From Phycisphaerales bacterium (GTDB taxonomy: Bacteria > Planctomycetota > Phycisphaerae > Phycisphaerales > UBA1924), in assembly GCA_023382935.1 (NCBI GenBank), contig JAHDXL010000009.1, positions 1-64,000 on the forward strand: a DNA stretch of 64,000 nucleotides. The letters run 5' to 3'. The position numbers were made by a program, and so were the translations under genes. The notes under the pieces were generated by a model. That model was not told the origin of the DNA. It searched no databases and saw only the letters and a program-made list of their open reading frames with translations. The stretch's first letter is position 1, and each line of letters begins with the position of its first letter. Shown here piece after piece: positions 1 to 64,000 of this stretch.

Positions 1-178
1 CCGCGTCGGCCGACGCGGCTCTGATCGATGGACACTCGATCGTCAGCATTTCGTGTGATTGCGTACCCAGCCGCGTCGGCCGACGCGGCTCTGATCGATG
101 GACACCAGCACCGTCATCGCCGCGGGCCTGACCACCGGAACTGCCGCGTCGGCCGACGCGGCTCTGATCGATGGACAC
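1..178. CRISPR. CRISPR array fragment (three repeats, two spacers), cut by the window edge
   Basis: Three copies of the same 35-36 base unit lie at 1-35, 70-105 and 143-178. They are separated by two unrelated sequences of about 34 and 37 bases, which is the geometry of a CRISPR array. The first 20 bases of the unit form a perfect palindrome (GCCGCGTCGGCCGACGCGGC), giving a strong hairpin, and the unit ends in GATCGATGGACAC. The first copy lacks its leading G because the window begins there, so the array probably continues to the left. No cas gene is visible, so the type and transcription direction cannot be assigned. The last repeat runs directly into a truncated transposase. A 12-base match to the repeat core (GGCCGACGCGGC, 214-225) follows at slightly irregular spacing and may be a degenerate fourth repeat or chance. 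Confidence 0.8.
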
Positions 179-189
179 AGTCTGCGGCG

Positions 190-833
190 CGCCACCCCGC
201 CCCAAGCCTGCACGGCCGACGCGGCCGTCGAGCGCTGGCGGAAGAAGGACTGGCCGCGCATCAAAAAAGGCGCGGCGGCTGAACGCCACCATCGTTGTGC
301 TCGACGAATCCGGGTTCATGCTCCATCCCCTGGTGCGTCGCTCGTGGGCCCCGCGCGGACAGACGCCCATCGTCCGCTGCTGGGACCGGCGCGACCGGCT
401 GAGCGTGATCGGCGCCATCACCGTGCCGCCCTCGCGTGAACGCCACCGTCTGTCGGCGGTCTTCCGCATCCACACCAAGAACGTCAAGACTCCCCGGGCG
501 ACCGAGTTCCTGCGGATCCTGGACCGGCACGTGCGCGGGCCGCTCGTTATGGTGCTCGACCGGCTCAACGTGTACCGGGCAGCGGTGAGACGCTGGCGCG
601 CCTCCCGCCCGCCGGGGGCGCCCCGCGTCGGCGTCGAGTGGCTCCCGCCCTACGCGCCGGACCTCAACCCCGCCGAGCAGCTGTGGAACAACGGCAAGCG
701 CACCGACCCGGCCAACCTCTCCCCCGCCGACCGCGACGACCTGCGCGGCCACGTCCGCCGCTCGCTCATCCGCCAGCGGTGCTCCCCGAACCTGCTCGCT
801 TCCGCCTTCGATCACGCCGGGCTCCCGCTGTGA
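190..833 (+). pseudogene. IS630-family transposase, 5'-truncated and frameshifted
   Basis: The DDE domain of an IS630-type transposase is recognisable. It has the first Asp in VVLDESGFMLHP followed by SWAPRGQTP, the second Asp in VMVLDRLNVY, and the Glu in PPYAPDLNPAEQLWNNGKR. The N-terminal helix-turn-helix half is missing; only VERWRKKDWPRIKK remains before the catalytic domain. That part is in a different frame from the rest. The two frames meet at a run of six A at about 263-268, where a +1 (or -2) shift would restore one protein. Some IS630 elements use programmed frameshifting, but with the 5' half lost here the simplest reading is a decayed copy. The left side abuts the CRISPR repeat at 178, so the transposon end or the array end was lost by rearrangement. 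Terminal inverted repeats were not identified. Confidence 0.8.
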
Positions 834-903
834 CTCGCTCTGGCTATCGTTACGCAGAGATCAATAACCAGAGAATCGGCCGCCGGAACGGCTCTGGCGG
901 CCC

Positions 904-929
904 GGATTCGACGGTTTGAACCCGTTCCG
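904..929. repeat. Left copy of 26-bp imperfect direct repeat
   Basis: This 26-base sequence begins GGATTCGACGGTTTGAA. It matches the sequence at 4019-4044 at 23 of 26 positions in the same orientation. The two copies bracket the AbiE toxin-antitoxin pair and the integrase-core transposase, so they could be attachment or target-duplication sites of a mobile unit about 3.1 kb long. A palindrome (GGCCGCC/GGCGGCC, 878-902) lies just to the left. Confidence 0.5.
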
Positions 930-1036
930 ATCGGGCATACCGCTGGTTAACAGGTTTCCAGAACAGAGAGCGCACGGGTTGGTCGGGATGGGTTGCAGCC
1001 CGACTGGATAGGACCGTCTATACTCGCCGATACCGA

Positions 1037-1687
1037 GTGACGGTTGTATCCATGCGCCCGACGCCTCCCACCATCCCGAGCCGCGCGACCCCGGCCATCC
1101 GCACGGCACGCCGGCTCTTCGAGAAGGCCGGCGGCACCCTGCGCACCAGCGCCGCGATCAGGGCCGGCATCCACCCGCGCACGCTCTACGCCATGCGGGA
1201 TGCCGGGATCATCGTTTCGATCGGCCGCGGCCTCTACCGGCTGGCTGACGCTCCACCGCTCTCCAACCCCGACCTTGTGGTGGTGGCGCAGCAAGTCCCG
1301 AGGGCGGTGGTGTGCCTGGTCTCGGCGCTCGCGTTCCACGGCCTGACGACGCAGATCCCGCACCACGTCGACATCGCGCTCGCGCCCGGCAGCCGCACGC
1401 CCGCGATTCACCACCCGCCGATCCGGGTCTTCCGCTTCGGCGGCGGGTCGCTCACCTCCGGCGTCGAGCGTCACAGGATCGACGGCGTCCCTGTCCGCGT
1501 CTTCTGCCCCGCCAAGACGGTCGCCGACTGCTTCAAGTTCCGCAATCGGATCGGCATCGACATCGCGGTCGAGGCGCTGCGGGCGTTCCTGCGCCGGCGC
1601 GGCAGCACCACCGACGAAGTCCTCCGCTTCGCCGACATCGACCGCGTGCGGAGTGTCATGATTCCGTACCTCGAGGCCGCGCTGTGA
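1037..1687 (+). CDS. abiEi: AbiEi-type antitoxin (type IV toxin-antitoxin)
   Basis: This 216-residue protein has an N-terminal winged-helix region (about residues 22-70, with RTARRLFEKAGGTLRTSAAI and RTLYAMRDAG). A C-terminal domain typical of AbiEi antitoxins follows (VSALAFHGLTTQIPHHVDIA; CPAKTVADCFKFRNRIGIDIA). Family members bind inverted repeats in their own promoter, repress the operon, and counteract the nucleotidyltransferase toxin AbiEii. The GTG at 1037 gives the longest reading, and an ATG at 1052 is a possible alternative. The stop codon overlaps the toxin start by 4 bases (GTGA), the usual translational coupling of this pair. The identification is by motif and gene order. Confidence 0.85.
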   Translation: MTVVSMRPTPPTIPSRATPAIRTARRLFEKAGGTLRTSAAIRAGIHPRTLYAMRDAGIIVSIGRGLYRLADAPPLSNPDLVVVAQQVPRAVVCLVSALAFHGLTTQIPHHVDIALAPGSRTPAIHHPPIRVFRFGGGSLTSGVERHRIDGVPVRVFCPAKTVADCFKFRNRIGIDIAVEALRAFLRRRGSTTDEVLRFADIDRVRSVMIPYLEAAL

Positions 1688-2598
1688 CCAAGGGCAACCC
1701 GACCAACATCGCGGCGTCGGTGCACGCTCGTCTGATGAACCTCGCCCGCGCCGAGGGCCGGTCGTTCAACGACCTTCTGCAGTTCTACGCGATGGAGCGG
1801 TTCCTATACCGCCTGTCGCGCTCGGACCATGCGGCGAAGTTCATCCTCAAGGGCGCGCTGCTGCTGCGGGTGTGGGACCCCGGGGCGTACCGGACGACGC
1901 GCGACATCGACCTTCTCGGCCGCATGGCCAGCGACGTGGACGCGGTCGCCGCGGCGATCGCATCCGTGTGTCGCGAGCGCGTCGCCGCCGACGGCCTGGA
2001 GTTCGACGCCGCGAGCGTCCGCGGCGAGCGGATCGTCGAGGACGCGGAGTACGAAGGCGTGCGGGTTACCTTCCCCGGGCGGCTCGGCAACGCCCGCGTC
2101 ACCATGCAGATCGACGTAGGTTTTGGCGACGCCGTGACGCCGGCGCCCAAACAGGTCGCCTACCCGGTGCTCCTCGACATGCCCGCGCCCCGGCTCAGGG
2201 CCTACCCGCCGGAGACCGTGATCGCCGAGAAGTTCGAGGTCATGCTCAAGCGTGGCGACGCCAACAGCCGGATGAAGGACTTCCACGACGTCTGGTGGGT
2301 GGCGCAGCATCGGGAGTTCGACGGAGCGGTGCTCGCCAAAGCCATCCGGAGCACCTGTGCGAAGCGAGGGACCGAGATCCTCGCGCGGCCGACGGCGCTG
2401 AGCAAAGCGTTCGCCGAGAGTTCCGCAAAGGCCGCGCAGTGGCGGGCCTTCCGGCGGCGGCTGAATCCAACTTCATGCCCCGAGGGCTTCGCCGAAGTCA
2501 TGGCGGCCGTGAGGGAGTTCCTTCAGGTCATCGCCGCGGCGATCGCGGCGGGGGAGCCGTTCGAGCGGACGTGGACGCCGCCGGGTCCGTGGCGGTAG
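1684..2598 (+). CDS. abiEii: AbiEii-type nucleotidyltransferase toxin
   Basis: This 304-residue protein has the AbiEii/DUF1814 layout. The nucleotidyltransferase core is KGALLLRVWD followed by RTTRDIDLLG (metal-binding Asp near residues 74 and 76). The downstream motifs are PPETVIAEKFEVMLKRGDANSRMKDFHD. Members of this family act as bacteriostatic abortive-infection toxins; MenA-type relatives transfer nucleotides to tRNA acceptor stems. The GTG start overlaps the antitoxin stop by 4 bases, and the gene ends in TAG. Catalytic motifs are complete, so the pair looks functional. It sits between the direct repeats at 904 and 4019 together with a transposase, which suggests acquisition as a mobile cassette. 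Confidence 0.87.
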   Translation: MTKGNPTNIAASVHARLMNLARAEGRSFNDLLQFYAMERFLYRLSRSDHAAKFILKGALLLRVWDPGAYRTTRDIDLLGRMASDVDAVAAAIASVCRERVAADGLEFDAASVRGERIVEDAEYEGVRVTFPGRLGNARVTMQIDVGFGDAVTPAPKQVAYPVLLDMPAPRLRAYPPETVIAEKFEVMLKRGDANSRMKDFHDVWWVAQHREFDGAVLAKAIRSTCAKRGTEILARPTALSKAFAESSAKAAQWRAFRRRLNPTSCPEGFAEVMAAVREFLQVIAAAIAAGEPFERTWTPPGPWR

Positions 2599-2616
2599 CG
2601 GTTGTCGGGGCACGCA

Positions 2617-3705
2617 TCATGCTGCCATCCGGTCGTAGTGCCGCAGCACCCCGCCCAGGCGGGTGCGGCACCGCACGGGGCCGGCGCGTCCCGCGAACCG
2701 AGGTGGGGGCGGTGGGGCTCGCCCCGCCGGCGGCCGATGCCCGATCGACGAGTGCGGACGCTCCGCGTTGTAGTGCTCGATGAACTCCGCCATCAGGTGA
2801 TCCAGGTGCTCCCGCCCGCACACAATGAACCGGTCCAGGCACTCGACCTGCAACGTCTGGATGAACCGCTCCACGTGCGCGTTGAGGTTCGGGGCGCAGT
2901 GCGGCAGGCGCACGGGCGTGATCCCCTCGGCCCGCAGCGCCCCGTCGAAGGCCTTCCCGAACTTCTGGTCGCGGTCGCGGGTCAGCACGCGGCACGCCGC
3001 CCCCCACGTCCCCTGCGTGCCCGACTCCGCCTTGAACCGCGCCACCTGCTCGGCGACCCACGCCGCGTCGGGGTGCTCGGTGCTGGTGGTGGCGATCGCC
3101 CGGCGCGTGGCGACGTTCACGAACACCAGCAGGAACGCATCGCGGAATCCTCGCAGCGTCAGCACCCGCTGCTGCACGAAGTCGCACGCCCACAGGGTCT
3201 TGGCGTGTGAGGCGATGAACTCCTCCCACGTCCGCTCGCCGCGCTCGGGCGCGGTAGGCAGTCCGGCCTCGCGCAGGATGTTGACGACGGTGCTGCGGGA
3301 CACCTTGATGTGGAGTTTCTTGAGTTCGCCCAGAATCCGCGTGTACCCCCAGCCCGTCTCCCGGGCGATCCGCAGCACCACCCGCCGGACATCATCCGGG
3401 GTGCGCGGGCGACCCGCGCGGCGGACCCCGGGCCGCTTCTTGGGGCGCTTGCGGTCGGCCTCACGTATCCAGCGCATCACCGTCTCGGGCTGGGCGATCG
3501 AGACGATCGACCGCAGGGCCGACCCCAGCGGCTTGGCGAGTTTGGCCAGCCGGAAGCGCTCCTTGGCCGTCACACGCACCGCTCCCTGGATCTTTGACCG
3601 GAGGATCTCGTTCTCGGCCTTGAGGTACTGGACCTGGCGGCGGAGGTCGTCCCGGCCCGCCCCGGCCAGGACCCGGAGCAGGCGGAGGAAGGGGTTGGCG
3701 GGCAT
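2617..3705 (-). CDS. Integrase-core (rve/DDE) transposase, IS3-like
   Basis: This 362-residue protein consists of an N-terminal helical region (MPANPFLRLLRVLAGAG...DDLRRQVQYLKAENEIL, coiled-coil-like), an HTH segment (YTRILGELKKLHIKVSRSTV) and an rve integrase core. The catalytic acidic residues are visible in WACDFVQQ, LTRDRDQKFG and HVERFIQTLQVECLDRF. The ending HYNAERPHSSIGHRPP is characteristic. I chose the ATG at 3705 because the family signature begins there; the reading frame stays open upstream to 3789 without recognisable sequence. It runs convergent to abiEii, with stops 18 bases apart. This single-gene form is common in planctomycetes. Catalytic motifs are intact, and inverted repeats were not found. 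Confidence 0.85.
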   Translation of the reverse strand: MPANPFLRLLRVLAGAGRDDLRRQVQYLKAENEILRSKIQGAVRVTAKERFRLAKLAKPLGSALRSIVSIAQPETVMRWIREADRKRPKKRPGVRRAGRPRTPDDVRRVVLRIARETGWGYTRILGELKKLHIKVSRSTVVNILREAGLPTAPERGERTWEEFIASHAKTLWACDFVQQRVLTLRGFRDAFLLVFVNVATRRAIATTSTEHPDAAWVAEQVARFKAESGTQGTWGAACRVLTRDRDQKFGKAFDGALRAEGITPVRLPHCAPNLNAHVERFIQTLQVECLDRFIVCGREHLDHLMAEFIEHYNAERPHSSIGHRPPAGRAPPPPPRFAGRAGPVRCRTRLGGVLRHYDRMAA

Positions 3706-4018
3706 GGGTGGTTGTATACTGCCCGGCGATGGGAACACGGGCCGCAATCCCCTCGCCGACCCTCGCCTTCGCGGGCTCTGGACCCCCATCGTGCGCTCTC
3801 GACCTGTTCACCGGGACCGACCAGGTTTTGGCGGTGGCGGCGGTTAACGGGTGGAGAGCGCCGGATGGAGTATTTGCACCCCGCGGGCGGACTGGTTGGC
3901 GGGCGGCATTCGCCGCGGGCAAAGCCCCGCGCCGAACGCCGCTCACCCACCAACCGCGTTCTTGATAGCGCCAAGCCTGTTAAACAGCAGATTGAGGCCG
4001 ACATGGTGGCTCAGGGCA

Positions 4019-4044
4019 GGATTCGACGGTTCGAAACGGTTCCG
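4019..4044. repeat. Right copy of 26-bp imperfect direct repeat
   Basis: This sequence starts GGATTCGACGGTTCGAA and differs from 904-929 at only three positions (14, 18 and 20 of 26). It has the same orientation and is followed 15 bases later by the terminator at 4060. Together the copies bracket abiEi, abiEii and the rve transposase. Confidence 0.5.
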
Positions 4045-4059
4045 CACAGGGAGCTTCTG

Positions 4060-4087
4060 ACCGGCCCGCGAAAGCGGGCCGGTTTTG
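4060..4087 (+). terminator. Rho-independent terminator
   Basis: A perfect 10-base stem ACCGGCCCGC / GCGGGCCGGT closed by a GAAA tetraloop is followed by TTTGGTTT. This is a strong intrinsic terminator for plus-strand transcription. No intact plus-strand gene lies immediately upstream, so it may belong to a lost gene, a small RNA or the mobile unit's edge. Confidence 0.7.
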
Positions 4088-4389
4088 GTTTACGCACGCG
4101 GCGGTCTCCGGGCGTGCGGCGGTGCTCACGGCAGATCGCGCAAAGTCCCGTCAGGATTGGGGTTTGCGCCGCACGGTCGCCAGCCAGCCAGAGTCACCGC
4201 GCTCTCCGTTTGCATTGGTCCATCGGGCGGGCGACGAGAACCCCGGGCGTTCGCGTCGGCCTCTCGGCCGAACCTCTCAAACTCTCTGACTCTCTCGGTT
4301 AGCGCCGCGGCCGATTTGACGCGGGGTTCCGATCGGGGGTGGGCTGGGATCGGAACGGTCCCGAAATGGAGAGGGCACCCGTCCAGCAC

Positions 4390-4788
4390 TCATGCGATTT
4401 GCGGTCTCTCCCCACGCAACAACGCGGCAACAGTCGGCCATGTCGCGGGGTACATCGGCTCGCTCGGGCTGGCGGACTTGGGCCGGGTTGCGGTGTACTG
4501 GCGAGTGGCCTTGATGAGGGCATAGGGCTTGCCGAGTTCCTTGGCAATCTGGAGCTCCGTCTCCACTCCCTTGGCCTGGTGCGTCTGGTCGCCGCAAAGG
4601 ACAATCACGAAGTCCGACTCCCCGATCAACCGGCGCGCTTCGGCAACCCACCGCTCAGACAGGGCCTGCTGGATCGAGTTGTCGCTGAAGGTGAACGGGC
4701 AAGCGGGGTCGCCCGCCTGGGTCACCAGGTTCTGCTTCACGTCTCGGTCGGCGATGTCGAAACTGATGAACACCCGCTTCTTGGCCAC
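4390..4788 (-). CDS. TIR-like (MTH538/ThsB-type) protein A, divergent
   Basis: This 132-residue protein has the MTH538 TIR-like fold pattern. It begins KKRVFISFDIADRD, then has a mid-strand FVIVLCGDQTH and a conserved VETELQIAKELGKPYALI, with Glu78 at the position of the putative NADase glutamate. It is paralogous to the protein at 5316-5705: ISFD...PF.F.D.S.Q...W....R, IVLCG..TH, GV..EL.IA.E.GKPY. TIR-like ThsB proteins sense phage and make cyclic ADP-ribose-type signals from NAD in Thoeris defence. This gene is read away from the other two TIR genes and the caspase gene, with about 105 bases between starts, so they probably share a promoter region. Its activity is inferred. Confidence 0.8.
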   Translation of the reverse strand: MAKKRVFISFDIADRDVKQNLVTQAGDPACPFTFSDNSIQQALSERWVAEARRLIGESDFVIVLCGDQTHQAKGVETELQIAKELGKPYALIKATRQYTATRPKSASPSEPMYPATWPTVAALLRGERPQIA

Positions 4789-4893
4789 ACGCCACCTCCC
4801 TTCCGCGAGGATGAACGCTCTATCATCTGCGGTTCATCCTCGGATCACGGGGGATCGTACCCGGGGCACCCCGCCCCGGCGTTGGAGGGCCCA

Positions 4894-5298
4894 ATGCCGG
4901 CACTTCGGGTCTATTCCGTCTTCATCTGCCACGACTGGGAGTACAGCGAGGACTATTACCGTATCTGCGAGTTTCTCAACCAGGCGCGGAATTTCGACTG
5001 GGAAAACCTGAGCGTGCCGGAGCACGATCCGCTCGACAGCCGGGATCGCCTCGAGTACCACCTCCGAAACCAGATACGGCCCGCCGACGTGATGCTCGTC
5101 CTCGCCGGCATGTACTCGGCCCACAGTGGTTGGATGGATTGGGAGTTGCAGTTCGCGCGGCGCATTGGGAAACCGATCATCGCGATTAGGCCGTGGGGGA
5201 GCGAACGACTACCCCAGGTCGTCCAAGACAACGCCACAGAGATCGTGGGCTGGAGTACCGGCACCATCGTGGGTGCAATCCGGCGGTGGGGCCGCTGA
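4894..5298 (+). CDS. thsB: ThsB-like TIR protein B
   Basis: This 134-residue protein closely follows the classical ThsB pattern. It begins VYSVFICHDWEYSEDYYRIC, then has LSVPEHDPLD, LRNQIRPADVMLVLAGMY, SGWMDWELQFARRIGKPIIAI and RPWGSERLPQ, and ends EIVGW. Glu84 in the DWELQ segment is the likely catalytic residue. ThsB proteins produce a cyclic nucleotide signal from NAD on infection, which activates the partner effector. I chose the ATG at 4894 because GGAGGG lies 4 bases upstream and homology starts there. Two further genes follow in the same direction with short gaps (17 and 5 bases). The caspase-like gene as partner points to the Thoeris variant with a protease effector. Confidence 0.85.
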   Translation: MPALRVYSVFICHDWEYSEDYYRICEFLNQARNFDWENLSVPEHDPLDSRDRLEYHLRNQIRPADVMLVLAGMYSAHSGWMDWELQFARRIGKPIIAIRPWGSERLPQVVQDNATEIVGWSTGTIVGAIRRWGR

Positions 5299-5315
5299 AC
5301 TACGGAGGCAGTCGA

Positions 5316-5705
5316 ATGGCCAGGAAACGCGCGTTCATCAGCTTCGACTACGACCACGACTCCGATGCGAAACTCATGCTCACCGGGCAGGCCAAGCACC
5401 CGGATACCCCCTTCGATTTTGCGGATGGCTCGGTGCAGGACCACCTTCCCGGCGACTGGAAAGAGAAGGTCCGCCGCAGGATGGACAACATCGACGTGGT
5501 GATCGTGCTGTGCGGCCAGTTCACTCATCTCGCCAGCGGCGTCGCTGCCGAGTTGAGCATCGCCCGCGAGAAGGGCAAGCCCTACTTCCTGCTCGCGGCC
5601 TACTCGGACAAGAACTGCACCAAGCCGACGACTGCGCTTCCCGACGACAAGGTCTACCGCTGGACGTGGGACAACCTCAAGGCCCTCATAGGCGGGGCGA
5701 GGTAA
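5316..5705 (+). CDS. TIR-like (MTH538/ThsB-type) protein C
   Basis: This 129-residue protein begins ARKRAFISFDYDHDSDAK and carries VVIVLCGQFTHLASGVAAELSIAREKGKPYFLL, with Glu79 at the putative catalytic position. It is a paralogue of protein A on the opposite strand and more distant from protein B. A clear ribosome-binding site (GGAGG, 5304-5308) precedes the ATG at 5316, and the stop lies 5 bases before the caspase gene. Thoeris loci often carry several divergent TIR genes, thought to widen the range of phages recognised. The specific trigger of this copy is unknown. Confidence 0.82.
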   Translation: MARKRAFISFDYDHDSDAKLMLTGQAKHPDTPFDFADGSVQDHLPGDWKEKVRRRMDNIDVVIVLCGQFTHLASGVAAELSIAREKGKPYFLLAAYSDKNCTKPTTALPDDKVYRWTWDNLKALIGGAR

Positions 5706-5710
5706 CCGCG

Positions 5711-6670
5711 ATGCGACGTGCTCTCTGCGTCGGTATTGACCTCTACTCCTTCGGCTCACTGCGAGGCTGCGTTTCCGACGCCCAGCGGATGTGCGCCCTG
5801 CTCGGCAAGCACGAGGACGGACAACCGAACTTCGACTGCCGCGCCCTCAAGGCGACACTGGATGGCAAGGGCGACAAGATAGGGCGTGCGGAGCTTCGAA
5901 GGGCGGTCAAGGATCTCTTCTCGCAACCAGCGGAAGTCGCCCTCTTTCACTTCTCTGGGCACGGCACGGTCAACGACCTCGACGGTTACCTCGTCACGCA
6001 GGATGCCGCCGCCTATGACGAAGGGCTCGCGATGAGCGAAGTCCTCAAGATGGCAAATGACTCGAAGACTGAAGAGGTCGTCGTGCTTCTCGATTGCTGC
6101 CACGCTGGGAATCTCGGCAATCCGCCGGTCGTCAACAACGCCCGTGCGATGCTGCGGGAAGGCGTTTCGATCCTGACCGCGAGCCGTGGCGATCAAGTCT
6201 CTGTAGAATCGAATGGCGCAGGTTTGTTTACGTCGCTGGTGGGCGATGCTATGGAGGGCGGAGCAGCCGACTTGCTCGGTGACGTGACCGCTCCAGCGAT
6301 TTATGCCTTTGTGGAGGGCGCGCTTGGCGCCTGGGATCAACGACCATTGTTCAAATCCCACGTCTCGAAGGTCATCCCATTGCGGCGCTGTAAACCTCCG
6401 GTCGAGACGACCATTCTCCGAGAGCTTCCCACGCTGTTCCCTGTTCCTGCCGAGGACCGTGCCCTTGACCCGACGTACGAGCGTACTTCGAGCAGCGCCC
6501 TCCCCGCGAACGTCGCGGTATTCGACAAGCTTCTTCAACTCTCTCGCGTCCACCTCGTGACGCCGGTCGAGGTGAAGTACATGTACGACGCCGCGATGCA
6601 GTCAAAGGCGTGTCGATTGACCGCCGCCGGGCGCTACTACTGGCGGCTCGCCCGCGACAACCGTCTGTGA
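5711..6670 (+). CDS. Caspase-like protease (peptidase C14), probable TIR-activated effector
   Basis: This 319-residue protein begins RRALCVGIDLYSFGSLRGCVSDAQ, the usual start of bacterial metacaspase-like proteins. The catalytic dyad is visible as His84 in FHFSGHG and Cys130 in VVVLLDCCHAG. The caspase domain covers about residues 1-210. The C-terminal 110 residues (ILRELPTLFPVPAEDR to RYYWRLARDN) match nothing I recognise and may sense the signal. Coming directly after two TIR genes (5-base gap), it fits the effector of type IV Thoeris, where TIR-made N7-cADPR activates a caspase-like protease that kills the infected cell. The link to that signal here is inferred from gene order only. Confidence 0.85.
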   Translation: MRRALCVGIDLYSFGSLRGCVSDAQRMCALLGKHEDGQPNFDCRALKATLDGKGDKIGRAELRRAVKDLFSQPAEVALFHFSGHGTVNDLDGYLVTQDAAAYDEGLAMSEVLKMANDSKTEEVVVLLDCCHAGNLGNPPVVNNARAMLREGVSILTASRGDQVSVESNGAGLFTSLVGDAMEGGAADLLGDVTAPAIYAFVEGALGAWDQRPLFKSHVSKVIPLRRCKPPVETTILRELPTLFPVPAEDRALDPTYERTSSSALPANVAVFDKLLQLSRVHLVTPVEVKYMYDAAMQSKACRLTAAGRYYWRLARDNRL

Positions 6671-6826
6671 TGGTGAAGCCCGTCTCTGGTTGACGCACGG
6701 TTCCGATCGCCTGCCTTTCGCCACATTCCGAGCCGTTTGCGTAGATGGTGGTTGACAGCCCGCTGCCTGGCGGGCGGGCACAACTGACCATCGCCGGCCC
6801 AACCGGGCTCGCGCACGGACGCACTC

Positions 6827-7066
6827 ATGACCATCGACCACGCCGAGGCGGTCGAGCGCGATGACCTCGCGCCACACCATCCCCTCACCCCCGCCCGGCG
6901 GCTACGGATCATCGCGGAGATCCTAGCCGAGGGCGTGCGCCGGCGGCGCGAGGATGCCCGCCGCATGGGCGATTCGGGGGACATTTCGCTCCCGCCAGAA
7001 AGAGAGGAATCTGGACTTGAACTCTTGGGACCGGCTCGCCTTGATCGTCCGCTCCAGGGCGGTTGA
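6827..7066 (+). CDS. Small hypothetical protein upstream of a DUF2924 fragment
   Basis: This is an open frame of 79 residues with a charged helical core (LTPARRLRIIAEILAEGVRRRREDARR) and a plausible protein-like composition. I do not recognise the family. It lies 24 bases before the DUF2924 fragment, in the same direction, so the two probably belonged to one mobile cassette. DUF2924 genes in planctomycetes often sit beside serine recombinases, and none is left here. Confidence 0.45.
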   Translation: MTIDHAEAVERDDLAPHHPLTPARRLRIIAEILAEGVRRRREDARRMGDSGDISLPPEREESGLELLGPARLDRPLQGG

Positions 7067-7090
7067 CGCCTTGCGAACCGGAGAGTCCCG

Positions 7091-7290
7091 ATGATCCCCA
7101 CGCCCGATGACATTCCCGCGACGGTGAAGGCCCTGGGTCGACTCACCGTCCCCGAACTGAAGCAGCGCTACGCCGAGGTCTTCGGCGAGCCGACGCGGTC
7201 GAACCACAAGCAGCACCTGGTCAAACGGATCGTCTGGCGGATGCAGGCGCTCCGCGAGGGCGGGTTGTCGGAGCGGGCACGGCAACGCGA
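7091..7290 (+). pseudogene. DUF2924-family gene, 3'-truncated
   Basis: The first 65 or so codons encode a typical DUF2924 N-terminus (TVPELKQRYAEVFGEPTRSNHKQHLVKRIVWRMQALREGGLSERARQR). Reading the same frame further gives unrelated sequence, because the DNA switches at about 7278-7290 to the interior of an hsdR gene in another frame. The family normally continues with RAAELANDADLRLTPP-like sequence, which is absent. The shared stretch CACGGCAACGCG at the switch could be a microhomology junction. A second, more decayed copy lies at 45091-45280. Confidence 0.75.
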
Positions 7291-8777
7291 TTCTGGTGTC
7301 CGGCAGCATCTACTCGGCGTGCCGGTTCTTCGAGATGTTCCAGAAGACCGACCTCGCCGGGAAGTGCGCCATCGTGACGTCGTACAAGCCGTTGGCCAGC
7401 GACATCAAGGGGCAGGACTCCGGCGAGGGCAAGAACGAGAAGCTGCGGCAGTACGACATCTACCGCAAGATGCTCGCCCAGCACTTCAACGAGCCGGAGG
7501 ATGCGGCCGCGGCGAAGGTTGAGCAGTTCGAGAAAGAGGTCAAGAAGCGGTTTATCGACGAGCCGGGGCAGATGAAGCTGCTGATCGTGGTGGACAAGCT
7601 GCTCACAGGCTTCGATGCCCCGCCGGCGACGTACCTCTACATCGACAAGCAGATGCGCGACCACGGGCTCTTCCAGGCGATCTGCCGCGTGAACAGGCTG
7701 GACGGCGAGGACAAGGAGTACGGGTACATCATCGACTACAAGGACCTGTTCAAGTCTCTTGAGAAGTCGATCAAGGACTACACGGGCGAGGCGTTTGACC
7801 AGTTCGACGCGGAGGATGTCGCCGATCTGTTGAAGGATCGTCTGGAGAAGGGGCGGGAGCGGCTGGAAGAGGTGCGCGAGGCGATCAAGGCCCTGTGCGA
7901 ACCGGTCGAGCCTCCGAAGGACACGCGGGCGTATCTGCGGTACTTCGTGACCGCGGACACCGCCGACGGCGAGCAGATCGAAGAGAACGAGCCGAAGCGC
8001 GTGGCCCTCTACAAGCTCGCGGCGGCTTTCCTGCGGGCGTATGCGAACCTGGCCAATGAGATGGCTCAGGCCGGGTACTCGGACACCGAAGCCAAGGCCG
8101 TCAAGGACGAGGTGGGCCACTACGAGAAAGTCCGCGAAGAGGTCAAGCTCGCCAGCGGCGACTACATCGACATGAAGATGTACGAGCCGGCCATGCGGCA
8201 CCTGTTGGACACGTACATCCGGGCGGAGGACAGCCAGAAGGTCTCGGCGTTCGACGATCTGACGCTGGTGCAGTTGATCGTGGAGCGCGGGGAGGCCGCG
8301 ATGGACGCGCTGCCGGACGGCATCCGGGACAACAAGGAGGCGATGGCGGAGACCATCGAGAACAACGTTCGACGGGTGATCATTGACGAGATGGCCGTCA
8401 ACCCGAAGTACTACGAGAAGATGTCGGAGTTGCTTGACGCCTTGATCCAGCAGAGAAAGCAGGAGGCGATCGACTACAAGGAGTACCTCAAGCGGATCGT
8501 GGCGCTGACGAAGCAGGTGAAGGCTCCCGAGACGCAGGCGTCGTATCCGTCAACGGTGAACACCTCCGCCCGGCGTGCGATGTATGACAACCTCGGGCAG
8601 AACGCTGAGCTGGCGGTGCGCCTGGACGAGGCGATCTTGAATGTGAAGAAGGCGGACTGGCGGGGAAACAAGTTCAAGGAGAAGGAAGTCCGGACTGCGA
8701 TCAAGGCGGTCCTCGGCGGCGACGAAGGGCAGATTGAGAGGATCTTTGAGATCGTGAAGAGCCAACGTGATTACTGA
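7278..8777 (+). pseudogene. hsdR: Type I restriction endonuclease HsdR, C-terminal half only
   Basis: Translation from about 7278 gives GNAILVSGSIYSACRFFEMFQ, then VVDKLLTGFDAPPATYLYIDK and LFQAICRVNRLDGEDKEYGYIIDYKDLF. These are the late helicase motifs and C-terminal helical region of HsdR. The frame is open for about 500 codons to a TGA at 8775. The N-terminal PD-(D/E)XK nuclease and the Walker A/B part of the motor, roughly the first 500 residues, are gone. No hsdM or hsdS is present. It cannot restrict DNA alone, so it is a remnant. An in-frame ATG near 7296 could still drive translation of the stump. The gene overlaps the next gene by 11 bases, as in intact type I loci. Confidence 0.85.
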
Positions 8778-9495
8778 ATCGACCCAGATCCGAGTGAGCG
8801 GAATGCCGGTGGACGTGGTCCGCAAGGACATCAAGAACGTCCATCTCGCGGTGTACCCACCTGGGGGCCGGGTGCGGATCGCCGCGCCTCGGCGGCTGAG
8901 CGACGATGCCATTCGACTCGCGGTCGTGACTCGCCTGGGGTGGATACGCCGCCAGCAACTCGTGTACGCCGGGCAGGAGCGGCAAAGCGAGCGGGAGATG
9001 GTTTCGGGCGAGAGCCACTTTGTTCAGGGCCGCCGCTACCGGCTGAGGGTGATTGAGAGCGAAGAGAAGCCGCATGCTCGCATACGGAGCACGCGAACGC
9101 TCGATCTCGTGGTGTCGCCCGGCAGTAGCCGCAAAGTACGAGCGAGCGTGCTGGATCGGTGGTACCGCGCCCGCCTGCGTGAAGAGGCTCAGACACTGAT
9201 CGAGAAGTGGCAACCGATCGTGGGGGTGCGCGTCGCACGCTGGGGTATCCGCAAGATGCGCACCCGTTGGGGTTCATGCCACGAGTCGAACGGACACATC
9301 CTGCTCAATCTGGAACTGGCGAAGAAGGACCGGGATTGCCTGGAGTACATCGTCGTCCACGAACTTGTTCACTTGCTCGAGCGAGAGCACAACGATCGCT
9401 TTCGCGCTCTCATGGACCGCTTCATGCCCGCCTGGCGGTCGCACCGGGACAAGTTGAACAAGGCCCCGCTCGCGAATGAACACTGGCAGTACTGA
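8767..9495 (+). CDS. YgjP-like metallopeptidase (DUF45)
   Basis: This 242-residue protein has the YgjP/WLM-type zinc peptidase signature. The sequence RWGSCHESNGHILLNLELAKKDRDCLEYIVVHELVHLLEREHNDRFRALM contains HELVH (zinc ligands and catalytic Glu) and a downstream His. The N-terminal strand pattern (IRVSGMPVDVVRKDIKNVHLAVYPPGGRVRIAAP) is also typical. Such genes are frequent companions of type I restriction operons, where their role is unknown. The GTG start at 8767 overlaps the hsdR stop by 11 bases, which supports former co-transcription. All catalytic residues are present. Confidence 0.85.
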   Translation: MITESTQIRVSGMPVDVVRKDIKNVHLAVYPPGGRVRIAAPRRLSDDAIRLAVVTRLGWIRRQQLVYAGQERQSEREMVSGESHFVQGRRYRLRVIESEEKPHARIRSTRTLDLVVSPGSSRKVRASVLDRWYRARLREEAQTLIEKWQPIVGVRVARWGIRKMRTRWGSCHESNGHILLNLELAKKDRDCLEYIVVHELVHLLEREHNDRFRALMDRFMPAWRSHRDKLNKAPLANEHWQY

Positions 9496-9511
9496 GTTCG
9501 AGGAGAGCCCC

Positions 9512-10375
9512 GTGAACACGAAGCCGATTGGCAAGACCATCCAGATCTACTGCCCGAATGGCGAGCCGCGAGGAGTCCGGATTGCCGAGATTACCACTCG
9601 CATCGTGCAGGCCGTCGTGGTGCCGCGTGCCAAACTTGATGAGGGCCTCCGGCGGTCCGAACTGTGCGGCGTCGGACTGTACTTCCTGTTCGGCGAGTCG
9701 GAGACGGGTGGACTCCCCATTGCCTACATCGGAGAAGCCGAGGACTGCGGCGTCAGACTGAAATCGCACAACAAGAACAAGGATTTCTGGAACACCGCAG
9801 TGGCGATTGTCTCGCGGACCGGCAGCTTCACCAAAGCCCACGGGAAGCTGTTGGAGTGGATCTCAATCGAGAAAGCCACTCGTGCCGGGCGGTATCAGCT
9901 CGACAACGGCAACGCCGGCGGAGAACCGACGGTCCCGGAGGCGATGCGATCCGATGTCGCGGAGGTGTTTGAGACGGCTGAGGTGCTCCTAAGCACGCTT
10001 GGGTTCCCAATCTTCGAGCCGGCGGCGGGTCCCAATGCCACCGATCGTGACGTGTTCTTCTGCAAGCGCGGTGGCGCAGATGCTCGTGGCGTCTACAACG
10101 AGGAGGGCTTCGTCGTGCTCAAGGGCTCGCTTGCACGCCGAGATGCAGCGCTATCTTCGCACGACACCATCGAGCCACGGCGCGAGGAACTGCTGGGCTC
10201 TGGCGTGCTGACGGCGACGAAGACAGGGTACCGCTTTGAGCGGGACTGGGCGTTCACCACACCGAGCGCTGCTGCTGCCATCGTCAGTGGTGGTAGCGCG
10301 AACGGCTGGATCGAGTGGAAGAACGGGAAGGGCCAGACGTTGGATGAGGTGTACCGAAAGTCGGGCAAGGCTTGA
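9512..10375 (+). CDS. GIY-YIG nuclease family protein with DUF4357 domain
   Basis: This 287-residue protein has an N-terminal half with a GIY-YIG-like nuclease fold: GVGLYFLFGE (variant of GIY), IAYIGEAEDCGVRLKSHN (YIG with following Arg) and KDFWNTAVAIVSRTGSFTKAHGKLLEW. The C-terminal half (DVFFCKRGGADARGVYNEEGFVVLKGS...NGWIEWKNGKGQTLDEVYR) is a DUF4357 domain. This combination is common next to type I restriction genes. I prefer the GTG at 9512 because AGGAG lies at 9501-9505; an ATG at 9476 inside the previous gene is possible. Nuclease activity is inferred from motifs. Confidence 0.8.
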   Translation: MNTKPIGKTIQIYCPNGEPRGVRIAEITTRIVQAVVVPRAKLDEGLRRSELCGVGLYFLFGESETGGLPIAYIGEAEDCGVRLKSHNKNKDFWNTAVAIVSRTGSFTKAHGKLLEWISIEKATRAGRYQLDNGNAGGEPTVPEAMRSDVAEVFETAEVLLSTLGFPIFEPAAGPNATDRDVFFCKRGGADARGVYNEEGFVVLKGSLARRDAALSSHDTIEPRREELLGSGVLTATKTGYRFERDWAFTTPSAAAAIVSGGSANGWIEWKNGKGQTLDEVYRKSGKA

Positions 10376-10387
10376 GTGTGAGGTGCG

Positions 10388-11632
10388 ATGTCCAGTGTTC
10401 TCTCTTGGCTCGATTTTGCCGAATCTGATCGCCAGCGTGCGATGCAGGTGATCGATCTATTTCGGGAGAAGAACACGGTCGACGAGTTGGGCTTTGCGCC
10501 GATCCGGGACGCATTCGCGGATCAGTTCTTCCCGGGCACATCGACGATCCAGACAAGGGCTCGGTACTTTCTGTTCGTCCCCTGGATTCTGAGGCGGTAT
10601 GAGCGACGCAGGCTCACGGCCGCAGAGCGATCAGCGAAGCTCCGTCGCCGCGAGGTTGACCTGATCAAGTCGCTGCTGGCGGGGTGCACGGACCCGACCG
10701 GCATCATCGGCCGTGACGCGCAGGCGGGGCTTCAGAGAATGCCGAGCAGCGTGTATTGGCGCGGCCTGCGGCTCTGGGGCATCCGGCTGTTCGACGGTTC
10801 GATCGAGCAGTACTTCCGTCGATTGTCGCGTGAGGGCGCGACTCCGAGCAGATCCTTGAACACCGATGATGGCGAGCCGTTGGACGGGATCTCGCGTGAC
10901 TGGCACCCCGCGTTGCCCGCCGCACCGGAGGGACTGTTTGAGACGACGTCCTTGGATCTTCGAGGCGAAGAGGCGGAGTTTCTGCGAGATCGGATCTGTA
11001 CCCACCAGCCCGGTTCCGTGCTGGCACGCCTTGTGGCGTGCAACCTGCCGGAGCTCGGCTCACCGTTCGTCTGGGATCAGGAGGTCGGACAACTGCTCCC
11101 GCCCGATCTACATGCTGAAATTGAGCACGCTCGGCTGTTTGCCATGAGCGCCTGGGGCGGGCCCCTAATCTACTCGCTCCAACTCGCAAGGATGAAGACT
11201 GGCTCCGAGGAGCTGCTGGGACAGCTTGAAGTCGCTCTTGGCGATTGGCAGTCGGCGGTTCGTGCCGAGGAGGCGGCACTTCGGAAGTGGGATCGCTCCG
11301 TGTTCTGGGAGTTGGTGCGGCGTCTGAACCCGCGCATCTCCAGCCGAACACAGGAGTTCGCTGAGATGTGGATCGGCATCGCTCTCCGTGCTGCAGCAGG
11401 TGAGCGTGTGTGGGACGATCAGCGCGTGGGCCAGTTGATCGCGACTCGTGAACGTCAAATCAAGGGCGGTCGGGCACGTCTGCTGCCGGAGAACCTGCGG
11501 GCGCGAGACCGTTGGCAAGGTGACGCTTCCGGCGGCCCAATGGACTATCGCTGGGGCCAGACGCAGGTCATCCTCAACGACATTCTGCGCGGGCTTGTGG
11601 CGGGCCCAGATGGGAGCCAGCGCGATGCTTGA
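10388..11632 (+). CDS. DUF6361-family protein, first gene of a putative defence operon
   Basis: This 414-residue protein begins SSVLSWLDFAESDRQRAMQVIDLFREKNTVDELG. It contains IRDAFADQFFPGTSTIQTRARYFLFVPWILRRYER, the hallmark of DUF6361 proteins. The rest is helical and rich in Arg and Trp, with no catalytic motif that I can name. It overlaps the following PLD gene by 8 bases, and the PLD gene overlaps the helicase gene by 4. The three are therefore one operon and probably one complex. DUF6361 proteins tend to occur beside PLD and helicase genes in genomic islands, and their molecular role is unknown to me. The start ATG is 12 bases after the GIY-YIG stop. Confidence 0.75.
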   Translation: MSSVLSWLDFAESDRQRAMQVIDLFREKNTVDELGFAPIRDAFADQFFPGTSTIQTRARYFLFVPWILRRYERRRLTAAERSAKLRRREVDLIKSLLAGCTDPTGIIGRDAQAGLQRMPSSVYWRGLRLWGIRLFDGSIEQYFRRLSREGATPSRSLNTDDGEPLDGISRDWHPALPAAPEGLFETTSLDLRGEEAEFLRDRICTHQPGSVLARLVACNLPELGSPFVWDQEVGQLLPPDLHAEIEHARLFAMSAWGGPLIYSLQLARMKTGSEELLGQLEVALGDWQSAVRAEEAALRKWDRSVFWELVRRLNPRISSRTQEFAEMWIGIALRAAAGERVWDDQRVGQLIATRERQIKGGRARLLPENLRARDRWQGDASGGPMDYRWGQTQVILNDILRGLVAGPDGSQRDA

Positions 11633-13529
11633 TCCTCGTGGCAGGCAGATGCTGCTGGGTTCGCTGAGGCCGCCAGACGGCTTTCGCTTTGACTGCGCCG
11701 TCGGAACGACGTTCTCGCTGGATCTGATAGCGCTCCTGACCGCACCTCTGGCCTTTGCGATGTTCGATTGGCAGGATGACGACGGCCAGCTCGCGGCCGA
11801 CCCTTCGTCCGCCAGGGGTGACCCTCTGGCACTGCTGGAGTCGCTGCGGCGCTGCGCCGACCGCATCCACATCTACTGCCAAGCTGGCCAGATCAAGGTT
11901 CCCCCAGCCAATCAGCGTCTACTCGCGTACCTGGAGCAGTCGGTGATCGAGGTGCTGCCCCCCGCAGCACGCGCGGGGCGCACTGGGGTCTTCCACCCCA
12001 AAGTCTGGGCGCTCCGATTCGTGGATACCGCCGATGGAGCCAACGTTCGATACAGGCTGTTGTGCCTGACCCGCAATCTCACCTTCGATCGCTCCTGGGA
12101 CACAGTGCTCGTACTCGAGGGCGATCGGTCGGATCGGCAGAAGGGCATCGCAGACAATCGCAGCCTCGCTGCGTTCGTTGGCGGTCTCCCCGGCCTCGCG
12201 GTCCGGGCCGCCTCCATGAGTCCCAAGGCGGCCGCAGACACGGCGCTCATCGCCGACGAGCTGCGGGTGGTGAAGTGGAACCTCCCCGAGAGCGTGGATT
12301 CGGTTCGATTCTGGCCCCTTGGTATGGATGGCAAGCCGTCATGGCCCTTTGGCGACCGCGTCGACCGTCTGCTGGTGGTGTCTCCATTCATCGCGCCGGA
12401 GTTCCTGACACGGATGGCCGCGCCGAACCGCACACAGTTCCTGGTGAGCCGCCCGGAGTCTTTCCGCGAGATCGATACGTCGTTTCTTCGGGAACACTGG
12501 ACGTGCTTCACACTGGAAGAAGGGTGTGAAGCGATCGCGGGGTCGGAAGCCCCATCTGATCAACCCGCGGCATCGCTCTCCGGGCTCCATGCCAAACTCT
12601 TCGTTGCCGACACGGGATGGGACGCGCACGTCTGGACGGGATCGGCGAACGCGACTTCCGCCGCCTTCAACGGCAACATCGAGTTCCTAGTGGAGCTGAT
12701 CGGGAAGAAATCCAAGCTCGGTGTGGATGCGACCATCGGTGATGGCGACAACCAGCCCAACCTGCGTTCGATGCTGTCGCCGTTCACACCCGAAGAGCAT
12801 GCGGTCCAGCCCGATGCCGATGAGCAGGCGTGTGAGGCGATGGTGGACTCGATCCGTCAATCGCTCGCGGCGATGAGCCTGGAGCTGCTCATCGAGCCAG
12901 ACGGCGCCGAAGGCAAGGCGTACACGACAACCCTGCGGTCGTCTGGCCCGCTCGCCGTTGCACAGGGAGCGACCGTGCGCTGCCGTCCGGCGATGCTGGT
13001 CGGGGACGCCAGGACGCTCCATGCAGCCGTCCCAATCGAGGCCCGCTTCGGTCCACACGCGCTTCAGTCCGTGTCGTCGTTCGTGTCCTTCGAGGTGAGC
13101 GCCCGAGTCGGCGACGCGGAGCGCACTGAAGCCTTCGTGCTCAATCTGCCGCTCGTGGGAGCGCCGAGCGATCGCAAAGAACGATTGCTGCGTGACCTGC
13201 TGTCGGATTCACGCACGCTCATTCGGTTCCTGCTCATGCTTCTCTCCGATGATCCGGAGAAGCTCTTGAGCGAACTTCGGCAGTTGGCCACGACTCCTGA
13301 GGTGAACCCTGCGGCACTTGGTCACGACGGCCTTCCGCTCCTGGAGCACATGCTGGCATCGCTGCACCGCTGCCCCGAGAAGCTGGACCAGGTCCAGCGT
13401 CTGATCGAAGACCTTCGCATGACCCCGGAGGGGCGGTCCATCTTGCCACCGGATCTCGAGGCTGTCTGGGGACCGATCGAGCAGGTTCGGCGCGAGCGCC
13501 TGGGTAGTCCTGTGGGGGGCACCCAATGA
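11625..13529 (+). CDS. Phospholipase D-family (HKD) protein, putative nuclease of defence operon
   Basis: This 634-residue protein has two PLD half-motifs. The first is H124-x-K126 in GVFHPKVWALRF with CLTRNLTFDRSWD after it. The second is H322-x-K324 in GLHAKLFVADTGWDAHVWTGSANATSAAFNGNIEF, with the Asn/Glu completing the site. Two HxK sites in one chain form one active site in this family, which includes nucleases such as those in DISARM-type systems. The C-terminal 250 residues have no recognised fold. The start ATG overlaps the DUF6361 stop by 8 bases, and the stop overlaps the helicase start by 4 (ATGA). It probably cuts nucleic acid delivered by the helicase; the substrate is unknown. 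Confidence 0.82.
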   Translation: MLDPRGRQMLLGSLRPPDGFRFDCAVGTTFSLDLIALLTAPLAFAMFDWQDDDGQLAADPSSARGDPLALLESLRRCADRIHIYCQAGQIKVPPANQRLLAYLEQSVIEVLPPAARAGRTGVFHPKVWALRFVDTADGANVRYRLLCLTRNLTFDRSWDTVLVLEGDRSDRQKGIADNRSLAAFVGGLPGLAVRAASMSPKAAADTALIADELRVVKWNLPESVDSVRFWPLGMDGKPSWPFGDRVDRLLVVSPFIAPEFLTRMAAPNRTQFLVSRPESFREIDTSFLREHWTCFTLEEGCEAIAGSEAPSDQPAASLSGLHAKLFVADTGWDAHVWTGSANATSAAFNGNIEFLVELIGKKSKLGVDATIGDGDNQPNLRSMLSPFTPEEHAVQPDADEQACEAMVDSIRQSLAAMSLELLIEPDGAEGKAYTTTLRSSGPLAVAQGATVRCRPAMLVGDARTLHAAVPIEARFGPHALQSVSSFVSFEVSARVGDAERTEAFVLNLPLVGAPSDRKERLLRDLLSDSRTLIRFLLMLLSDDPEKLLSELRQLATTPEVNPAALGHDGLPLLEHMLASLHRCPEKLDQVQRLIEDLRMTPEGRSILPPDLEAVWGPIEQVRRERLGSPVGGTQ

Positions 13530-16500
13530 ACAGTCCGGTTGATGCCCCGCCCCGCGCACGCGACGCCCTGGCCGGCCTGAAGGCCTTTCAACGGCGCACG
13601 GTCGAGTACGCCTTCCGTCGTCTGTACCTCGATGAGGACTCCACGCACCGCTTCCTTGTCGCGGACGAGGTCGGTCTTGGGAAGACGATGGTCGCCCGTG
13701 GCGTGATCGCCAAGGCCGTCGAGCACCTGTGGCGCTCCGTTGATCGCATCGACGTGGTGTATGTCTGTTCGAACGCCGACATTGCCCGCCAGAACATCAA
13801 CCGGCTCCGCCTCGACAAGTCGCACGAGTTCGCCCGTGCGAGCCGGGCCACCCTGCTGCCCATTGAGCTGCGTGACATGGCGAAGCGTCGGGTGAACTAC
13901 GTCTCCATGACGCCGGGAACCTCCCTTGAGCCGCGCGGCGGCATGGGCATCGCTCAGGAACGGGCCTTGATGTTCCATCTCCTCCGCGAGCACTGGCGGA
14001 TTCCCGAGAAGGACGGCCTGAGCCTGTTTCGGGGCGGCGTGAAGCGAGCGAACTTCAAGTGGTGGGTTCAGGAGTGGATGGCGGAGCAGTCTGTTGACGC
14101 CGCACTCCATGCAGGCTTCCTGCAGGAGCTCGATCGCCTCGAGACCCTTGATCGGAAATCCGGCAAGCCGACGTTGCGGGAGCGAGCACTCGCCTTGGCC
14201 CGCGGCGAGGAAGCGGCCGAGTCCGACGAGGATCCGCGACAAGGTCGCCGGTCGATCATCGCCGATCTCCGAGCGATCCTCGGCAGGACATGCATCACGG
14301 CGCTGCGGCCCGATCTTGTGATCCTGGACGAGTTCCAACGATTCAAGCACCTGCTCGATCCCACGGATGATGCCGCCGAGCTTGCCCGCTCGCTGTTTGA
14401 GTACGCGGACACAAAGGAACAGCATCACGAGGCGGTGCGGGTTCTGCTGCTTTCCGCAACGCCGTACAAGATGTACTCGCTCCAGCACGAGCACGAGAAC
14501 GGCGAGAGCGATCACCACGAGGACTTCGTCGCCACCTACGACTTCCTCGCAAAGCACGCGCCGGAGGAGAACCGGGCGATGCGTGGATTGCTCAAGGACT
14601 ACCGCAGCGCGATTCTCAATCTGCGCGGCGGCGAGGTCGCCGACCTGCGCGCCATCAAGGCCGAGATCGAGAATCGCCTACGTCGCGTCATGTCGCGGAC
14701 GGAGCGCCTCACCGCGACGAATGACCGCAGCGGCATGCTGCGGGAAATCCCATCGTCGGCGAGACTTGAGCCATCGGACGTTCGGCAATACTTGGCCGCG
14801 GCGGGCGTGGCCCAGGCACTGGATCACGGCGAGATCGTGGAATATTGGAAGTCCGCGCCCTATCTGCTCAACTTCATGGACGAGTACGAGCTCAAGAAGG
14901 ACCTCCGGCAGGCGATCGATGCGGGCGCTTCGGGATCTGTCTCCCGCGCTTTGGCTGGGGCAAGTTCTGGCCTGCTCCCTTGGGAGGACATTGCCGCGTA
15001 CCGCGCGATTGATCCGGCCAACTCGCGTCTGCGCTCCCTGCTATGCGAAACAGTCGACACCGGTGTGTGGAAGCTCCTCTGGCTTCCCCCCAGTCTCCCG
15101 TACTACCGCCCCTCGGGGCCGTTCGCCACGCTGCACGGAAATGGCGTCACGAAGCGGCTTGTGTTCTCGTCATGGAAGGTCGTTCCAAAGGTCATCGCGA
15201 GCGTTCTGAGCCACGAAGTCGAGCGACGCATGATGCAGGCGAGCTACGGCAGCAACGGCGAGGTCACAATCCAGAACACAACCGATGGCCGCAAGAAGAT
15301 CACGGCGCTGCTCCGCTTCGCGCGAGCGGACGGCCGACTCACCGGCATGCCGGTGCTCGGGCTCATTTATCCGTCAAGTGCGCTGGCCGGGGCATTTGAT
15401 CCCGCGCATCAGGGGTCGTCATCACGCTCTGCCGACGAGGCTGCGAGCGCAGCCGCCGAAGTCCTACGGCCTGCGGTCGACCAAGCGGTGAAGCGATGGT
15501 CCAGCGACGGAGAGATCGACGAGCGCTGGTACTGGGCCTGCCCGATCCTGCTGGATCTGCTCGAGGATCCAGCCGCCGCCAGGCGATTCTGGTTCCGGGG
15601 GTCGCTGTCGGAGGCGTGGTCCGGAGAGCAGGCCGCTCAAGCCGAAGAGGGACAGGAAGAGCCGGAGACGGCATGGGCCGAGCATGTGCGGCAGGCGCAG
15701 GACTTGCTCAAGGGGGCCTGCCGTCCGGACAACCGTCCCCTCGGGCAACCACCCAAGGACCTTGCCGACGCGATGGCCAAGGCGTGCCTCGGCAACCCTG
15801 CGGTCGCGGCGTTGCGTTCGCTCGCTCGCGTGCTAAGTGACTCCACGCCGCGCGATGTCCATATCCGGCTCGCGGCCGGGCGCGTTGCATGGCGTATCCG
15901 CAATCTGTTCAACCTCCCTGAGGTGATCTCGCTCGTACGAGGTCTGAATGGGGCGGAACCGTACTGGATGCGTGTGATCGAGTACGCCGTAGATGGTTGC
16001 CTTCAGGCCGTGCTGGACGAGTACGCCCACGTCCTGAAAGACAGCCTGGGCGTGGGGCGAATGCCGCCTGAGGAGGCCGCCACGGCCATCGCGGAGGAGA
16101 TGGTCAAAGCGATCGGCCTACGCACCGCGGCCGTCGGTGTGGACGACATCCGGGTCGATGCCAAGACCCAGATCGTCACCCGTACGGAACGGCGCATGCG
16201 GGCCCGCTTCGCCGCTCGTTTCGGCCAACAGCAAGGAGAGGATGCGGACGATCGAGACCGCGCAGGTCAAGTCAGGGCTGCCTTCAACTCGCCCTTCTGG
16301 CCTTTTGTCCTAGCTAGCACGTCCGTGGGGCAGGAGGGGCTCGATTTCCATCACTACTGCCACGCGATCGTGCACTGGAACTTGCCGTCAAACCCTGTCG
16401 ATCTTGAGCAGCGCGAAGGACGTATCCACCGGTACAAGGGGCACGCCGTCCGCAAGAACATCGCCGCGACCTACGGCGATCGAGCGTGTCCGCCGTTCGG

Positions 16501-17380
16501 CGATCGCTGGAGTTCAGCGTTCGAGGCCGCCGCGAGTGAACACGCGAACGCAACCAACGAACTCAAGCCTTTCTGGGTGTTCCCCACGCCCGACGGCGCA
16601 GTGATCGAGCGTCATGTGCCGGCGCTGCCGCTCAGTCGCGACGCCGACAAACTCGTGGCGCTCCGGTCGGCGCTGGCTCTCTACCGAATGGTCTTCGGTC
16701 AGCCGCGACAGGATGAGCTCGTGAAGTTCCTCCAGGCTCGTCTCTCGGCGAGCGAGATCGAGCAGGTTGTGAAGGAGCTTCGAATTGATCTGGAGCCGCC
16801 AGCCATCGCACTCGCTGAGATGTCGACCGCGCATGAAGCGGACGAAGTCGGAATCACAGCGGAGCCCGTCGCGCAGGAGTGCGATCTGTTCGCGGTGGCG
16901 AGAGATGCGGTGCTCTCGCACCCAAGCGTTATCCCATTGGGGGAGTACCCGCAAGGTCAGGGCCGGCCCGTGCTTTGGCCATTTGTGCCAGCCTCTTGGC
17001 CCATACCGCTGCCGCCGTTGCGGATGGGGGGACGAGAATCCGATCGCTCCTTCTGGCTGGCGATGTGGCTTGACAGGGTGAGAACGGATCAGTTCGGACT
17101 GATGCTGTTGCTTTCCCCGATGTCAGACCAGCCGCTTCGGATGAAATTGGTCGATCGGCTGCTCCGCGATCCCGCCGAGTTCGGAATTCACCGGGAACAC
17201 CTCATCAACGTGCCAGGAATCCCGAAGCAGTGGGTGTTCCTGGCGCACCGCGTGATTGCCCCTCTCTCCGGCCACGGACTGGATTCTGTCACCGCTCGAC
17301 AGCGGATGGATGCGGCCATCGACGACTATGTCGCCCGCTTTTCCAAGGTGGGAGAAGCGATTGAGCCGCTGCTCGCGTGA
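13526..17380 (+). CDS. Large SNF2/DEAD-type helicase of the defence operon
   Basis: This 1284-residue superfamily 2 ATPase has Walker A VADEVGLGKT (residues 45-54), a DEFQ Walker B (LVILDEFQRF, near 268) and motif III LLLSATPYKMYS (near 306). Motifs V and VI lie near 930-975 (STSVGQEGLDFHHYCHAIVHWNLP...DLEQREGRIHRYKGH). About 600 residues separate the two motor lobes, far more than usual, and some 300 extra residues follow. The 'ADEVGLGKT' and 'GLDFH...REGRIHR' forms are those of defence-associated SNF2-like helicases. It is probably the engine that scans or translocates DNA for the PLD nuclease. The start overlaps the PLD stop by 4 bases. No known system with exactly this gene set comes to mind. 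Confidence 0.82.
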   Translation: MNSPVDAPPRARDALAGLKAFQRRTVEYAFRRLYLDEDSTHRFLVADEVGLGKTMVARGVIAKAVEHLWRSVDRIDVVYVCSNADIARQNINRLRLDKSHEFARASRATLLPIELRDMAKRRVNYVSMTPGTSLEPRGGMGIAQERALMFHLLREHWRIPEKDGLSLFRGGVKRANFKWWVQEWMAEQSVDAALHAGFLQELDRLETLDRKSGKPTLRERALALARGEEAAESDEDPRQGRRSIIADLRAILGRTCITALRPDLVILDEFQRFKHLLDPTDDAAELARSLFEYADTKEQHHEAVRVLLLSATPYKMYSLQHEHENGESDHHEDFVATYDFLAKHAPEENRAMRGLLKDYRSAILNLRGGEVADLRAIKAEIENRLRRVMSRTERLTATNDRSGMLREIPSSARLEPSDVRQYLAAAGVAQALDHGEIVEYWKSAPYLLNFMDEYELKKDLRQAIDAGASGSVSRALAGASSGLLPWEDIAAYRAIDPANSRLRSLLCETVDTGVWKLLWLPPSLPYYRPSGPFATLHGNGVTKRLVFSSWKVVPKVIASVLSHEVERRMMQASYGSNGEVTIQNTTDGRKKITALLRFARADGRLTGMPVLGLIYPSSALAGAFDPAHQGSSSRSADEAASAAAEVLRPAVDQAVKRWSSDGEIDERWYWACPILLDLLEDPAAARRFWFRGSLSEAWSGEQAAQAEEGQEEPETAWAEHVRQAQDLLKGACRPDNRPLGQPPKDLADAMAKACLGNPAVAALRSLARVLSDSTPRDVHIRLAAGRVAWRIRNLFNLPEVISLVRGLNGAEPYWMRVIEYAVDGCLQAVLDEYAHVLKDSLGVGRMPPEEAATAIAEEMVKAIGLRTAAVGVDDIRVDAKTQIVTRTERRMRARFAARFGQQQGEDADDRDRAGQVRAAFNSPFWPFVLASTSVGQEGLDFHHYCHAIVHWNLPSNPVDLEQREGRIHRYKGHAVRKNIAATYGDRACPPFGDRWSSAFEAAASEHANATNELKPFWVFPTPDGAVIERHVPALPLSRDADKLVALRSALALYRMVFGQPRQDELVKFLQARLSASEIEQVVKELRIDLEPPAIALAEMSTAHEADEVGITAEPVAQECDLFAVARDAVLSHPSVIPLGEYPQGQGRPVLWPFVPASWPIPLPPLRMGGRESDRSFWLAMWLDRVRTDQFGLMLLLSPMSDQPLRMKLVDRLLRDPAEFGIHREHLINVPGIPKQWVFLAHRVIAPLSGHGLDSVTARQRMDAAIDDYVARFSKVGEAIEPLLA

Positions 17381-17387
17381 CGCTGGT

Positions 17388-17594
17388 TCATCGTCGGTCG
17401 CGACGAGCACGCAGACGAACCGCGACATCCGATTCGGTCCACGCGAACTTCGCGAGTAGCCTTCGCAGGTCTGGATCCGTCTCCGCTGACTCCCACGCGG
17501 AGCGGAGGTCGGCCGCGTTCAGGCTGCTGAGCTGGGGCCACCAGGGCGTACCTCGGAGGGCCGCCTCAAAGTCTGCGGCTTTCTCTGGCTCCTA
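17388..17594 (-). other. In-frame continuation of the RecB-like nuclease gene beyond a TAG
   Basis: After the TAG at 17592-17594 the same frame stays open for 67 codons to a TGA at 17388-17390. The product has protein-like composition (EPEKAADFEAALRGTPWW, then NAADLRSAWESAETDPDLRR). RecB-family relatives normally carry a C-terminal tail of this kind after the 'FPxKG' motif. The total frame 17388-18626 is an exact multiple of three. This is therefore the gene's real C-terminus, cut off by a nonsense codon or reached by readthrough. The convergent helicase gene ends 7 bases away. Confidence 0.65.
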
Positions 17595-18626
17595 GCCCTT
17601 CCGGGGGAAGAGGACGCGCTCGCTCGCGGTGATCGCTACCTCCTTCTCTCGGCCCGCGATGAGCTCAAGACCGTCTCGCTTGGCGATCGCCACGAGCGCC
17701 TGCCGGATGTCCTCAATCTGCTTCTCGATATCGCCTTGTTCGTTCTGTAGGAGCTTCCGCTTGGCGTCGAGCTCAGCCCACCGGTCGACAAGCGCAACAG
17801 CGGGTTCCTTGGCTAGATCGCTCTCCGGCATCACGCGGACCTGGTACAGGTGCTTTCGAGCCGGACAGATTTGCTGGTACTCGCAATAGGAGCACAGCGG
17901 TCCTTCGCTGGTCCGGAACTGCTCAGCGTCGTCGCCCCGGCGCTCGATGTCGGTGATCGTCGCAATCGCATCGGATCGCAGTTGGTCCAACTGGTCAGTC
18001 GTGCGTGAGGACACGATCGAGTGGTCGAAGCGGAGGAAGTGCCAGATGAGCTCAACCCGGCCAACGTCTTTCCACATGCGGCGGATGCCGATCTCGTAGT
18101 ACGCCAGCTGTGGATCCGCGTCCTTCTCCGCCTGGGTGGGAAGGCTGCTGTTGGTCTTGTAGTCATGAATCTGCCAGCAACCATCGGCCGCCTTGGCCAG
18201 CCGATCGATGTAGCCGACCATTTTGAACCGCTCGGCTTCGTCAAGCGGAAAGGTGATCATCTGCTCCAGGCCGATGATGGTCGCTTGGTCAAACGGATGG
18301 AATCGGCGGTAGTACGAGTCGATGCATCGCCAGGCCAGCGAGCGGTAGTCATCGGGAGTTGCGTCCCGATCGTGGATGACCACCGCCGGCGTCCAGTGCG
18401 TGGCCCACTCCTGATCAAGCCGCTCGCGAAGGCTCCCCACGGCTGGCACGATCCCTTTGGACACTCGTTCGTACAGGTGCTCGAGCACATCATGCACACG
18501 CGAACCGAGGAAGGTCGCGATCTGCTCCGGCGGTTCGGGCAACTCGACCTTGGCGATGTACCGGTAGAAGTACTTCCGCGGGCAATGGCGGAAGCACTCG
18601 ATCCGGCTGTGGGAATATGTGGGCAT
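17592..18626 (-). CDS. RecB-family PD-(D/E)XK nuclease with Fe-S cysteines, interrupted by TAG
   Basis: This 344-residue reading has the RecB/Cas4-type nuclease layout: YSHSRIECFRHCPRKYFYRY at the start, His45 in GSRVHDVLE, Asp141 in MVGYIDRL, and Asp155/Lys157 in WQIHDYKTN. Three C-terminal cysteines (245, 248, 254 in CSYCEYQQIC) with one near residue 11-15 could hold a 4Fe-4S cluster. These features define ssDNA/dsDNA exonucleases such as Cas4 and AddB-type domains. The frame stops at TAG after ERVLFPRKG, but a further 67 in-frame codons look like the true C-terminus. All catalytic residues precede the stop, so the shortened protein could still act. It is convergent with the helicase gene and divergent from the next gene by about 60 bases. 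Confidence 0.8.
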   Translation of the reverse strand: MPTYSHSRIECFRHCPRKYFYRYIAKVELPEPPEQIATFLGSRVHDVLEHLYERVSKGIVPAVGSLRERLDQEWATHWTPAVVIHDRDATPDDYRSLAWRCIDSYYRRFHPFDQATIIGLEQMITFPLDEAERFKMVGYIDRLAKAADGCWQIHDYKTNSSLPTQAEKDADPQLAYYEIGIRRMWKDVGRVELIWHFLRFDHSIVSSRTTDQLDQLRSDAIATITDIERRGDDAEQFRTSEGPLCSYCEYQQICPARKHLYQVRVMPESDLAKEPAVALVDRWAELDAKRKLLQNEQGDIEKQIEDIRQALVAIAKRDGLELIAGREKEVAITASERVLFPRKG

Positions 18627-18686
18627 CGGAAGAGGCTGATTGTATTGCCGGGCGAGTATCTGTGAGGGGTGCCCTAGGCTCTAGCC

Positions 18687-19880
18687 GTGGCCAAACGACC
18701 CGATCCAACGTCGACTGCATGGGACGAGCGTCTGCGTGGCCTTGCCATGCTGCTCCCTGTGTTCAGGACCCCCGGCACAGATCCAGATACCGCGATCAAC
18801 GCCCTGAATGATGTGGCGTATCGCTTGGGATGGGTGCTCACGGACTTCGACTGGTCAGAGTGGGCGCACGGGCCAGAGTGCCAGATGCTCGTGAAAGACT
18901 CTGCGAACGTCGCCTCGGCCGACACACTGACATTGGCTCGGCTGCTCACGGCTCACCTTCGACAGGACCGCTTCTGCGAAGGGCATCTCTTGGGGGCATT
19001 CGAGGGAGGACACCTGACGGCCATTGTGCGTCGGGCGGCAGACCTGCTCGCGGCTCGTGACGGGTCATTGGCGCGGAAGCCCAAAGGAGAGACCTCTCGC
19101 TCACTCTTCGCCCGATACGTCGGCATCGACTACTCCGGCGCACAGACGCCGACGTCGAGCCTGCCCGGGCTCCGGGTCTACATGGCGGAGCGGAATGCCG
19201 CTCCGGTCGAGGTGCGGCCGTCGCAAGGGCTGAAGAAGCACTGGACCCGCCGCGGCGTTGCGGAGTGGCTCGTCGCCCGGCTCTCGGAGAACGAGCCCGC
19301 CATCGTCGGCATCGACCACGGGTTCTCCTTCCCGATGAAGTACTTCGAGCGGCACAACCTGCGGCGCGACTGGCACGCGTTCCTCGACGACTTTCACGAT
19401 CACTGGCCGACCGACGAGGACAACACATACGTCGACTTCGTGCGTGATGGAAATGTCGGGCGCGGCGCGGACCGCCCGGGCGACCGCCGCTGGAAGCGCC
19501 TCACCGAAGTACGGGCCGGCGGTGCCAAGTCGGTGTTCCACTTCGACGTGCAGGGTTCGGTCGCAAAGTCGACCCATGCGGGCCTCCCGTGGCTGAGGTA
19601 CATCCGCGAGCGGCTTGGCTCCCGCATCCACTTCTGGCCGTTTGACGGTTGGACGCCGACCCCCGGTCGTTCGGTCATCGCGGAGGTCTACCCGTCGCTG
19701 TGGAGCCGGTCGTTGCCGAAGGCGGACCGCACGCCAGACCAGCACGACGCATGGAGCGTGGCTGAGTGGCTACGGCGGGCGGATGTTGATGGCGGTCTCA
19801 CAGAGTACCTGAAACCCGACCTCTCCCCCGAGGATCGAGCGACGGCAGCAGTGGAGGGTTGGATCATGGGTCTCGGGTAA
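18687..19880 (+). CDS. DUF6508 / RNase H-like (DUF429-type) fusion protein
   Basis: This 397-residue protein has two parts. Residues about 15-122 (MLLPVFRTPGTD, LGWVLTDFDWSEWAHGPE, LTLARLLTAHLRQDRFCEGHL) follow the DUF6508 pattern. From about 143 the sequence resembles an RNase H-like fold: ARYVGIDYSGAQTP with Asp148, IVGIDHGFSFPMKY, SVIAEVYPSLW, and a final ATAAVEGWIMG, the pattern of DUF429-type proteins. The GTG start at 18687 faces the nuclease gene, leaving a 60-base shared promoter region. Position at the edge of the DUF6361-PLD-helicase cluster suggests an accessory role, but function is unknown. Confidence 0.65.
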   Translation: MAKRPDPTSTAWDERLRGLAMLLPVFRTPGTDPDTAINALNDVAYRLGWVLTDFDWSEWAHGPECQMLVKDSANVASADTLTLARLLTAHLRQDRFCEGHLLGAFEGGHLTAIVRRAADLLAARDGSLARKPKGETSRSLFARYVGIDYSGAQTPTSSLPGLRVYMAERNAAPVEVRPSQGLKKHWTRRGVAEWLVARLSENEPAIVGIDHGFSFPMKYFERHNLRRDWHAFLDDFHDHWPTDEDNTYVDFVRDGNVGRGADRPGDRRWKRLTEVRAGGAKSVFHFDVQGSVAKSTHAGLPWLRYIRERLGSRIHFWPFDGWTPTPGRSVIAEVYPSLWSRSLPKADRTPDQHDAWSVAEWLRRADVDGGLTEYLKPDLSPEDRATAAVEGWIMGLG

Positions 19881-20303
19881 GCGCGACGGCGCGAGTTCGA
19901 TCCGCCTGTTAAGCGTGAGGTGCCCCAGCGGCCAACCAACGCCGTTTTCCCGCGCTCTCTGGTCGGCCCGACCTACTAACGGCCCCCGAAATCATGCCGA
20001 GTTCGAGACACCCATCCGATCGGAGGATCGCGCTGCTTGGCGTTCCGCTCCTTGGCGACCGCCCGCTGGAGCCACTGCACATCCCCACACTCGCGTTCAA
20101 GCACATTCATCGCCGGCCTCCTTGCCGACGACATCTTCTCACAACCCCGACCAAAGCGCTATGCCTGACACGCGCCGTACAGGCGCGCGATTCTCAAACC
20201 GAATCCGTATAATACCGCCGCTCCTCGCGCTTGTCGTCGACGGCGATGGTCCATCCCGTGTCCGCGTCGCGGTCGTGATGGTCTGGACTGACGGCGGTAT
20301 TGA
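19881..20303. other. Intergenic stretch with a possible 44-codon remnant
   Basis: No full gene is supported. A minus-strand frame of 44 codons (19976-20110) reads MNVLERECGDVQWLQRAVAK followed by ERNAKQRD. That resembles the first helix of IS630-type transposases, so it may be a transposon scrap, but it is too short to be sure. Nothing else is recognised. Confidence 0.35.
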
Positions 20304-20783
20304 TCACGCGGAGTTGTCCCCTGTGGGAGGATGCGAGACACAGGATCTTCCGCATTCCGGACAGCGACTACATCGCAGGCCGCGGAGATCGTAGCCGCAC
20401 CAATGGCACACGCCGGAGGCTGCGTATCGTGGTAGAGTCTGTGGAGTCCGCCGCACACCCAGTATCGCGGCAGTGTAAACCAGGAACCCTGCGGCCACAG
20501 CAATCCGACCATTCCCTGTGAACAGAAAAGTTGTCACGACTGCGGCTGGTGGTGCAAGCACACCCAAACCAATCTGTAGCCACGAATGACGGCGCAAGGC
20601 TGCCCCACACAGGATGCCTGCGACCATCCCCACAAACCAACCAACTATTGCGGCAGGGATGATGGGGTCTCCAGTTTCGACTGCCAACCAACCCGCTACA
20701 GCGCAGGAGAAAATGGGCATGGTGCTCGCCATGAACAGGAACCTTCTGACTGACGAGAGATTGTCCGGTTGCCCTCCAACCAT
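20304..20783 (-). CDS. Small membrane protein with C-terminal zinc ribbon
   Basis: This 159-residue protein has about four hydrophobic helices: FLFMASTMPIFSCAVAGWLAV; IIPAAIVGWFVGMVAGILCG; IGLGVLAPPAAVVTTFLF; IAVAAGFLVYTAAILGV. It ends in a four-cysteine ribbon, CHWCGYDLRGLRCSRCPECG. This 'CxxCGYDLRG...CPxCG' tail is widespread in planctomycete membrane proteins of unknown role. I chose the ATG at 20783; the open frame upstream has no coherent sequence. It starts 27 bases after the end of the Cys-rich fragment and probably formed an operon with it. Confidence 0.65.
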   Translation of the reverse strand: MVGGQPDNLSSVRRFLFMASTMPIFSCAVAGWLAVETGDPIIPAAIVGWFVGMVAGILCGAALRRHSWLQIGLGVLAPPAAVVTTFLFTGNGRIAVAAGFLVYTAAILGVRRTPQTLPRYAASGVCHWCGYDLRGLRCSRCPECGRSCVSHPPTGDNSA

Positions 20784-20809
20784 GCGAGTTCCCTTTTCGG
20801 CGAGTCCGA

Positions 20810-21150
20810 TCACTGCGAACCGGCAATGACTGGGCCACCGGGTGGATCCTGAGGAAACCACGGCACAGGCCATACGCTGGGTGGAGGCTGCGGAACGGTG
20901 GTGCATTGAGCGATCTGCACCGCTACGCACTTGAGATAGCAAGCGCCCATGAAAGGCGGGTGCGCGTTGGGGTAGCGCCGAGTGGCTTCGCCGTAGCACC
21001 TGATGTGCGCATCGTGGGCGGGTACTCCCTGCTTGTGCATGCACGCCAAGCAGGCTCGCACAGAATTTGTCCAGTCGCCATCGCCTCCACATTTGCAGAA
21101 GCACCTCGCGTTAGCGCCCACATAGGAATCACATGGCCCATATGCGGCAT
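20810..21150 (-). pseudogene. C-terminal fragment of a cysteine-rich, RHS-tail-like protein
   Basis: About 113 codons are open from the insertion-element edge to a TGA at 20810. The translation has ordered cysteines (CFCKCGGDGDW, VRACLACMHKQGVPAHDAH, IRCYGEATRRYPNAHPPF, MGACYLKC) and a proline-rich end. The pattern C.C...W...VR.CL.CM...GV...AH..CY resembles the extreme tails of planctomycete RHS/YD-repeat proteins, so it may be the end of a large secreted or polymorphic-toxin-like protein. The upstream part is missing: the IS3 element starts right at 21151, and beyond it lies an unrelated LOG gene. The RHS assignment is from memory of the pattern and is tentative. Confidence 0.5.
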
Positions 21151-21179
21151 TGACCTTTCCCCGTTTGACGTACCAGAGT

Positions 21180-22078
21180 CTATGAGAGTTCGAGCACTGC
21201 CGCACCCCGCTGCTGGACCGACCGGAGCGAAGCGGAGGGCGGCCCGGCAGCGATCGTCTCCGGGGCCGGGGGTCGGTAGCCCAGCGAGCTGTGCGGCCGA
21301 GGGTGTTGTAGTGCTTCCGCCACATCTCGATGAGCACCTTCGCCTCTCGGAGCGTGTAGAAGATCTCCCCGTTGAGCAGCTCGTCCCGCAGCTTGCCGTT
21401 GAAGCTCTCCACGTACCCGTTCTCCCATGGGCTGCCCGGCTCGATGTACACCGTCTTCACGCCGACCTTGCCCAGCCACTCCCGCACCACGCCCGCCGTG
21501 AACTCGGCGCCGTTGTCGCTGCGGACGTGCTCCGGCACACCCCGCGTCGCCATCAGCCACGCCAGCCGCTCCAGCACGTCGTCGCTGTTCAGGTTTCGTG
21601 CCACGTCGATGCTCAGGCACTCCCGCGTGAACTCGTCCACGATCACCAGCATCCGGAAGGGCCTGCCGTCGTGCGTCACTCCGCTCACGAAGTCGTACGC
21701 CCACACATGATCCCTGTGCTCCGGCCGCAGCCGGATGCACGAGCCGTCGTTGAGCCACAGCCGCCCGCGTCTGGGCTGCCGCCGCGGCACCTTCAAGCCC
21801 TGCCTCCGCCAGATCCGTTCCACACGCTTGTGGTTCACACGCCAGCCCTCATGACCGAGCATCGCCGTGATCCTGGGTGTTCCATATCTTCCGTACACCG
21901 CCGCCACCTCGATGATCCGTCCTGTCAGCCGATCCTCATCATCACGCACCCGTGGCGTGTGCCGCTGCACCGCTCTGGCCTGGCCCAGCACACGGCACGC
22001 ACGCCGCTCGCTCACGCCCAGTTCGCTCTGGACATGCTCGACGGCAACGCGCCGACGTGCCGGGCTCAGAAGTTTGGG
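21180..22078 (-). pseudogene. IS3 transposase OrfB, frameshifted near its 3' end
   Basis: The rve integrase core is clear: YGRYGTPRITAMLGHEGW, WAYDFVSGVTHDGRPFRML (first Asp), VRSDNGAEFTAGVV (second Asp), and SPWENGYVESFNGKLRDEL (Glu). After HYNTL, at about 21300, the frame changes. The expected continuation RPHSSLGYRPPAPE is found one base out of frame and runs to a TGA at 21180, so one C has been lost. Expression normally needs a -1 frameshift from orfA at CCCAAAC (22072-22078). The catalytic triad lies upstream of the deletion, but the altered tail probably impairs activity. Confidence 0.8.
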
Positions 22079-22344
22079 CGCGCCGCCTCCCGCAGGATCG
22101 CCTTGTCCAGCTCCGCCTCCGCCAGCAGCCGCTTGAGCCGCGCGTTCTCCTGCTCGAGTTCCTTGAACCGCCTGGCCTGATCGACCTTCAGCCCGCCGTA
22201 CTCCTTCCGCCAGCGGAAGTACGTCTGCTCGGTGATCCCCAGCAGCCTGCACACGCCCGCGATCGTGTTGCCCTTGCCCAGCTCCACGTCCGCCTGCCAC
22301 AGCTTGTTCACCACCTCTTCCGCCGAATGCCGCTTCCTGCCCAT
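22066..22344 (-). CDS. IS3-family OrfA (helix-turn-helix)
   Basis: This 92-residue protein reads MGRKRHSAEEVVNKLWQADV, then GNTIAGVCRLLGITEQTYFRW (helix-turn-helix), then a leucine-zipper-like stretch FKELEQENARLKRLLAEAEL and DKAILREAARPNF. This is the standard OrfA of IS407-type elements. It binds the inverted repeats and regulates transposition, and a -1 shift near its end makes the OrfAB transposase. The frame is intact, ending with TGA at 22066-22068. Confidence 0.88.
   Translation of the reverse strand: MGRKRHSAEEVVNKLWQADVELGKGNTIAGVCRLLGITEQTYFRWRKEYGGLKVDQARRFKELEQENARLKRLLAEAELDKAILREAARPNF
22072..22078 (-). promoter_or_regulatory. Probable -1 frameshift slippery heptamer CCCAAAC
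   Basis: Read on the minus strand, the sequence C CCA AAC lies six codons or less before the orfA stop. A -1 slip there joins orfA to the orfB frame (AAA CTT CTG AGC CCG). It fits the X XXY YYZ form used by IS3 elements. No downstream pseudoknot was modelled. Confidence 0.6.
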
Positions 22345-22413
22345 CGCCTTTGCCCTCCTTGGTCCGCCCCGAGGCTATCACAGGGGCTGGACCGGGTTTG
22401 GGGGGAAAGGTCA

Positions 22414-23032
22414 GCCATGCGCAGATCCGCGTCTTCGAGCATGCTTCTCCTAGCCCACTCGACCAAGCTCTTCCACATGGGGCCTACCAGAATGAGCGGA
22501 ACACGCTCCACGTGCCGGACTTGCGAGATTGCCAGATCATGATCGTCTCTAGAACCGTGCCGATCCCGCCGGGCGCGACGACAAACGCGTCGGAGGCGAT
22601 GACGAAATGGTGCAGCCGGCTAAAGAATGTCTTGTGCCTGAAGACCTAATCGACGAAGGGATTGACCTCTTGCTCGAAGGGGAGCTCAACGTGGATCCCC
22701 GGGGAGTGCTGCCGATTTCCAACGCTTGCAGCCCCCTCGTTGGCCGCCTGCATCAGGCCGGGGCCGCCGCCGGTCACTATGTCGCATCCCATTTCGGTCA
22801 GCGCAACCGCGGCTCTCTTGACCTCGTTGTAGGCGAAGGTGCCCGGTCTCGCGCGTCCCGACCCGAAGATCGCCACGCGATAACGCTCGTGCCGGCTCGG
22901 GCGGAGGCGCGTGAGCGTGTCCACGGCCTCCCACAGGTTCATGACCGTCGCGGCGACAATCTCCTCGACCGCGTCCTCCTCGGCGAGGCTGACGTTGCGA
23001 ATCCCGCCCATGTCTGAATGCAACGTCGTCAT
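22414..23032 (-). pseudogene. LOG-family (lysine decarboxylase-like) gene with TAG, frameshift and IS truncation
   Basis: The LOG fold is recognisable: YRVAIFGSGRARPGTFAYNE, GCDIVTGGGPGLMQAANEGA, and later VVAPGGIGTVLETIMIW then VPLILVGPMWKSLVEWARRS. LOG enzymes remove ribose phosphate from nucleotides (PGGxGTxxE motif). The gene is broken three ways. An in-frame TAG lies at 22646-22648 after EVNPFVD, a base is missing near 22530 (MIWQ to QVRHVE), and the IS3 end at 22413 cuts it after DADLRMA. I chose the ATG at 23032, which overlaps the ackA stop by 4 bases, so it was the last gene of the phosphoketolase operon. An intact copy would be about 70 codons longer. Confidence 0.8.
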
Positions 23033-24270
23033 GCCTGGCTCCCTCGATCGGACATGGGACGAGCGTGTCCTCTGGAAACCGGGAGACGCAAGCCGAGCAC
23101 ACGCGCCGTGTGCTGTGCGATCACCAACTCCTCGTTCGTCGGGACTACCCAAGCGGCGACGCGGCTGGCCGGTGACGTGATCCGCGGGCCGCCACGGGCG
23201 TTCGCCGCTTCGTCGAGTTCGATGCCGAGCCACCGCGAAGCTCTGCAGATCGCTCCGCGGACGGACGCGGCGTTCTCGCCGATACCTCCGGTGAACACAA
23301 TCGCATCCAGCCCACCAAGCACGGCCGCCATCGAGCCGATCTCTCTCGCGGCCCGATAGACGAACAGATCGATGGCCTGACCGGCGCGAGGATCGTCGCA
23401 GCCCATGAGCGTCCGCATGTCGCCGGAAATGCCGGAGAAGCCCAGAAGTCCGGATCGCTCGTAGAGCATCTGTTCTATCTCGTGCAGATCAAGACCGGCA
23501 TGCTGATGAAGGTAGAGGAGAACACCCGGATCGATGGAGCCGCAGCAGGTGCTCATGACCAGTCCATCGACCGCGGTGAAACCCATCGTGGTCGCGATGC
23601 TCCTGCAGCACTGCATCGCGCACAAGCTCGCGCCGTTACCTAGGTGCGCAACGATCGTTCGCCCGACCGCCGCGCGAGGGTCCAATGTGGGGAGTATCTC
23701 CGCGATGTACTCGTAGGACAGGCCGTGGAATCCATAGCGCCGCACACCCAGCTTCAGGTACTCACGCGGGATCGCGAACGCTTGGGCGAGCGGCGGCTGC
23801 GTCCGATGGAACGAAGTGTCGAAGCAGGCGACCTGGGGCAGTCCCGGCGCCGCGATGGCCAGCGCCCGGATGGCAGCAAGACTGTGCGCCTGGTGCAGCG
23901 GTGCCAACACCGTTAGTGCCTCGATCTCCGCGAGCACTTGGGGATTGATGCGAACTGGCTTGGTCATTCCCGTGCCACCGTGGACCACGCGATGACCCGC
24001 GCCGACCAAGCGGCCACCCAGTATGTCCTTCCGCTTGCACCAAGAGAGCAGATAGTCCACGGCTTCGGCGTGCCCCAAATCCCTCGACCGGCATGGTTCC
24101 TCGGAGACAACCCGACCCTCGTGATCCGCCGCGCGGAATGCGGGCGATTCAGGCAGCCCTGCAATCTGACCGCGCAGCATCGGTTCCAGACGCGCGCCCG
24201 CGGCGAAAACCGAGAACTTCAGGCTCGAGGAGCCGGCGTTCAGCACCAGGATTGAATCGGTAGCGGCCAT
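23029..24270 (-). CDS. ackA: Acetate kinase
   Basis: This 413-residue protein has the complete acetate kinase signature: start ILVLNAGSSSLKFSVF, GHRVVHGG, FDTSFHRTQP, RRYGFHGLSYEYI, VAHLGNGASLCAM, MGFTAVDGLVMSTCCGSIDPG, and VFTGGIGENAASVR. It converts acetyl-phosphate and ADP to acetate and ATP. The gene follows phosphoketolase by 15 bases and overlaps the LOG remnant by 4. This pairing makes ATP from sugar phosphates without glycolysis' lower half. The C-terminal end is a little longer than usual. Assignment is firm. Confidence 0.95.
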   Translation of the reverse strand: MAATDSILVLNAGSSSLKFSVFAAGARLEPMLRGQIAGLPESPAFRAADHEGRVVSEEPCRSRDLGHAEAVDYLLSWCKRKDILGGRLVGAGHRVVHGGTGMTKPVRINPQVLAEIEALTVLAPLHQAHSLAAIRALAIAAPGLPQVACFDTSFHRTQPPLAQAFAIPREYLKLGVRRYGFHGLSYEYIAEILPTLDPRAAVGRTIVAHLGNGASLCAMQCCRSIATTMGFTAVDGLVMSTCCGSIDPGVLLYLHQHAGLDLHEIEQMLYERSGLLGFSGISGDMRTLMGCDDPRAGQAIDLFVYRAAREIGSMAAVLGGLDAIVFTGGIGENAASVRGAICRASRWLGIELDEAANARGGPRITSPASRVAAWVVPTNEELVIAQHTARVLGLRLPVSRGHARPMSDRGSQA

Positions 24271-24285
24271 CGGTTTCGCGGAGGG

Positions 24286-26784
24286 TCAGCAGGACCACTT
24301 CCACCTTGCTACATCGGGCTTGTCGACACCGTGCTCGTGCGCGTAGTTCTCGCACTCGATCTGCAAGTTGCGCAGCCGCTCCTTGGCGTGAACTCCTGAC
24401 ACCCGTAGCCTCGGCACGCGATCGATCACGTCCATCGCCAGGCTGAACCGGTCGAGTTGGTTCGCAATGGCGAGCTCCAGGGGAGTGTTGATTTTGCCCT
24501 TTTTCTTGTACCCGCGGACGTGGAGATTCACGTGATTCGTTCGCCGATAGGCGAGGCGGTGGATCAGCCACGGATAACCGTGGAAGGCAAAAAAGATGAT
24601 CGGCTTGTCCGCCGTGAAGAGAGAGTCAAAGTCGCGGCCGGAGAGCCCGTGCGGATGCTCTGTCTCCGGCTGGAGCTTGAACAGGTCCACCACGTTGACA
24701 AAGCGGATCTTCAGGTCGGGGAACTCTTGACGGAGCAGATCCACCGCCGCGAGCGCCTCTTTGGTCGGGATGTCGCCCGCCGATGCCATCACCACGTCGG
24801 GTTCCTGGCCGCGATCCGAACTGGCAAAGGGCCAGATGCCAATGCCCTTGGTGCAATGGACGATCGCCGCGTCCATGTCGAGATACTGCAGGTGCATCTG
24901 CTTGTCACACACAATCACGTTCACGTAGTTCTGGCTGCGCAGGCAGTGGTCAGCGACCGACAGGAGGCAGTTGGCATCGGGGGGAAGATAAATACGGGTG
25001 ACGGCCGCGCTCTTGTTCAGCACAAGGTCGAGGAAGCCCGGATCCTGGCGAGTGAACCCGTTGTGATCCTGCCGCCACACAGTCGACGTGATGAGCAGGT
25101 GGAGCGACGCGACTTTCGCCCGCCACGGAAGCTCGTTGCAGACGGTGAGACACTTGGCGTGCTGTTTGAACATCGAGTCGATCAAGTGCGCGAACGCTTC
25201 GTAGGTGCTGAAGAACCCGTGGCGGCCACTGAGGAGGTAGCCCTCGAGCATGCCCTCCAACCTGTGCTCGCTCAGCATCTCGATGACGCGGCCATCCGGA
25301 GAAAACTCGGTTCCGTCGGCGTCCTCGGGGAGGTACGTGTCGAGCCAGAGCTTCTTCGACACTTCATAGATCGCGGCGAGCCTGTTCGAGGAGTTTTCGT
25401 CCGGGCCGAACAGATGGAAGTTCTGCATGTTCTGCTTCATCACGTCGCGGAGGAACGCGCCCAGCGGGCGATAGTTTGCGACCTCCGTCGTCCCGGGCTT
25501 CTCGACCTTGACCGCGTAGTGCCTGAGGTCGGGCATGCGGAGCGCCTTCATGAGGTGCCCCCCATGGGCGTGCGGGCTTGACCCCATCCGCCGCGTCCCG
25601 CATGGAGCAAGAGCCTTCAGTTCCGGCGTGAAGCGCCCCTCGGTGTCGAACAGCTCTTGCGGCTTGTAGCTGCGCAGCCAAGTCTCGAGTTGCTTCATGT
25701 GCCCCGGGTTTTTCTTGACGTCGGCCATCGGTACCTGGTGGGAAGGCCAGCTCCCTTCCAGATTGTGCCCGCCGACCTCCGCGGGGGAGGTCCAGCCCTT
25801 TGGTGTACGGAGGATGATCATGGGCCAGCGCACGCGGAAGGGGCTCCCGTCCGCTTGCGTCTCCTCTTGAATGGCGCGGATATCTGCGACGCACCTGTCG
25901 ATCGTGGCGGCCATCGCCTGGTGCATTGACTCGGGGTCGGAGCCCTCAACGAAGTAGGGAATCCATCCCGTCCCGTGTAAGAATGCCTCGATCTCATCGT
26001 GCGGAACCCGCGCCCAGATCGTCGGGTTGTTGATCTTGTAACCGTTGAGGTGGACGATGGGCAGCACGGCCCCGTCGCGAATGGGGTTTAGAAACTTGTT
26101 GATGTGCCAGGTCGTCGCGAGCGGGCCGGTCTCGGCCTCGCCATCGCCGACCACGGCCGCGACAATCAGATCGGGATTGTCGAACGCTGCCCCGCACGCG
26201 TGTGAGAGCACGTAGCCAAGTTCGCCCCCTTCGTGGATGGAGCCCGGCGTTTCCGGCGTACAGTGGCTGCCGATCCCGCCCGGAAACGAGAATCGCTTGA
26301 AGAGCCGCTGCATGCCTTCAGCGTCCTCCCCGCAGTCGGGATACACCTCCGAATACGACCCCTCCGGGTAGCACGGCCCGATCACTCCCAAGGCGCCGTG
26401 CCCAGGTCCGGCCATGAAGATCATGTCGAGGTCGTGCTCCTTGATCGCCCGGTTGAGATGGATGTAGCAGAAGGACAGCCCCGGGCTCGTGCCCCAGTGT
26501 CCGAGCATCCGGTCCTTCACATGTTCGGGTCTGAGCGGATCCTTCAACAACGGATTCGCCTTGAGGTACGTCATTCCCAAGGCGAGGAAACAGCACGCCC
26601 GCCAGTAGGCATCGATCTTCCGAACGTCGTCCGGGGTGAGCGGCGAACCGGTCACTGTCGCCCGCGCCTTGCCGTGGGCGCTGATCGACGCCGCATCCGA
26701 CTCGACCGGCTGCTCTGTGCAGCGGGCAGCCGCCTTGATCGCCGCTTTGTGCGATGTCTTCACTTCGGTTCTCATGGTCGTCAT
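24286..26784 (-). CDS. xfp: Phosphoketolase (xylulose-5-/fructose-6-phosphate)
   Basis: This 832-residue protein is near the usual 790-820 length, with a short extra N-terminus. Signature motifs are [44 protein letters not shown] (thiamine diphosphate site), [21 protein letters not shown], and [19 protein letters not shown]. It splits xylulose-5-phosphate or fructose-6-phosphate with phosphate into acetyl-phosphate plus glyceraldehyde-3-phosphate or erythrose-4-phosphate. It lies 15 bases before ackA, which uses the acetyl-phosphate, and 103 bases after alpha-glucan phosphorylase, which feeds the hexose-phosphate pool. ATG codons at 26784 and 26775 both fit; I used the first. Confidence 0.95.
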
Positions 26785-26887
26785 CGATGGGACCCCTTCT
26801 CGTGCGACATGATCGTGCTTGAGGCCGCCTCATGGCTGGCGGTTCAGTCGGCTCGTGCCACGACCGTTGCCCGTGCGACTTCAGGGC

Positions 26888-28570
26888 TCACGAGAAGTAG
26901 GCCCTGGTGACGTATTGGTACATCATCCGCTCGGTGTTGAAATAGGAGGCGTTTGCGACGATCGCCCCCTGCATCACGCGGACGTAGTGTTCCGGGTTGT
27001 CGTAGTACGCGGGGATAACCGTGTCTTCCAACTTGCTGTAGAGCGCCTCGGCATCGCGCTGCCGGTCGTGACTGTCCTTGGCCTCCCCGATCGACCAGCC
27101 CGTTCCATCCTCGATACAGCCCTCAACCCACCAGCCGTCGAGCACACTGAGCGACGGAACCCCGTTCACGGCCGCCTTCATGCCGCTTGTGCCCGAGGCC
27201 TCCATTGGCGGCTCCGGTGTGTTCAGCCAGAGGTCACAGCCCGCCGTGATGAGCCGGCCCAACTCCATGTCGTAGTTCGGCAGGTAGACCATCCGCACGG
27301 TGTCACGAAGCGCAGCGATGGCTCGGTGCACCTCTTCAACGAGTCGCTTGCCCTCCTGATCGTTCGGGTGGGCCTTTCCGGCATACACGACTTGCAGCTT
27401 TCCAACGCGCTCGGCGATACGGCGCAGCCGCGCGGGGTCGTGCATCAACAGGTTTGGACGCTTGTACGCGGTGGCGCGCCTCGCGTAGCCGATGGTCAGC
27501 GTGTCGGCGTCCAGGTCCACACCGGTCTGCGACTTCACGCGATCGAGGAGTTCCCGCTTGCACCGCTGGTGGGCGGCGCGTATTTCGTCCGGTGGGATGT
27601 GCACGGCGAACCGCAGGCTTGCGTTGTCGACCCGCCAGCCCGGAATGTACCGATCGAAGAGGCTGCGGAACGCTGGCGCGGCCCAGGTTGCGGCGTGGAC
27701 GCCGTTGGTGATCGCGTCCAGGGAACTGGAGCCGAACATCTTTCGCGACACTTCGCCATGCCGCTTCGCGACGCCGTTGACGTAGTGACTGAGATTGAGC
27801 GCCGCGTAAGTCATGTTCAGTAGCCCCTCGTGCGTGAACAGGCCACTCACCTCCAGAGCGTCATGACGGCCGAGAACCTCCCGTGCCAGGTCCATCGCGA
27901 ACACGTCGTGCCCCGCGGGGACGGGCGTGTGGGTCGTGAAGACACACCTGCGCCGTACAGCGGCGATCGCATCTTCGGTGACCTTGGCCTCCCCCTGCAT
28001 GGACATGGTCTGACGCAGAAGCTCGGCCGCAAGCAGGGCTGCGTGTCCTTCGTTCATGTGATAGCGAGCGATGTCGTGGTAACCAACGGCTTGCAGCATT
28101 CGCACTCCGCCCACCCCGAGCACCACCTCCTGGCAGAGGCGGTACCGGCGGTCGCCGCCGTATAAGTAGTGCGTGAGTTCCCGATCCGGCGGCGCGTTCC
28201 CCGGCAGATCGGTGTCCAGGAACAGCACCGGAACGCGGGCACCGCCGACGCCCTCAACCTCCCGGCGCCAGGCTCGAACAGCAACTTCCCGGCCTTTGAT
28301 TGTCAGCGTCACACGCGCGGGCGTCTCCTCAAGGAACTCCTCAACCGTCCACGGCGCGGGTTCCTCGGTCTGGTGTCCCGACTCGTCCAGGTGCTGGACG
28401 AAGTACCCACGCCTGTGAAGGAGCGTCACAGCGACCATGGGCACGCGCAAGTCGGCGGCGGAGCGCACGGTGTCACCAGCGAGCACGCCGAGACCACCGC
28501 TGTAGGTCGGCATGCGCGGATCCAGGGCGATCTCCATCGTGAAGTACGCAACAGTCGGGCGCGGTTCCAT
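26888..28570 (-). CDS. glgP: Alpha-glucan (glycogen/maltodextrin) phosphorylase, GT35
   Basis: This 560-residue protein is of the short bacterial type. It has AYFTMEIALDPRMPTYSGGLGVLAGD at the start, YHMNEGHAALLAAELL, FTTHTPVPAGHDVF, NGVHAATWAAPAF, and the pyridoxal-phosphate-side motif GTSGMKAAVNGVPSLSVLDGWWVEG. IGYARRATAYKRPNLL carries the conserved Arg/Lys residues. It releases glucose-1-phosphate from alpha-1,4-glucans. I chose the ATG at 28570, where the family sequence begins; upstream frame sequence is out of family. It starts 11 bases after the GH13 gene, so both are co-transcribed. Confidence 0.92.
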   Translation of the reverse strand: MEPRPTVAYFTMEIALDPRMPTYSGGLGVLAGDTVRSAADLRVPMVAVTLLHRRGYFVQHLDESGHQTEEPAPWTVEEFLEETPARVTLTIKGREVAVRAWRREVEGVGGARVPVLFLDTDLPGNAPPDRELTHYLYGGDRRYRLCQEVVLGVGGVRMLQAVGYHDIARYHMNEGHAALLAAELLRQTMSMQGEAKVTEDAIAAVRRRCVFTTHTPVPAGHDVFAMDLAREVLGRHDALEVSGLFTHEGLLNMTYAALNLSHYVNGVAKRHGEVSRKMFGSSSLDAITNGVHAATWAAPAFRSLFDRYIPGWRVDNASLRFAVHIPPDEIRAAHQRCKRELLDRVKSQTGVDLDADTLTIGYARRATAYKRPNLLMHDPARLRRIAERVGKLQVVYAGKAHPNDQEGKRLVEEVHRAIAALRDTVRMVYLPNYDMELGRLITAGCDLWLNTPEPPMEASGTSGMKAAVNGVPSLSVLDGWWVEGCIEDGTGWSIGEAKDSHDRQRDAEALYSKLEDTVIPAYYDNPEHYVRVMQGAIVANASYFNTERMMYQYVTRAYFS

Positions 28571-28581
28571 GGCCACTCCTC

Positions 28582-30363
28582 TCAGGCTCGTTTCAGTTCC
28601 CACACGCTCGTCCCGCAAGCCGGCAGTTCCAACGACACCACCGGCCCGTCGAAACGCGCTTTCCGCCCACCAAGGCACTCTCGACCCTCGATCCGGCCGC
28701 CGGGGCCCATGACGCCGGATAGATCGCAGGCCACCTGCTGCGAGCGGTGGATGTCGAAGTTGCACGCGACGAGAAACCCGTAGTCTGGCCGGTCCGGGTC
28801 CCGCCGGAAGGCGGCGATGATCGCATCGTGCTCGCCGTCCACGAACTCGCAGTTTCCCCCGCACCTGAAAGCGGCATGGGCCGCGAGCAACTCGTTCACC
28901 GACCGAATGAGCCGGGCAAACTTGGGCTCATCCGGCGGGGCTTGGCGAGGCCGCACCCCGATGAAGTTGATCTTCTCCGGCGCACCCCACTCGACGCCCT
29001 GCGGCATTCCCGTGCTACCGGTTCCGAGCAGGGCACTCGCGACGTAGCGTGGGACGGTCGAATCGGCGGTCCCGAACTCCTGGGCTGGCGAACCCGAGTC
29101 GTGCGAGGTAATAGGCATGAAGTACCGAACCCGATCCGAGAGCCGGTGAACGTACCGGAGATACCGGCGCAGATCAGGCACGAACCTGTAACCCCACGGC
29201 GTTGCGAGAACGAGGTTGAGCGCCCACTCCGGCACGTTGTTGAGCAGCGTCACGTCGTCGGTGAAGTACTCGGCCACGGCCCCGAGGGATGGGAACTCAT
29301 GCAACATTCGATGCACAACGGTCTTGATGAACCCAGGGTGGCTCGAGTGCAGGTTGTCGAAGCGAACCATGCCACCCGTTTCGTGGGCGTACTGCGCCCA
29401 GAACAGCGCGTAGCGGGTCATGTACTCCCACACTTCCGCCCTGATGACGTCGGAGGGGTGCTCGTAGTTGACGAGCACCAGGTCGTCCCACGTATGCCAG
29501 GCACCGTCGGCCCAATACCGTGCCCGCCTATTGCCGTCCGGGCTCTTCTGGTCGGGCACGATCCACGCGGGTGCGCGGCGCGCCATCGTGCTGTGAACAC
29601 CCACATGGTTGAGCACCAGGTCGAAGCACAGCGCCAAACCTAGGTCCTTGGCCCGCCCGATGAACCGCTCCAGTTCGTCCAGGCCGTCGCCCCTTGACCC
29701 GTCCATCAAGTAGGCATGATCGACATCGAAGAGGTCCCGCGCCGCGTAGGGGCTCTGCGAATCGTCCAACTGCGTGACCGGCAGCAGATGGACTGCGTTG
29801 AAGCCCATGTCCTTGATGCGGCTGAGGTCCGCGGCCCAATCGGCGATGCTCCCGGAGACCGTCGGGATCAGGGTGTACAGCCGCAGACCGTCGATCCGTG
29901 GAGGGTCCACCATCACCCATGCGTCGGGGACCGCGTCCCGGATCCAGTTGGCGCCTCCATCGGCGGACGCCCGGGCACGGAACCAGTAGAAACCGGGTGT
30001 CTGAGGTGTAATTCGACACCGAAAAGTCCGGTCGTCGAGCCGGTCGAAGAGCACGGTGGCGAACTCGGCGTGCGTCGGCGCATTGAGCGTCGTGTCCAGG
30101 CACACCACTGTGCCCTCGGGGGCCGGTACGTCCACTGTGACCGTGACCTCGAACTCGCGCCCAACAAAGGTGCGCGAGAACTCCTGGCGCCCGACCGGAT
30201 ACGACCGGCGCACCGCCGGACCGATCACAGAAACACGCGGCCGCTCCGGGAGATTCGGGATCGCCGCACGGGCCATTTGCGCACCGGCCCCCTTCCCTCG
30301 CGGGCGCCGGGCTCCTGCGTCCGGACGAAGAAGATCCACCTTTGATGGAGTCTTGGCGCTCAT
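28582..30363 (-). CDS. GH13 alpha-amylase-family enzyme with N-terminal beta domain
   Basis: This 593-residue protein has an N-terminal immunoglobulin-like region (about 60-165) followed by a GH13 barrel. The barrel shows MGFNAVHLLPVTQL, CFDLVLNHVGVHS (region I), GGMVRFDNLHSS (nucleophile Asp), LGAVAEYF (acid/base Glu) and ITSHDSGSP (third Asp). All three catalytic residues are present. It probably debranches or trims alpha-glucan ahead of the phosphorylase encoded 11 bases downstream. Region patterns are closer to intracellular glycogen-processing enzymes than to secreted amylases, and no signal peptide is seen. Exact specificity, such as debranching or maltosyl transfer, cannot be read from the sequence. 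Confidence 0.85.
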   Translation of the reverse strand: MSAKTPSKVDLLRPDAGARRPRGKGAGAQMARAAIPNLPERPRVSVIGPAVRRSYPVGRQEFSRTFVGREFEVTVTVDVPAPEGTVVCLDTTLNAPTHAEFATVLFDRLDDRTFRCRITPQTPGFYWFRARASADGGANWIRDAVPDAWVMVDPPRIDGLRLYTLIPTVSGSIADWAADLSRIKDMGFNAVHLLPVTQLDDSQSPYAARDLFDVDHAYLMDGSRGDGLDELERFIGRAKDLGLALCFDLVLNHVGVHSTMARRAPAWIVPDQKSPDGNRRARYWADGAWHTWDDLVLVNYEHPSDVIRAEVWEYMTRYALFWAQYAHETGGMVRFDNLHSSHPGFIKTVVHRMLHEFPSLGAVAEYFTDDVTLLNNVPEWALNLVLATPWGYRFVPDLRRYLRYVHRLSDRVRYFMPITSHDSGSPAQEFGTADSTVPRYVASALLGTGSTGMPQGVEWGAPEKINFIGVRPRQAPPDEPKFARLIRSVNELLAAHAAFRCGGNCEFVDGEHDAIIAAFRRDPDRPDYGFLVACNFDIHRSQQVACDLSGVMGPGGRIEGRECLGGRKARFDGPVVSLELPACGTSVWELKRA

Positions 30364-30496
30364 GGCGCACTCCCGCCCTCCCGAGTCCTGCCCCGTGCAA
30401 ACGCCGCGGGCTCGCATTCGGGCGCCTCCGCGAGGCGGAGCGCAAGCGACGCCGGGCGCGGCGCTGTTGGGTCCAGATTCGGAGCGATGCGGAGCT

Positions 30497-30892
30497 TCAT
30501 GCCTGCGACCCTTCTCGGTTGAGGCGCTTATTCACCGGGCAGCAGGGGCAGGCCGGGCTGTCCAGACGTTGACGGCAGCGGCGCAGGCCGTGCACGGCAT
30601 CGCACTCGCCCGCTGTCTCCACGGCGACGATGCCGATCCGGCTGGCAAAGTGCACGCCTCGTTCACCGGGAAGAAGTGGCGCATCGGCCACCCACGCGAC
30701 CGACGGCTCCGCCGCTCGCGCCTTTTCGAACTCGGGCCGAAACGTGCCGTCGGATTCCTCGCTCGCTCCATCCGCGACGCAGCGCCCGTCGCGCTCCGCG
30801 CGTACGCGTGAGATGGGCAAAGGACGCCCCTGCCTGCGACCGTGGTTCGCGCTCAGACTCGACTTGGTGGACATGCGTCGGTTCCAGTTCAT
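30497..30892 (-). CDS. Hypothetical protein, weakly supported
   Basis: This is an open frame of 131 codons from the ATG at 30892 (MNWNRRMSTKSSLSANHG). It ends with a short cysteine group (CRQRLDSPACPCCPVNKRL). A middle segment, WVADAPLLPGERGVHFASRI, is protein-like. The frame extends upstream to 31093 without a clear start. No family is recognised. It lies between the GH13 gene and two small genes in the same direction, so it may be part of that transcription unit, or a chance frame in GC-rich DNA. Confidence 0.35.
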   Translation of the reverse strand: MNWNRRMSTKSSLSANHGRRQGRPLPISRVRAERDGRCVADGASEESDGTFRPEFEKARAAEPSVAWVADAPLLPGERGVHFASRIGIVAVETAGECDAVHGLRRCRQRLDSPACPCCPVNKRLNREGSQA

Positions 30893-30978
30893 GTTGATCG
30901 ATCCACCATCTGATGAGCGATCCGAGTGCCGACAAGTGAACATTCCCGTTCCTGTCCCTTGAGCGACCCACAAACCGT

Positions 30979-31233
30979 CTAGGGCCGCTCGGCGATCCCC
31001 GGCGTTCCCAGCGGACTCGTTGGCAGTCCCGCCGGGCGGACCGTGAGCCGCGCCCGCGAAAAGGTGCCAAGCCGCGGCTTCAGTTCGGAACACCCGCGAT
31101 CCGACGACCGCGCCGTCACAAGGGGTTCCGGCATGTACCAGTCTGTGCGGGACTGCTCGTAGTCGGGCTCGACGCGACCGCCCTGCCCGGACCAGGTGCT
31201 CGGGTTTGTTCGGGTGGGAGCGACTCTGTTCAT
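30979..31233 (-). CDS. Small hypothetical protein (84 aa) with strong ribosome-binding site
   Basis: This frame of 84 residues starts MNRVAPTRTNPSTWSGQGG and contains RVEPDYEQSRTDWYMPEP. GGAGGTGAG lies just before the ATG at 31233, a near-perfect Shine-Dalgarno sequence that makes translation likely. The protein has no hydrophobic segment and no family that I know. It sits in a minus-strand series with the DUF2934 gene and the glycogen/phosphoketolase genes. Confidence 0.55.
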   Translation of the reverse strand: MNRVAPTRTNPSTWSGQGGRVEPDYEQSRTDWYMPEPLVTARSSDRGCSELKPRLGTFSRARLTVRPAGLPTSPLGTPGIAERP

Positions 31234-31336
31234 GATCTCACCTCCGGGTTGCATCACCATTGCCCGCGAGCACCGCGAGCGTGGCTCGCGCTCACGCGCG
31301 ACCCCACATGGCGCGAAGGCGTCATGCTCGACGGGA

Positions 31337-31603
31337 CTACGAGAGAGGCGCGCCCTTGCCATGAGCCGAGGACTTCCGCACCACGATGGGTGGGCGCGTC
31401 ATACTGTCGATCAGGTCGCCACCCCGGTCTATCTCCCGCTCGGCCTGAAGCCAGTCTGAACTTTCATCACCGGGCGTTCCGGTCCTCACGCGCCCAAGGA
31501 AGATCTCGTACGCGCGGCGTCGGACTGCCTCCTCGTTCGAAACGGGTGGAGAGGACCGTTTCTCCCGGTCGCGATTCGCGTTCTGTGCGTCTTTCGTCGT
31601 CAT
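31337..31603 (-). CDS. DUF2934-domain small protein
   Basis: This 88-residue protein has a core SNEEAVRRRAYEIFLGRVRT...DWLQAEREI that fits DUF2934. That short helical domain is found in many proteobacteria and planctomycetes near stress and carbohydrate-storage genes. The ATG at 31603 follows GAGGAGCT, a good ribosome-binding site. It is the first gene in the minus-strand run leading to the GH13, phosphorylase and phosphoketolase genes. Its molecular role is unknown. Confidence 0.7.
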   Translation of the reverse strand: MTTKDAQNANRDREKRSSPPVSNEEAVRRRAYEIFLGRVRTGTPGDESSDWLQAEREIDRGGDLIDSMTRPPIVVRKSSAHGKGAPLS

Positions 31604-32019
31604 AGCTCCTCGCCAATTCGGACACATGCGCCGCGACTCCTCCGACCTAGATCGAGTGCAGCGATTCCCAAGAAATCAATGGATCCGTATGCCGCCTCCT
31701 TTCGGCTCTTGAATGAGCGGAGCGAGCCTCTGTCGGTGGACATCGAGTGATCGAAGAGTGCTTCGCGAGGGGCATGGGTACATCAGGGGAATGTGGGATC
31801 GCCCCGGCGTTGCGAGCCCGATGCCACCCCCGCGCCGACCGGGCTCGTTCAATGAAAAGAGCGGCCCCGCATCTCGACGAGCCCGCCCCGGGCGGAGCGA
31901 AGCGACAATGGCGATGGCCCTACCCGATCGTCTTGGTCCGGGTGGGTAGGCGTATACTGAAAGCGGTGTGAATCGGCGTATCTGGACACCGGGCAGCGGC
32001 CTGATGGGCGGGTCTCCCC
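31604..32019. other. Divergent intergenic region before the sigma factor gene
   Basis: About 416 bases lie between the minus-strand DUF2934 gene and the plus-strand sigma factor gene. Promoters for both units must be here, but no convincing -35/-10 pair or operator was identified by eye. No gene is supported. Confidence 0.5.
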
Positions 32020-32667
32020 ATGCACGATCAACGCACCACAGCCTCCGTCGAGCGATACCTGAGCGCGCTCAGGGGTGATGAGGATCCCGACCCCATCATC
32101 AGGGCCTTGCTCGCACGAGCCGCGAACAGGCTCCAGGGCCTTTGCACCAACATGCTGCGCAGGCACTACCCGCGACTCATCCGCGCCAACGTGCAGGAGG
32201 AAGAGACGCTCAGTCTGCTGGTGGAACGGTTGATCAAGGCGATGCGGCACGTCAAGCCCTCAACTGTGCGCGAGTTCTTTGCACTCGCAAATCAGCACCT
32301 TCACTGGGAACTCAATGACTTTGCACGCCAGATGGGTAGACGCCCCCCCTCGGCTCCGCTGACCGATGACGTCGCTGCGCCATGCGACGCACCCGCGGAG
32401 GCCGGCTGCATCACTCAGATCTTGGAGGCTATCGAGCGACTCCCGGAGGAATTGCGCGAGGTGTTCAGTCTGGTCCACATCCAAGGACTCACTCATGAAG
32501 AGACAGCCGATGTGCTCGGCGTCTCGACGAAAACCGTCCAGCGTCGGCTCCAGCAGTCGACGATCGTGCTGGCGGGCAAGTTGCGCGGAGTCCTCGGGGG
32601 GGACCTGGAACTTGGCGCGGTCAGCGATGATGCCACATCGGACGGTTGCGCCGCTCATGGAGCATGA
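32020..32667 (+). CDS. ECF-type RNA polymerase sigma factor
   Basis: This 215-residue protein has a region 2-like part (LIRANVQEEETLSLLVERLIKAM, REFFALANQHLHWELNDFAR) and a clear region 4 (AIERLPEELREVFSLVHIQGLTHEETADVLGVSTKTVQRRL), the helix-turn-helix that reads the -35 element. The first segment is planctomycete-type rather than classical ECF. It is followed 15 bases later by a Ser/Thr kinase gene. This pairing is frequent in planctomycetes, where the kinase is proposed to control the sigma factor. Target genes are unknown. Confidence 0.85.
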   Translation: MHDQRTTASVERYLSALRGDEDPDPIIRALLARAANRLQGLCTNMLRRHYPRLIRANVQEEETLSLLVERLIKAMRHVKPSTVREFFALANQHLHWELNDFARQMGRRPPSAPLTDDVAAPCDAPAEAGCITQILEAIERLPEELREVFSLVHIQGLTHEETADVLGVSTKTVQRRLQQSTIVLAGKLRGVLGGDLELGAVSDDATSDGCAAHGA

Positions 32668-32682
32668 ACACGAGGCCCGAAC

Positions 32683-35355
32683 ATGGACTCCGACTCGCGC
32701 GCAACGGAGCTGATGAGCCTCGCTCTGAGTTCAGGTCAGACGCCTGAAGACATCTGCCATGACTGCCCGGAACTGACCGAGAAAGTCCGACAGAAGCTCG
32801 CCGAGTACAGACGTGTGGAGGGGCAGATTCAAGCATGGTTCCCCTCCCCTTCTCGGAGGTCAGAATGTGGTGATCTTGGCGTCGCTGCTCCGCCCCGCGA
32901 TTCCAGTCTCACACCTGAGATTCCTGGTTACGAAATCGATTCGATACTCGGACGAGGTGGGATGGGGGTAGTGTACCGCGCCAAACACCTACGGCTCAAT
33001 CGGTGGGTCGCCATCAAGATCCTGTCCGGCGGCGTGCAGGCGGAGACTGACAAACTCGAACGGTTCCTCCGCGAGGCTGAGGCCGTCGCCTGCCTGCAAC
33101 ACTCAAACATCGTGCAGGTCTACGACATCGGCGAGTTCAACGGCCAGTCTTACTTCACGATGGAACTGATGGAGGGGGGAAGCCTAGCCCACAAACTGTC
33201 CGGCACCCCGCAACAGGCGAAGTACGCTGCGGAACTCGTCGCCACGCTCGCCGGCGCCGTTCACGCGGCGCACGAGCACGGCATCATCCATCGGGATCTG
33301 AAGCCGTCAAACATACTTTTCACGGCGGATGGAAAACCGAAAATCTCTGACTTCGGACTGGCACGCCGCGGCGCGACAGATGCCAGCGACCTGACCCTTG
33401 CGGGAACTCCGATCGGCACCCCTAGTTACATGTCGCCGTGCCAGGCACAAGGACTCATCAGCGCGATGGGGCCCGCCACCGACGTCTACTCGCTGGGGGC
33501 CATCCTGTACGAGATGGTGACAGGTCGGCCGCCGTTTCGTGGAGAGTCCCCGGCGGACACCGAGCGCCAGGTGATCAACGACCCCCCAGTGCATCCGTCG
33601 CGGTTGAACCCGAGGGTCCCTCGCGATCTAGAAACGATCTGTCTCAAGTGTCTTGAGAAAGTCCCCAAGAGCCGCTATGCCAGCGCTCTGGCGCTCGCAG
33701 AAGACCTGCGTCGGTTTGAGCGCCACGAGCCCATCAAGGCACGCCCAGTGGGGCCGGTGGAGCTTGCCGTGCGCTGGCTGCGGCGAAAGCCTGCCTTGGC
33801 GGGAGCGCTGGCCCTCGGATCGGTGCTGGCGTTGGCACTTTTTGTCACTGTGCTTTGGTGGCATGGACAGCAGACAGCGCTCAGGGCCTCAGCGGTTACG
33901 TGGGCCCAGGCCGACCTGTCCGAGGCGGACCACCGGCGGGAGATCGGGGATCTGAGCACCGCCGCGGCCTTGCTGGAACGCGCCAAGGACAGGCTGGGCG
34001 GCTATGTTTCGCCGGAGCTGCGCACAGCCATCAGTCGGGCGGCCCTGAACCTTGAGTTGGCCCAGCGGCTTGAGTCCATCCGTCTCCACCGCGTCCCGCT
34101 GCTCGGGAGAGTCCCAGACACAGACACAGCGGACCAAGACTACAACGCGGCGTTCCTGGCAGCGGGCCTCCTTGTCGGTGTCGATGACCAGGCGAGCGCC
34201 GCGGCGCGAATCAAGGAGTTCGGGATGACCCAGACCGTTGTGGCCGCGCTTGAGGACTGGGCCGTTGCCACACGTGATGAGACTCGCCGGACTTGGTGTC
34301 TCGGCGTAGCCGGCATTGTCGACAAGAGTTCGACCAAAGTGTATGAGCGACTCCGCGACCCGCGAGTGTGGGCGGATCGTGCCGCTCTCACGGATGTGCT
34401 CGGGAGCGTGCCGCTGGAAGAGGTACCGCTACCGCTGATCGTCGCAGCGACCGAGCGACTTCAGGACCTTGGCGGGGGCGCCGACGCGGTGCGGTTCCTG
34501 AAACTCGTCGATCGCCAGCACCCAAGCGACTTCGGAGTGCACATTCGTTTGGCTTTTGCGCTCGTCCACCAGGGCAATTGGTTTGAAGCCGCCGGCCACT
34601 ACCGCGCAGCCCTTGCTTTGCGGCCTCGGGGCGATGTCTGCGACAGTTTGGGCTCTGTGATGAAAGCCGCCGGCCAGTTCGACGAGGCATTCTTGTGTTT
34701 CGAGCGGGCGGTCGGTCTCGATCCTGCATATGCGCCCGCCTACTTGAACCTGGGCGTCGCGTACAAGAGGAAAGGGGAGGCCGACCGGGCGATGGGCTAC
34801 CTCCGTCGCGCGGTCGAGTTGGACCCCGACTTCGTCCAAGCGCACATCATTCTGGCCAGCGCGCTGCAAGACCGCGGTGACCACGCTGGTGCGGTTGAGC
34901 ACTACGAGGCCGCCGTGCGTTTAGACCCCACGTTCCCAGAGCCGCATTACAACCTGGGTCTGCTCTATGCCGGCCAGGGGCGAGAAAGCGACGCAATCGC
35001 CCAATATGACGAGGCAATCCGCCTGCTCCGGAAGGCTGTCGAATCCATGCCGGAGGACGTGAATAGCCGCACCAGCCTTGGCAAAGCGCTCCAGGCACAG
35101 GGGAAGCACCCGGACGAGGTGTTGCATCATCTCCGGGAGGGTGTCCGTCTCAGGCCCGATGGGGCAATCCAGCACGCCGCGCTCGGCCAGGCTCTTCTGG
35201 CTCAGGGCAAGCTCAGCGACGCGGAGGTTTCCCTCCGCCGCGCGTTGGAATTGCTGCCCGAGTCGGATTCGCACCGGACGGAAGTCGAGTTAGGCCTCAC
35301 GAAGTGCCTGGAAGGGCTCGCCGCAGAGAAGGCGGGCAAACCGCCCGGAGGCTGA
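32683..35355 (+). CDS. Transmembrane Ser/Thr protein kinase with TPR repeats
   Basis: This 890-residue protein has a kinase domain at about residues 80-355: Gly-loop ILGRGGMGVVYRAKH, VAIKIL Lys, HRDLKPSNILFTADG catalytic loop and KISDFGLAR (DFG). One membrane helix follows (ALAGALALGSVLALALFVTV, near 375). The C-terminal part has at least five TPR-like repeats (YLNLGVAYKRKGEADRAMGY; HIILASALQDRGDHAGAVEH; HYNLGLLYAGQGRESDAIAQ). The layout of cytoplasmic kinase, one helix and TPR domain outside the membrane is typical of planctomycete PknB-like proteins. The sigma factor gene just upstream is the likely partner. Confidence 0.9.
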   Translation: MDSDSRATELMSLALSSGQTPEDICHDCPELTEKVRQKLAEYRRVEGQIQAWFPSPSRRSECGDLGVAAPPRDSSLTPEIPGYEIDSILGRGGMGVVYRAKHLRLNRWVAIKILSGGVQAETDKLERFLREAEAVACLQHSNIVQVYDIGEFNGQSYFTMELMEGGSLAHKLSGTPQQAKYAAELVATLAGAVHAAHEHGIIHRDLKPSNILFTADGKPKISDFGLARRGATDASDLTLAGTPIGTPSYMSPCQAQGLISAMGPATDVYSLGAILYEMVTGRPPFRGESPADTERQVINDPPVHPSRLNPRVPRDLETICLKCLEKVPKSRYASALALAEDLRRFERHEPIKARPVGPVELAVRWLRRKPALAGALALGSVLALALFVTVLWWHGQQTALRASAVTWAQADLSEADHRREIGDLSTAAALLERAKDRLGGYVSPELRTAISRAALNLELAQRLESIRLHRVPLLGRVPDTDTADQDYNAAFLAAGLLVGVDDQASAAARIKEFGMTQTVVAALEDWAVATRDETRRTWCLGVAGIVDKSSTKVYERLRDPRVWADRAALTDVLGSVPLEEVPLPLIVAATERLQDLGGGADAVRFLKLVDRQHPSDFGVHIRLAFALVHQGNWFEAAGHYRAALALRPRGDVCDSLGSVMKAAGQFDEAFLCFERAVGLDPAYAPAYLNLGVAYKRKGEADRAMGYLRRAVELDPDFVQAHIILASALQDRGDHAGAVEHYEAAVRLDPTFPEPHYNLGLLYAGQGRESDAIAQYDEAIRLLRKAVESMPEDVNSRTSLGKALQAQGKHPDEVLHHLREGVRLRPDGAIQHAALGQALLAQGKLSDAEVSLRRALELLPESDSHRTEVELGLTKCLEGLAAEKAGKPPGG

Positions 35356-36357
35356 ACGTTCAATCGCCTCGCATCGCAGTGCCGCCATTCAACGGACCAC
35401 GTTTCGCGGACCTGAGAGAGATTGACGTCCGTCGTTGCACTTTTCGGCCACTCAGAAGAGCGGCGGTGAAACGATCGGTTTGCCCCCTGGAGGAGCCGAC
35501 TGTGCGGCATGTCAACCACCATCGCGATCACAACCGCCTGCTCGATGCCGCCGACGCATCCATGAGGGCGGCCGCCCTGCGCACACAACAGGTCCGAGGT
35601 GGACCAATCGAGTACCCGGCCGATCTGGTCGGGACTCCCCTCCAGCCTGACTGCTTGACGCGTTCACGAAGTCCGAGATCGACGAGGCGTGCGACTTCCT
35701 GCTCCGTCTAGGCTTCTTCGAGCGAAGCAAGGGCACACGGACCCATCTGTCATCGTTGCGAGGCGCGGTCGCTGACGCCGCTCGTCGCCTTCATTGGCCC
35801 GATCGGATGCGCCGCCCGTATAAACGCATTCTCCACATCGCCCCACCCCGACCGTCAGACAGGGACCGGGTCACTGTCCAGTTGCAGCCGGTTGGAACGC
35901 TCGTGCATGGTGACGCACCAACCGGCGGCAAGTGCCCCACGTCTCCGCTCGCCTACACCCCAGCCGCCCGCGCCGGCGCCCCATGACGCGGCGCGCGCCG
36001 CGTTGCGCGCCGCTCACTGAGTCATCGCCAGCAGGGCCGTCGTGTACTCCCCCGCGGCGACGGCGGACACGGATGACCCCGGCCGTGGCTCCCGGCGTCT
36101 GTCCAACTCTCCAAGCGACCGCCGCTCAGTCTCATACCGCAGCCGCGATTGAAGGAGCCGCAAGTGCCAACCACAAGTCTCATTCTGCTTCTGATCGTCT
36201 TACCCGGAATCGCCGCGGCGCGCGTTGCATCACGAACGATCACGAGCCGGTCGCCCCAAAGTATGCAGGGTGAGGAGGCCAGGTCGGCGAGTAATCGCTC
36301 GAGGTCAAGCGGGTCCACGACCGCAAACGGTGGTGGATCGTGATGCCCGGGCGCCGC
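35356..36357. other. About 1 kb without an intact gene
   Basis: This gap between the kinase and TetR genes holds one probable broken small gene (35502-35760, listed separately). The remaining frames are short and low in protein character. No terminator or RNA gene was recognised. Confidence 0.5.
35502..35760 (+). pseudogene. Small planctomycete-type hypothetical gene, frameshifted
   Basis: A strong ribosome-binding site, GGAGGAG (35489-35495), precedes a GTG at 35502. The first frame reads RHVNHHRDHNRLLDAADASM, then AALRTQQVRGGPIEYPADLVGTPLQPDCL. After about 35650 the sensible sequence continues in the next frame as LLDAFTKSEIDEACDFLLRL then GFFERSKGTRTH. The two halves together look like one roughly 85-residue protein broken by a single-base change. 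The pattern 'GTPLQPxCL..FTxxEI..A..FL.RLGF' seems familiar from small planctomycete proteins, but I cannot name a family. Confidence 0.45.
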
Positions 36358-37044
36358 CTACCGCTCCTTGCTGACCTGCAAACCCCGCAGGATCAGGTCG
36401 AGTCCCGCCTCAAACTGCCGGTCAGGGTCCGGTGCGAACACCATCTTGGCTGCCGCGGCAGTTTTGGAGAGGTCCGTTGTCGCGTGCGTGAAGCCTGCGG
36501 AAGCGCCGTCGCGATGCACACCAAGTTCTTCAATCTCCCAAAGGCAGTGCGCTCGCACGTAAAGGCGGACTGTCTGGTACGCGACCGCCTGCGCTGCAGG
36601 CGGCAGCCCGGCATCGGCGAACGCCGAGAGAGCAGCCGCAATGTGAGGCAAAGCCTTCTCGGGGGGGACGCGTCTGGTCATGGCAACGCGGAAGACGTTT
36701 GGCTGCTGCAGCGCCATCCCCCTGATCCCGAAACACAGTCCTTTGATCCGGGTCCTCCAGTGTCCCTTGTCGGGCGGGACGGGCATGCTGGCAAACGCGA
36801 GACTTGCTACGGCGTCGAGGATGGCCTCTTTGTTCGGGAAGTGGTTGTACAGGGCCATCGCCCTCACGCCCAGCACCTCTCCCAAGCGGCGCATTGTCAG
36901 GGCTCCTTCGCCCTCGGCGAGGATGAGGCGAAGGGCCGCCTCGGTCACCTCCTGTGGGGTGAGCGATTCGCCGGCGGCGGGGCGGCCTGGTCCTTTCCGC
37001 GGCGTTCGGATTCGTTTCTGCGTGACGCCTGTCGGCTCATTCAT
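36358..37044 (-). CDS. TetR-family transcriptional repressor
   Basis: This 228-residue protein has the TetR helix-turn-helix at about residues 28-75 (LTPQEVTEAALRLILAEGEG, ALTMRRLGEVLGVRAMALYNHFPNKEAILDAV). A helical ligand-binding domain follows. The N-terminal arm is basic (KRIRTPRKGPGRP). The gene is divergent from the RND efflux operon, with starts 135 bases apart, so it almost certainly represses the pump genes until a substrate binds. A candidate operator lies inside the pump promoter (37153-37164). Confidence 0.9.
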   Translation of the reverse strand: MNEPTGVTQKRIRTPRKGPGRPAAGESLTPQEVTEAALRLILAEGEGALTMRRLGEVLGVRAMALYNHFPNKEAILDAVASLAFASMPVPPDKGHWRTRIKGLCFGIRGMALQQPNVFRVAMTRRVPPEKALPHIAAALSAFADAGLPPAAQAVAYQTVRLYVRAHCLWEIEELGVHRDGASAGFTHATTDLSKTAAAAKMVFAPDPDRQFEAGLDLILRGLQVSKER

Positions 37045-37145
37045 GACGGGTTCCTCGGCATGCGGACGGGGTTCAACCGGTCGGGGCTACGGCGATGCCA
37101 CTGCGACCAGTCTACTCCAGCAAACGTACAGCGTCCATATTAGTC

Positions 37146-37180
37146 TTGACACCGTATATTTACGACGTAATGTTGATCCA
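37146..37180 (+). promoter_or_regulatory. Efflux operon promoter with overlapping palindrome
   Basis: TTGACA (37146-37151) and TAATGT (37168-37173) are 16 bases apart. They lie so close to the ATG at 37180 that the transcript would be leaderless or nearly so. Between them is CGTATATTTACG (37153-37164), a short inverted repeat suited to a TetR dimer. This placement would let the divergent TetR protein block RNA polymerase. The call is by eye. Confidence 0.5.
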
Positions 37181-38721
37181 TGACCCAGCGCTACTTTGCC
37201 AGATCGAGCCCTGCACAGCCCCTTGGTGGGCGGTGTGTGCGACCGATTGCACTCGCCGCGGCCTGCATGTCGTTGGCCGGGTGCATGGTCGGGCCGAACT
37301 ACACGCCGCCATCCCCGGCAATGCCGGACGCCTACGGAGAACTGGCCGGTGCTGCCGCGGCCGGTGTGGACGCCACGGGTGAGGGTGAGGCCGCGTGGTG
37401 GCAACGCTTCAACGACGCCGAGTTGGCATCGCTGGTGGAGCGGGCTGTCGCGGCGAACAACAACCTCAAGGTGGCGGAGGCGCGGGTCCGTCAGGCTCGC
37501 TCAGCCCGCGAAGTGGCGCGGTCGCTCCTATTTCCTCGGATCGGCGTGGGTGCATCCGTCCTTCGCTTCCGCGGGAGCAATGCCCTCTTGGACCTGCCCG
37601 ACGCCAATCTGGAGGGCAACCTGTTCCAAGTCGGATTCGATGCCGAATGGACGGTGGACCTCTGGGGTGGTACACGCCGGTTGGTGGAATCCGCGACGGC
37701 GGAGGAACAAGGCGCAGCCTCGCGACGGCGTGGCTTGGTGCTCATGGTCGCGGCCGAAACGGCGCGGGCGTACATGGAGCTTCGCGGCGCCTATCGACAA
37801 TTGGAGGTGGCCAACGCCACGCTCGACGACCAGCGCCAGACACTGGCGGTGACCGAGGACAGACGCGCCAATGGGCTGGCCTCCGATCTCGAAGTCGTGC
37901 GAGCCAGAACCGAAGTCGAGGCCACCGCGGCCGAGATTCCGCCCATCGAGCAGGCCATTCGTGAGTACGTCCATGTCCTCTCGACCCTCCTGGCCCTCGA
38001 GCCGACCGCCCTGAGCGCGGAACTCTCCTTTCCGACCGGCATCCCCCCCGTACCGGAGCGGATCTCGGTCGGCGTGCCATCCGACCTCCTGCGCCGCCGA
38101 CCCGACATCCAGGCCGCGGAGCGCCGCATCGCCAGCGCAACCTCCATGGTGGGCGTGGCCACGGCGCAGTTGTTCCCGCAGATGGTGCTTGGCGCCTCCG
38201 GCGGGTTCGCCAGCCGCAAGTCCGGCGACTTGTTCAACGGCAACTCGAGCGACAATCCAAGTACGTACTACCTCGCAGGACCGGCGATCAACTGGACGCT
38301 CTTCGATGCCGGGAGGCGCCGGTCCACCATCGAGTTTTCGGAGGCGGAGGTCGACGCGGCGAAGGCGCTTTACGAGGACACTGTGCTTGCGGCATTCCGC
38401 GAGGTTGAAAGTGCTCTCGTGGCCGTCGACCGGTCACGGGCGCGGGTCGCCGATCTCGAACGCCTTTCCGCGAGCGCCCGCGAGGCCCTGACCATCTCTC
38501 AAGGTGACTACCGCAACGGCCTGCTCGACCAGTTGACGGTACTCGACGCGCAGCGCCAAGCGAGCCGAGCGGACATGCTCTTGGTGCAGGGACAAGTTGC
38601 GCTCACCGTCAATGTCGTTCGTCTCTACAAGGCTCTCGGGGGCGGGTGGGAGTTTGCGGAGCCGACTGTTGCCGCACCGACATCGTCCGAAGCCCCGTCG
38701 ACTGCGAAGGAGAATCCATGA
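37180..38721 (+). CDS. Outer-membrane efflux lipoprotein (NodT/OprM family)
   Basis: This 513-residue protein has a lipoprotein signal ending in AACMSLAGC and the typical start MVGPNYTPPSPAMP. Two homologous outer-membrane-efflux halves follow (WWQRFNDAELASLVERAVAANNNLKVAEARVRQ; IPPVPERISVGVPSDLLRRRPDIQAAERRI; WTLFDAGRRRSTIEFSEAEV). It forms the outer-membrane channel of a tripartite pump. Its stop overlaps the adaptor start by 4 bases. No ribosome-binding site precedes the ATG, matching the leaderless promoter reading. Confidence 0.92.
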   Translation: MTQRYFARSSPAQPLGGRCVRPIALAAACMSLAGCMVGPNYTPPSPAMPDAYGELAGAAAAGVDATGEGEAAWWQRFNDAELASLVERAVAANNNLKVAEARVRQARSAREVARSLLFPRIGVGASVLRFRGSNALLDLPDANLEGNLFQVGFDAEWTVDLWGGTRRLVESATAEEQGAASRRRGLVLMVAAETARAYMELRGAYRQLEVANATLDDQRQTLAVTEDRRANGLASDLEVVRARTEVEATAAEIPPIEQAIREYVHVLSTLLALEPTALSAELSFPTGIPPVPERISVGVPSDLLRRRPDIQAAERRIASATSMVGVATAQLFPQMVLGASGGFASRKSGDLFNGNSSDNPSTYYLAGPAINWTLFDAGRRRSTIEFSEAEVDAAKALYEDTVLAAFREVESALVAVDRSRARVADLERLSASAREALTISQGDYRNGLLDQLTVLDAQRQASRADMLLVQGQVALTVNVVRLYKALGGGWEFAEPTVAAPTSSEAPSTAKENP

Positions 38722-40052
38722 TCCAGCACGGTGAGAATGCACCCATCGGCACCGCGCCGACCGGACCGAACATCTTGCGGTCGTGCGTCGCTCGCACAGC
38801 GACGTTGCTTACAGCATCGCTGTGCGTGATAGTCGCGCTCCTCTCGGGTTGCAAGAAGCAGCCGCCTCCTCCCGCGCCCGTGCCGGTAGTGACAAAGACC
38901 CTTGTCCCCGAGAAGATCGAACTGTCACGTCGGTTCAGCGGGTCGATCGAGCCCTTGCAGACCACCACTCTTGCTTTCAAACTCTCGGGCACGGTGCGCA
39001 GTCTCCACCGTCCGCCAGGGCTGGACCGTGATGTCCAGGTCGGGGATACGTTGGCCAAGGGAACCGTGATCGCGGAACTCGACGAGGGCGACCTGCGTCG
39101 CGCCAAGATGGGGGCGGAGGCGAGGGTCGCTCAACTTGAGGCCCGGGTCGTGACGGCAAGGGAGACGCTCGCGATCGCGACGCGGAACCTGGAGCGTTTC
39201 GACAACTCAGCCGGATCAGTCTCGAAAGTGGCGCGCGACGAGGTCGAGGCCAGACGCGTCGCCGCGGCCGGCGAGTTGGAGGCAGCCGACCACGCTCTGG
39301 CCGACGCACGCATCCAGCTCGACCAAGCGATCGACGACTACGCCAACCGCTTACTCGTCGTCCCCTTCGACCACGCAACCATCGCCGAAAAGCACATCGA
39401 ACCGGGTGAGCGCAAAGCAGCTCATGAACTGGCGTTCCGCCTCATCGACATTTCCACTGTGTACGTCAACTTCGGCGTGCCCGACACGATGATCGGCAAC
39501 CCAGCCGTGATCTCATCGGTAGAGCGCGTCTTCCTTGGCCAGAGGCTTCCCGTCACCGCCGACGCCTTCGAAGGCCGCACGCTGACGGGAACGGTCACCA
39601 AGATCGCGCCCCAGGCGGACGCACGAACCCGGACATTTCTGACGCAGCTCACCTTGGTCAATCAGGAGATCGGGCCCGGCCAGCCCATGCTCAGGCCCGG
39701 CATGATCGTGACCGTGCGCGTCGGCGCCGAGAACGATCGAGAGGTGATGCTGCTGCCGATGGCTGCGATTCACCAAGGGCGGTCGCCAGATGACCTTATG
39801 GTCTACGAAGTGACCAGCGAGACCGGCGGTGCCCCGGGCGGGAGTGGCGTCCGCGACGTTGTGCGGCAGCGCAAGATCTCGCTCGGGGGGATCTACAACA
39901 ACCAGGTCGAGGTGTTGCCAGCGGGCAGCGAAGTTCGTGCGGGTTCCAGGGTCGTCGTGAGCACGGCCGAGCGACTCGCCGACGGAGTCCTGGTTCGGCT
40001 GAGGCAGGAAAACGTCGGGCCGGCCACGACGCAGGCGGAGGCGGGCAAGTGA
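38718..40052 (+). CDS. RND efflux periplasmic adaptor (membrane fusion protein)
   Basis: This 444-residue protein has a signal/lipobox (LLTASLCVIVALLSGCKKQ), a beta-barrel/lipoyl region (RRFSGSIEPLQTTTLAFKLSG, GDTLAKGTVIAELD), a coiled-coil hairpin rich in Ala, Arg and Glu, and the closing half LLVVPFDHATIAEKHIEPGE. It bridges the inner-membrane pump and the outer-membrane factor. The ATG at 38718 has AAGGAGAA upstream and overlaps the previous stop (ATGA). The stop overlaps the pump gene start (GTGA). Confidence 0.92.
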   Translation: MIQHGENAPIGTAPTGPNILRSCVARTATLLTASLCVIVALLSGCKKQPPPPAPVPVVTKTLVPEKIELSRRFSGSIEPLQTTTLAFKLSGTVRSLHRPPGLDRDVQVGDTLAKGTVIAELDEGDLRRAKMGAEARVAQLEARVVTARETLAIATRNLERFDNSAGSVSKVARDEVEARRVAAAGELEAADHALADARIQLDQAIDDYANRLLVVPFDHATIAEKHIEPGERKAAHELAFRLIDISTVYVNFGVPDTMIGNPAVISSVERVFLGQRLPVTADAFEGRTLTGTVTKIAPQADARTRTFLTQLTLVNQEIGPGQPMLRPGMIVTVRVGAENDREVMLLPMAAIHQGRSPDDLMVYEVTSETGGAPGGSGVRDVVRQRKISLGGIYNNQVEVLPAGSEVRAGSRVVVSTAERLADGVLVRLRQENVGPATTQAEAGK

Positions 40053-43000
40053 ACATCCCCCAACTCTTCGTCACTAGGCGGCCCATCGCCTGGACCGCGA
40101 TGATCTCGGTGCTGGTCTGGGGCGTCTACGCGTACCTGATGATGCCGCAACGCCAGGACCCGATTATCCCCGTGGTCACGGGCGTGATTACCACGCCTTA
40201 CCCGGGCGCCGAGGCCGAGCGAGTTGAGCAGGAGGTCACACGAAAAATTGAGCGCAAGGTTGCCGAGAACCCGGCGGTCGACCACGTCAAGTCCATCAGC
40301 CGACCCGGCATGTCGATCGTGTACGTGGAACTATTCGAAACAGAGCGGAACGCCGAACTCGTGTGGCAGGACATCCGAGGCAAACTGGGGGAGATCAAGG
40401 ATCTGCCCCAAGCCGGGGGTCAGCCGACGCAGCCCACGTTGAATAAGGATTTCGGCGACTCGGTCGCGGTGATGCTGACGATCAGTTCCCCACCGGTCAG
40501 CAACCTGGAGATCCAGTTGCGCGCCCGGACCATCCGCGAGGCGATCGAAGCGCACCGGGCGCTCCAGGCTACTCCAGCAACGTCGAAGCCCGAAGGGGAG
40601 CGTTGGACCGCCGTGCTCGTCTACCCGGGAACAGTCGCACGGTCGCACGTCGTGCGTATGGGCCGCACCCTGGCCCAGTCCCTTACGGAGGCAGGCGTCG
40701 CACGCGACGTAGCGATCATCGAAGCGTCCAGCGCGGGCATGCTCGACGTCACACTCAACCCCGGCAAGACGGGCCATGATCTTCAGAAGCAAGTCGGCCG
40801 CTGGGAACGTCAACACGTCGGGGCCGATGAGTTCGATCCCGACGTGTGGCAGCCGTTCTGGATCACGGATCTGAGCACACTGGAGAGCGAACTGCGGCGC
40901 CACGCGCGAGACAAGTACTCCTACCGCGAGCTCAAGGACTTCGCCGACCGCATACGCGATCGCCTGAAGCAATCGCACTTCGTCGCGCAAATCGACCTGA
41001 TCGGCAACCAGGAGGAGCAGGTCTGGCTCTCGTACTCGGGCCACCGCCTCAATCAGTTCGGCATCACGCCGCTGGCCATCATCGACCGTGTGCAGGCACG
41101 GAACATCAACATCCCCGGCGGCAAGGTCGAACTCCCCGACCAGAACGTCGTCGTCCGTCCCACCGGCGAGTACGCCTCCGCCGACCAGATCGGGCACACG
41201 GTGATGGACGTGTCGTCCGACGGCTACCCGTTGTACCTCCGCGACCTTGTTGAAGTCACCCGGGGGTACGAAAGCCCGGCCAACACGATGAACTTCCGGA
41301 CGGTCAAGGTTCCACGGGACAATCGCTCGCCGGTCTCGTCAACCGGGTCACCCGAGGGAAGGGGCGAAGATCTCGCTCCTGAGCATTACGAGCTCCAGAC
41401 CGGCCGCGCGATCACGCTCTCCGTGCGGCAGGTCAAAGGCACGAACATCGCAGATTACGACCGAGACATGAATGCAGCCATCGCGGAACTGAGGCAGCTC
41501 CTGCCGCCGGACGTGCGGCTGGAGCGCACGAGCAACGAACCCCAGAAGGTCCGCGACAAGATCCACGGTTTCAATCGAAATCTCATCGAAGCCATCGTGA
41601 TCGTGGTGCTGGTGTCGCTGGTGTTCATGGAATGGCGCAGCGCGCTGCTGGTGGCCATCGCGATTCCGATCACGATCGCCATGACGCTGGGCCTGTCCCA
41701 GTTGGTTGGGATTGATCTTCAGCAGGTGTCGATCGCGGCGCTCATCATCGCGCTGAGCCTGCTGGTCGATGCGCCGGTCGTCGCCGCCGATGCGATCAAC
41801 CGCGAACTGGCTGGCGGCCACCCGCGGCACCTCGCGGCATGGCTCGGGCCTAAGCGCCTCGCACACGCGGTCTTCTACGCAACGCTGACCAACATCGTCG
41901 CGTTCCTGCCTCTGCTTCTGGTCAGGGGCAAGACCGGCGACTTCATCTACTCGTTGCCGATCGTCGTGTCATGGTCGCTGCTCGCGGCGATGCTGGTGGC
42001 GTGGACGTTCTGCCCGCTTCTGGGTTTCTACATGCTCAAAGGGCAGAGGAGCCTGGGCGCCGCCGACGGCGGTAGGCCGGTGGGCGGATTCCCGCGTCTC
42101 TACAAGGCTTTCGTCGAGAGATGCATCGAGCACCGCGTCCGCACGGCCACGATCGCTTTGGTCGTGCTGCTCGCGGGGGCACTCGTCTGCTGGCGGATGA
42201 TCGGCACGTCCTTCTTCCCGAAGGATCTTCACAGCGTATTCACGGTGAACCTCGACCTCCCCGAAGGTTCGCCGATCCGGCAGACCCGCGAGATTGCCAT
42301 GGAGGCGATCCGCAAGATCGATGCCCTCGAGGGCGAGCGTATCAGTAGCTACACCACATTCGTCGGCGCCGGCGGGCCGCGATTTTGGCTCTCGATCGAG
42401 CCGGAACAGCGGGCCGACAACTACGCGCAGATCCTGGTACACACGGTGTCGAAGGAGGAGACCGCCGACATCGTGGCCCGTTTGAAGGAGGAACTGCACC
42501 TGCAAGTCCCCGAGTCACGGGTCAGAACCCAGATGCTCGAAACAGGACCACCCATTGGTATCCCGGTTCAGTTGCGGATCTTCGGCGACGACATCCAGAC
42601 GCTCCGAGATCTGGCCGCGCAGGTGAAGGCACGAATGCGCGCCATCCCCGGCACGCTCGACATCCATGACGACTGGGGCGACCCCATCTTCCAGATGACC
42701 TTAAAGGTGGACTCCGACCGCGCCGCGCTCAGCGGATTGACGAACCGGGACGTAGCCACCACCGTCTCGACCGGCCTGTCCGGCACCTCGATCAGCCAGC
42801 TCCGCGAACGCGACAAACTTGTCGGTATCGCGATGCGGCTTCGCCCGTCGGAGCGGAGCGAGCTCGACGATCTGAACAGCCTCTACGTGGCCAGCGCCTC
42901 CAACGACGTCCGTGTGCCGCTCAGCCAGATCGCCTCGTTCGAGCGCCAGATGATCACCCCCAAGATTCGCCGGCGCGACCACGAGCGCTGCGTCACCGTC

Positions 43001-43771
43001 CGCTGCGATGTTGTCAACGGTGTGCTGCCCAGCACGGTGGTCAACCAACTCCAGAATGCACTGCCGGCTCAGGCGTCCGTGACGCTCGATGGCGGAACGG
43101 TCGCTGGCACGGACGTGATCGAGTTCCCCGTCGGCTACAAGTGGGAGTTCGGCGGCGAGAAGTTCGAGCAGGACAAGGGGTTCAAGTCGCTCAGCCTTGC
43201 CCTCGTGGTGTCCTTTGTCGCGATCTACCTGGCGCTGGTCGTGCAGTTCAACTCGGCGACGCAGCCCCTGCTCGTGTTCGCGGCGGTGCCGTTCGGGATC
43301 GTCGGCGGCCTGCTGGGTCTCGCCGTGATGGGCGCATCGTTCGGTTTCATGGCGTTCCTCGGCGTCGCCTCCCTGGCGGGCCTCATCATCTCGCATGTGA
43401 TCGTGCTCTTCGACTTCATCGAAGAGATGAAACACAAGGGCGAGCCGCTGCGCCACGCCGTCGTGGATGCCGGCCTCGCGCGGTTGCGGCCGGTGCTCAC
43501 GACCGTGCTCGCGTGCGTGGGCGGCCTGATCCCGCTTGCGAAGGACGGAGGCCCGCTCTGGGAGCCCATGTGCTACGTCCAGATCGCCGGGATGCTGGTC
43601 GCGACGCTGGTCACCTTGGTCATCGTGCCCGTGCTGTACGTGATCTTCGTCGAGGACTTGCACCTGGTGCAATGGGCGGTGGAGCCCGCGTCCCAGCCTG
43701 CCTCTACACCTGAGTCCGTGCGGCCCGCGCAAGCGCACCCAAGCGGAGAGCCAAGTCATGTGGGACATTGA
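40049..43771 (+). CDS. RND-family efflux pump, unusually long
   Basis: This 1240-residue protein carries the AcrB/CusA-type arrangement. It has an N-terminal helix (PIAWTAMISVLVWGVYAYLM), porter domains, and membrane helices near 510-680 (LIEAIVIVVLVSLVFMEWRS) and 1045-1200. Family motifs are PYPGAEAERVEQEVTRKIE and LIIALSLLVDAPVVAADAIN, the latter with the Asp of the proton-relay helix. It is about 200 residues longer than typical pumps. Much of the excess is in the first periplasmic part (roughly residues 170-300) and after residue 420. Substrate is unknown. It overlaps the adaptor gene by 4 bases and the phosphatase gene by 14. Confidence 0.9.
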   Translation: MNIPQLFVTRRPIAWTAMISVLVWGVYAYLMMPQRQDPIIPVVTGVITTPYPGAEAERVEQEVTRKIERKVAENPAVDHVKSISRPGMSIVYVELFETERNAELVWQDIRGKLGEIKDLPQAGGQPTQPTLNKDFGDSVAVMLTISSPPVSNLEIQLRARTIREAIEAHRALQATPATSKPEGERWTAVLVYPGTVARSHVVRMGRTLAQSLTEAGVARDVAIIEASSAGMLDVTLNPGKTGHDLQKQVGRWERQHVGADEFDPDVWQPFWITDLSTLESELRRHARDKYSYRELKDFADRIRDRLKQSHFVAQIDLIGNQEEQVWLSYSGHRLNQFGITPLAIIDRVQARNINIPGGKVELPDQNVVVRPTGEYASADQIGHTVMDVSSDGYPLYLRDLVEVTRGYESPANTMNFRTVKVPRDNRSPVSSTGSPEGRGEDLAPEHYELQTGRAITLSVRQVKGTNIADYDRDMNAAIAELRQLLPPDVRLERTSNEPQKVRDKIHGFNRNLIEAIVIVVLVSLVFMEWRSALLVAIAIPITIAMTLGLSQLVGIDLQQVSIAALIIALSLLVDAPVVAADAINRELAGGHPRHLAAWLGPKRLAHAVFYATLTNIVAFLPLLLVRGKTGDFIYSLPIVVSWSLLAAMLVAWTFCPLLGFYMLKGQRSLGAADGGRPVGGFPRLYKAFVERCIEHRVRTATIALVVLLAGALVCWRMIGTSFFPKDLHSVFTVNLDLPEGSPIRQTREIAMEAIRKIDALEGERISSYTTFVGAGGPRFWLSIEPEQRADNYAQILVHTVSKEETADIVARLKEELHLQVPESRVRTQMLETGPPIGIPVQLRIFGDDIQTLRDLAAQVKARMRAIPGTLDIHDDWGDPIFQMTLKVDSDRAALSGLTNRDVATTVSTGLSGTSISQLRERDKLVGIAMRLRPSERSELDDLNSLYVASASNDVRVPLSQIASFERQMITPKIRRRDHERCVTVRCDVVNGVLPSTVVNQLQNALPAQASVTLDGGTVAGTDVIEFPVGYKWEFGGEKFEQDKGFKSLSLALVVSFVAIYLALVVQFNSATQPLLVFAAVPFGIVGGLLGLAVMGASFGFMAFLGVASLAGLIISHVIVLFDFIEEMKHKGEPLRHAVVDAGLARLRPVLTTVLACVGGLIPLAKDGGPLWEPMCYVQIAGMLVATLVTLVIVPVLYVIFVEDLHLVQWAVEPASQPASTPESVRPAQAHPSGEPSHVGH

Positions 43772-45071
43772 AACCACGACCGCACTCCTGCGGCAGATGA
43801 GCGAAACCCCAGACGACCCTGAGAAGTTGCTCCGGCTCATCCTGACCCACGCCCAGGCAGCGCTCAACGTGCAGAGGGCGATCGTGCTCAGCCGAGACGG
43901 GCTGGAGTGCCCGCTGTTCAGGGTCGTCCTCTACGCCGAGTGCGATCCTCGGTATCCGCGCGCCGTCACATTTCGAGATGATCCGAACTCTACCCGAGGA
44001 GGAGGACTCCTGGCCGACCTGCTGTACGCGGGCCGGTTCCGCAGAGTGACGCCGCTGGTGTTCGACGATACGGAGCCGTCGCACGCGTTCCTCGAGGGCT
44101 GTCGATCACTTATGGCCTTTCCACTCTTCGATCACGGGGAGAGTCTTGGGATGGTCATACTGCTCGGGCCCTCGGACCGCGACTGCAGCGAGCCGGAGCT
44201 CTGTGCGCTTGCGATCATGGGCTCGCTGCTGCGGCGGGCGGACCGCGCCCATGCCCTCAAGAAGCGGCTCGAAGCCACCTGCCGCGCACTCGACGCCGAG
44301 TTGGCGGCGGCGGCGAGCGTTCAGCGCTGGTTATTGCCGCCCTCCGGTCCACCCATCCCCGGTGTCGGCACCGCCGCTTTGTATCGGACTGCCCAACAGG
44401 CGGGTGGAGACTACTACGACGCCGGGGAACTGCCCGACGGATCGTTCGGCGTACTCATCGCTGATGTGAGCGGGCATGGCGCGGCTGCCGCCGTCCTGAT
44501 GGCCATCCTCCGCACCATCGTCCATGATGAACTGGACCGCTCCCGAGTTGTAGGCCCGGCCGCGCTGCTCGACCACGCCGACGACCGGCTGTGTGCGCTC
44601 GGGTTGTCAAGCCGGGGAGCGTTTGTCACGGCGTTCTCCGCGTCCCTTGACACTGCCACCGGCAAGTTCAACTACTCGTGCGCCGGCCACCCTCCACCCC
44701 GATTGCTACGAGCGCGAGACAGGACCGTGCAATCGCTGAACCGGGCGAACACGCTCCCCCTGGGCGTGCTCGACGAACGACCGGCGCGAACCGAAGAGAC
44801 AGTCATGCTCGAGCCCGGTGACGCCGTTGTGTTCTACAGCGACGGCATTACCGAGGCGAAGTCACCGGAGGGGGAGTTCTTCGGGGTGGCACGTTTGGAC
44901 CAGGCGCTCCTCGATTTGCCGCACGCCGCACCGCCTGACGCGGCCGTCAATGCGATTGAAGCGGCCGTTGACCAATTCATGGGCACCGCACCCTTGCTCG
45001 ACGATCAGACTCTGCTCATAGTCGGATGGCACGGCGCAAACGCGACCATGCGCCTCCCCTCTCGCAGTTGA
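43758..45071 (+). CDS. GAF-domain PP2C (SpoIIE-type) phosphatase
   Basis: This 437-residue protein has an N-terminal GAF-like sensor (about 1-160, with CRSLMAFPLFDHGESLGMVILL), a short coiled coil, then a SpoIIE/PP2C domain. The domain shows ASVQRWLLPPSGPPIPGVG, AGGDYYDAGELPDGSFGVLIADVSGHGAAAAVLM (metal-binding Asp), YSCAGHPPP, PLGVLDE and VVFYSDGITEAKSPEGE. Such RsbU-like phosphatases act on anti-sigma-factor antagonists in partner-switching pathways. The start lies 14 bases inside the pump gene, so the two are translationally coupled. That is an odd partner for an efflux operon. Confidence 0.88.
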   Translation: MWDIETTTALLRQMSETPDDPEKLLRLILTHAQAALNVQRAIVLSRDGLECPLFRVVLYAECDPRYPRAVTFRDDPNSTRGGGLLADLLYAGRFRRVTPLVFDDTEPSHAFLEGCRSLMAFPLFDHGESLGMVILLGPSDRDCSEPELCALAIMGSLLRRADRAHALKKRLEATCRALDAELAAAASVQRWLLPPSGPPIPGVGTAALYRTAQQAGGDYYDAGELPDGSFGVLIADVSGHGAAAAVLMAILRTIVHDELDRSRVVGPAALLDHADDRLCALGLSSRGAFVTAFSASLDTATGKFNYSCAGHPPPRLLRARDRTVQSLNRANTLPLGVLDERPARTEETVMLEPGDAVVFYSDGITEAKSPEGEFFGVARLDQALLDLPHAAPPDAAVNAIEAAVDQFMGTAPLLDDQTLLIVGWHGANATMRLPSRS

Positions 45072-45090
45072 GAGGAACGCCTCGGCCACG

Positions 45091-45280
45091 ATGAACGGAG
45101 AAGGCGCAGATCGGCCTGAACCCCGCAAAGTCCCCGAACTGAAGCAGCGTTACGCCGAGACCTTCGGTTAGCCCATGCGGTCAAACCGAAAGCAGAATCT
45201 CGTCAAGCGGATCTTCTGGCGGATGCAGGCGCGCCGCGAGGCCGGGCTGACGGGACGGGCACGGCAGCGGGCGCCGGCTC
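45091..45280 (+). pseudogene. DUF2924-family remnant with in-frame stop
   Basis: The translation from 45091 reads PRKVPELKQRYAETFG, then TAG (45169-45171), then PMRSNRKQNLVKRIFWRMQA followed by RREAGLTGRARQR. It matches the DUF2924 fragment at 7091-7290 residue for residue in most places. The stop replaces a conserved Glu (GAG to TAG). The sequence ends within a couple of codons of the same RARQR position as the other copy and runs straight into the 3' end of the convergent PEP-CTERM-like gene. It is a transferred scrap and not functional. Confidence 0.75.
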
Positions 45281-45934
45281 TCACCGCCGTCGCCGTCCGC
45301 ACGCCAATGCTCCCAGCCCCAGCAGGGCCGCCGCGCCCGGTGCGGGAACCAAGGCCACCTGATACCCGTGCCAGCGCTCCCAGAACGGATCCGTCCATGT
45401 GATGCTGGTCATCGTCCCGATGAACTGGATCACCCCGTAGCCCTCCGATCCGATCAGCGCGTTGTTGGCCCCCTGCGTCATCGCGCCATTCCCGAAAAAC
45501 CCAGGCCCTTGGCTCAGGATGGTGAAAGGCTGGTTGAACGTCAGCACCGACAGCGCCCCCGGTGTCCCCAGGCTGCAGATCGCCATGTACGGATTCGTCA
45601 CTGCTGTCGAAAAGGTGATCGTGTACGTGTTCGGCGTGCCGCCTTCACACTGCAGGATGTCCGCCGCCGGAGGCGGGTTCCACACGCTTCCGCTCACGTA
45701 TGTTGACGCCGGGGTCCAGTAGTTGGTGCCGCCGGCCGTCTGGGCGCCCCACAGTTCACCCGAGAACGTGACGCCGACCGAGCCGATCGTTCCGCTGGCC
45801 GAGCCCGAAATGCCTGTCATCGCGGTGGTCCAGTCAGCCCACTGCACAAAGTTGGCCCGGGCAAGTGGGGCTGCCCCGCAGAGCAAGCCCACCGAAGCCG
45901 CCGCCAGCGAACGCCCAATCATCGATGCATGCAT
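45281..45934 (-). CDS. Exported PEP-CTERM-like protein
   Basis: This 217-residue protein has an N-terminal signal peptide (RSLAAASVGLLCGAAPLARAN). The middle is beta-rich and Gly/Thr/Ser-rich, with many aromatic residues. The C-terminal sorting tail is VPAPGAAALLGLGALACGRRRR: a Pro-containing motif, a hydrophobic helix and a basic end. Such tails target proteins to the envelope through exosortase-type processing, and the VPAPGAA variant is frequent in Phycisphaerae. The passenger domain is not recognised. The stop codon abuts the DUF2924 remnant. Confidence 0.8.
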   Translation of the reverse strand: MHASMIGRSLAAASVGLLCGAAPLARANFVQWADWTTAMTGISGSASGTIGSVGVTFSGELWGAQTAGGTNYWTPASTYVSGSVWNPPPAADILQCEGGTPNTYTITFSTAVTNPYMAICSLGTPGALSVLTFNQPFTILSQGPGFFGNGAMTQGANNALIGSEGYGVIQFIGTMTSITWTDPFWERWHGYQVALVPAPGAAALLGLGALACGRRRR

Positions 45935-46068
45935 CTCAAGACTCCTGATCGCAGAGAGTGATCGACCGAGGCCCGCACCGGGCCGCGTTGCCTTCCCTCT
46001 GCGCCGCCATCAGGTATCTCTCACACGAACGCCAATTTCCAGAGCGAGCGAGATGCTTGCCGCTCGGG

Positions 46069-47145
46069 TTACCGGGCCTCTCCGACCCGCACGATCTGGC
46101 ACGCCCACGTCAGGCCAGCCCCGAAGGCCAGCAGCAGGATCAACTGCCCCGCCACAAAACTCCCCGCGTTCCGCGCCCGGGCGAGCGCTATCGGCACTGA
46201 GGCCGCCGACGTATTGCCCACCTCCGCCACGTCCATTACCACCTTCGGCACGGCGATGCCCAGTTGCTCGCCCACGGCTGAGATGATCCTCGCGTTCGCC
46301 TGGTGCGGGATCGCCCACGCGATGTCGTCCGAAGTCAGCCCGGTTGCCGCCAACGCTGCATGCCCGGCCTCAACCATGCGCCGCACCGCCTGCCGGAACA
46401 CTCGCCCCCCGTCCAGTTTCAGGTAGTGCTGTCGCTCGGCCACCGTCGCGTTGGACGCCGGACTGCGGCTGCCGCCCGCGGGAATGCTGATGAGGTCAAG
46501 TTGCGTGCCGTCGGCCCCGGCGCCCGTGTATAGCAGTTCAAACACACCCCTCGCCGACACCACGCACGCCCCCGCGCCATCGCCAAACAGGATGCACGTC
46601 CGCCGGTCAGAATAGTCCGTCACGCGCGTGAGAATCTCCGCGCCGATCACCAGGACGTGTCGCGCCGCGCCCGCTCGCACGAGGGCATCGGCCGTATGCA
46701 GCCCGTACAGAAATCCCGAACAGCCCGCGTTGATGTCCATTGCGGCCGCTCCAAAGGCGCCCAGCATCTTCTGCACGATGCATGCCGTCGCCGGCACCGG
46801 TGAGTCCGGCGTCGCCGTCGCCACCAGGATCATGTCAATGTCGTCCGCGGTCAGGTGAGCGTCCTCGAGCGCTGCCGCCGCCGCGGAAAAGCCCAAGTCA
46901 CTGGTCGCGTGCAACTTGTCCGCACGCCGACGCGAGTGAATCCCCGTCCTCTCTGTAATCCACTCGTCGCTGGTGTCGACCAGCGACGACAGATCCGCAT
47001 TTGTGATCACGTCCTTGGGCAGGTAGTAGCCCAGCCCGGCAATCGCAGAAGTTCCCACCCGTGTGTGGCGCCCGCACGAACTGGTCGTGGATCGAGTCGT
47101 GGGGGCGATCGACCCAGGCACGCGCGGTGTTGCTTCGTTGTTCAC
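46069..47145 (-). CDS. fabH: Beta-ketoacyl-ACP synthase III
   Basis: This enzyme condenses acetyl-CoA with malonyl-ACP to start fatty acid synthesis. The catalytic triad is visible as Cys in DINAGCSGFLYGLH, His in WAIPHQANARI and Asn in VGNTSAASVP. The N-terminal signature is GLGYYLPKDVITNADLSSLV followed by DTSDEWITERTGI. A GTG at 47145 gives 358 residues, with about 30 residues before the family sequence starts. A GTG at 47055 would give a more standard 328-residue protein, and neither has a strong ribosome-binding site. The start is therefore uncertain, while the identity is firm. Confidence 0.9.
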   Translation of the reverse strand: MNNEATPRVPGSIAPTTRSTTSSCGRHTRVGTSAIAGLGYYLPKDVITNADLSSLVDTSDEWITERTGIHSRRRADKLHATSDLGFSAAAAALEDAHLTADDIDMILVATATPDSPVPATACIVQKMLGAFGAAAMDINAGCSGFLYGLHTADALVRAGAARHVLVIGAEILTRVTDYSDRRTCILFGDGAGACVVSARGVFELLYTGAGADGTQLDLISIPAGGSRSPASNATVAERQHYLKLDGGRVFRQAVRRMVEAGHAALAATGLTSDDIAWAIPHQANARIISAVGEQLGIAVPKVVMDVAEVGNTSAASVPIALARARNAGSFVAGQLILLLAFGAGLTWACQIVRVGEAR

Positions 47146-47380
47146 AAGCGCACTGTATCCCTGCCGGGTCTGCCCGCCCTTTGCAGACCTGGCGTACGCG
47201 ATGTGTTCGCGCACTTTTCGCACACGCTCCGGGCACGTTCCGCCGCCAGCCATCGACAGGACTCACGAGCACTTCCACGCCGCGCGCGCTCTTCCTTCTT
47301 CACTCCTCTCTCTTCCCTTGTGTCGATTCGCCGTCGGTCTACAATCGGAATGGCCCCCCCAAGACGCGAAGGGAGACCCC

Positions 47381-49621
47381 ATGAACATGTTGGCGTTCGT
47401 TCGCTCGACCTGGTGCCTGAGCCTGTCCAGTCTCATGGCCTGCGCCGTAGCCGCCTCTTCTCCTCCATTCGTAACCCCGACTCTCCCTCAAAGGGGCGAC
47501 CCGAGTTCGTTCGTCCTGCCACCCGACGGCCCACCATCTGCGGCCATGCAGGCCGTCGAAACTGAGGCCTCGCTTCCACCCCGGGCCGAACTCGACCTCC
47601 AGGTAGTCTGCGTCTCTCGCACGCCACGCTACCCGCGTTATGACCCCCTTTACACCTATTACTGGATCACCGAGCCCGGTGGCTATGGCCCCTATCGGTT
47701 CTCGGCCGCCACCGGCCTGGGCAGCGGGCAGAACGCCTCCACGCAGCGTTGGCCCAACGTCGGGCAGACCGTCTCCTACACCGCCACGGTGCGCAACCGC
47801 GGCACCCTCGCCTACTCAGGGAGCGTCGAAGGTACGTGGACGGTCGACGGCGTTCCGGTCAGCGTTGTGCCACAAACGCTCAGTCTGGCTCCCCGGCAGA
47901 CCGCCACTTACGCACTCCAAGTCACTTGGGACGGGCTCGATCACAACATCCACTTTGCGATCGACGCGGCCGATGATCGCCCCGACAACAACGACTTCAG
48001 CCTCACCAGTCTCTCGGTCGCTTTCCTCTCCTACGCGGATCGCTCCTACATCGACGCTTTCCGCGTTCAGTCGGCCTCCTATCCCAACGCCATCACCGAC
48101 GACTTCTTCGACTGGCTCAATGCCCACATGGATCGCTTCAACCAACTCTTCGAGGCTACGAACTGCAACAAGCGCGTCCATTTCGACGTTCTGGCCGAAC
48201 TCGAAGATTCCGCCTCCGACCCAACCGATCCAGCACGCATCAACTTCGCGATCTTTCCCTTCCGCTACCGCGCCGGCGAAGGCTCGCTTCGCCTGTCCGG
48301 GTATTACGATCCGTCCGAAGACCTCGACTACGGCCTACTCCACGAAATGGGCCACCAACTCGGTCTGATCGACCTCTACCGCCTGAACGTCAGTTCTGCC
48401 CAGAACCAGGTGTCGGGCCAGCCATACGCCGCCACTTCAGACTTGATGAACGGCGTTTCTCACTTTCTCTCCGAGCACTCCGCCAACGCGATGAACCACT
48501 GGCTCTACAAGGCCCACGGATACTACGGGCAGTTTCTCTACCAGATGCCCGATCAGGTCAAGATGCGATTCGTCGGCTACGACGGCGCCCCCCTCGCCGG
48601 CGCGCAGGTGCGCGTCTACCAGAAGGCCGAACGCCCCGGCCAGGGCGAGGTCATCACCAACCAGGTCAAGTTCAGTGGCGTCACCGACGACAACGGCGAG
48701 TGGCTGGTCCCCAACGTGACCATCAACCCTGCCTACGTGCCCACCACCCACGCCGGAGACACCCTGCGCAACAACCCATTCGGCTACGTCGCCGTCATCG
48801 GCACCAACGGACTGCTTCTCTTTCAAGTCGAGCACCAGGGGCGCAGCGACTACACATGGCTGGAGATCACCGACGTCAACAATGCCTACTGGGCCGGCCA
48901 GACCGGCACTGCCACCTTCGAGCGTCAACTCGCGCTGGGCGGAAGCACCCAGTACTTCCCACCGCTCGATCTGACCGAGGGCAATGCGGACAGTTGGTAT
49001 GCCTGGGCCGCCGATGGTGTTCTCACGCTCTCTAATGACACCTTTGCCCAGGTCGGAAATTACTCGCTCAAGTACCACGCGACCGGCGGATTTGACAACT
49101 CGGCGCTTTATCCGGCCGACCGCATCGCCTCGTGGGATCTGGGCGCCGTCCAGAACATTCACATGCGGGCTTACGCGGTCAACCCCAACTTCGGTTTCCA
49201 GGAGGGCAGCCCTTGGGTCATCCTTCGCTCGCCCGGAGGCTACCTGGAGTTGCGATCAACCAACGATGCGATGAACCAGGCGATGGGTCAGTGGCGCCCG
49301 TTCGTCATTCCGATCGCAGGCGATTCTCAATGGGCCCGCACCGTTCACGGCACCTTCGATATCGAGCAGGTGCAGTCGATCGAAGTTCACATCGATACTT
49401 GGGGCGCCGGGTTCACGGCCTGGATTGACGGGCTGCGATTTGACCCGCCGGTGTGCCCGGGAGATTACAACGCCGACGGCAGCATCGACGTTTTTGACGT
49501 GCTCGGCTACCTCAACGACTGGTCGAGCGCCGCTCCCCGAGCCGACATCACCGCGGACGGGGTGCTGGACGTCTGGGACGTGCTCAGGTTGCTCAACTCC
49601 TTCTCGTCGCAGTGTCAGTAA
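47381..49621 (+). CDS. Secreted zinc metalloprotease-like protein with dockerin-like tail
   Basis: This 746-residue protein begins with a signal peptide (MNMLAFVRSTWCLSLSSLMACAVAAS). A CARDB-like beta domain (VGQTVSYTATVRNRGTLAYSGSVEGTW) precedes a metalloprotease segment with LLHEMGHQLGLIDLY (HExGHxxG zinc site). A C-terminal carbohydrate-binding-like region follows. The tail has CPGDYNADGSIDVFDVLGYL and ADITADGVLDVWDVLRLL, two EF-hand/dockerin-like calcium repeats ending in SSQCQ, a hallmark of Phycisphaerae exported proteins. I chose the ATG at 47381 (GGGAG upstream). The substrate is unknown. Confidence 0.82.
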   Translation: MNMLAFVRSTWCLSLSSLMACAVAASSPPFVTPTLPQRGDPSSFVLPPDGPPSAAMQAVETEASLPPRAELDLQVVCVSRTPRYPRYDPLYTYYWITEPGGYGPYRFSAATGLGSGQNASTQRWPNVGQTVSYTATVRNRGTLAYSGSVEGTWTVDGVPVSVVPQTLSLAPRQTATYALQVTWDGLDHNIHFAIDAADDRPDNNDFSLTSLSVAFLSYADRSYIDAFRVQSASYPNAITDDFFDWLNAHMDRFNQLFEATNCNKRVHFDVLAELEDSASDPTDPARINFAIFPFRYRAGEGSLRLSGYYDPSEDLDYGLLHEMGHQLGLIDLYRLNVSSAQNQVSGQPYAATSDLMNGVSHFLSEHSANAMNHWLYKAHGYYGQFLYQMPDQVKMRFVGYDGAPLAGAQVRVYQKAERPGQGEVITNQVKFSGVTDDNGEWLVPNVTINPAYVPTTHAGDTLRNNPFGYVAVIGTNGLLLFQVEHQGRSDYTWLEITDVNNAYWAGQTGTATFERQLALGGSTQYFPPLDLTEGNADSWYAWAADGVLTLSNDTFAQVGNYSLKYHATGGFDNSALYPADRIASWDLGAVQNIHMRAYAVNPNFGFQEGSPWVILRSPGGYLELRSTNDAMNQAMGQWRPFVIPIAGDSQWARTVHGTFDIEQVQSIEVHIDTWGAGFTAWIDGLRFDPPVCPGDYNADGSIDVFDVLGYLNDWSSAAPRADITADGVLDVWDVLRLLNSFSSQCQ

Positions 49622-49655
49622 TTCGAGAGGACCGGCGCCGTTCGTTCACAACAAA

Positions 49656-49692
49656 AGGACCGTCGACCCCGGGCGACGGGGTCGACGGCGTG
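49656..49692 (-). terminator. Rho-independent terminator of the M28 peptidase gene
   Basis: An 11-base perfect stem, CCGTCGACCCC (49660-49670) with GGGGTCGACGG (49678-49688), has a 7-base loop. Read on the minus strand it is followed by TCCTTTTG. It lies about 25 bases beyond the minus-strand peptidase stop, and it can also stop convergent transcription from the metalloprotease gene. Confidence 0.65.
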
Positions 49693-49714
49693 CGTCTGTT
49701 ACTTGTCCGCGACG

Positions 49715-51643
49715 TCACGTGCCTTGGAGGGTGACGTCGAGCGTCACTTCCTCGCCGTCACGCAGGACGCCGATCTTGATCTTGTCTCCAGGGTTGTGCT
49801 TCTTGAGCATCTCCATCCATGCCTGGATGTCGGCAATCTTCTGCCCATCCCAGCGGATGAGCCGATCGCCGGGCTTGACGCCGCCCTCGGCTGCCGATCC
49901 GCCGGCGGTCACGTCTTCGATCAGCACCCCCTCGCCCTCCTCGCTGTATCCGGGCATGATGCCGAAGCGGACCTTGATCTCGCTGCGTGCCGCCTGTCGG
50001 CGCGGCTCACGCTGCGGGGACGAGAAACTGAACCGCTCAGGCCTCTGCGCGGCCGCGAACGCGATCTTCTCGAACAGATCGATCGTCATGACCGCGCCTT
50101 CACGGTTGATCTGGTCGGACGTGTCGCGGGGCGTGTGATAGTCAGCGTGGAAGTCGGCAATGATGCCGAACAGCACGGGAATCTGCTTGGCCAGGAACGA
50201 ACTGTGGTCGCTGGCGCCGTTCAACTGGTCCGATTGCACCACCGTGAGCGGGGTGTCGGCGAAGAAGGGCTGGAGCCACTCCTTCATGCCCTCACCCGAG
50301 GAATAGCCCGACACGCTCAGGCGATTGTCCTTGATGCGCCCGATCATGTCGAAATTGATCATCAGGGCGTGGTCGTCAATCGGGACGATGGGGTTGTTGG
50401 CGTAGAAGCGAGAGCCGTGCAGACCCGACTCCTCCCCCGAAAACGCGATGAAGAGGATGGAGCGGGCGCTGGCGTCGGTCGGCAGCGCGTCGTAGGCACG
50501 CTTCAACTTGTCGGAGAGCAGCAGGATTCCGGCCGATCCCGAGGCGTTGTCGTCGGCGCCGGGGTGCAGTTCACCGGGCCCTGAGCGAGAGCCGAAGTAA
50601 CCCATGCCAAGATGGTCGAGATGCGCGCCGATGACGATGAACTCGTCGGCCAGCGGGCCGCGACCGGGCAGCAGCGCCCCGACGTTCTGGGCCATGGTTT
50701 GCTCGCGCTCGATCCTGGCCTCGAGCGAGGCCGTTCCCGTGAGATCGGCGATGATGCGGCCATCGTCAGCAAGTCTGCGCAAATCGACGAGCGAACGCTT
50801 CTGCGGATCGGCCGCTGCGACGAGTCGTTCACCGGCTTCCGTGGTCATCATGAGCACCGGCACATCGAGCACCCGCCCACCTGATGACTCGACATCGGTC
50901 AGTTGGCCGGCGCGTGGGTCGCTTGTGCCGGGGGGGTTGATGATGATGACGCCCGCAGGGTTGTGTTCCTTGATCGCCTGCATCTTGCTGGCGAAGTTGG
51001 CCCTGGGTGACCAGCCGCGACCGGTGGCCCAGCGGCTGTTGCCCTCGTCATTCACCGGCTCGAAGCGGAAGACAAGTGCAATCTTGCCGGACAAGTCGTC
51101 ATTGTCGAAACTCTGATACCCGTCTGGTCCCTCCTTGATCGAGTACCCGACGAAGACCATCGGTCCGCTGACCTGACCGGACGGACCGAGCCCAGTGACG
51201 GAGAAGTCCTTGCCTGGTTCGAGGATGAGGGTTTTGCCGCCGACGTCGAACGAGAGTTTCTGGACAGTGGCCTTGTCGGAACCGCCGAGCGGAAACGGCT
51301 GACGGTAACTGGAGCGGGGGGTGATGACCTCGCTGCCATCGGCGGCGCGGGTGCTGGTTGGAAAGGCTGGTTCGAGGCCGTACTGGCGGAAATAGTACTC
51401 GACGTAGTCCATGGCGCGTTCCATGCCGGCCGAGCCGGGGACGCGACCTTCCATGTATGGACTGGCGAGGATGGTCAGGTGGTCGTTGTAGACGTTGCGT
51501 TCGGCGGCCGAGACGCTGTTCGTTCGATCAGCGGCAGATGGTGTGGACGGCCGGACTTCGTTGAACGCGGCCTGGCTCACAAAAGCGGCGCACCCGAAAA
51601 CGGTCAGCCCAAGGGCGACGAACGAGGCGGTTGGGTTTTTCAT
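49715..51643 (-). CDS. M28-family aminopeptidase with PA and PDZ domains
   Basis: This 642-residue exported protein has a signal sequence (FVALGLTVFGCAAFVSQAA). A PA insert (about 120-290, GPMVFVGYSIKEGPDGYQSF) precedes the M28 zinc peptidase core. The metal ligands are visible: IGAHLDHLG (His), GADDNASGSAGI (Asp), FIAFSGEESGLHG (Glu-Glu), MINFDMIGR (Asp) and GASDHSSF (His). A PDZ domain closes the protein (VLIEDVTAGGSAAEGGVKPGDRLIRWDGQKI). It should remove N-terminal residues from peptides in the periplasm. ATG 51643 is chosen over an upstream in-frame ATG because the signal peptide starts there. Confidence 0.9.
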   Translation of the reverse strand: MKNPTASFVALGLTVFGCAAFVSQAAFNEVRPSTPSAADRTNSVSAAERNVYNDHLTILASPYMEGRVPGSAGMERAMDYVEYYFRQYGLEPAFPTSTRAADGSEVITPRSSYRQPFPLGGSDKATVQKLSFDVGGKTLILEPGKDFSVTGLGPSGQVSGPMVFVGYSIKEGPDGYQSFDNDDLSGKIALVFRFEPVNDEGNSRWATGRGWSPRANFASKMQAIKEHNPAGVIIINPPGTSDPRAGQLTDVESSGGRVLDVPVLMMTTEAGERLVAAADPQKRSLVDLRRLADDGRIIADLTGTASLEARIEREQTMAQNVGALLPGRGPLADEFIVIGAHLDHLGMGYFGSRSGPGELHPGADDNASGSAGILLLSDKLKRAYDALPTDASARSILFIAFSGEESGLHGSRFYANNPIVPIDDHALMINFDMIGRIKDNRLSVSGYSSGEGMKEWLQPFFADTPLTVVQSDQLNGASDHSSFLAKQIPVLFGIIADFHADYHTPRDTSDQINREGAVMTIDLFEKIAFAAAQRPERFSFSSPQREPRRQAARSEIKVRFGIMPGYSEEGEGVLIEDVTAGGSAAEGGVKPGDRLIRWDGQKIADIQAWMEMLKKHNPGDKIKIGVLRDGEEVTLDVTLQGT

Positions 51644-51920
51644 GCTGGCTTGGCTCCCTGCGGAAAGTTGAGTCCTGTCGGGCGACAGTGTAGCAAATCC
51701 CATCGGTTCAACCTACATCCTGTCGGAAGTCGCACCGGATGAACTCTGTGGTATGGGACGCGTTAGGAAGTGACGGTCGAAAGTGTCACCATTGGGCAAG
51801 GAGTGCCCTTTGCGAGGGAGCGGTCGGCGTCACCGGAGCCGCTGCTGGTCGAAGTGCCCGGAACCTGATGGCGCCGACGTCGCGCTGAGAGCCAGAGCCC
51901 TTGAACGTAGACTTTGCACC

Positions 51921-53246
51921 ATGCGGCGAGCGCGGTGGCGTTGGATGATGTTGTTGTGGGCACTCGCGTGTGCGAGTGTGGCCGCTGGTGTGCATCCACA
52001 GGATGGCCCCCATGCTGACATCCGCATCTCGATCGATGAGAGCGGTGTGCACATCGGCATGATGATTAACCTGGCGTTCATCGACGAGACGGTGGTCTTT
52101 CCGCGCGAGTCATCTACAGCGGTGGCGGAGTTCGAGGAAGACCTGCTCCGCCAACTCCTGACGGAGTTCTTCGAGAGCCGAAATGTGGTGGAAATCGACG
52201 GGGTTGTGGTGGCGCCCATTGTCCGGGAATTCGAGATGATCCGCCCGGGCCTGGAGAACCTGCCGCTGTTTCCGCTCTCGGGGATGAGAGGGTTGCTGAG
52301 AGCGCGGGTGGACTTGGAGCATCCCAGCAAGTCGATGCCAAAGCGGGTGCGGTTTGTGTGGGATTCGTTTCCGCTCGATGTGCTGACCGAGTTGCCGGAG
52401 GGCACACCGCGTCCGCCGATGGCGATCGAGGCGCAATTGCTGGCCGAGGGAACGGTGGACATTCTGCGCTTTACCAAACAGGAGCCGGAGATCACCTGGC
52501 ATGGGACAGGCCTGACGCGGGAGGAGCGATTTCTGGAGGTTCCGAAGGCCGAAGGTCCGGCGGCAAGAGTGCGTTTCCCCGTGCTTTCACTTGGAGTGGC
52601 GGTGGGGGGGTTGGTGCTGGCGTTGGCGGGCGTTCAGCGTCGTGGTCCGCGCGAGGGGAGGAAGCGGACGGCGCCCGGGGTGGTGCTGCTGACCTTCGGG
52701 GCTGTGCTGCTGGGCACGGCGCCGCTGCTTCGACAGGTGGGGACGGTGTCGCTGGGCGGAGGCGCGAGGCTGCCGACTGAGGCCGAGGCACGGGCCATTT
52801 TCGAACCGCTGCACGCGAACATCTATAGCGCGTTCGATTACGAGGAGCGGGGAGCGATTTACGACGCGCTGGCTCGCAGCGTGGATGGACCTTTGCTTGA
52901 ATCGCTGTATGACCAGATCTACACCAGTCTGGTGATGTACGAAGAGGGCGGTGCGGTGAGCCGCGTGTCGGCGGTGCGGCCGATGCGGGTGGACATCGGA
53001 TCGATCGGAGTGGTGGGGGAGCCGGGTCGCCCGACATTCACGCTTCAGGCCCAGTGGCAGGTGGACGGGGTGGTGTACCACTACGGCCACTCGCACCGGA
53101 GAACGAACGAGTATGTGGCCGAGTATTCGGTGGGGCTGACGCCGCAGGGATGGCGGATCACCGGGAACCGCGTGCTTTCACAGGAGCGGCTGGATCCGCA
53201 GACGGGCGAGAAGCCCAGGCCGGTGATTCCGGACGGGGAAATATGA
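51921..53246 (+). CDS. Membrane-anchored protein of a metal-related ABC operon
   Basis: This 441-residue protein has a signal peptide (MMLLWALACASVAAGVHPQD), an exported N-terminal domain of about 215 residues, two hydrophobic helices (FPVLSLGVAVGGLVLALAG; GVVLLTFGAVLLGTAPLL), and a second soluble domain. No family is recognised. The gene overlaps the ATPase gene by 4 bases (ATGA). It is the first of four genes with a LolD/MacB-type ATPase, an FtsX-like permease and a zinc-binding lipoprotein. It may be a periplasmic partner of that transporter; its role is inferred from position alone. Confidence 0.7.
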   Translation: MRRARWRWMMLLWALACASVAAGVHPQDGPHADIRISIDESGVHIGMMINLAFIDETVVFPRESSTAVAEFEEDLLRQLLTEFFESRNVVEIDGVVVAPIVREFEMIRPGLENLPLFPLSGMRGLLRARVDLEHPSKSMPKRVRFVWDSFPLDVLTELPEGTPRPPMAIEAQLLAEGTVDILRFTKQEPEITWHGTGLTREERFLEVPKAEGPAARVRFPVLSLGVAVGGLVLALAGVQRRGPREGRKRTAPGVVLLTFGAVLLGTAPLLRQVGTVSLGGGARLPTEAEARAIFEPLHANIYSAFDYEERGAIYDALARSVDGPLLESLYDQIYTSLVMYEEGGAVSRVSAVRPMRVDIGSIGVVGEPGRPTFTLQAQWQVDGVVYHYGHSHRRTNEYVAEYSVGLTPQGWRITGNRVLSQERLDPQTGEKPRPVIPDGEI

Positions 53247-53917
53247 ACGCGGTGGTCGAGGTGCGCGACATGCGGTTCCGTTACCCGGGTGGTGACGGAT
53301 TCGAGTTGAGCATGCCCGAACTGACGATCAGGTCGGGTGAGCGGATGGCCTGCATTGGTGCGTCCGGGTGCGGAAAGACGACGCTGGTGAACCTGATCAG
53401 CGGGGTGCTGGCGCCCGAGAGCGGGCAGGTTCGCCTGTGCGGGCAGAATCTCAACTTGATGAGCGATGCGGCGAGGCGATCGCTGCGACGCAAGTCGGTG
53501 GGCATGGTGTTCCAGGAGTTTGAACTGCTGGATTATCTCAGCGCGATGGACAACATCCTGCTGCCGTTTCGGATCGGTGGCGAGCGGGCAGGAACGCCGG
53601 AACGAGCGCGGGCAAGGGAGTTGGCCGCGTCGCTGGGTGTGGCGGGCCTGCTGGCGCGGCGTCCCAGGAGATTGTCACAGGGCGAGCAGCAGCGGGTGTC
53701 CGTGTGCAGGGCGCTGGTGACGCGCCCGGCGATCGTGATCGCCGACGAGCCGACGGGGAGTCTTGATCCGGCGAACGCGAGGGGTGTGATCGATCTTCTA
53801 GTGGAGGCGACGGATCGGGTGGGGGCGGCGCTGTTCGTGGTGACGCACGATCACTCGGTGCTCGACCGATTTGAGCAGGTCGTGAGAATGGACGCTGGGC
53901 GGAGGGCCGGGGCGTGA
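53243..53917 (+). CDS. LolD/MacB-type ABC transporter ATPase
   Basis: This 224-residue protein has all ABC motifs: Walker A GASGCGKTT, Q-loop FQEFELLDYLSAMDNILLP, signature LSQGEQQRVSVCRAL, Walker B AIVIADEPTGSLDP, and H-loop VVTHD. The FQEFELL...D.I..P pattern is that of the MacB/LolD/FtsE branch, which powers mechanotransmission permeases of the FtsX type. Such a permease is encoded next, overlapping by 4 bases. That branch normally exports or extracts rather than imports metals. Confidence 0.9.
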   Translation: MNAVVEVRDMRFRYPGGDGFELSMPELTIRSGERMACIGASGCGKTTLVNLISGVLAPESGQVRLCGQNLNLMSDAARRSLRRKSVGMVFQEFELLDYLSAMDNILLPFRIGGERAGTPERARARELAASLGVAGLLARRPRRLSQGEQQRVSVCRALVTRPAIVIADEPTGSLDPANARGVIDLLVEATDRVGAALFVVTHDHSVLDRFEQVVRMDAGRRAGA

Positions 53918-55086
53918 TCGGCGGCGCGGCATTCCTGGCGGTGCATCACGCCCGCGCGAATGCACTGGCCAGCGCGATCCTCGTTGCGTGCTTCGCCCTG
54001 ACCACGGCGTTGCCGCTGTCGGCCAGGCTGCTCCTTGAGCGGTATGCCCAGTCGCTGACGGAGCGGGCGGCTGCGACGCCATTGGTGGCCGGAGCGCGGG
54101 GGTCTCGGTTCGATCTGGTACTTTCGACGACGCACTTCAGGCGTTCACAGATGCAGCCTGCGACGATGACGCTGGTGGATCGGATCGCGGGGCTGCGGCT
54201 TGGCGTGGCGATCCCGATGAGCGTCGAGCACACGGCCCGCGGGTACGTGGTGGTGGGGACGGGCATCGAGTACGCGGAACTGCGCGGGCTGCGGTTTGCG
54301 TCGGGGCAGTGGCCAACGGAACTCGGGCAGTGCGTGCTCGGGTCGCGTGTGGCTCGGCGAGAGGGATTGGGGGTAGGCGATCAGGTCTTTTCGGAACAGA
54401 GTGACGTGTACGACATTTCCAAGCCCCCGGCGATCCGCATGAACATCGTGGGCGTGCTGGAACCGACGGGTGGGCCGGATGATGACGTGGTCTTCGTGGA
54501 CATCGCGACCGCGTGGGCGATCGCGGGAATCCTGCATGGACACGACGCACCGAACACGGTGCGCGACGCGAACATGCTGCTTCAGAAGACGAAGGACAAC
54601 GTCGCGATCAGCGGGGCCTTGATCGAATACAACGAGGTGACCCCGGCCACGATCGCCGGGTATCACCTGCACGCTGACCCTTCGCAACTCCCGGTGACGA
54701 GCGTGCTGGTGGTGCCGAAGGACCAGAAGAGCGCCACACTGCTGAACACCGAGGTGAACCTCTCAAAGACCGAGCAGATGGTGCGGCCGAGCGAGGTGAT
54801 GGACGAACTGTTGTCGTATGTGCTGAGGATCAAGTCGGTGATCGACGTAGTGTCGGTGGCGCTGGTCGCGAGCAACGCGGCGCTGACCGGGCTGATCTTG
54901 ATGCTGACGTACAGGGCGCGCGCGGGAGAGCGTCGCACGCTGCTTCGGATCGGCGCGGCCCGCGGGCTGGTGCCGTTGATGTTCGGACTTGAGTTCATGG
55001 TGTTGGTGGGCTGCGGGATGATTCTCGCGGGCGTCGCATCGGCGGTGCTGGCGAGGGTCGCCCCCGACATCGTGTCGATGCTGTGA
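53914..55086 (+). CDS. FtsX-like (MacB-type) permease
   Basis: This 390-residue protein has an N-terminal membrane helix (LASAILVACFALTTALPLSARLL), a large periplasmic domain, and three C-terminal helices (VVSVALVASNAALTGLILML; RGLVPLMFGLEFMVLVGCGMIL; LAGVASAVLARVAP). This is the arrangement of MacB/LolC/FtsX permeases. The GTG start overlaps the ATPase stop by 4 bases. With that ATPase it should form a mechanotransmission ABC complex; the cargo is unknown. The adjacent zinc-binding lipoprotein suggests a link with metal handling. Confidence 0.82.
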   Translation: MIGGAAFLAVHHARANALASAILVACFALTTALPLSARLLLERYAQSLTERAAATPLVAGARGSRFDLVLSTTHFRRSQMQPATMTLVDRIAGLRLGVAIPMSVEHTARGYVVVGTGIEYAELRGLRFASGQWPTELGQCVLGSRVARREGLGVGDQVFSEQSDVYDISKPPAIRMNIVGVLEPTGGPDDDVVFVDIATAWAIAGILHGHDAPNTVRDANMLLQKTKDNVAISGALIEYNEVTPATIAGYHLHADPSQLPVTSVLVVPKDQKSATLLNTEVNLSKTEQMVRPSEVMDELLSYVLRIKSVIDVVSVALVASNAALTGLILMLTYRARAGERRTLLRIGAARGLVPLMFGLEFMVLVGCGMILAGVASAVLARVAPDIVSML

Positions 55087-55101
55087 GACGGAGGTGGTTT
55101 T

Positions 55102-56019
55102 ATGACTCTGAGGATGGTGCTGACGATCGCGGCGATGCTCGCGTGCGCTGTCGGCTGCAGGAAGGAAGCGCCCGTGACGTCGGCGCCGAGCCCCCGCGGC
55201 GGAGTGTTGACGACATTTTATCCGACGACCTACTTCGCCTCGCGCATCGCCGGCGGGCTGGTGCCGGTGGAGTGCCCGCTACCGGCAGGCGAAGACCCGG
55301 CCACATGGGAGCCTGGGAGCGCGGCGATGAGGCAGTATCAGTCGGCGTCGCTGGTGGTGATCAACGGCGCTTCCTTCGAGGAATGGGTGCCTCGGGCGCC
55401 GCTGCCGCGCAGCCGCGTCGTTGACACGACGGCCGCCGTGCAGGGTCAATTGCTGCGCTACGAGCACGCCGTGACCCACAGCCACGGCATGGCGGGGAAA
55501 CACTCGCACGAAGGGATCGACGGGCATACATGGCTTGACCCGATCATGGCCATTGCGCAGGCCGAGGCGATTCGCGACGCGATGATCGCCGAGTTTCCCG
55601 GGCACGCCGATGCGTTTCGCAGCAACGCGCAGGCGCTGATCGCCGACCTGCGCTCGCTCGACATCGAACTGCGCGCGATGAGCGAGGCTATGCAGGACGT
55701 GACCGTGATCTGTTCGCACCCGGCGTATAACTACCTGGGCAAGCGATACGGCTGGAACCTGGTGATCGCGGTGCTCGATCCGGAGTCGGACCTCACGCCG
55801 GACGATGTGCACGAACTCGAGCACGCGGCCGAGGGGGCGAACTTGTGCGTGGTGCTGTGGGAGTCGCCGACGAGCCAGGCGAATGAGCGACTCATACGCG
55901 AGTCGATCGGGGCGGTCAGTGTGCTGTATTCGCCGTGTGAGCAGACGCCCGAATCAGGCGACTTCCTCACGGTCATGCAGACGAACATCGAGCGGCTGCG
56001 AGGGGCGATCCAGCCCTGA
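55102..56019 (+). CDS. ZnuA-like metal-binding lipoprotein
   Basis: This 305-residue protein has a lipobox (MLACAVGC) and the fold of cluster A-I metal-binding proteins: TTFYPTTYFASRIAGG, a His-rich loop (THSHGMAGKHSHEGIDGHTWLDP), VICSHPAYNYLGKRYGW, and a C-terminal WESPTS. The conserved His residues (GHTWLDP, SHPAYNY) fit Zn or Mn binding. Such proteins usually feed a ZnuBC importer, but here the partner genes are an FtsX-type permease and a MacB-like ATPase. It is preceded by GGAGG and lies 15 bases after the permease gene. Confidence 0.85.
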   Translation: MTLRMVLTIAAMLACAVGCRKEAPVTSAPSPRGGVLTTFYPTTYFASRIAGGLVPVECPLPAGEDPATWEPGSAAMRQYQSASLVVINGASFEEWVPRAPLPRSRVVDTTAAVQGQLLRYEHAVTHSHGMAGKHSHEGIDGHTWLDPIMAIAQAEAIRDAMIAEFPGHADAFRSNAQALIADLRSLDIELRAMSEAMQDVTVICSHPAYNYLGKRYGWNLVIAVLDPESDLTPDDVHELEHAAEGANLCVVLWESPTSQANERLIRESIGAVSVLYSPCEQTPESGDFLTVMQTNIERLRGAIQP

Positions 56020-56148
56020 GCCCCCTGTCAGAGTGAGCCGGGATCCCATGACCTGCCCCCGCCGGGCCGTCGGCCGGTCATGCGGTTTCGCGTGGGGCGG
56101 CATGGGCCGGGTCGGAATGAACCGTGGGTGTCTACAATGCCCGGCCTT

Positions 56149-56220
56149 GCGGGCGTAACTCAATGGTAGAGTGTCAGCCTTCCAAGCTGAATGTTGCCGG
56201 TTCGAGTCCGGTCGCCCGCT
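56149..56220 (+). tRNA. tRNA-Gly (anticodon TCC)
   Basis: The cloverleaf reads clearly: acceptor stem GCGGGCG paired with CGCCCGC, anticodon loop CTTCCAA with anticodon TCC, T-arm GCCGGTTCGAGTCCGGT, and discriminator T. The 3' CCA is not encoded. The gene is 72 bases long. Confidence 0.93.
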
Positions 56221-56564
56221 TTGCGTGAAACGGCCTTTTCAGGCGCGCGTCCTCTTGAGGATCGGCGAAAGCCTTGGACGGCTGAGGTAGGCTTGGATGC
56301 CCGCGCGGGTGCTGTGGGGCGAGCGTGCAAGGACGCCCGGAAGCCGCTTGCGCGGTTGACCCGGCTGAATCTTGTGTCCGTGGCGGCTCGGGTACGGGCC
56401 TGAGAGCAAACAACCGGCACTGAATCACACCCGCGCCGATCGTTCGGACGATGTGGCCCCAGCATGCGGCCGGGTTCCGTCCATTCATCGATTGGGGCCG
56501 TGGATCACGCCTTTCGGTCGCTATGCTCGGTTTCCCGGCCGTGGGGGCCGGAAGGGAGTGTGCC
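56221..56564. other. Intergenic region after tRNA-Gly
   Basis: About 340 bases lie between the tRNA and the S9 peptidase gene. No integrase, repeat of the tRNA 3' end or small gene was seen. It presumably contains the peptidase promoter. A ribosome-binding site (AAGGGAG) is present at 56552-56558. Confidence 0.5.
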
Positions 56565-59500
56565 ATGCTTGTTCGTACCGCCTTGGGCCTGCTGTCGGCA
56601 GGGATCGCGAGTCTGACTTTCACGGCCCCGGTGGCGAGAGTGGAGCCGGAGCGGACCCCATGGGATACACCGTGGCTGGGAGGGGACGGGGCAACTCAGG
56701 ATTCCAGGGACACCGCCACTGCTTCCGACGGGGAAGAGAAGGAGGAGGGCGAAAAACTCACGCTTGAGCGGCTCTTCCCGGAGAAGAGCTATTTCGGGCC
56801 CTCGGCCCGGTCGACTTCGTTCAGCCACGATGGGCGGTACGGAGCGTTTCTCTATCGCTCGTGGCTGGAGCGTCGGCACGGATACGACCTGTACGTCTAC
56901 GACACGACGAACGGTCAGATCCGTCGAATGACCAGCGTGGGGCGACTGGCGCCGTATCAGGCCGAGGCTCGAGAGGTGCGCGATGATCGCGAGAAGAAGG
57001 CCCGGCAAGCCGGCGTGACGATCGAAGGCCTCGCACGCGAGCAGGCTGACGCGATGGGGTGGAACGCCGGCCTGCCCACGGGAACATGGACCGGAGAATC
57101 GACGGTGGCCGAGGCGGGGTCGATCCCGGCGGGCACATGCGACCTGTCGCTGGCGATCGGTGACGACGGCAAGTTCACCGGCGAACTTCGCGTCGGACTG
57201 GTGAGGCTGCCGGTCAGGGATGGCGCGTTCGACGCCGCGGAGCGGAAGTTGATCGCCAAGGTGATGGACGAGAAATTGGACGTCAAGGACGGGGTGCTGA
57301 CGCTGAGGCTTGAGGACAACGCGCTGAAGGGCGACCTGGCCGTTGCCGATCCGTCGATCAGACTTTCGCTGGCTCTGAAGCGCAAGCCCGACGGGGGCGA
57401 TCGCGACCGGAAGGACAAGACGCCGAAGGGAGTGCTGGGCGCCATCGGCGAGCGGCTGACGCTCGGTGATGTCGTGCTGCCTGACGATGCGGAAATCAAC
57501 GACGAAAAAGACGGCAAACGCCCCGACAAGCGGGCGCCGCGATATGACGGCGTCCAGGGGTATGAGTGGTCGCCGGTGGCCAACGAGGTGCTGCTCATCT
57601 CCGGCGGCGACGTCTACCGGCTGGTGATCGACCAGGCGAAGTGGGACGAGCCGATCACCCGCCCGGGGCCGGAGAGTCCCAGGATTGAACCGAATGCGAA
57701 AGACCAGCCGGCCGAACCTGCAGGCGAGCAGGAACAGGCGGACGAAGGGGCGAGTGACGACGCGGCCGATGCCGGGCAGTCCCAATCCGGTGCGGCGGAA
57801 GAGAGCAAGCCGGCCGAAGTCGGCAAGGACTCGAGCGACACCAAGAATGACGAGCGGCCCCGGGTCAAGCCGGTCGCGCCATACCTGGGAGATCTGACGC
57901 GCTTGACGCGCACGCGAGAACGGGAATCCGACGTGCAGTATTTGCCGGACGGGTCTGGGTACACCTACCTGCGCGCCGGCGCGTTGCTGCAAGTGTGTTT
58001 CGGCGACCACCGCATCGTGCAACTCGATCCGCAACTCAAGGACGGCGAGCGGATGGTCGGATACAAGATCAGCCCGGATCGAAAGCGCCTGGTCTTCCTG
58101 GCCAATCGCGGCGACAACTACTGGGCCTCCGGACGGCAGGTTACCATCGTGAACTATCGCGATCGGTTTGCGCGGGCAGAGCAGGTCATTCGGCACATGT
58201 CCGACGATCCGTGGCCGGAGGCGTACTCGTCGGTCTACCTGTTTGATCTCAACGGGCACGAGAAGGAAGAGGGCACGCTGGAGCGTGTGTTCACCAAGCG
58301 CATCACCGGCCCGCGGGACGTCTTGCGTGTGCCGGAGTGGTCGCTCGATTCCAGCCGCGTGGCGTTCGCGGCCTTCGAGCAGAGCACCAATATGATCAAG
58401 GTTCTCGAAGCCGGGTTCATCGACGAGAAGAAGAAGGATGAGAAGTCCGCCAAGGTCGAGTCACCCCCGAACGTTGGCGCGACAACGCAGGACGAGCAGG
58501 TCGACAAGCAGGACGAGGGTGAGAAGAAAGACGGCGATCAGCCCGGCGACGCAGGGAAGAAGGCCGAAGACGAGAAGCCGGAGTTCAAGATCGAGAATGC
58601 GCGCGTGGTGTACGAGTTCTACCACTTCGGTGGCCCGAACACGCCGGGGATGGTACAGCCGCAGTACCTGCCCGACAGCCGGCGCATGGTGTTCATCACG
58701 GAGTTGTCGGGCTATCGGCAATTGAGCCTGCTCGACCCGCGATATCAGCAACTCACGCAACTGACCCACGGACAGTTTGAGGTCTACCCGTTCGACATCT
58801 CCGAAGACCACACGACCATCTTCGCAACGGCGACACTCGGCGACGCAGCCCAGGAGCAGGTGTTCGCCATCGACACCGGCACAGGGGCCATGCGCAAACT
58901 CTCGACCCGCGAGGGTGTCTACAGCAGTGTCGCCGTCAGCGACGACGGCAGGAACGTGCTGGCCAACCACGCGGATTTCGGGGCGCTGACCGAGTTGCAG
59001 GCCATTACCACGGGCGAGGAGGCGACGACGGTTGTGTTCACTGATTCGCACCCGGAAGAGGCGCACAGGTTGACGAGCGTCTCGCCGGAGTACTTCACGT
59101 TCGACAACAGGCACGGGCAGTCGATTCTCGGGCACATGTTCAAGCCGAAGGACTGGACGCCGGAGGACAAACGCCCGCTGCTGATCTACGTGTACGGTGG
59201 TCCGCTGGGTGAGCAGAAGATGGCCACGCGCGGTTCATTCAACACGTCGAGTTACGGCTTTGCGCGCTACATGACCGAGGTTCACGGCTGGGTCACCGCG
59301 ACGATCGATCCGCGTGGCGCGTCGGGCTATGGTGCGATCTTCGAGAAGGCCAACTTCGAGCAGGTTGGCAAGCCGCAGACTGAGGATCTGGTCGACGGGG
59401 CCAACTGGCTGGTCAAGCATGCCGGCGTCGACAAGACGAAGATGGCGTTGCACGGCTGGTCATTCGGCGGCTTCCAGACCCAGATGGTGATGTACACCGA

Positions 59501-59981
59501 GCCGGACGTGTTCGCGGCCGGCATTGCCGGCGCCGGCCCGACAGAGTGGGAAAACTACAACTCCTGGTACTCCACCGGCACGATCGGCGCCGGGCAGGTC
59601 GGCAAGCCCGTGCTCGAGAAGTACTCCCTCCTGCCGCTGGCCAAGAACCTGAAGGGACGCCTGCTGCTCATCCACGGCATGGAAGACTCCAACGTGCTCT
59701 ACCAGGACACCGTGCGCGTGTATCGCGAACTGCTCAAGGCCGGAAAGGAGGTCAACGTCGAGTTGTTCCTCGATCCGACCGGGGGGCACGGGCTCGGCGG
59801 CGACGTCAAGACGCTGGGACGATTCCGGAAATATGAGGACTTCCTGCTGCGATATCTGGGCGAGGGCAGACCGGCCGAACAGGTGACCGAGGAAGCCGCC
59901 CAGAAAGCCGAGAGCCAGAAGGTGTCCGGTGACGGGACGGGCGACGAGAAAACCGAAGGGCAGGAACCAGATGCTCCGTGA
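56565..59981 (+). CDS. S9-family prolyl oligopeptidase with acidic inserts
   Basis: This 1138-residue exported protein has a signal peptide (LGLLSAGIASLTFTAPVARV), a WD-like beta-propeller and a C-terminal alpha/beta hydrolase domain. The catalytic triad is Ser in LHGWSFGGFQTQ, Asp in LIHGMEDSNVLYQ and His in PTGGHGLGGD. The usual length is 650-750; the excess comes from charged low-complexity inserts rich in Glu, Asp, Lys and Gln at roughly residues 375-432 and 620-675, and a further inserted domain around 150-300. ATG 56565 has AAGGGAG upstream. It probably digests proline-containing peptides in the periplasm. Confidence 0.88.
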   Translation: MLVRTALGLLSAGIASLTFTAPVARVEPERTPWDTPWLGGDGATQDSRDTATASDGEEKEEGEKLTLERLFPEKSYFGPSARSTSFSHDGRYGAFLYRSWLERRHGYDLYVYDTTNGQIRRMTSVGRLAPYQAEAREVRDDREKKARQAGVTIEGLAREQADAMGWNAGLPTGTWTGESTVAEAGSIPAGTCDLSLAIGDDGKFTGELRVGLVRLPVRDGAFDAAERKLIAKVMDEKLDVKDGVLTLRLEDNALKGDLAVADPSIRLSLALKRKPDGGDRDRKDKTPKGVLGAIGERLTLGDVVLPDDAEINDEKDGKRPDKRAPRYDGVQGYEWSPVANEVLLISGGDVYRLVIDQAKWDEPITRPGPESPRIEPNAKDQPAEPAGEQEQADEGASDDAADAGQSQSGAAEESKPAEVGKDSSDTKNDERPRVKPVAPYLGDLTRLTRTRERESDVQYLPDGSGYTYLRAGALLQVCFGDHRIVQLDPQLKDGERMVGYKISPDRKRLVFLANRGDNYWASGRQVTIVNYRDRFARAEQVIRHMSDDPWPEAYSSVYLFDLNGHEKEEGTLERVFTKRITGPRDVLRVPEWSLDSSRVAFAAFEQSTNMIKVLEAGFIDEKKKDEKSAKVESPPNVGATTQDEQVDKQDEGEKKDGDQPGDAGKKAEDEKPEFKIENARVVYEFYHFGGPNTPGMVQPQYLPDSRRMVFITELSGYRQLSLLDPRYQQLTQLTHGQFEVYPFDISEDHTTIFATATLGDAAQEQVFAIDTGTGAMRKLSTREGVYSSVAVSDDGRNVLANHADFGALTELQAITTGEEATTVVFTDSHPEEAHRLTSVSPEYFTFDNRHGQSILGHMFKPKDWTPEDKRPLLIYVYGGPLGEQKMATRGSFNTSSYGFARYMTEVHGWVTATIDPRGASGYGAIFEKANFEQVGKPQTEDLVDGANWLVKHAGVDKTKMALHGWSFGGFQTQMVMYTEPDVFAAGIAGAGPTEWENYNSWYSTGTIGAGQVGKPVLEKYSLLPLAKNLKGRLLLIHGMEDSNVLYQDTVRVYRELLKAGKEVNVELFLDPTGGHGLGGDVKTLGRFRKYEDFLLRYLGEGRPAEQVTEEAAQKAESQKVSGDGTGDEKTEGQEPDAP

Positions 59982-60046
59982 ATGCCCCTCGCGGAACTTC
60001 GGGCCGTGTGTGGCGAGTTCGGCGCCGATCCGGAGCGCCGACGTCC

Positions 60047-61108
60047 TCACCAACCGGCTTGCCTGGCCGACACAGTGCCTTCGGAAGATGGAAGGATGCG
60101 CCGCCGGCACGCGGCCAGAACCTCTTCAACACTGATGCGCTCCATCAGTCGCACCTGCGTGTCGTCCTTGTGATTGACCGATTCGCCCGGCAAGCGATGC
60201 TGAATGACGTCGGCTTCGCGCTGGTAGGGGCCCACCCGTGAAACGTCGGTCGGGCCATACAGTGCGACGATGGGGCGGTCGAAGCCCACAGCCATGTGCA
60301 AAGCCGCCGAGTCATTGGCGACGACCAAGCGTGACGACTCGATGACGGCCATGAGCACTTCGACGGAGGTCTTGCCGACCAGGTCGATCACGCGATCGGT
60401 CGGACCCGCCAGGTCGAGCAGCGGGCGACACTGTTCCTCCTCGCCGGGGCCACCGACTACCGCGACGCACGTGTCGCTCGCGGCGAGCAGTTGAACAACG
60501 AGTGAGCGGAAGCGCTCGATTGGCCAACGCTTCGACGCCCATCGGCTCGTCGGGGCGATGACGACGCAACCGGGCGGGCAGAGCGCGGCGGCCCTGGCTC
60601 TCGATTCGGCGCTGGTGTAGAGACGCATGTCGCGGACCGGTTCGACGCCAATGGCATCGAGCAACGCCAACATGCGGTCGACGGCGTGCAAGGAGCAATC
60701 GACGCGGGGGCGGATGTTGTAAAAGATGGGAGCCCCCTCCGGGGCGTTGCCATACCCAACGCGGCGCGGAGCCCGCGACGACCAGGTGAAGAACGCGCTG
60801 CGGAGCAGCCCCTGAGCGTCAATCGCAAGGTCGTAGGGCTGGTCGGCCAGGGAACGCGTCCAACGCAGGACGCGCCGCACATGTCCCCGTCGCATGAGCC
60901 GGCCTAACTCTTTGCGGGCAAAGGGTATGACGCGATGCACGCCCGGGTGGGCTGCGATGGCGCCGGCGAACGAGTCTTGGACGAGCCAGTCGATCCTGGA
61001 ATCGGGAAAGGCTCGCTGCAGACTGGCCGCAAGCGGGACCGTGCGGCAGACATCACCTAAAGCGCTGGGACGGACGAGCAGAATGTGCCTAGGTGTGCGC
61101 TCAATCAT
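60047..61108 (-). CDS. GT9-family glycosyltransferase (ADP-heptose:LPS heptosyltransferase-like)
   Basis: This is a protein of about 353 residues. The family signatures are ILLVRPSALGDVCRTVPLAASL at the N-terminus, APTSRWASKRWPIERF (nucleotide-sugar site), CVAVVGGPGEEEQC, and SSRLVVANDSAALHMAVGFDRPIVALYGPTD, the hallmark C-terminal loop. It probably adds a sugar to lipopolysaccharide core. I used the ATG at 61108. An ATG at 61123 is equally plausible, and neither has a good ribosome-binding site. It runs convergent to the S9 gene and divergent from the exported protein gene. Confidence 0.85.
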   Translation of the reverse strand: MIERTPRHILLVRPSALGDVCRTVPLAASLQRAFPDSRIDWLVQDSFAGAIAAHPGVHRVIPFARKELGRLMRRGHVRRVLRWTRSLADQPYDLAIDAQGLLRSAFFTWSSRAPRRVGYGNAPEGAPIFYNIRPRVDCSLHAVDRMLALLDAIGVEPVRDMRLYTSAESRARAAALCPPGCVVIAPTSRWASKRWPIERFRSLVVQLLAASDTCVAVVGGPGEEEQCRPLLDLAGPTDRVIDLVGKTSVEVLMAVIESSRLVVANDSAALHMAVGFDRPIVALYGPTDVSRVGPYQREADVIQHRLPGESVNHKDDTQVRLMERISVEEVLAACRRRILPSSEGTVSARQAGW

Positions 61109-61194
61109 GGCGATGCCGCACATAGGGCGAAAGTGGTGAACCTGCCAACCCAATCAACCTGTACCATTCAGGGGACTCAAACAGGAGAGGTGCC

Positions 61195-63054
61195 ATGATA
61201 GAGCGACTTGCCCGGGCGGGGACTTGTTTGGTGGCGAGTGTGGCGGTGGCGGCCGGCGCGGCGTTGGCGCAACCGCTGCTCGTGATCGAGACGGCGCCGA
61301 TGAGCCAGTTGGCGCCCGATCCGCTGGACGCGGGGCTGGCGCGGGCGATCGGCATGTTGCCCAACCGCGTCGAGGAGTTGTCCAGCGAGATTCCCAATCT
61401 CGATCGCTCGGTGACGCAGTTGATCGCGCGCGTGCTGCGAACGGTCTCGCGCCCCATGACGATAGCGATTGTGCATGATCCCGACATCGCCGGCCCGACG
61501 ATGGGTTACGGCGCGGTGTTGTCCTTTGCGATGGACGGGCCGGAGATGGCCAGCGAGTTGCAGCGAGAACTGGTCGGCGCGCTGGCCAACGCGCCCGAGG
61601 CGCCAACGCTGGAGCCGTCGCCGCACGGAGACGGCATGATGCAGTTCTCCCCGCCGCAGAATGGGCCGACGATCGTGTTCGGCCCGCGACAGGCCGGAGG
61701 GGCATGGCATTATGAGGTGCACCTGGGATTTGTCGATCAAACCTGGGACCTGCTCGGCAAGCCCGATGAGGCCCACAAGGGCATCGCGGTGGTGCGCATG
61801 TCGCTGAACCTCGAAGCGCTGAGCCCGGTGCTGGAGATGGGAGGCCAGCAGGCCGAGCAGGCGAACGAGCGGCTGCTGCGCAAGATGCTCGATGACGTGG
61901 CCGAAGCCGGGGTGGCCGGCGATGGCGCGATGTCGCTCGACATGGCAATGAGTTACCAGGCCGACCATTGTTTGACGACGGTTCGCATGGCCGAACTGGG
62001 CAAGTTGTGGTCGATGCTCTCGCTGCCCTCCGGCGCGATCAACCGCGAGCACTTCAAGGCGGTGCCGGCCGATGCCTGGACGGCTTCGTTCAGCCGCTTC
62101 GACCTCGAAATGCTGCGAGCGATCGTGGGCAAACTCGACGAATATGAGGTGCCTGCCTCGCAGTATCTGGACTACTTTGCCCAGTCGACAGGCATCAGCC
62201 TCTTCGACGACATCGTCGCCCCGCTCGGCGGGGACGCGATTGTCTACCGCTCCGAATCCACCGGCGGCGGCGGGCTGCTCTCGTCGGTCATGCTCCTCCA
62301 AGTGCGCGACCGCGCCAAGATGCTCGAAACCAACGAGAAAGTCACCAACCTGGCCAACATGATGGCCATGATGGTGCCCATCGCCGGCAAATACATCCGC
62401 CTCACGCCCTGGAAGTATGACGATATCGATCTGTTCTCGCTGCGCTTCCAGGGCGTGCCGGTGCCGCTTGAGATCACCTTTGGCTACGAGGGCGACTGGA
62501 TGCTGCTGACGCCGACGCCGCAGGCCGCCATCGCGGCGGTACGCCAGTTGCGTGGCAGGGGCGATCGCGGGCTGGGAACGGTCGAAGCGTTTACCTCGCA
62601 GTTGCCGCGCGGACAGGATCTGTACTCGGTTTCATTCGTCAACGCCGATCGCGTGGCGCACGCGGGCTACGGCATGACGGCCCTCATCGGCTCGGGACTG
62701 GCTAACATGGTTCGCTCGCCGTGGGACCGCTCGCGCGACCCCGGGCTGGTCGTCCCGCCGTACAACGACTTGAAGCAGTCACTGCGCTCGGCGGTGTCAT
62801 GGTCCTACTGGGATGGCTCGACGCTCGAGTATCGCGCCGTAGCCGGACGCTCGATGCTCGGCAACATGGTCGTCGGACTCGGCAAGAGCGGAGGTGGCAG
62901 TTTGGCCAGCGTGCTGCAGGTGTTACCCGCGATCATCGGGCAGGCTCAGCAGCAGCGATTCGGGGTGATCGAATCACGCGATCTGCTGCTCTTCGCTGGC
63001 ACCGATCCGCTTGGGCAGGCACTTCTCGCGGTCGTGTTGGCTGAGGCGGAGTGA
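61195..63054 (+). CDS. Exported protein of unknown function
   Basis: This 619-residue protein has an N-terminal signal peptide (CLVASVAVAAGAALAQP). The body has alternating helical and strand-rich repeats and recurring hydrophobic patterns such as FSRFDLEMLRAIVGKLDEYE, GISLFDDIVAPLGGDAIVYR and VPLEITFGYEGDWMLLTPTP. This resembles DUF3352-type periplasmic proteins, which contain repeated domains. No catalytic motif is visible. A good ribosome-binding site (GGAGAGG) precedes the ATG at 61195. Confidence 0.7.
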   Translation: MIERLARAGTCLVASVAVAAGAALAQPLLVIETAPMSQLAPDPLDAGLARAIGMLPNRVEELSSEIPNLDRSVTQLIARVLRTVSRPMTIAIVHDPDIAGPTMGYGAVLSFAMDGPEMASELQRELVGALANAPEAPTLEPSPHGDGMMQFSPPQNGPTIVFGPRQAGGAWHYEVHLGFVDQTWDLLGKPDEAHKGIAVVRMSLNLEALSPVLEMGGQQAEQANERLLRKMLDDVAEAGVAGDGAMSLDMAMSYQADHCLTTVRMAELGKLWSMLSLPSGAINREHFKAVPADAWTASFSRFDLEMLRAIVGKLDEYEVPASQYLDYFAQSTGISLFDDIVAPLGGDAIVYRSESTGGGGLLSSVMLLQVRDRAKMLETNEKVTNLANMMAMMVPIAGKYIRLTPWKYDDIDLFSLRFQGVPVPLEITFGYEGDWMLLTPTPQAAIAAVRQLRGRGDRGLGTVEAFTSQLPRGQDLYSVSFVNADRVAHAGYGMTALIGSGLANMVRSPWDRSRDPGLVVPPYNDLKQSLRSAVSWSYWDGSTLEYRAVAGRSMLGNMVVGLGKSGGGSLASVLQVLPAIIGQAQQQRFGVIESRDLLLFAGTDPLGQALLAVVLAEAE

Positions 63055-63082
63055 CGCCGCAACGCTTCTCTGGAACAGAAGC

Positions 63083-63119
63083 GAAGGAGATCGGCATCCA
63101 GCCGGTCTCCTTCCTGTTT
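63083..63119 (+). terminator. Rho-independent terminator
   Basis: A stem GAAGGAGATCGGC (63083-63095) with GCCGGTCTCCTTC (63101-63113), one G-T pair and a 5-base loop is followed by CTGTTT. It follows the exported protein gene by about 28 bases and also lies between two convergent genes. Confidence 0.7.
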
Positions 63120-63153
63120 CATTCTGGGAGGCCGGTCCCGTGCTTTCGCGGGG

Positions 63154-64000
63154 TTACCCGCTCAGCGCGCGTGCGACTTCACTCAGCGTGGTCTGCCCCG
63201 TGCGGAACTTCTCGTAGCCGTCGGTCTTGAGCAGACGCAGGTCGCCGTCTGTAAGGGCCTTGGCCACGATCTCGGGCGCGTTGCGGCGCTCCATGATCAT
63301 CTCGCGCGTGTGGTTGGTCAGTCGCAGGAGTTCGTACACGCCCACGCGCCCGCGGAAGCCGGTGTTGCGACACGCGCGGCAGCCGGCGCCCACCATCGGG
63401 CAGTCGTCCGGCCGGGGATCGAAGTCGGGCGGAAGTTCGTCATGCGCGGGGTGGTGCGGCTGGGCACATTCGCGGCACACCCGCCGCACCAGCCGCTGGG
63501 CCAGCACACCCTCGACCGACGAGGCGACCAGGAACGGCTCGACTCCCATGTCGAGCAGGCGAGTCGTAGCGCCGGCGGCGTCGTTGGTGTGCAACGTGCT
63601 GAAGACCAGGTGCCCGGTAAGCGACGCCTGGATTGCCACTTCGGCCGTTTCCCTGTCGCGGATTTCGCCGACCATCACCACGTCGGGGTCGTGGCGGAGG
63701 ATGGACCGCAGTCCGTTGGCGAAAGTCAGCCCCGTCTTGGCATTGACCTGGATCTGGTTCACCATCGGGACGTGATACTCCACCGGGTCTTCGACCGTGA
63801 TCACCTTGATCTCGTCGGAGACGATCCGGTTGAGGCTTGCGTACAGCGTCGTTGACTTGCCCGAACCGGTGGGGCCGGTGACCAGCACGATCCCGTGCGG
63901 GCGATTGATCAGGTCGTCCCACTTGGCCAGCGTCGGCTTATCCATGCCCAGATCGTCGAGGGTCATGAGCACGGCCGTCTTGCTCAGCAGACGCAGCACC
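63154..64000 (-). CDS. GspE/PilB-type secretion or pilus ATPase, C-terminal part (runs off window)
   Basis: The C-terminal 282 residues of a type II secretion/type IV pilus assembly ATPase are present. They include Walker [16 protein letters not shown], Asp box [10 protein letters not shown], Walker [17 protein letters not shown], His box TLHTND, and a four-cysteine zinc site ([26 protein letters not shown]). The gene continues beyond 64000; the frame is open there. It powers assembly of the pseudopilus or pilus at the inner membrane. The split Cys motif and GRVGVYE ending favour GspE/PilB over PilT. Confidence 0.9.

What the first reader, a model, noticed from the sequence alone, without database searches (positions are those of the whole stretch)
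1..250. CRISPR array truncated against an IS630 transposase
Seen: three 36-base repeats with a 20-base perfect palindrome, then the interior of an IS630 transposase with no N-terminus. A 12-base identity to the repeat core (214-225) lies inside the transposase coding sequence, suggesting microhomology at the junction or a degenerate fourth repeat. No cas genes are in view.
Basis: partly seen in the sequence, partly recalled or inferred. Interest (0 to 1): 0.55.

Follow-up and report, generated by a model that had tools for sequence, protein, structure and literature searches.

The report
Tail of a Cas12b CRISPR array
The first bases of this stretch are the cut-off end of a bacterial immune memory (a CRISPR array) whose Cas12b protein, guide-RNA helper and memory-making genes sit on another piece of the same genome assembly; it is a normal member of a known kind of system, made a little more interesting by memory-making genes that look recently swapped with a different CRISPR type.

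Summary
Three 36-nt repeats (the first lacks one base because the contig starts there) and two spacers of 34 and 37 nt are followed by about 34 nt of spacer-like sequence and a left-truncated IS630 fragment. The window start is the contig start. In the whole genome the repeat occurs once more, at the start of contig C13. C13 carries cas4-cas1 (fused), cas2, cas12b (up to 1522 aa) and a tracrRNA, in the right orientation. The array is therefore the leader-distal end of a type V-B (Cas12b) system split by the assembly; the join itself is inferred. In 12 of 18 relatives fetched, a similar array lies downstream of cas12b on the same strand. A tracrRNA model built from those 12, ours left out, finds one place in our genome, beside cas12b. 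The 12-base identity inside the transposase is mostly native IS630 sequence; a fourth repeat is not supported. New detail: the cas4-cas1-cas2 cassette is 91% identical in DNA to that of a type I-G locus in another Phycisphaerae genome, with identity ending at about the cassette's borders, so modules were swapped recently. Swapping of this kind is already published. New member of a known kind; modest interest.

The parts
1..35 (+). CRISPR repeat, lacking its first base because the contig starts here
36..69 (+). spacer, 34 nt
   Evidence: no convincing protospacer
70..105 (+). CRISPR repeat, 36 nt, 20-nt palindrome at its 5' side
106..142 (+). spacer, 37 nt; its first 20 nt match one viral contig, but the match does not hold past them
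143..178 (+). last CRISPR repeat, 36 nt
179..212 (+). 34 nt of spacer length with no good IS630 similarity: probable last spacer (its right edge may lie anywhere up to 216)
213..867 (+). left-truncated IS630-family element fragment: transposase without its N-terminal part, stop at 831-833, right flank similar to IS630 DNA in a relative up to about 867
   Evidence: the frame break near the A run at 263-268 is also present in the two relatives examined

Best explanation
Window 1-212 is the leader-distal (oldest) end of the CRISPR array of a type V-B (Cas12b) system in a genome that is most likely of the Phycisphaerales (Planctomycetota). The assembly broke inside the array, so cas4-cas1, cas2, cas12b, tracrRNA and the first repeat are on contig C13, and the last repeats are at the start of contig C9, which is this window. 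How it works, mostly inferred from the family: the array is transcribed away from cas12b; the tracrRNA made from the gap between cas12b and the array pairs with the 3' half of each repeat, and a host RNase III is expected to cut the duplex; Cas12b with crRNA and tracrRNA then cuts matching double-stranded DNA with its single RuvC site. Cas4-Cas1 and Cas2 add new spacers at the cas12b side. Past the array's far end an IS630 fragment adjoins, so any array or trailer that once lay there is lost. Shown here: repeats, spacers, genes, catalytic residues, tracrRNA sequence with covariation, gene order in relatives. Inferred: that C13 and C9 join, transcription, cutting, spacer uptake.
For: Own-genome search finds the repeat only on C9 and at C13:14-51, plus a 33-nt partial match on C2. 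P0001 scores 951.8 bits to NF033949 Cas12b (cut-off 150), P0002 612.8 bits to NF049935 Cas4g/Cas1g (cut-off 560), and the 103-aa frame 42 bits to Cas2 (cut-off 24.5). The nearest solved chain is 9kln, 1496 aa, named by its C2c1 RuvC-like domain (E 6.7e-270). RuvC D817, E1228 and D1382 are present in 16 of 16 aligned proteins, ours included. In 12 of 18 relatives fetched the array lies 371-782 bp 3' of the cas12b match on the same strand (about 345 bp in ours) with a similar 36-nt repeat, less so in L044 and L046. The tracrRNA model made from those 12 gives one match in the whole genome (150 of 3170 first-look candidates were scored): C13:298-397(-), 75.5 bits, E 3.3e-13. Our sequence carries a compensatory change found in no other row (G-C to A-U at columns 39/78). 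Where repeats near an array end differ, it is the end far from cas12b.
Against: No contig spans the join; two separate arrays with the same repeat are possible. Spacer number is unknown. No protospacer was found, so no target or PAM is supported. Antirepeat pairing (19 of 21 positions with its own repeat) is only slightly better than with other loci's repeats (mean 16.2, maximum 18). Folding our gap alone gives nothing above shuffles (z 0.44). The start codon of cas12b is not settled (the longest frame opens with a GTG inside cas2). A genome of the same genus (G322) shows no DNA match over the cas part, so the locus is not general in the genus.
Confidence: 0.93

Rival explanations
1. The window array is a second, orphan V-B array elsewhere in the chromosome, served in trans by the C13 cas genes.
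For: No contig joins C9 to C13.
Against: Both contigs end inside the same repeat in compatible orientation, and no other copies of the repeat were found in the genome; in the 12 relatives analysed the array is next to cas12b.
Confidence: 0.06
2. The repeat is an ordinary dispersed or tandem element and not CRISPR.
For: Only three copies are in view and two related pieces lie on contig C2.
Against: Unique spacers of similar size, one further copy next to cas12b and tracrRNA, similar repeats in 2 to 76 copies next to cas12b in relatives.
Confidence: 0.005
3. The 12-mer at 213-224 is the remnant of a fourth repeat joined to IS630 by microhomology.
For: It starts 34 nt, one spacer length, after repeat 3, and the repeat and IS630 are alike there (10 of 12 against L080 at 214-225).
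Against: The seven bases that should precede it in a repeat are not there (3 of 7 match); IS630 copies in relatives have CGACGCGGC or GGACGAGGCGGC natively.
Confidence: 0.12

Closest known systems
Type V-B CRISPR-Cas (Cas12b, formerly C2c1)
   Same: Cas12b effector with intact RuvC residues, Cas4-Cas1 fusion, Cas2, tracrRNA between cas12b and a 36-nt-repeat array on the same strand.
   Different: The effector is about 1490-1522 aa, against 1108-1137 aa for the four other solved Cas12b chains listed. That is normal in this class: the 15 relatives aligned have open frames of 1460-1781 aa, and a 1496-aa relative has a solved structure (9kln).
Type I-G (formerly I-U) adaptation module
   Same: The Cas4-Cas1 and Cas2 proteins are 96% and 98% identical to those of a type I-G locus (L134); the best curated Cas4-Cas1 model is the I-G one.
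   Different: Our locus shows no I-G effector match in the 16-kb contig and has a wholly different repeat.
IS630 family transposons
   Same: DDE_3 domain and DNA similarity to copies in relatives, including the frame break at the A run.
   Different: The left end and N-terminal part are absent; a fragment.

Membership tests
CRISPR array | Identical direct repeats separated by unique spacers of similar length | tested here: met
CRISPR array | Spacers match mobile elements | tested here: inconclusive
   Phage records: rows listed (2 of 2, 10 of 77, 6 of 6) all had E 0.5 or worse. Viral contigs with one 20-mer each of the two spacers and of 179-198: 0, 1 and 0; the one hit (L108) fails past the 20-mer and is preceded by CGG, not by a T-rich PAM. 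Plasmids were not searched with spacers.
Type V-B | Cas12b effector in the genome | tested here: met
Type V-B | RuvC catalytic residues intact (unlike inactive Cas12b3, passages of PMC12669027) | tested here: met
   assignment of the three motifs from the alignments and from recall
Type V-B | tracrRNA with antirepeat | tested here: met
   (sequence and covariation; expression not tested)
Type V-B | Cas4-Cas1 fusion and Cas2 | tested here: met
Type V-B | Window array and cas genes contiguous | tested here: inconclusive
   Both contigs end in the array; no spanning contig
Type V-B | T-rich PAM and double-stranded DNA cutting | not testable with these tools
   needs an assay
IS630 | DDE transposase of the family | tested here: met
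   (NF033545 90.5 bits against a cut-off of 100: fragment)
IS630 | Both terminal inverted repeats and a TA target duplication | not tested
   The left end is absent; the right end was only followed by similarity to about 867

The most novel reading that the evidence does not exclude
In this genome two type V systems talk to each other: a 24-nt piece of the Cas12b repeat (one mismatch), about 200 bp upstream of the cas12g gene on contig C2, is a lone repeat through which the Cas12b guide machinery regulates or processes transcripts of the Cas12g locus.
Probability: 0.04. Interest if true: 0.6.

Novelty: new member of a known kind. Interest (0 to 1): 0.3.

Why it matters
It settles a doubtful edge feature as the tail of a complete-looking Cas12b system and locates its genes and tracrRNA. 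For specialists, the useful parts are a well-supported tracrRNA for the large planctomycete Cas12b proteins and a sharply bounded, recent exchange of the spacer-acquisition cassette between type V-B and type I-G: nearly the same cassette must work with two unrelated repeats, which makes it a natural test of what Cas4-Cas1 and Cas2 recognise.

Tried and rejected
A fourth, degenerate repeat at 213-224: rejected as the main reading after comparison with IS630 copies of relatives. A dispersed-element reading of the repeat: rejected (the 18-mer CATCGATCAGGGCCGCGT occurs in 1 of 298 genomes, ours). A second tracrRNA on C2: the model gives none in the whole-genome search and on L005 only a 14.4-bit match (E 0.68) far from the two pieces. 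A lone repeat on C2 as a guide against cas promoters: the sequences next to the two C2 pieces gave, beside themselves, 11- to 13-base matches of the kind that random 15-mers also give (mean 0.93 per random query) and, for one piece, a neighbouring duplicate of the same DNA; none is preceded by TTN (only the window, L004 and L005 were scanned). A V-B-like piece near cas12g as a shared feature: no match over the score limit in the other 6 of 7 cas12g loci, including the 2 others whose genome also has Cas12b. Spacer targets: no convincing match. Rfam: no match up to E 1 in L004:1-700. Single-sequence folding of the cas12b-array gap is not better than shuffles (z 0.44); the evidence for structure is comparative only. 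IS630 fragment against plasmids: no match. First genome-contig scan with Cas12b: no relative found. Paper searches (7 in all): Cas12b with Phycisphaerae 0 papers; 9kln or Cas12b since 2024 327 papers, 20 listed, none of those with 9kln; Cas12b with Planctomycet 9 (8 listed); with V-B2 2; with cryo-EM, tracrRNA and 'larger than' 2; Cas4-Cas1 fusion with V-B and I-U 0; adaptation module with C2c1, I-U and Cas4 1. Of the papers listed I looked into PMC12669027 only.

Full report
What is in the window. The window is bases 1-64000 of contig C9 of a 3.72-Mb, 35-contig genome, so its left edge is a contig end. Repeats lie at 1-35, 70-105 and 143-178. The unit is GCCGCGTCGGCCGACGCGGCTCTGATCGATGGACAC (36 nt); the first copy lacks its first base. 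Spacers are 34 and 37 nt. Shuffles of the window gave no match to the 35-mer.

Where the rest is. The own-genome search with window 1-1000 found one more copy, at C13:14-51 on the minus strand, near the very start of the 16,075-base contig C13, and a weaker 33-nt match on C2. On the minus strand of C13 (L004) lie, in order, cas4-cas1 (5258-7048), cas2 (4919-5230), cas12b (394-4962 from the first possible start), a gap of about 345 bp and the repeat, followed by 15 nt of a spacer and the contig end. Curated models agree: Cas12b 951.8 bits (cut-off 150), Cas4g/Cas1g 612.8 (cut-off 560), Cas2 42 (cut-off 24.5); PADLOC and Pfam agree. Read in the cas direction, C13 ends in repeat plus spacer and C9 begins in repeat plus spacer, same strand. 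The simple reading is one array broken by the assembly. No sequence spans the break, so this step is inferred.

Relatives. In 298 genomes of the class, 21 have Cas12b over the cut-off (24 at E 0.001 or better); of 14 control genomes 1 rings, none over the cut-off. I fetched stretches of 18 relatives. In 12 of them a 36-nt-repeat array lies 371-782 bp downstream of the cas12b match on the same strand, with repeats such as GCCGCGGAGGCCGACGCGGCCCTGATGAATGGACAC; those of L044 and L046 are less like ours. The other six were left out of that count: L040 (no array found, effector 25% identical over the matched part), L042 (arrays present but the effector match is only 26%), L043 (array beyond cas2, different gene order), L048 (only a 22-nt core found), L049 (distant system) and L052 (no array in the stretch; the contig begins about 780 bp from the cas12b match). 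The larger size of our Cas12b is usual here: the 15 relatives aligned have open frames of 1460-1781 aa and 34-47% identity to ours, and the three RuvC residues are kept in 16 of 16. A genome of the same genus (G322) has no DNA match over the cas part of C13.

tracrRNA. The gap between cas12b and array holds an antirepeat in 13 of 13 loci. Aligned 100-nt stretches share CCGAG, GTGTC, CCCC and GGCACTCGG motifs upstream of the antirepeat, with few exceptions. The consensus structure has 18 pairs, 7 with changes on both sides; ours alone has CCAAG/CTTGG for CCGAG/CTCGG, a compensatory change. A covariance model from the 12 relatives, ours left out, gives a single match in our genome at C13:298-397(-), 75.5 bits, E 3.3e-13 (150 of 3170 first-look candidates scored). 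It also finds the stretch in L043, L048 and L052, which were not used to build it, but not convincingly in L040, L042 or L049. Weak points: folding our gap alone shows nothing (z 0.44), and pairing with the own repeat (19 of 21) only slightly exceeds pairing with other loci's repeats.

The right end. Similarity to IS630 copies of relatives begins at window 214-236 (5 of 7 loci tried), and 179-212 is 34 nt, a spacer length. The transposase lacks its N-terminal part; the frame break at the run of A (263-268) is present in both relatives examined and so is probably natural to these elements. The 12-mer shared with the repeat is mostly native IS630 sequence. In 10 of the 12 relatives I scored every repeat against its consensus: the five nearest cas12b (or all, where fewer) had no mismatch in 10 of 10, and mismatches, present in 5 of 10, were among the five farthest, in 4 of them in the last repeat itself. 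For L038 the script followed only 3 repeats of a 76-repeat array. So the window most likely shows the old end of the array; our last repeat is intact, as are those of half the relatives, which says nothing either way about truncation. No repeats lie beyond the fragment in the window at up to 3 mismatches.

A swapped acquisition cassette. A scan of named genomes with Cas4-Cas1 found 27 loci. The closest, L134 (JAEUIZ010000057.1, Phycisphaerae bacterium MAG-56), is 96% identical in Cas4-Cas1 and 98% in Cas2; the DNA is 91% identical over 2160 bp. The identity begins within about 30 bp of the start of cas4-cas1 and stops at the end of cas2. The stretch of L134 held has no Cas12b match; it has Cas5-6 of type I-G by profile, further stretches similar to Cas3, Cas8 and Cas7 of the type I-G locus L149, and a different repeat, GCTTCAATGGGACCGCGGCTGATCAGCCGCGGAGAC. 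Our Cas12b, by contrast, is at most 56% identical to the Cas12b hits in these named loci. A tree of 21 Cas4-Cas1 proteins (14 beside Cas12b, 7 beside type I-G genes) mixes the two kinds: 5 label changes at best, at least 3 forced by well-supported branches, no more clustering than in shuffles (130 of 500 as low), and ours is sister to L134 with support 99/98. Fifteen of the 36 loci looked at were left out: one gene was cut, and in 14 the neighbour was undecided, among them seven with only a Cas3-like match and two (L144, L146) with V-B-like repeats but no Cas12b match. Only 6 of 18 inner branches are well supported; L049 is a long branch; and in three V-B rows (L040, L042, L049) the Cas12b match is weak, so their label is less sure. 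This fits passages of PMC5704561 that I read: V-B Cas4 falls within the I-U branch without forming a clade, and adaptation modules are shuffled. Passages of PMC12669027 describe estimating such swaps and state that type V is comparatively common in Planctomycetota. So the principle is known; this pair is a recent, clean case.

Taxonomy. G125, of the same order as ours, has a contig of 421,240 bases with a 76-repeat array, as has JAHBWZ010000004.1 of Phycisphaeraceae bacterium ACE_PLA6, so our genome is most likely of the Phycisphaerales.

Second type V system. Contig C2 carries a Cas12g gene (PADLOC Cas12g 985.5 bits; solved relative 6xmf) followed by an array with another repeat. About 200 bp upstream of it lies GTCCATCGATCAGGGCCGCGTCGG, 23 of 24 with our repeat's complement. 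Its 18-mer core is found in no other of 298 genomes, and nothing like it passed the score limit in the other six Cas12g loci. I have no explanation beyond a stray remnant; a regulatory role is the novel case and is improbable.

Verdict. A member of type V-B whose array was cut by the assembly on the left and ends against an IS630 fragment on the right. Ordinary in kind; the swapped cassette and the clear tracrRNA give it modest interest.

Noticed in passing
L005:9944-12418 (+), contig C2, with array at L005:12631-13522: A second type V system, Cas12g with its own 36-nt-repeat array of at least 14 copies. Of 298 genomes of the class 16 match the Cas12g model at E 0.001, 7 of them over nearly the whole profile; 3 of those 7 also have Cas12b over the cut-off.
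   Followed up: partly
L005:9726-9749 and L005:8814-8828 (C2:148228 and C2:147313): Two short pieces resembling the Cas12b-system repeat or antirepeat lie within 1.2 kb upstream of cas12g; with the C13 antirepeat they are the only exact matches to CATCGATCAGGNCCG in the genome (3 of 29 matches with up to one mismatch).
   Followed up: partly
L004:4919-7048 against L134:8001-10083: The cas4-cas1-cas2 cassette is nearly identical to that of a type I-G locus, while the Cas12b is at most about 56% identical to the Cas12b hits in the named loci.
   Followed up: yes
window 1037-2598 (+): AbiEi/AbiEii type IV toxin-antitoxin pair right after the IS630 fragment.
   Followed up: partly
window 4390-4788 (-), 5193-5705 (+), 5126-6670 (+): Two small ThsB-like TIR proteins and a caspase-domain frame: a possible further defence cluster.
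   Followed up: partly
window 7296-8777 (+): Only the C-terminal half of a type I restriction subunit (profile positions 540-1032 of 1034); C13 has a separate set, hsdM and hsdR by profile, hsdS by reading alone.
   Followed up: partly
window 2617-3789 (-): Transposase with an integrase core (rve_3), a second mobile element near the array's end.
   Followed up: no
L004:13310-15034 (+): GmrSD N-terminal domain protein beside the cas and restriction genes.
   Followed up: no
window 106-142 against L108:3173-3192: The first 20 nt of spacer 2 equal a stretch of a viral contig whose reading resembles a DNA methylase motif (recalled, not tested); the match stops there, so it is probably conserved codons.
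   Followed up: partly
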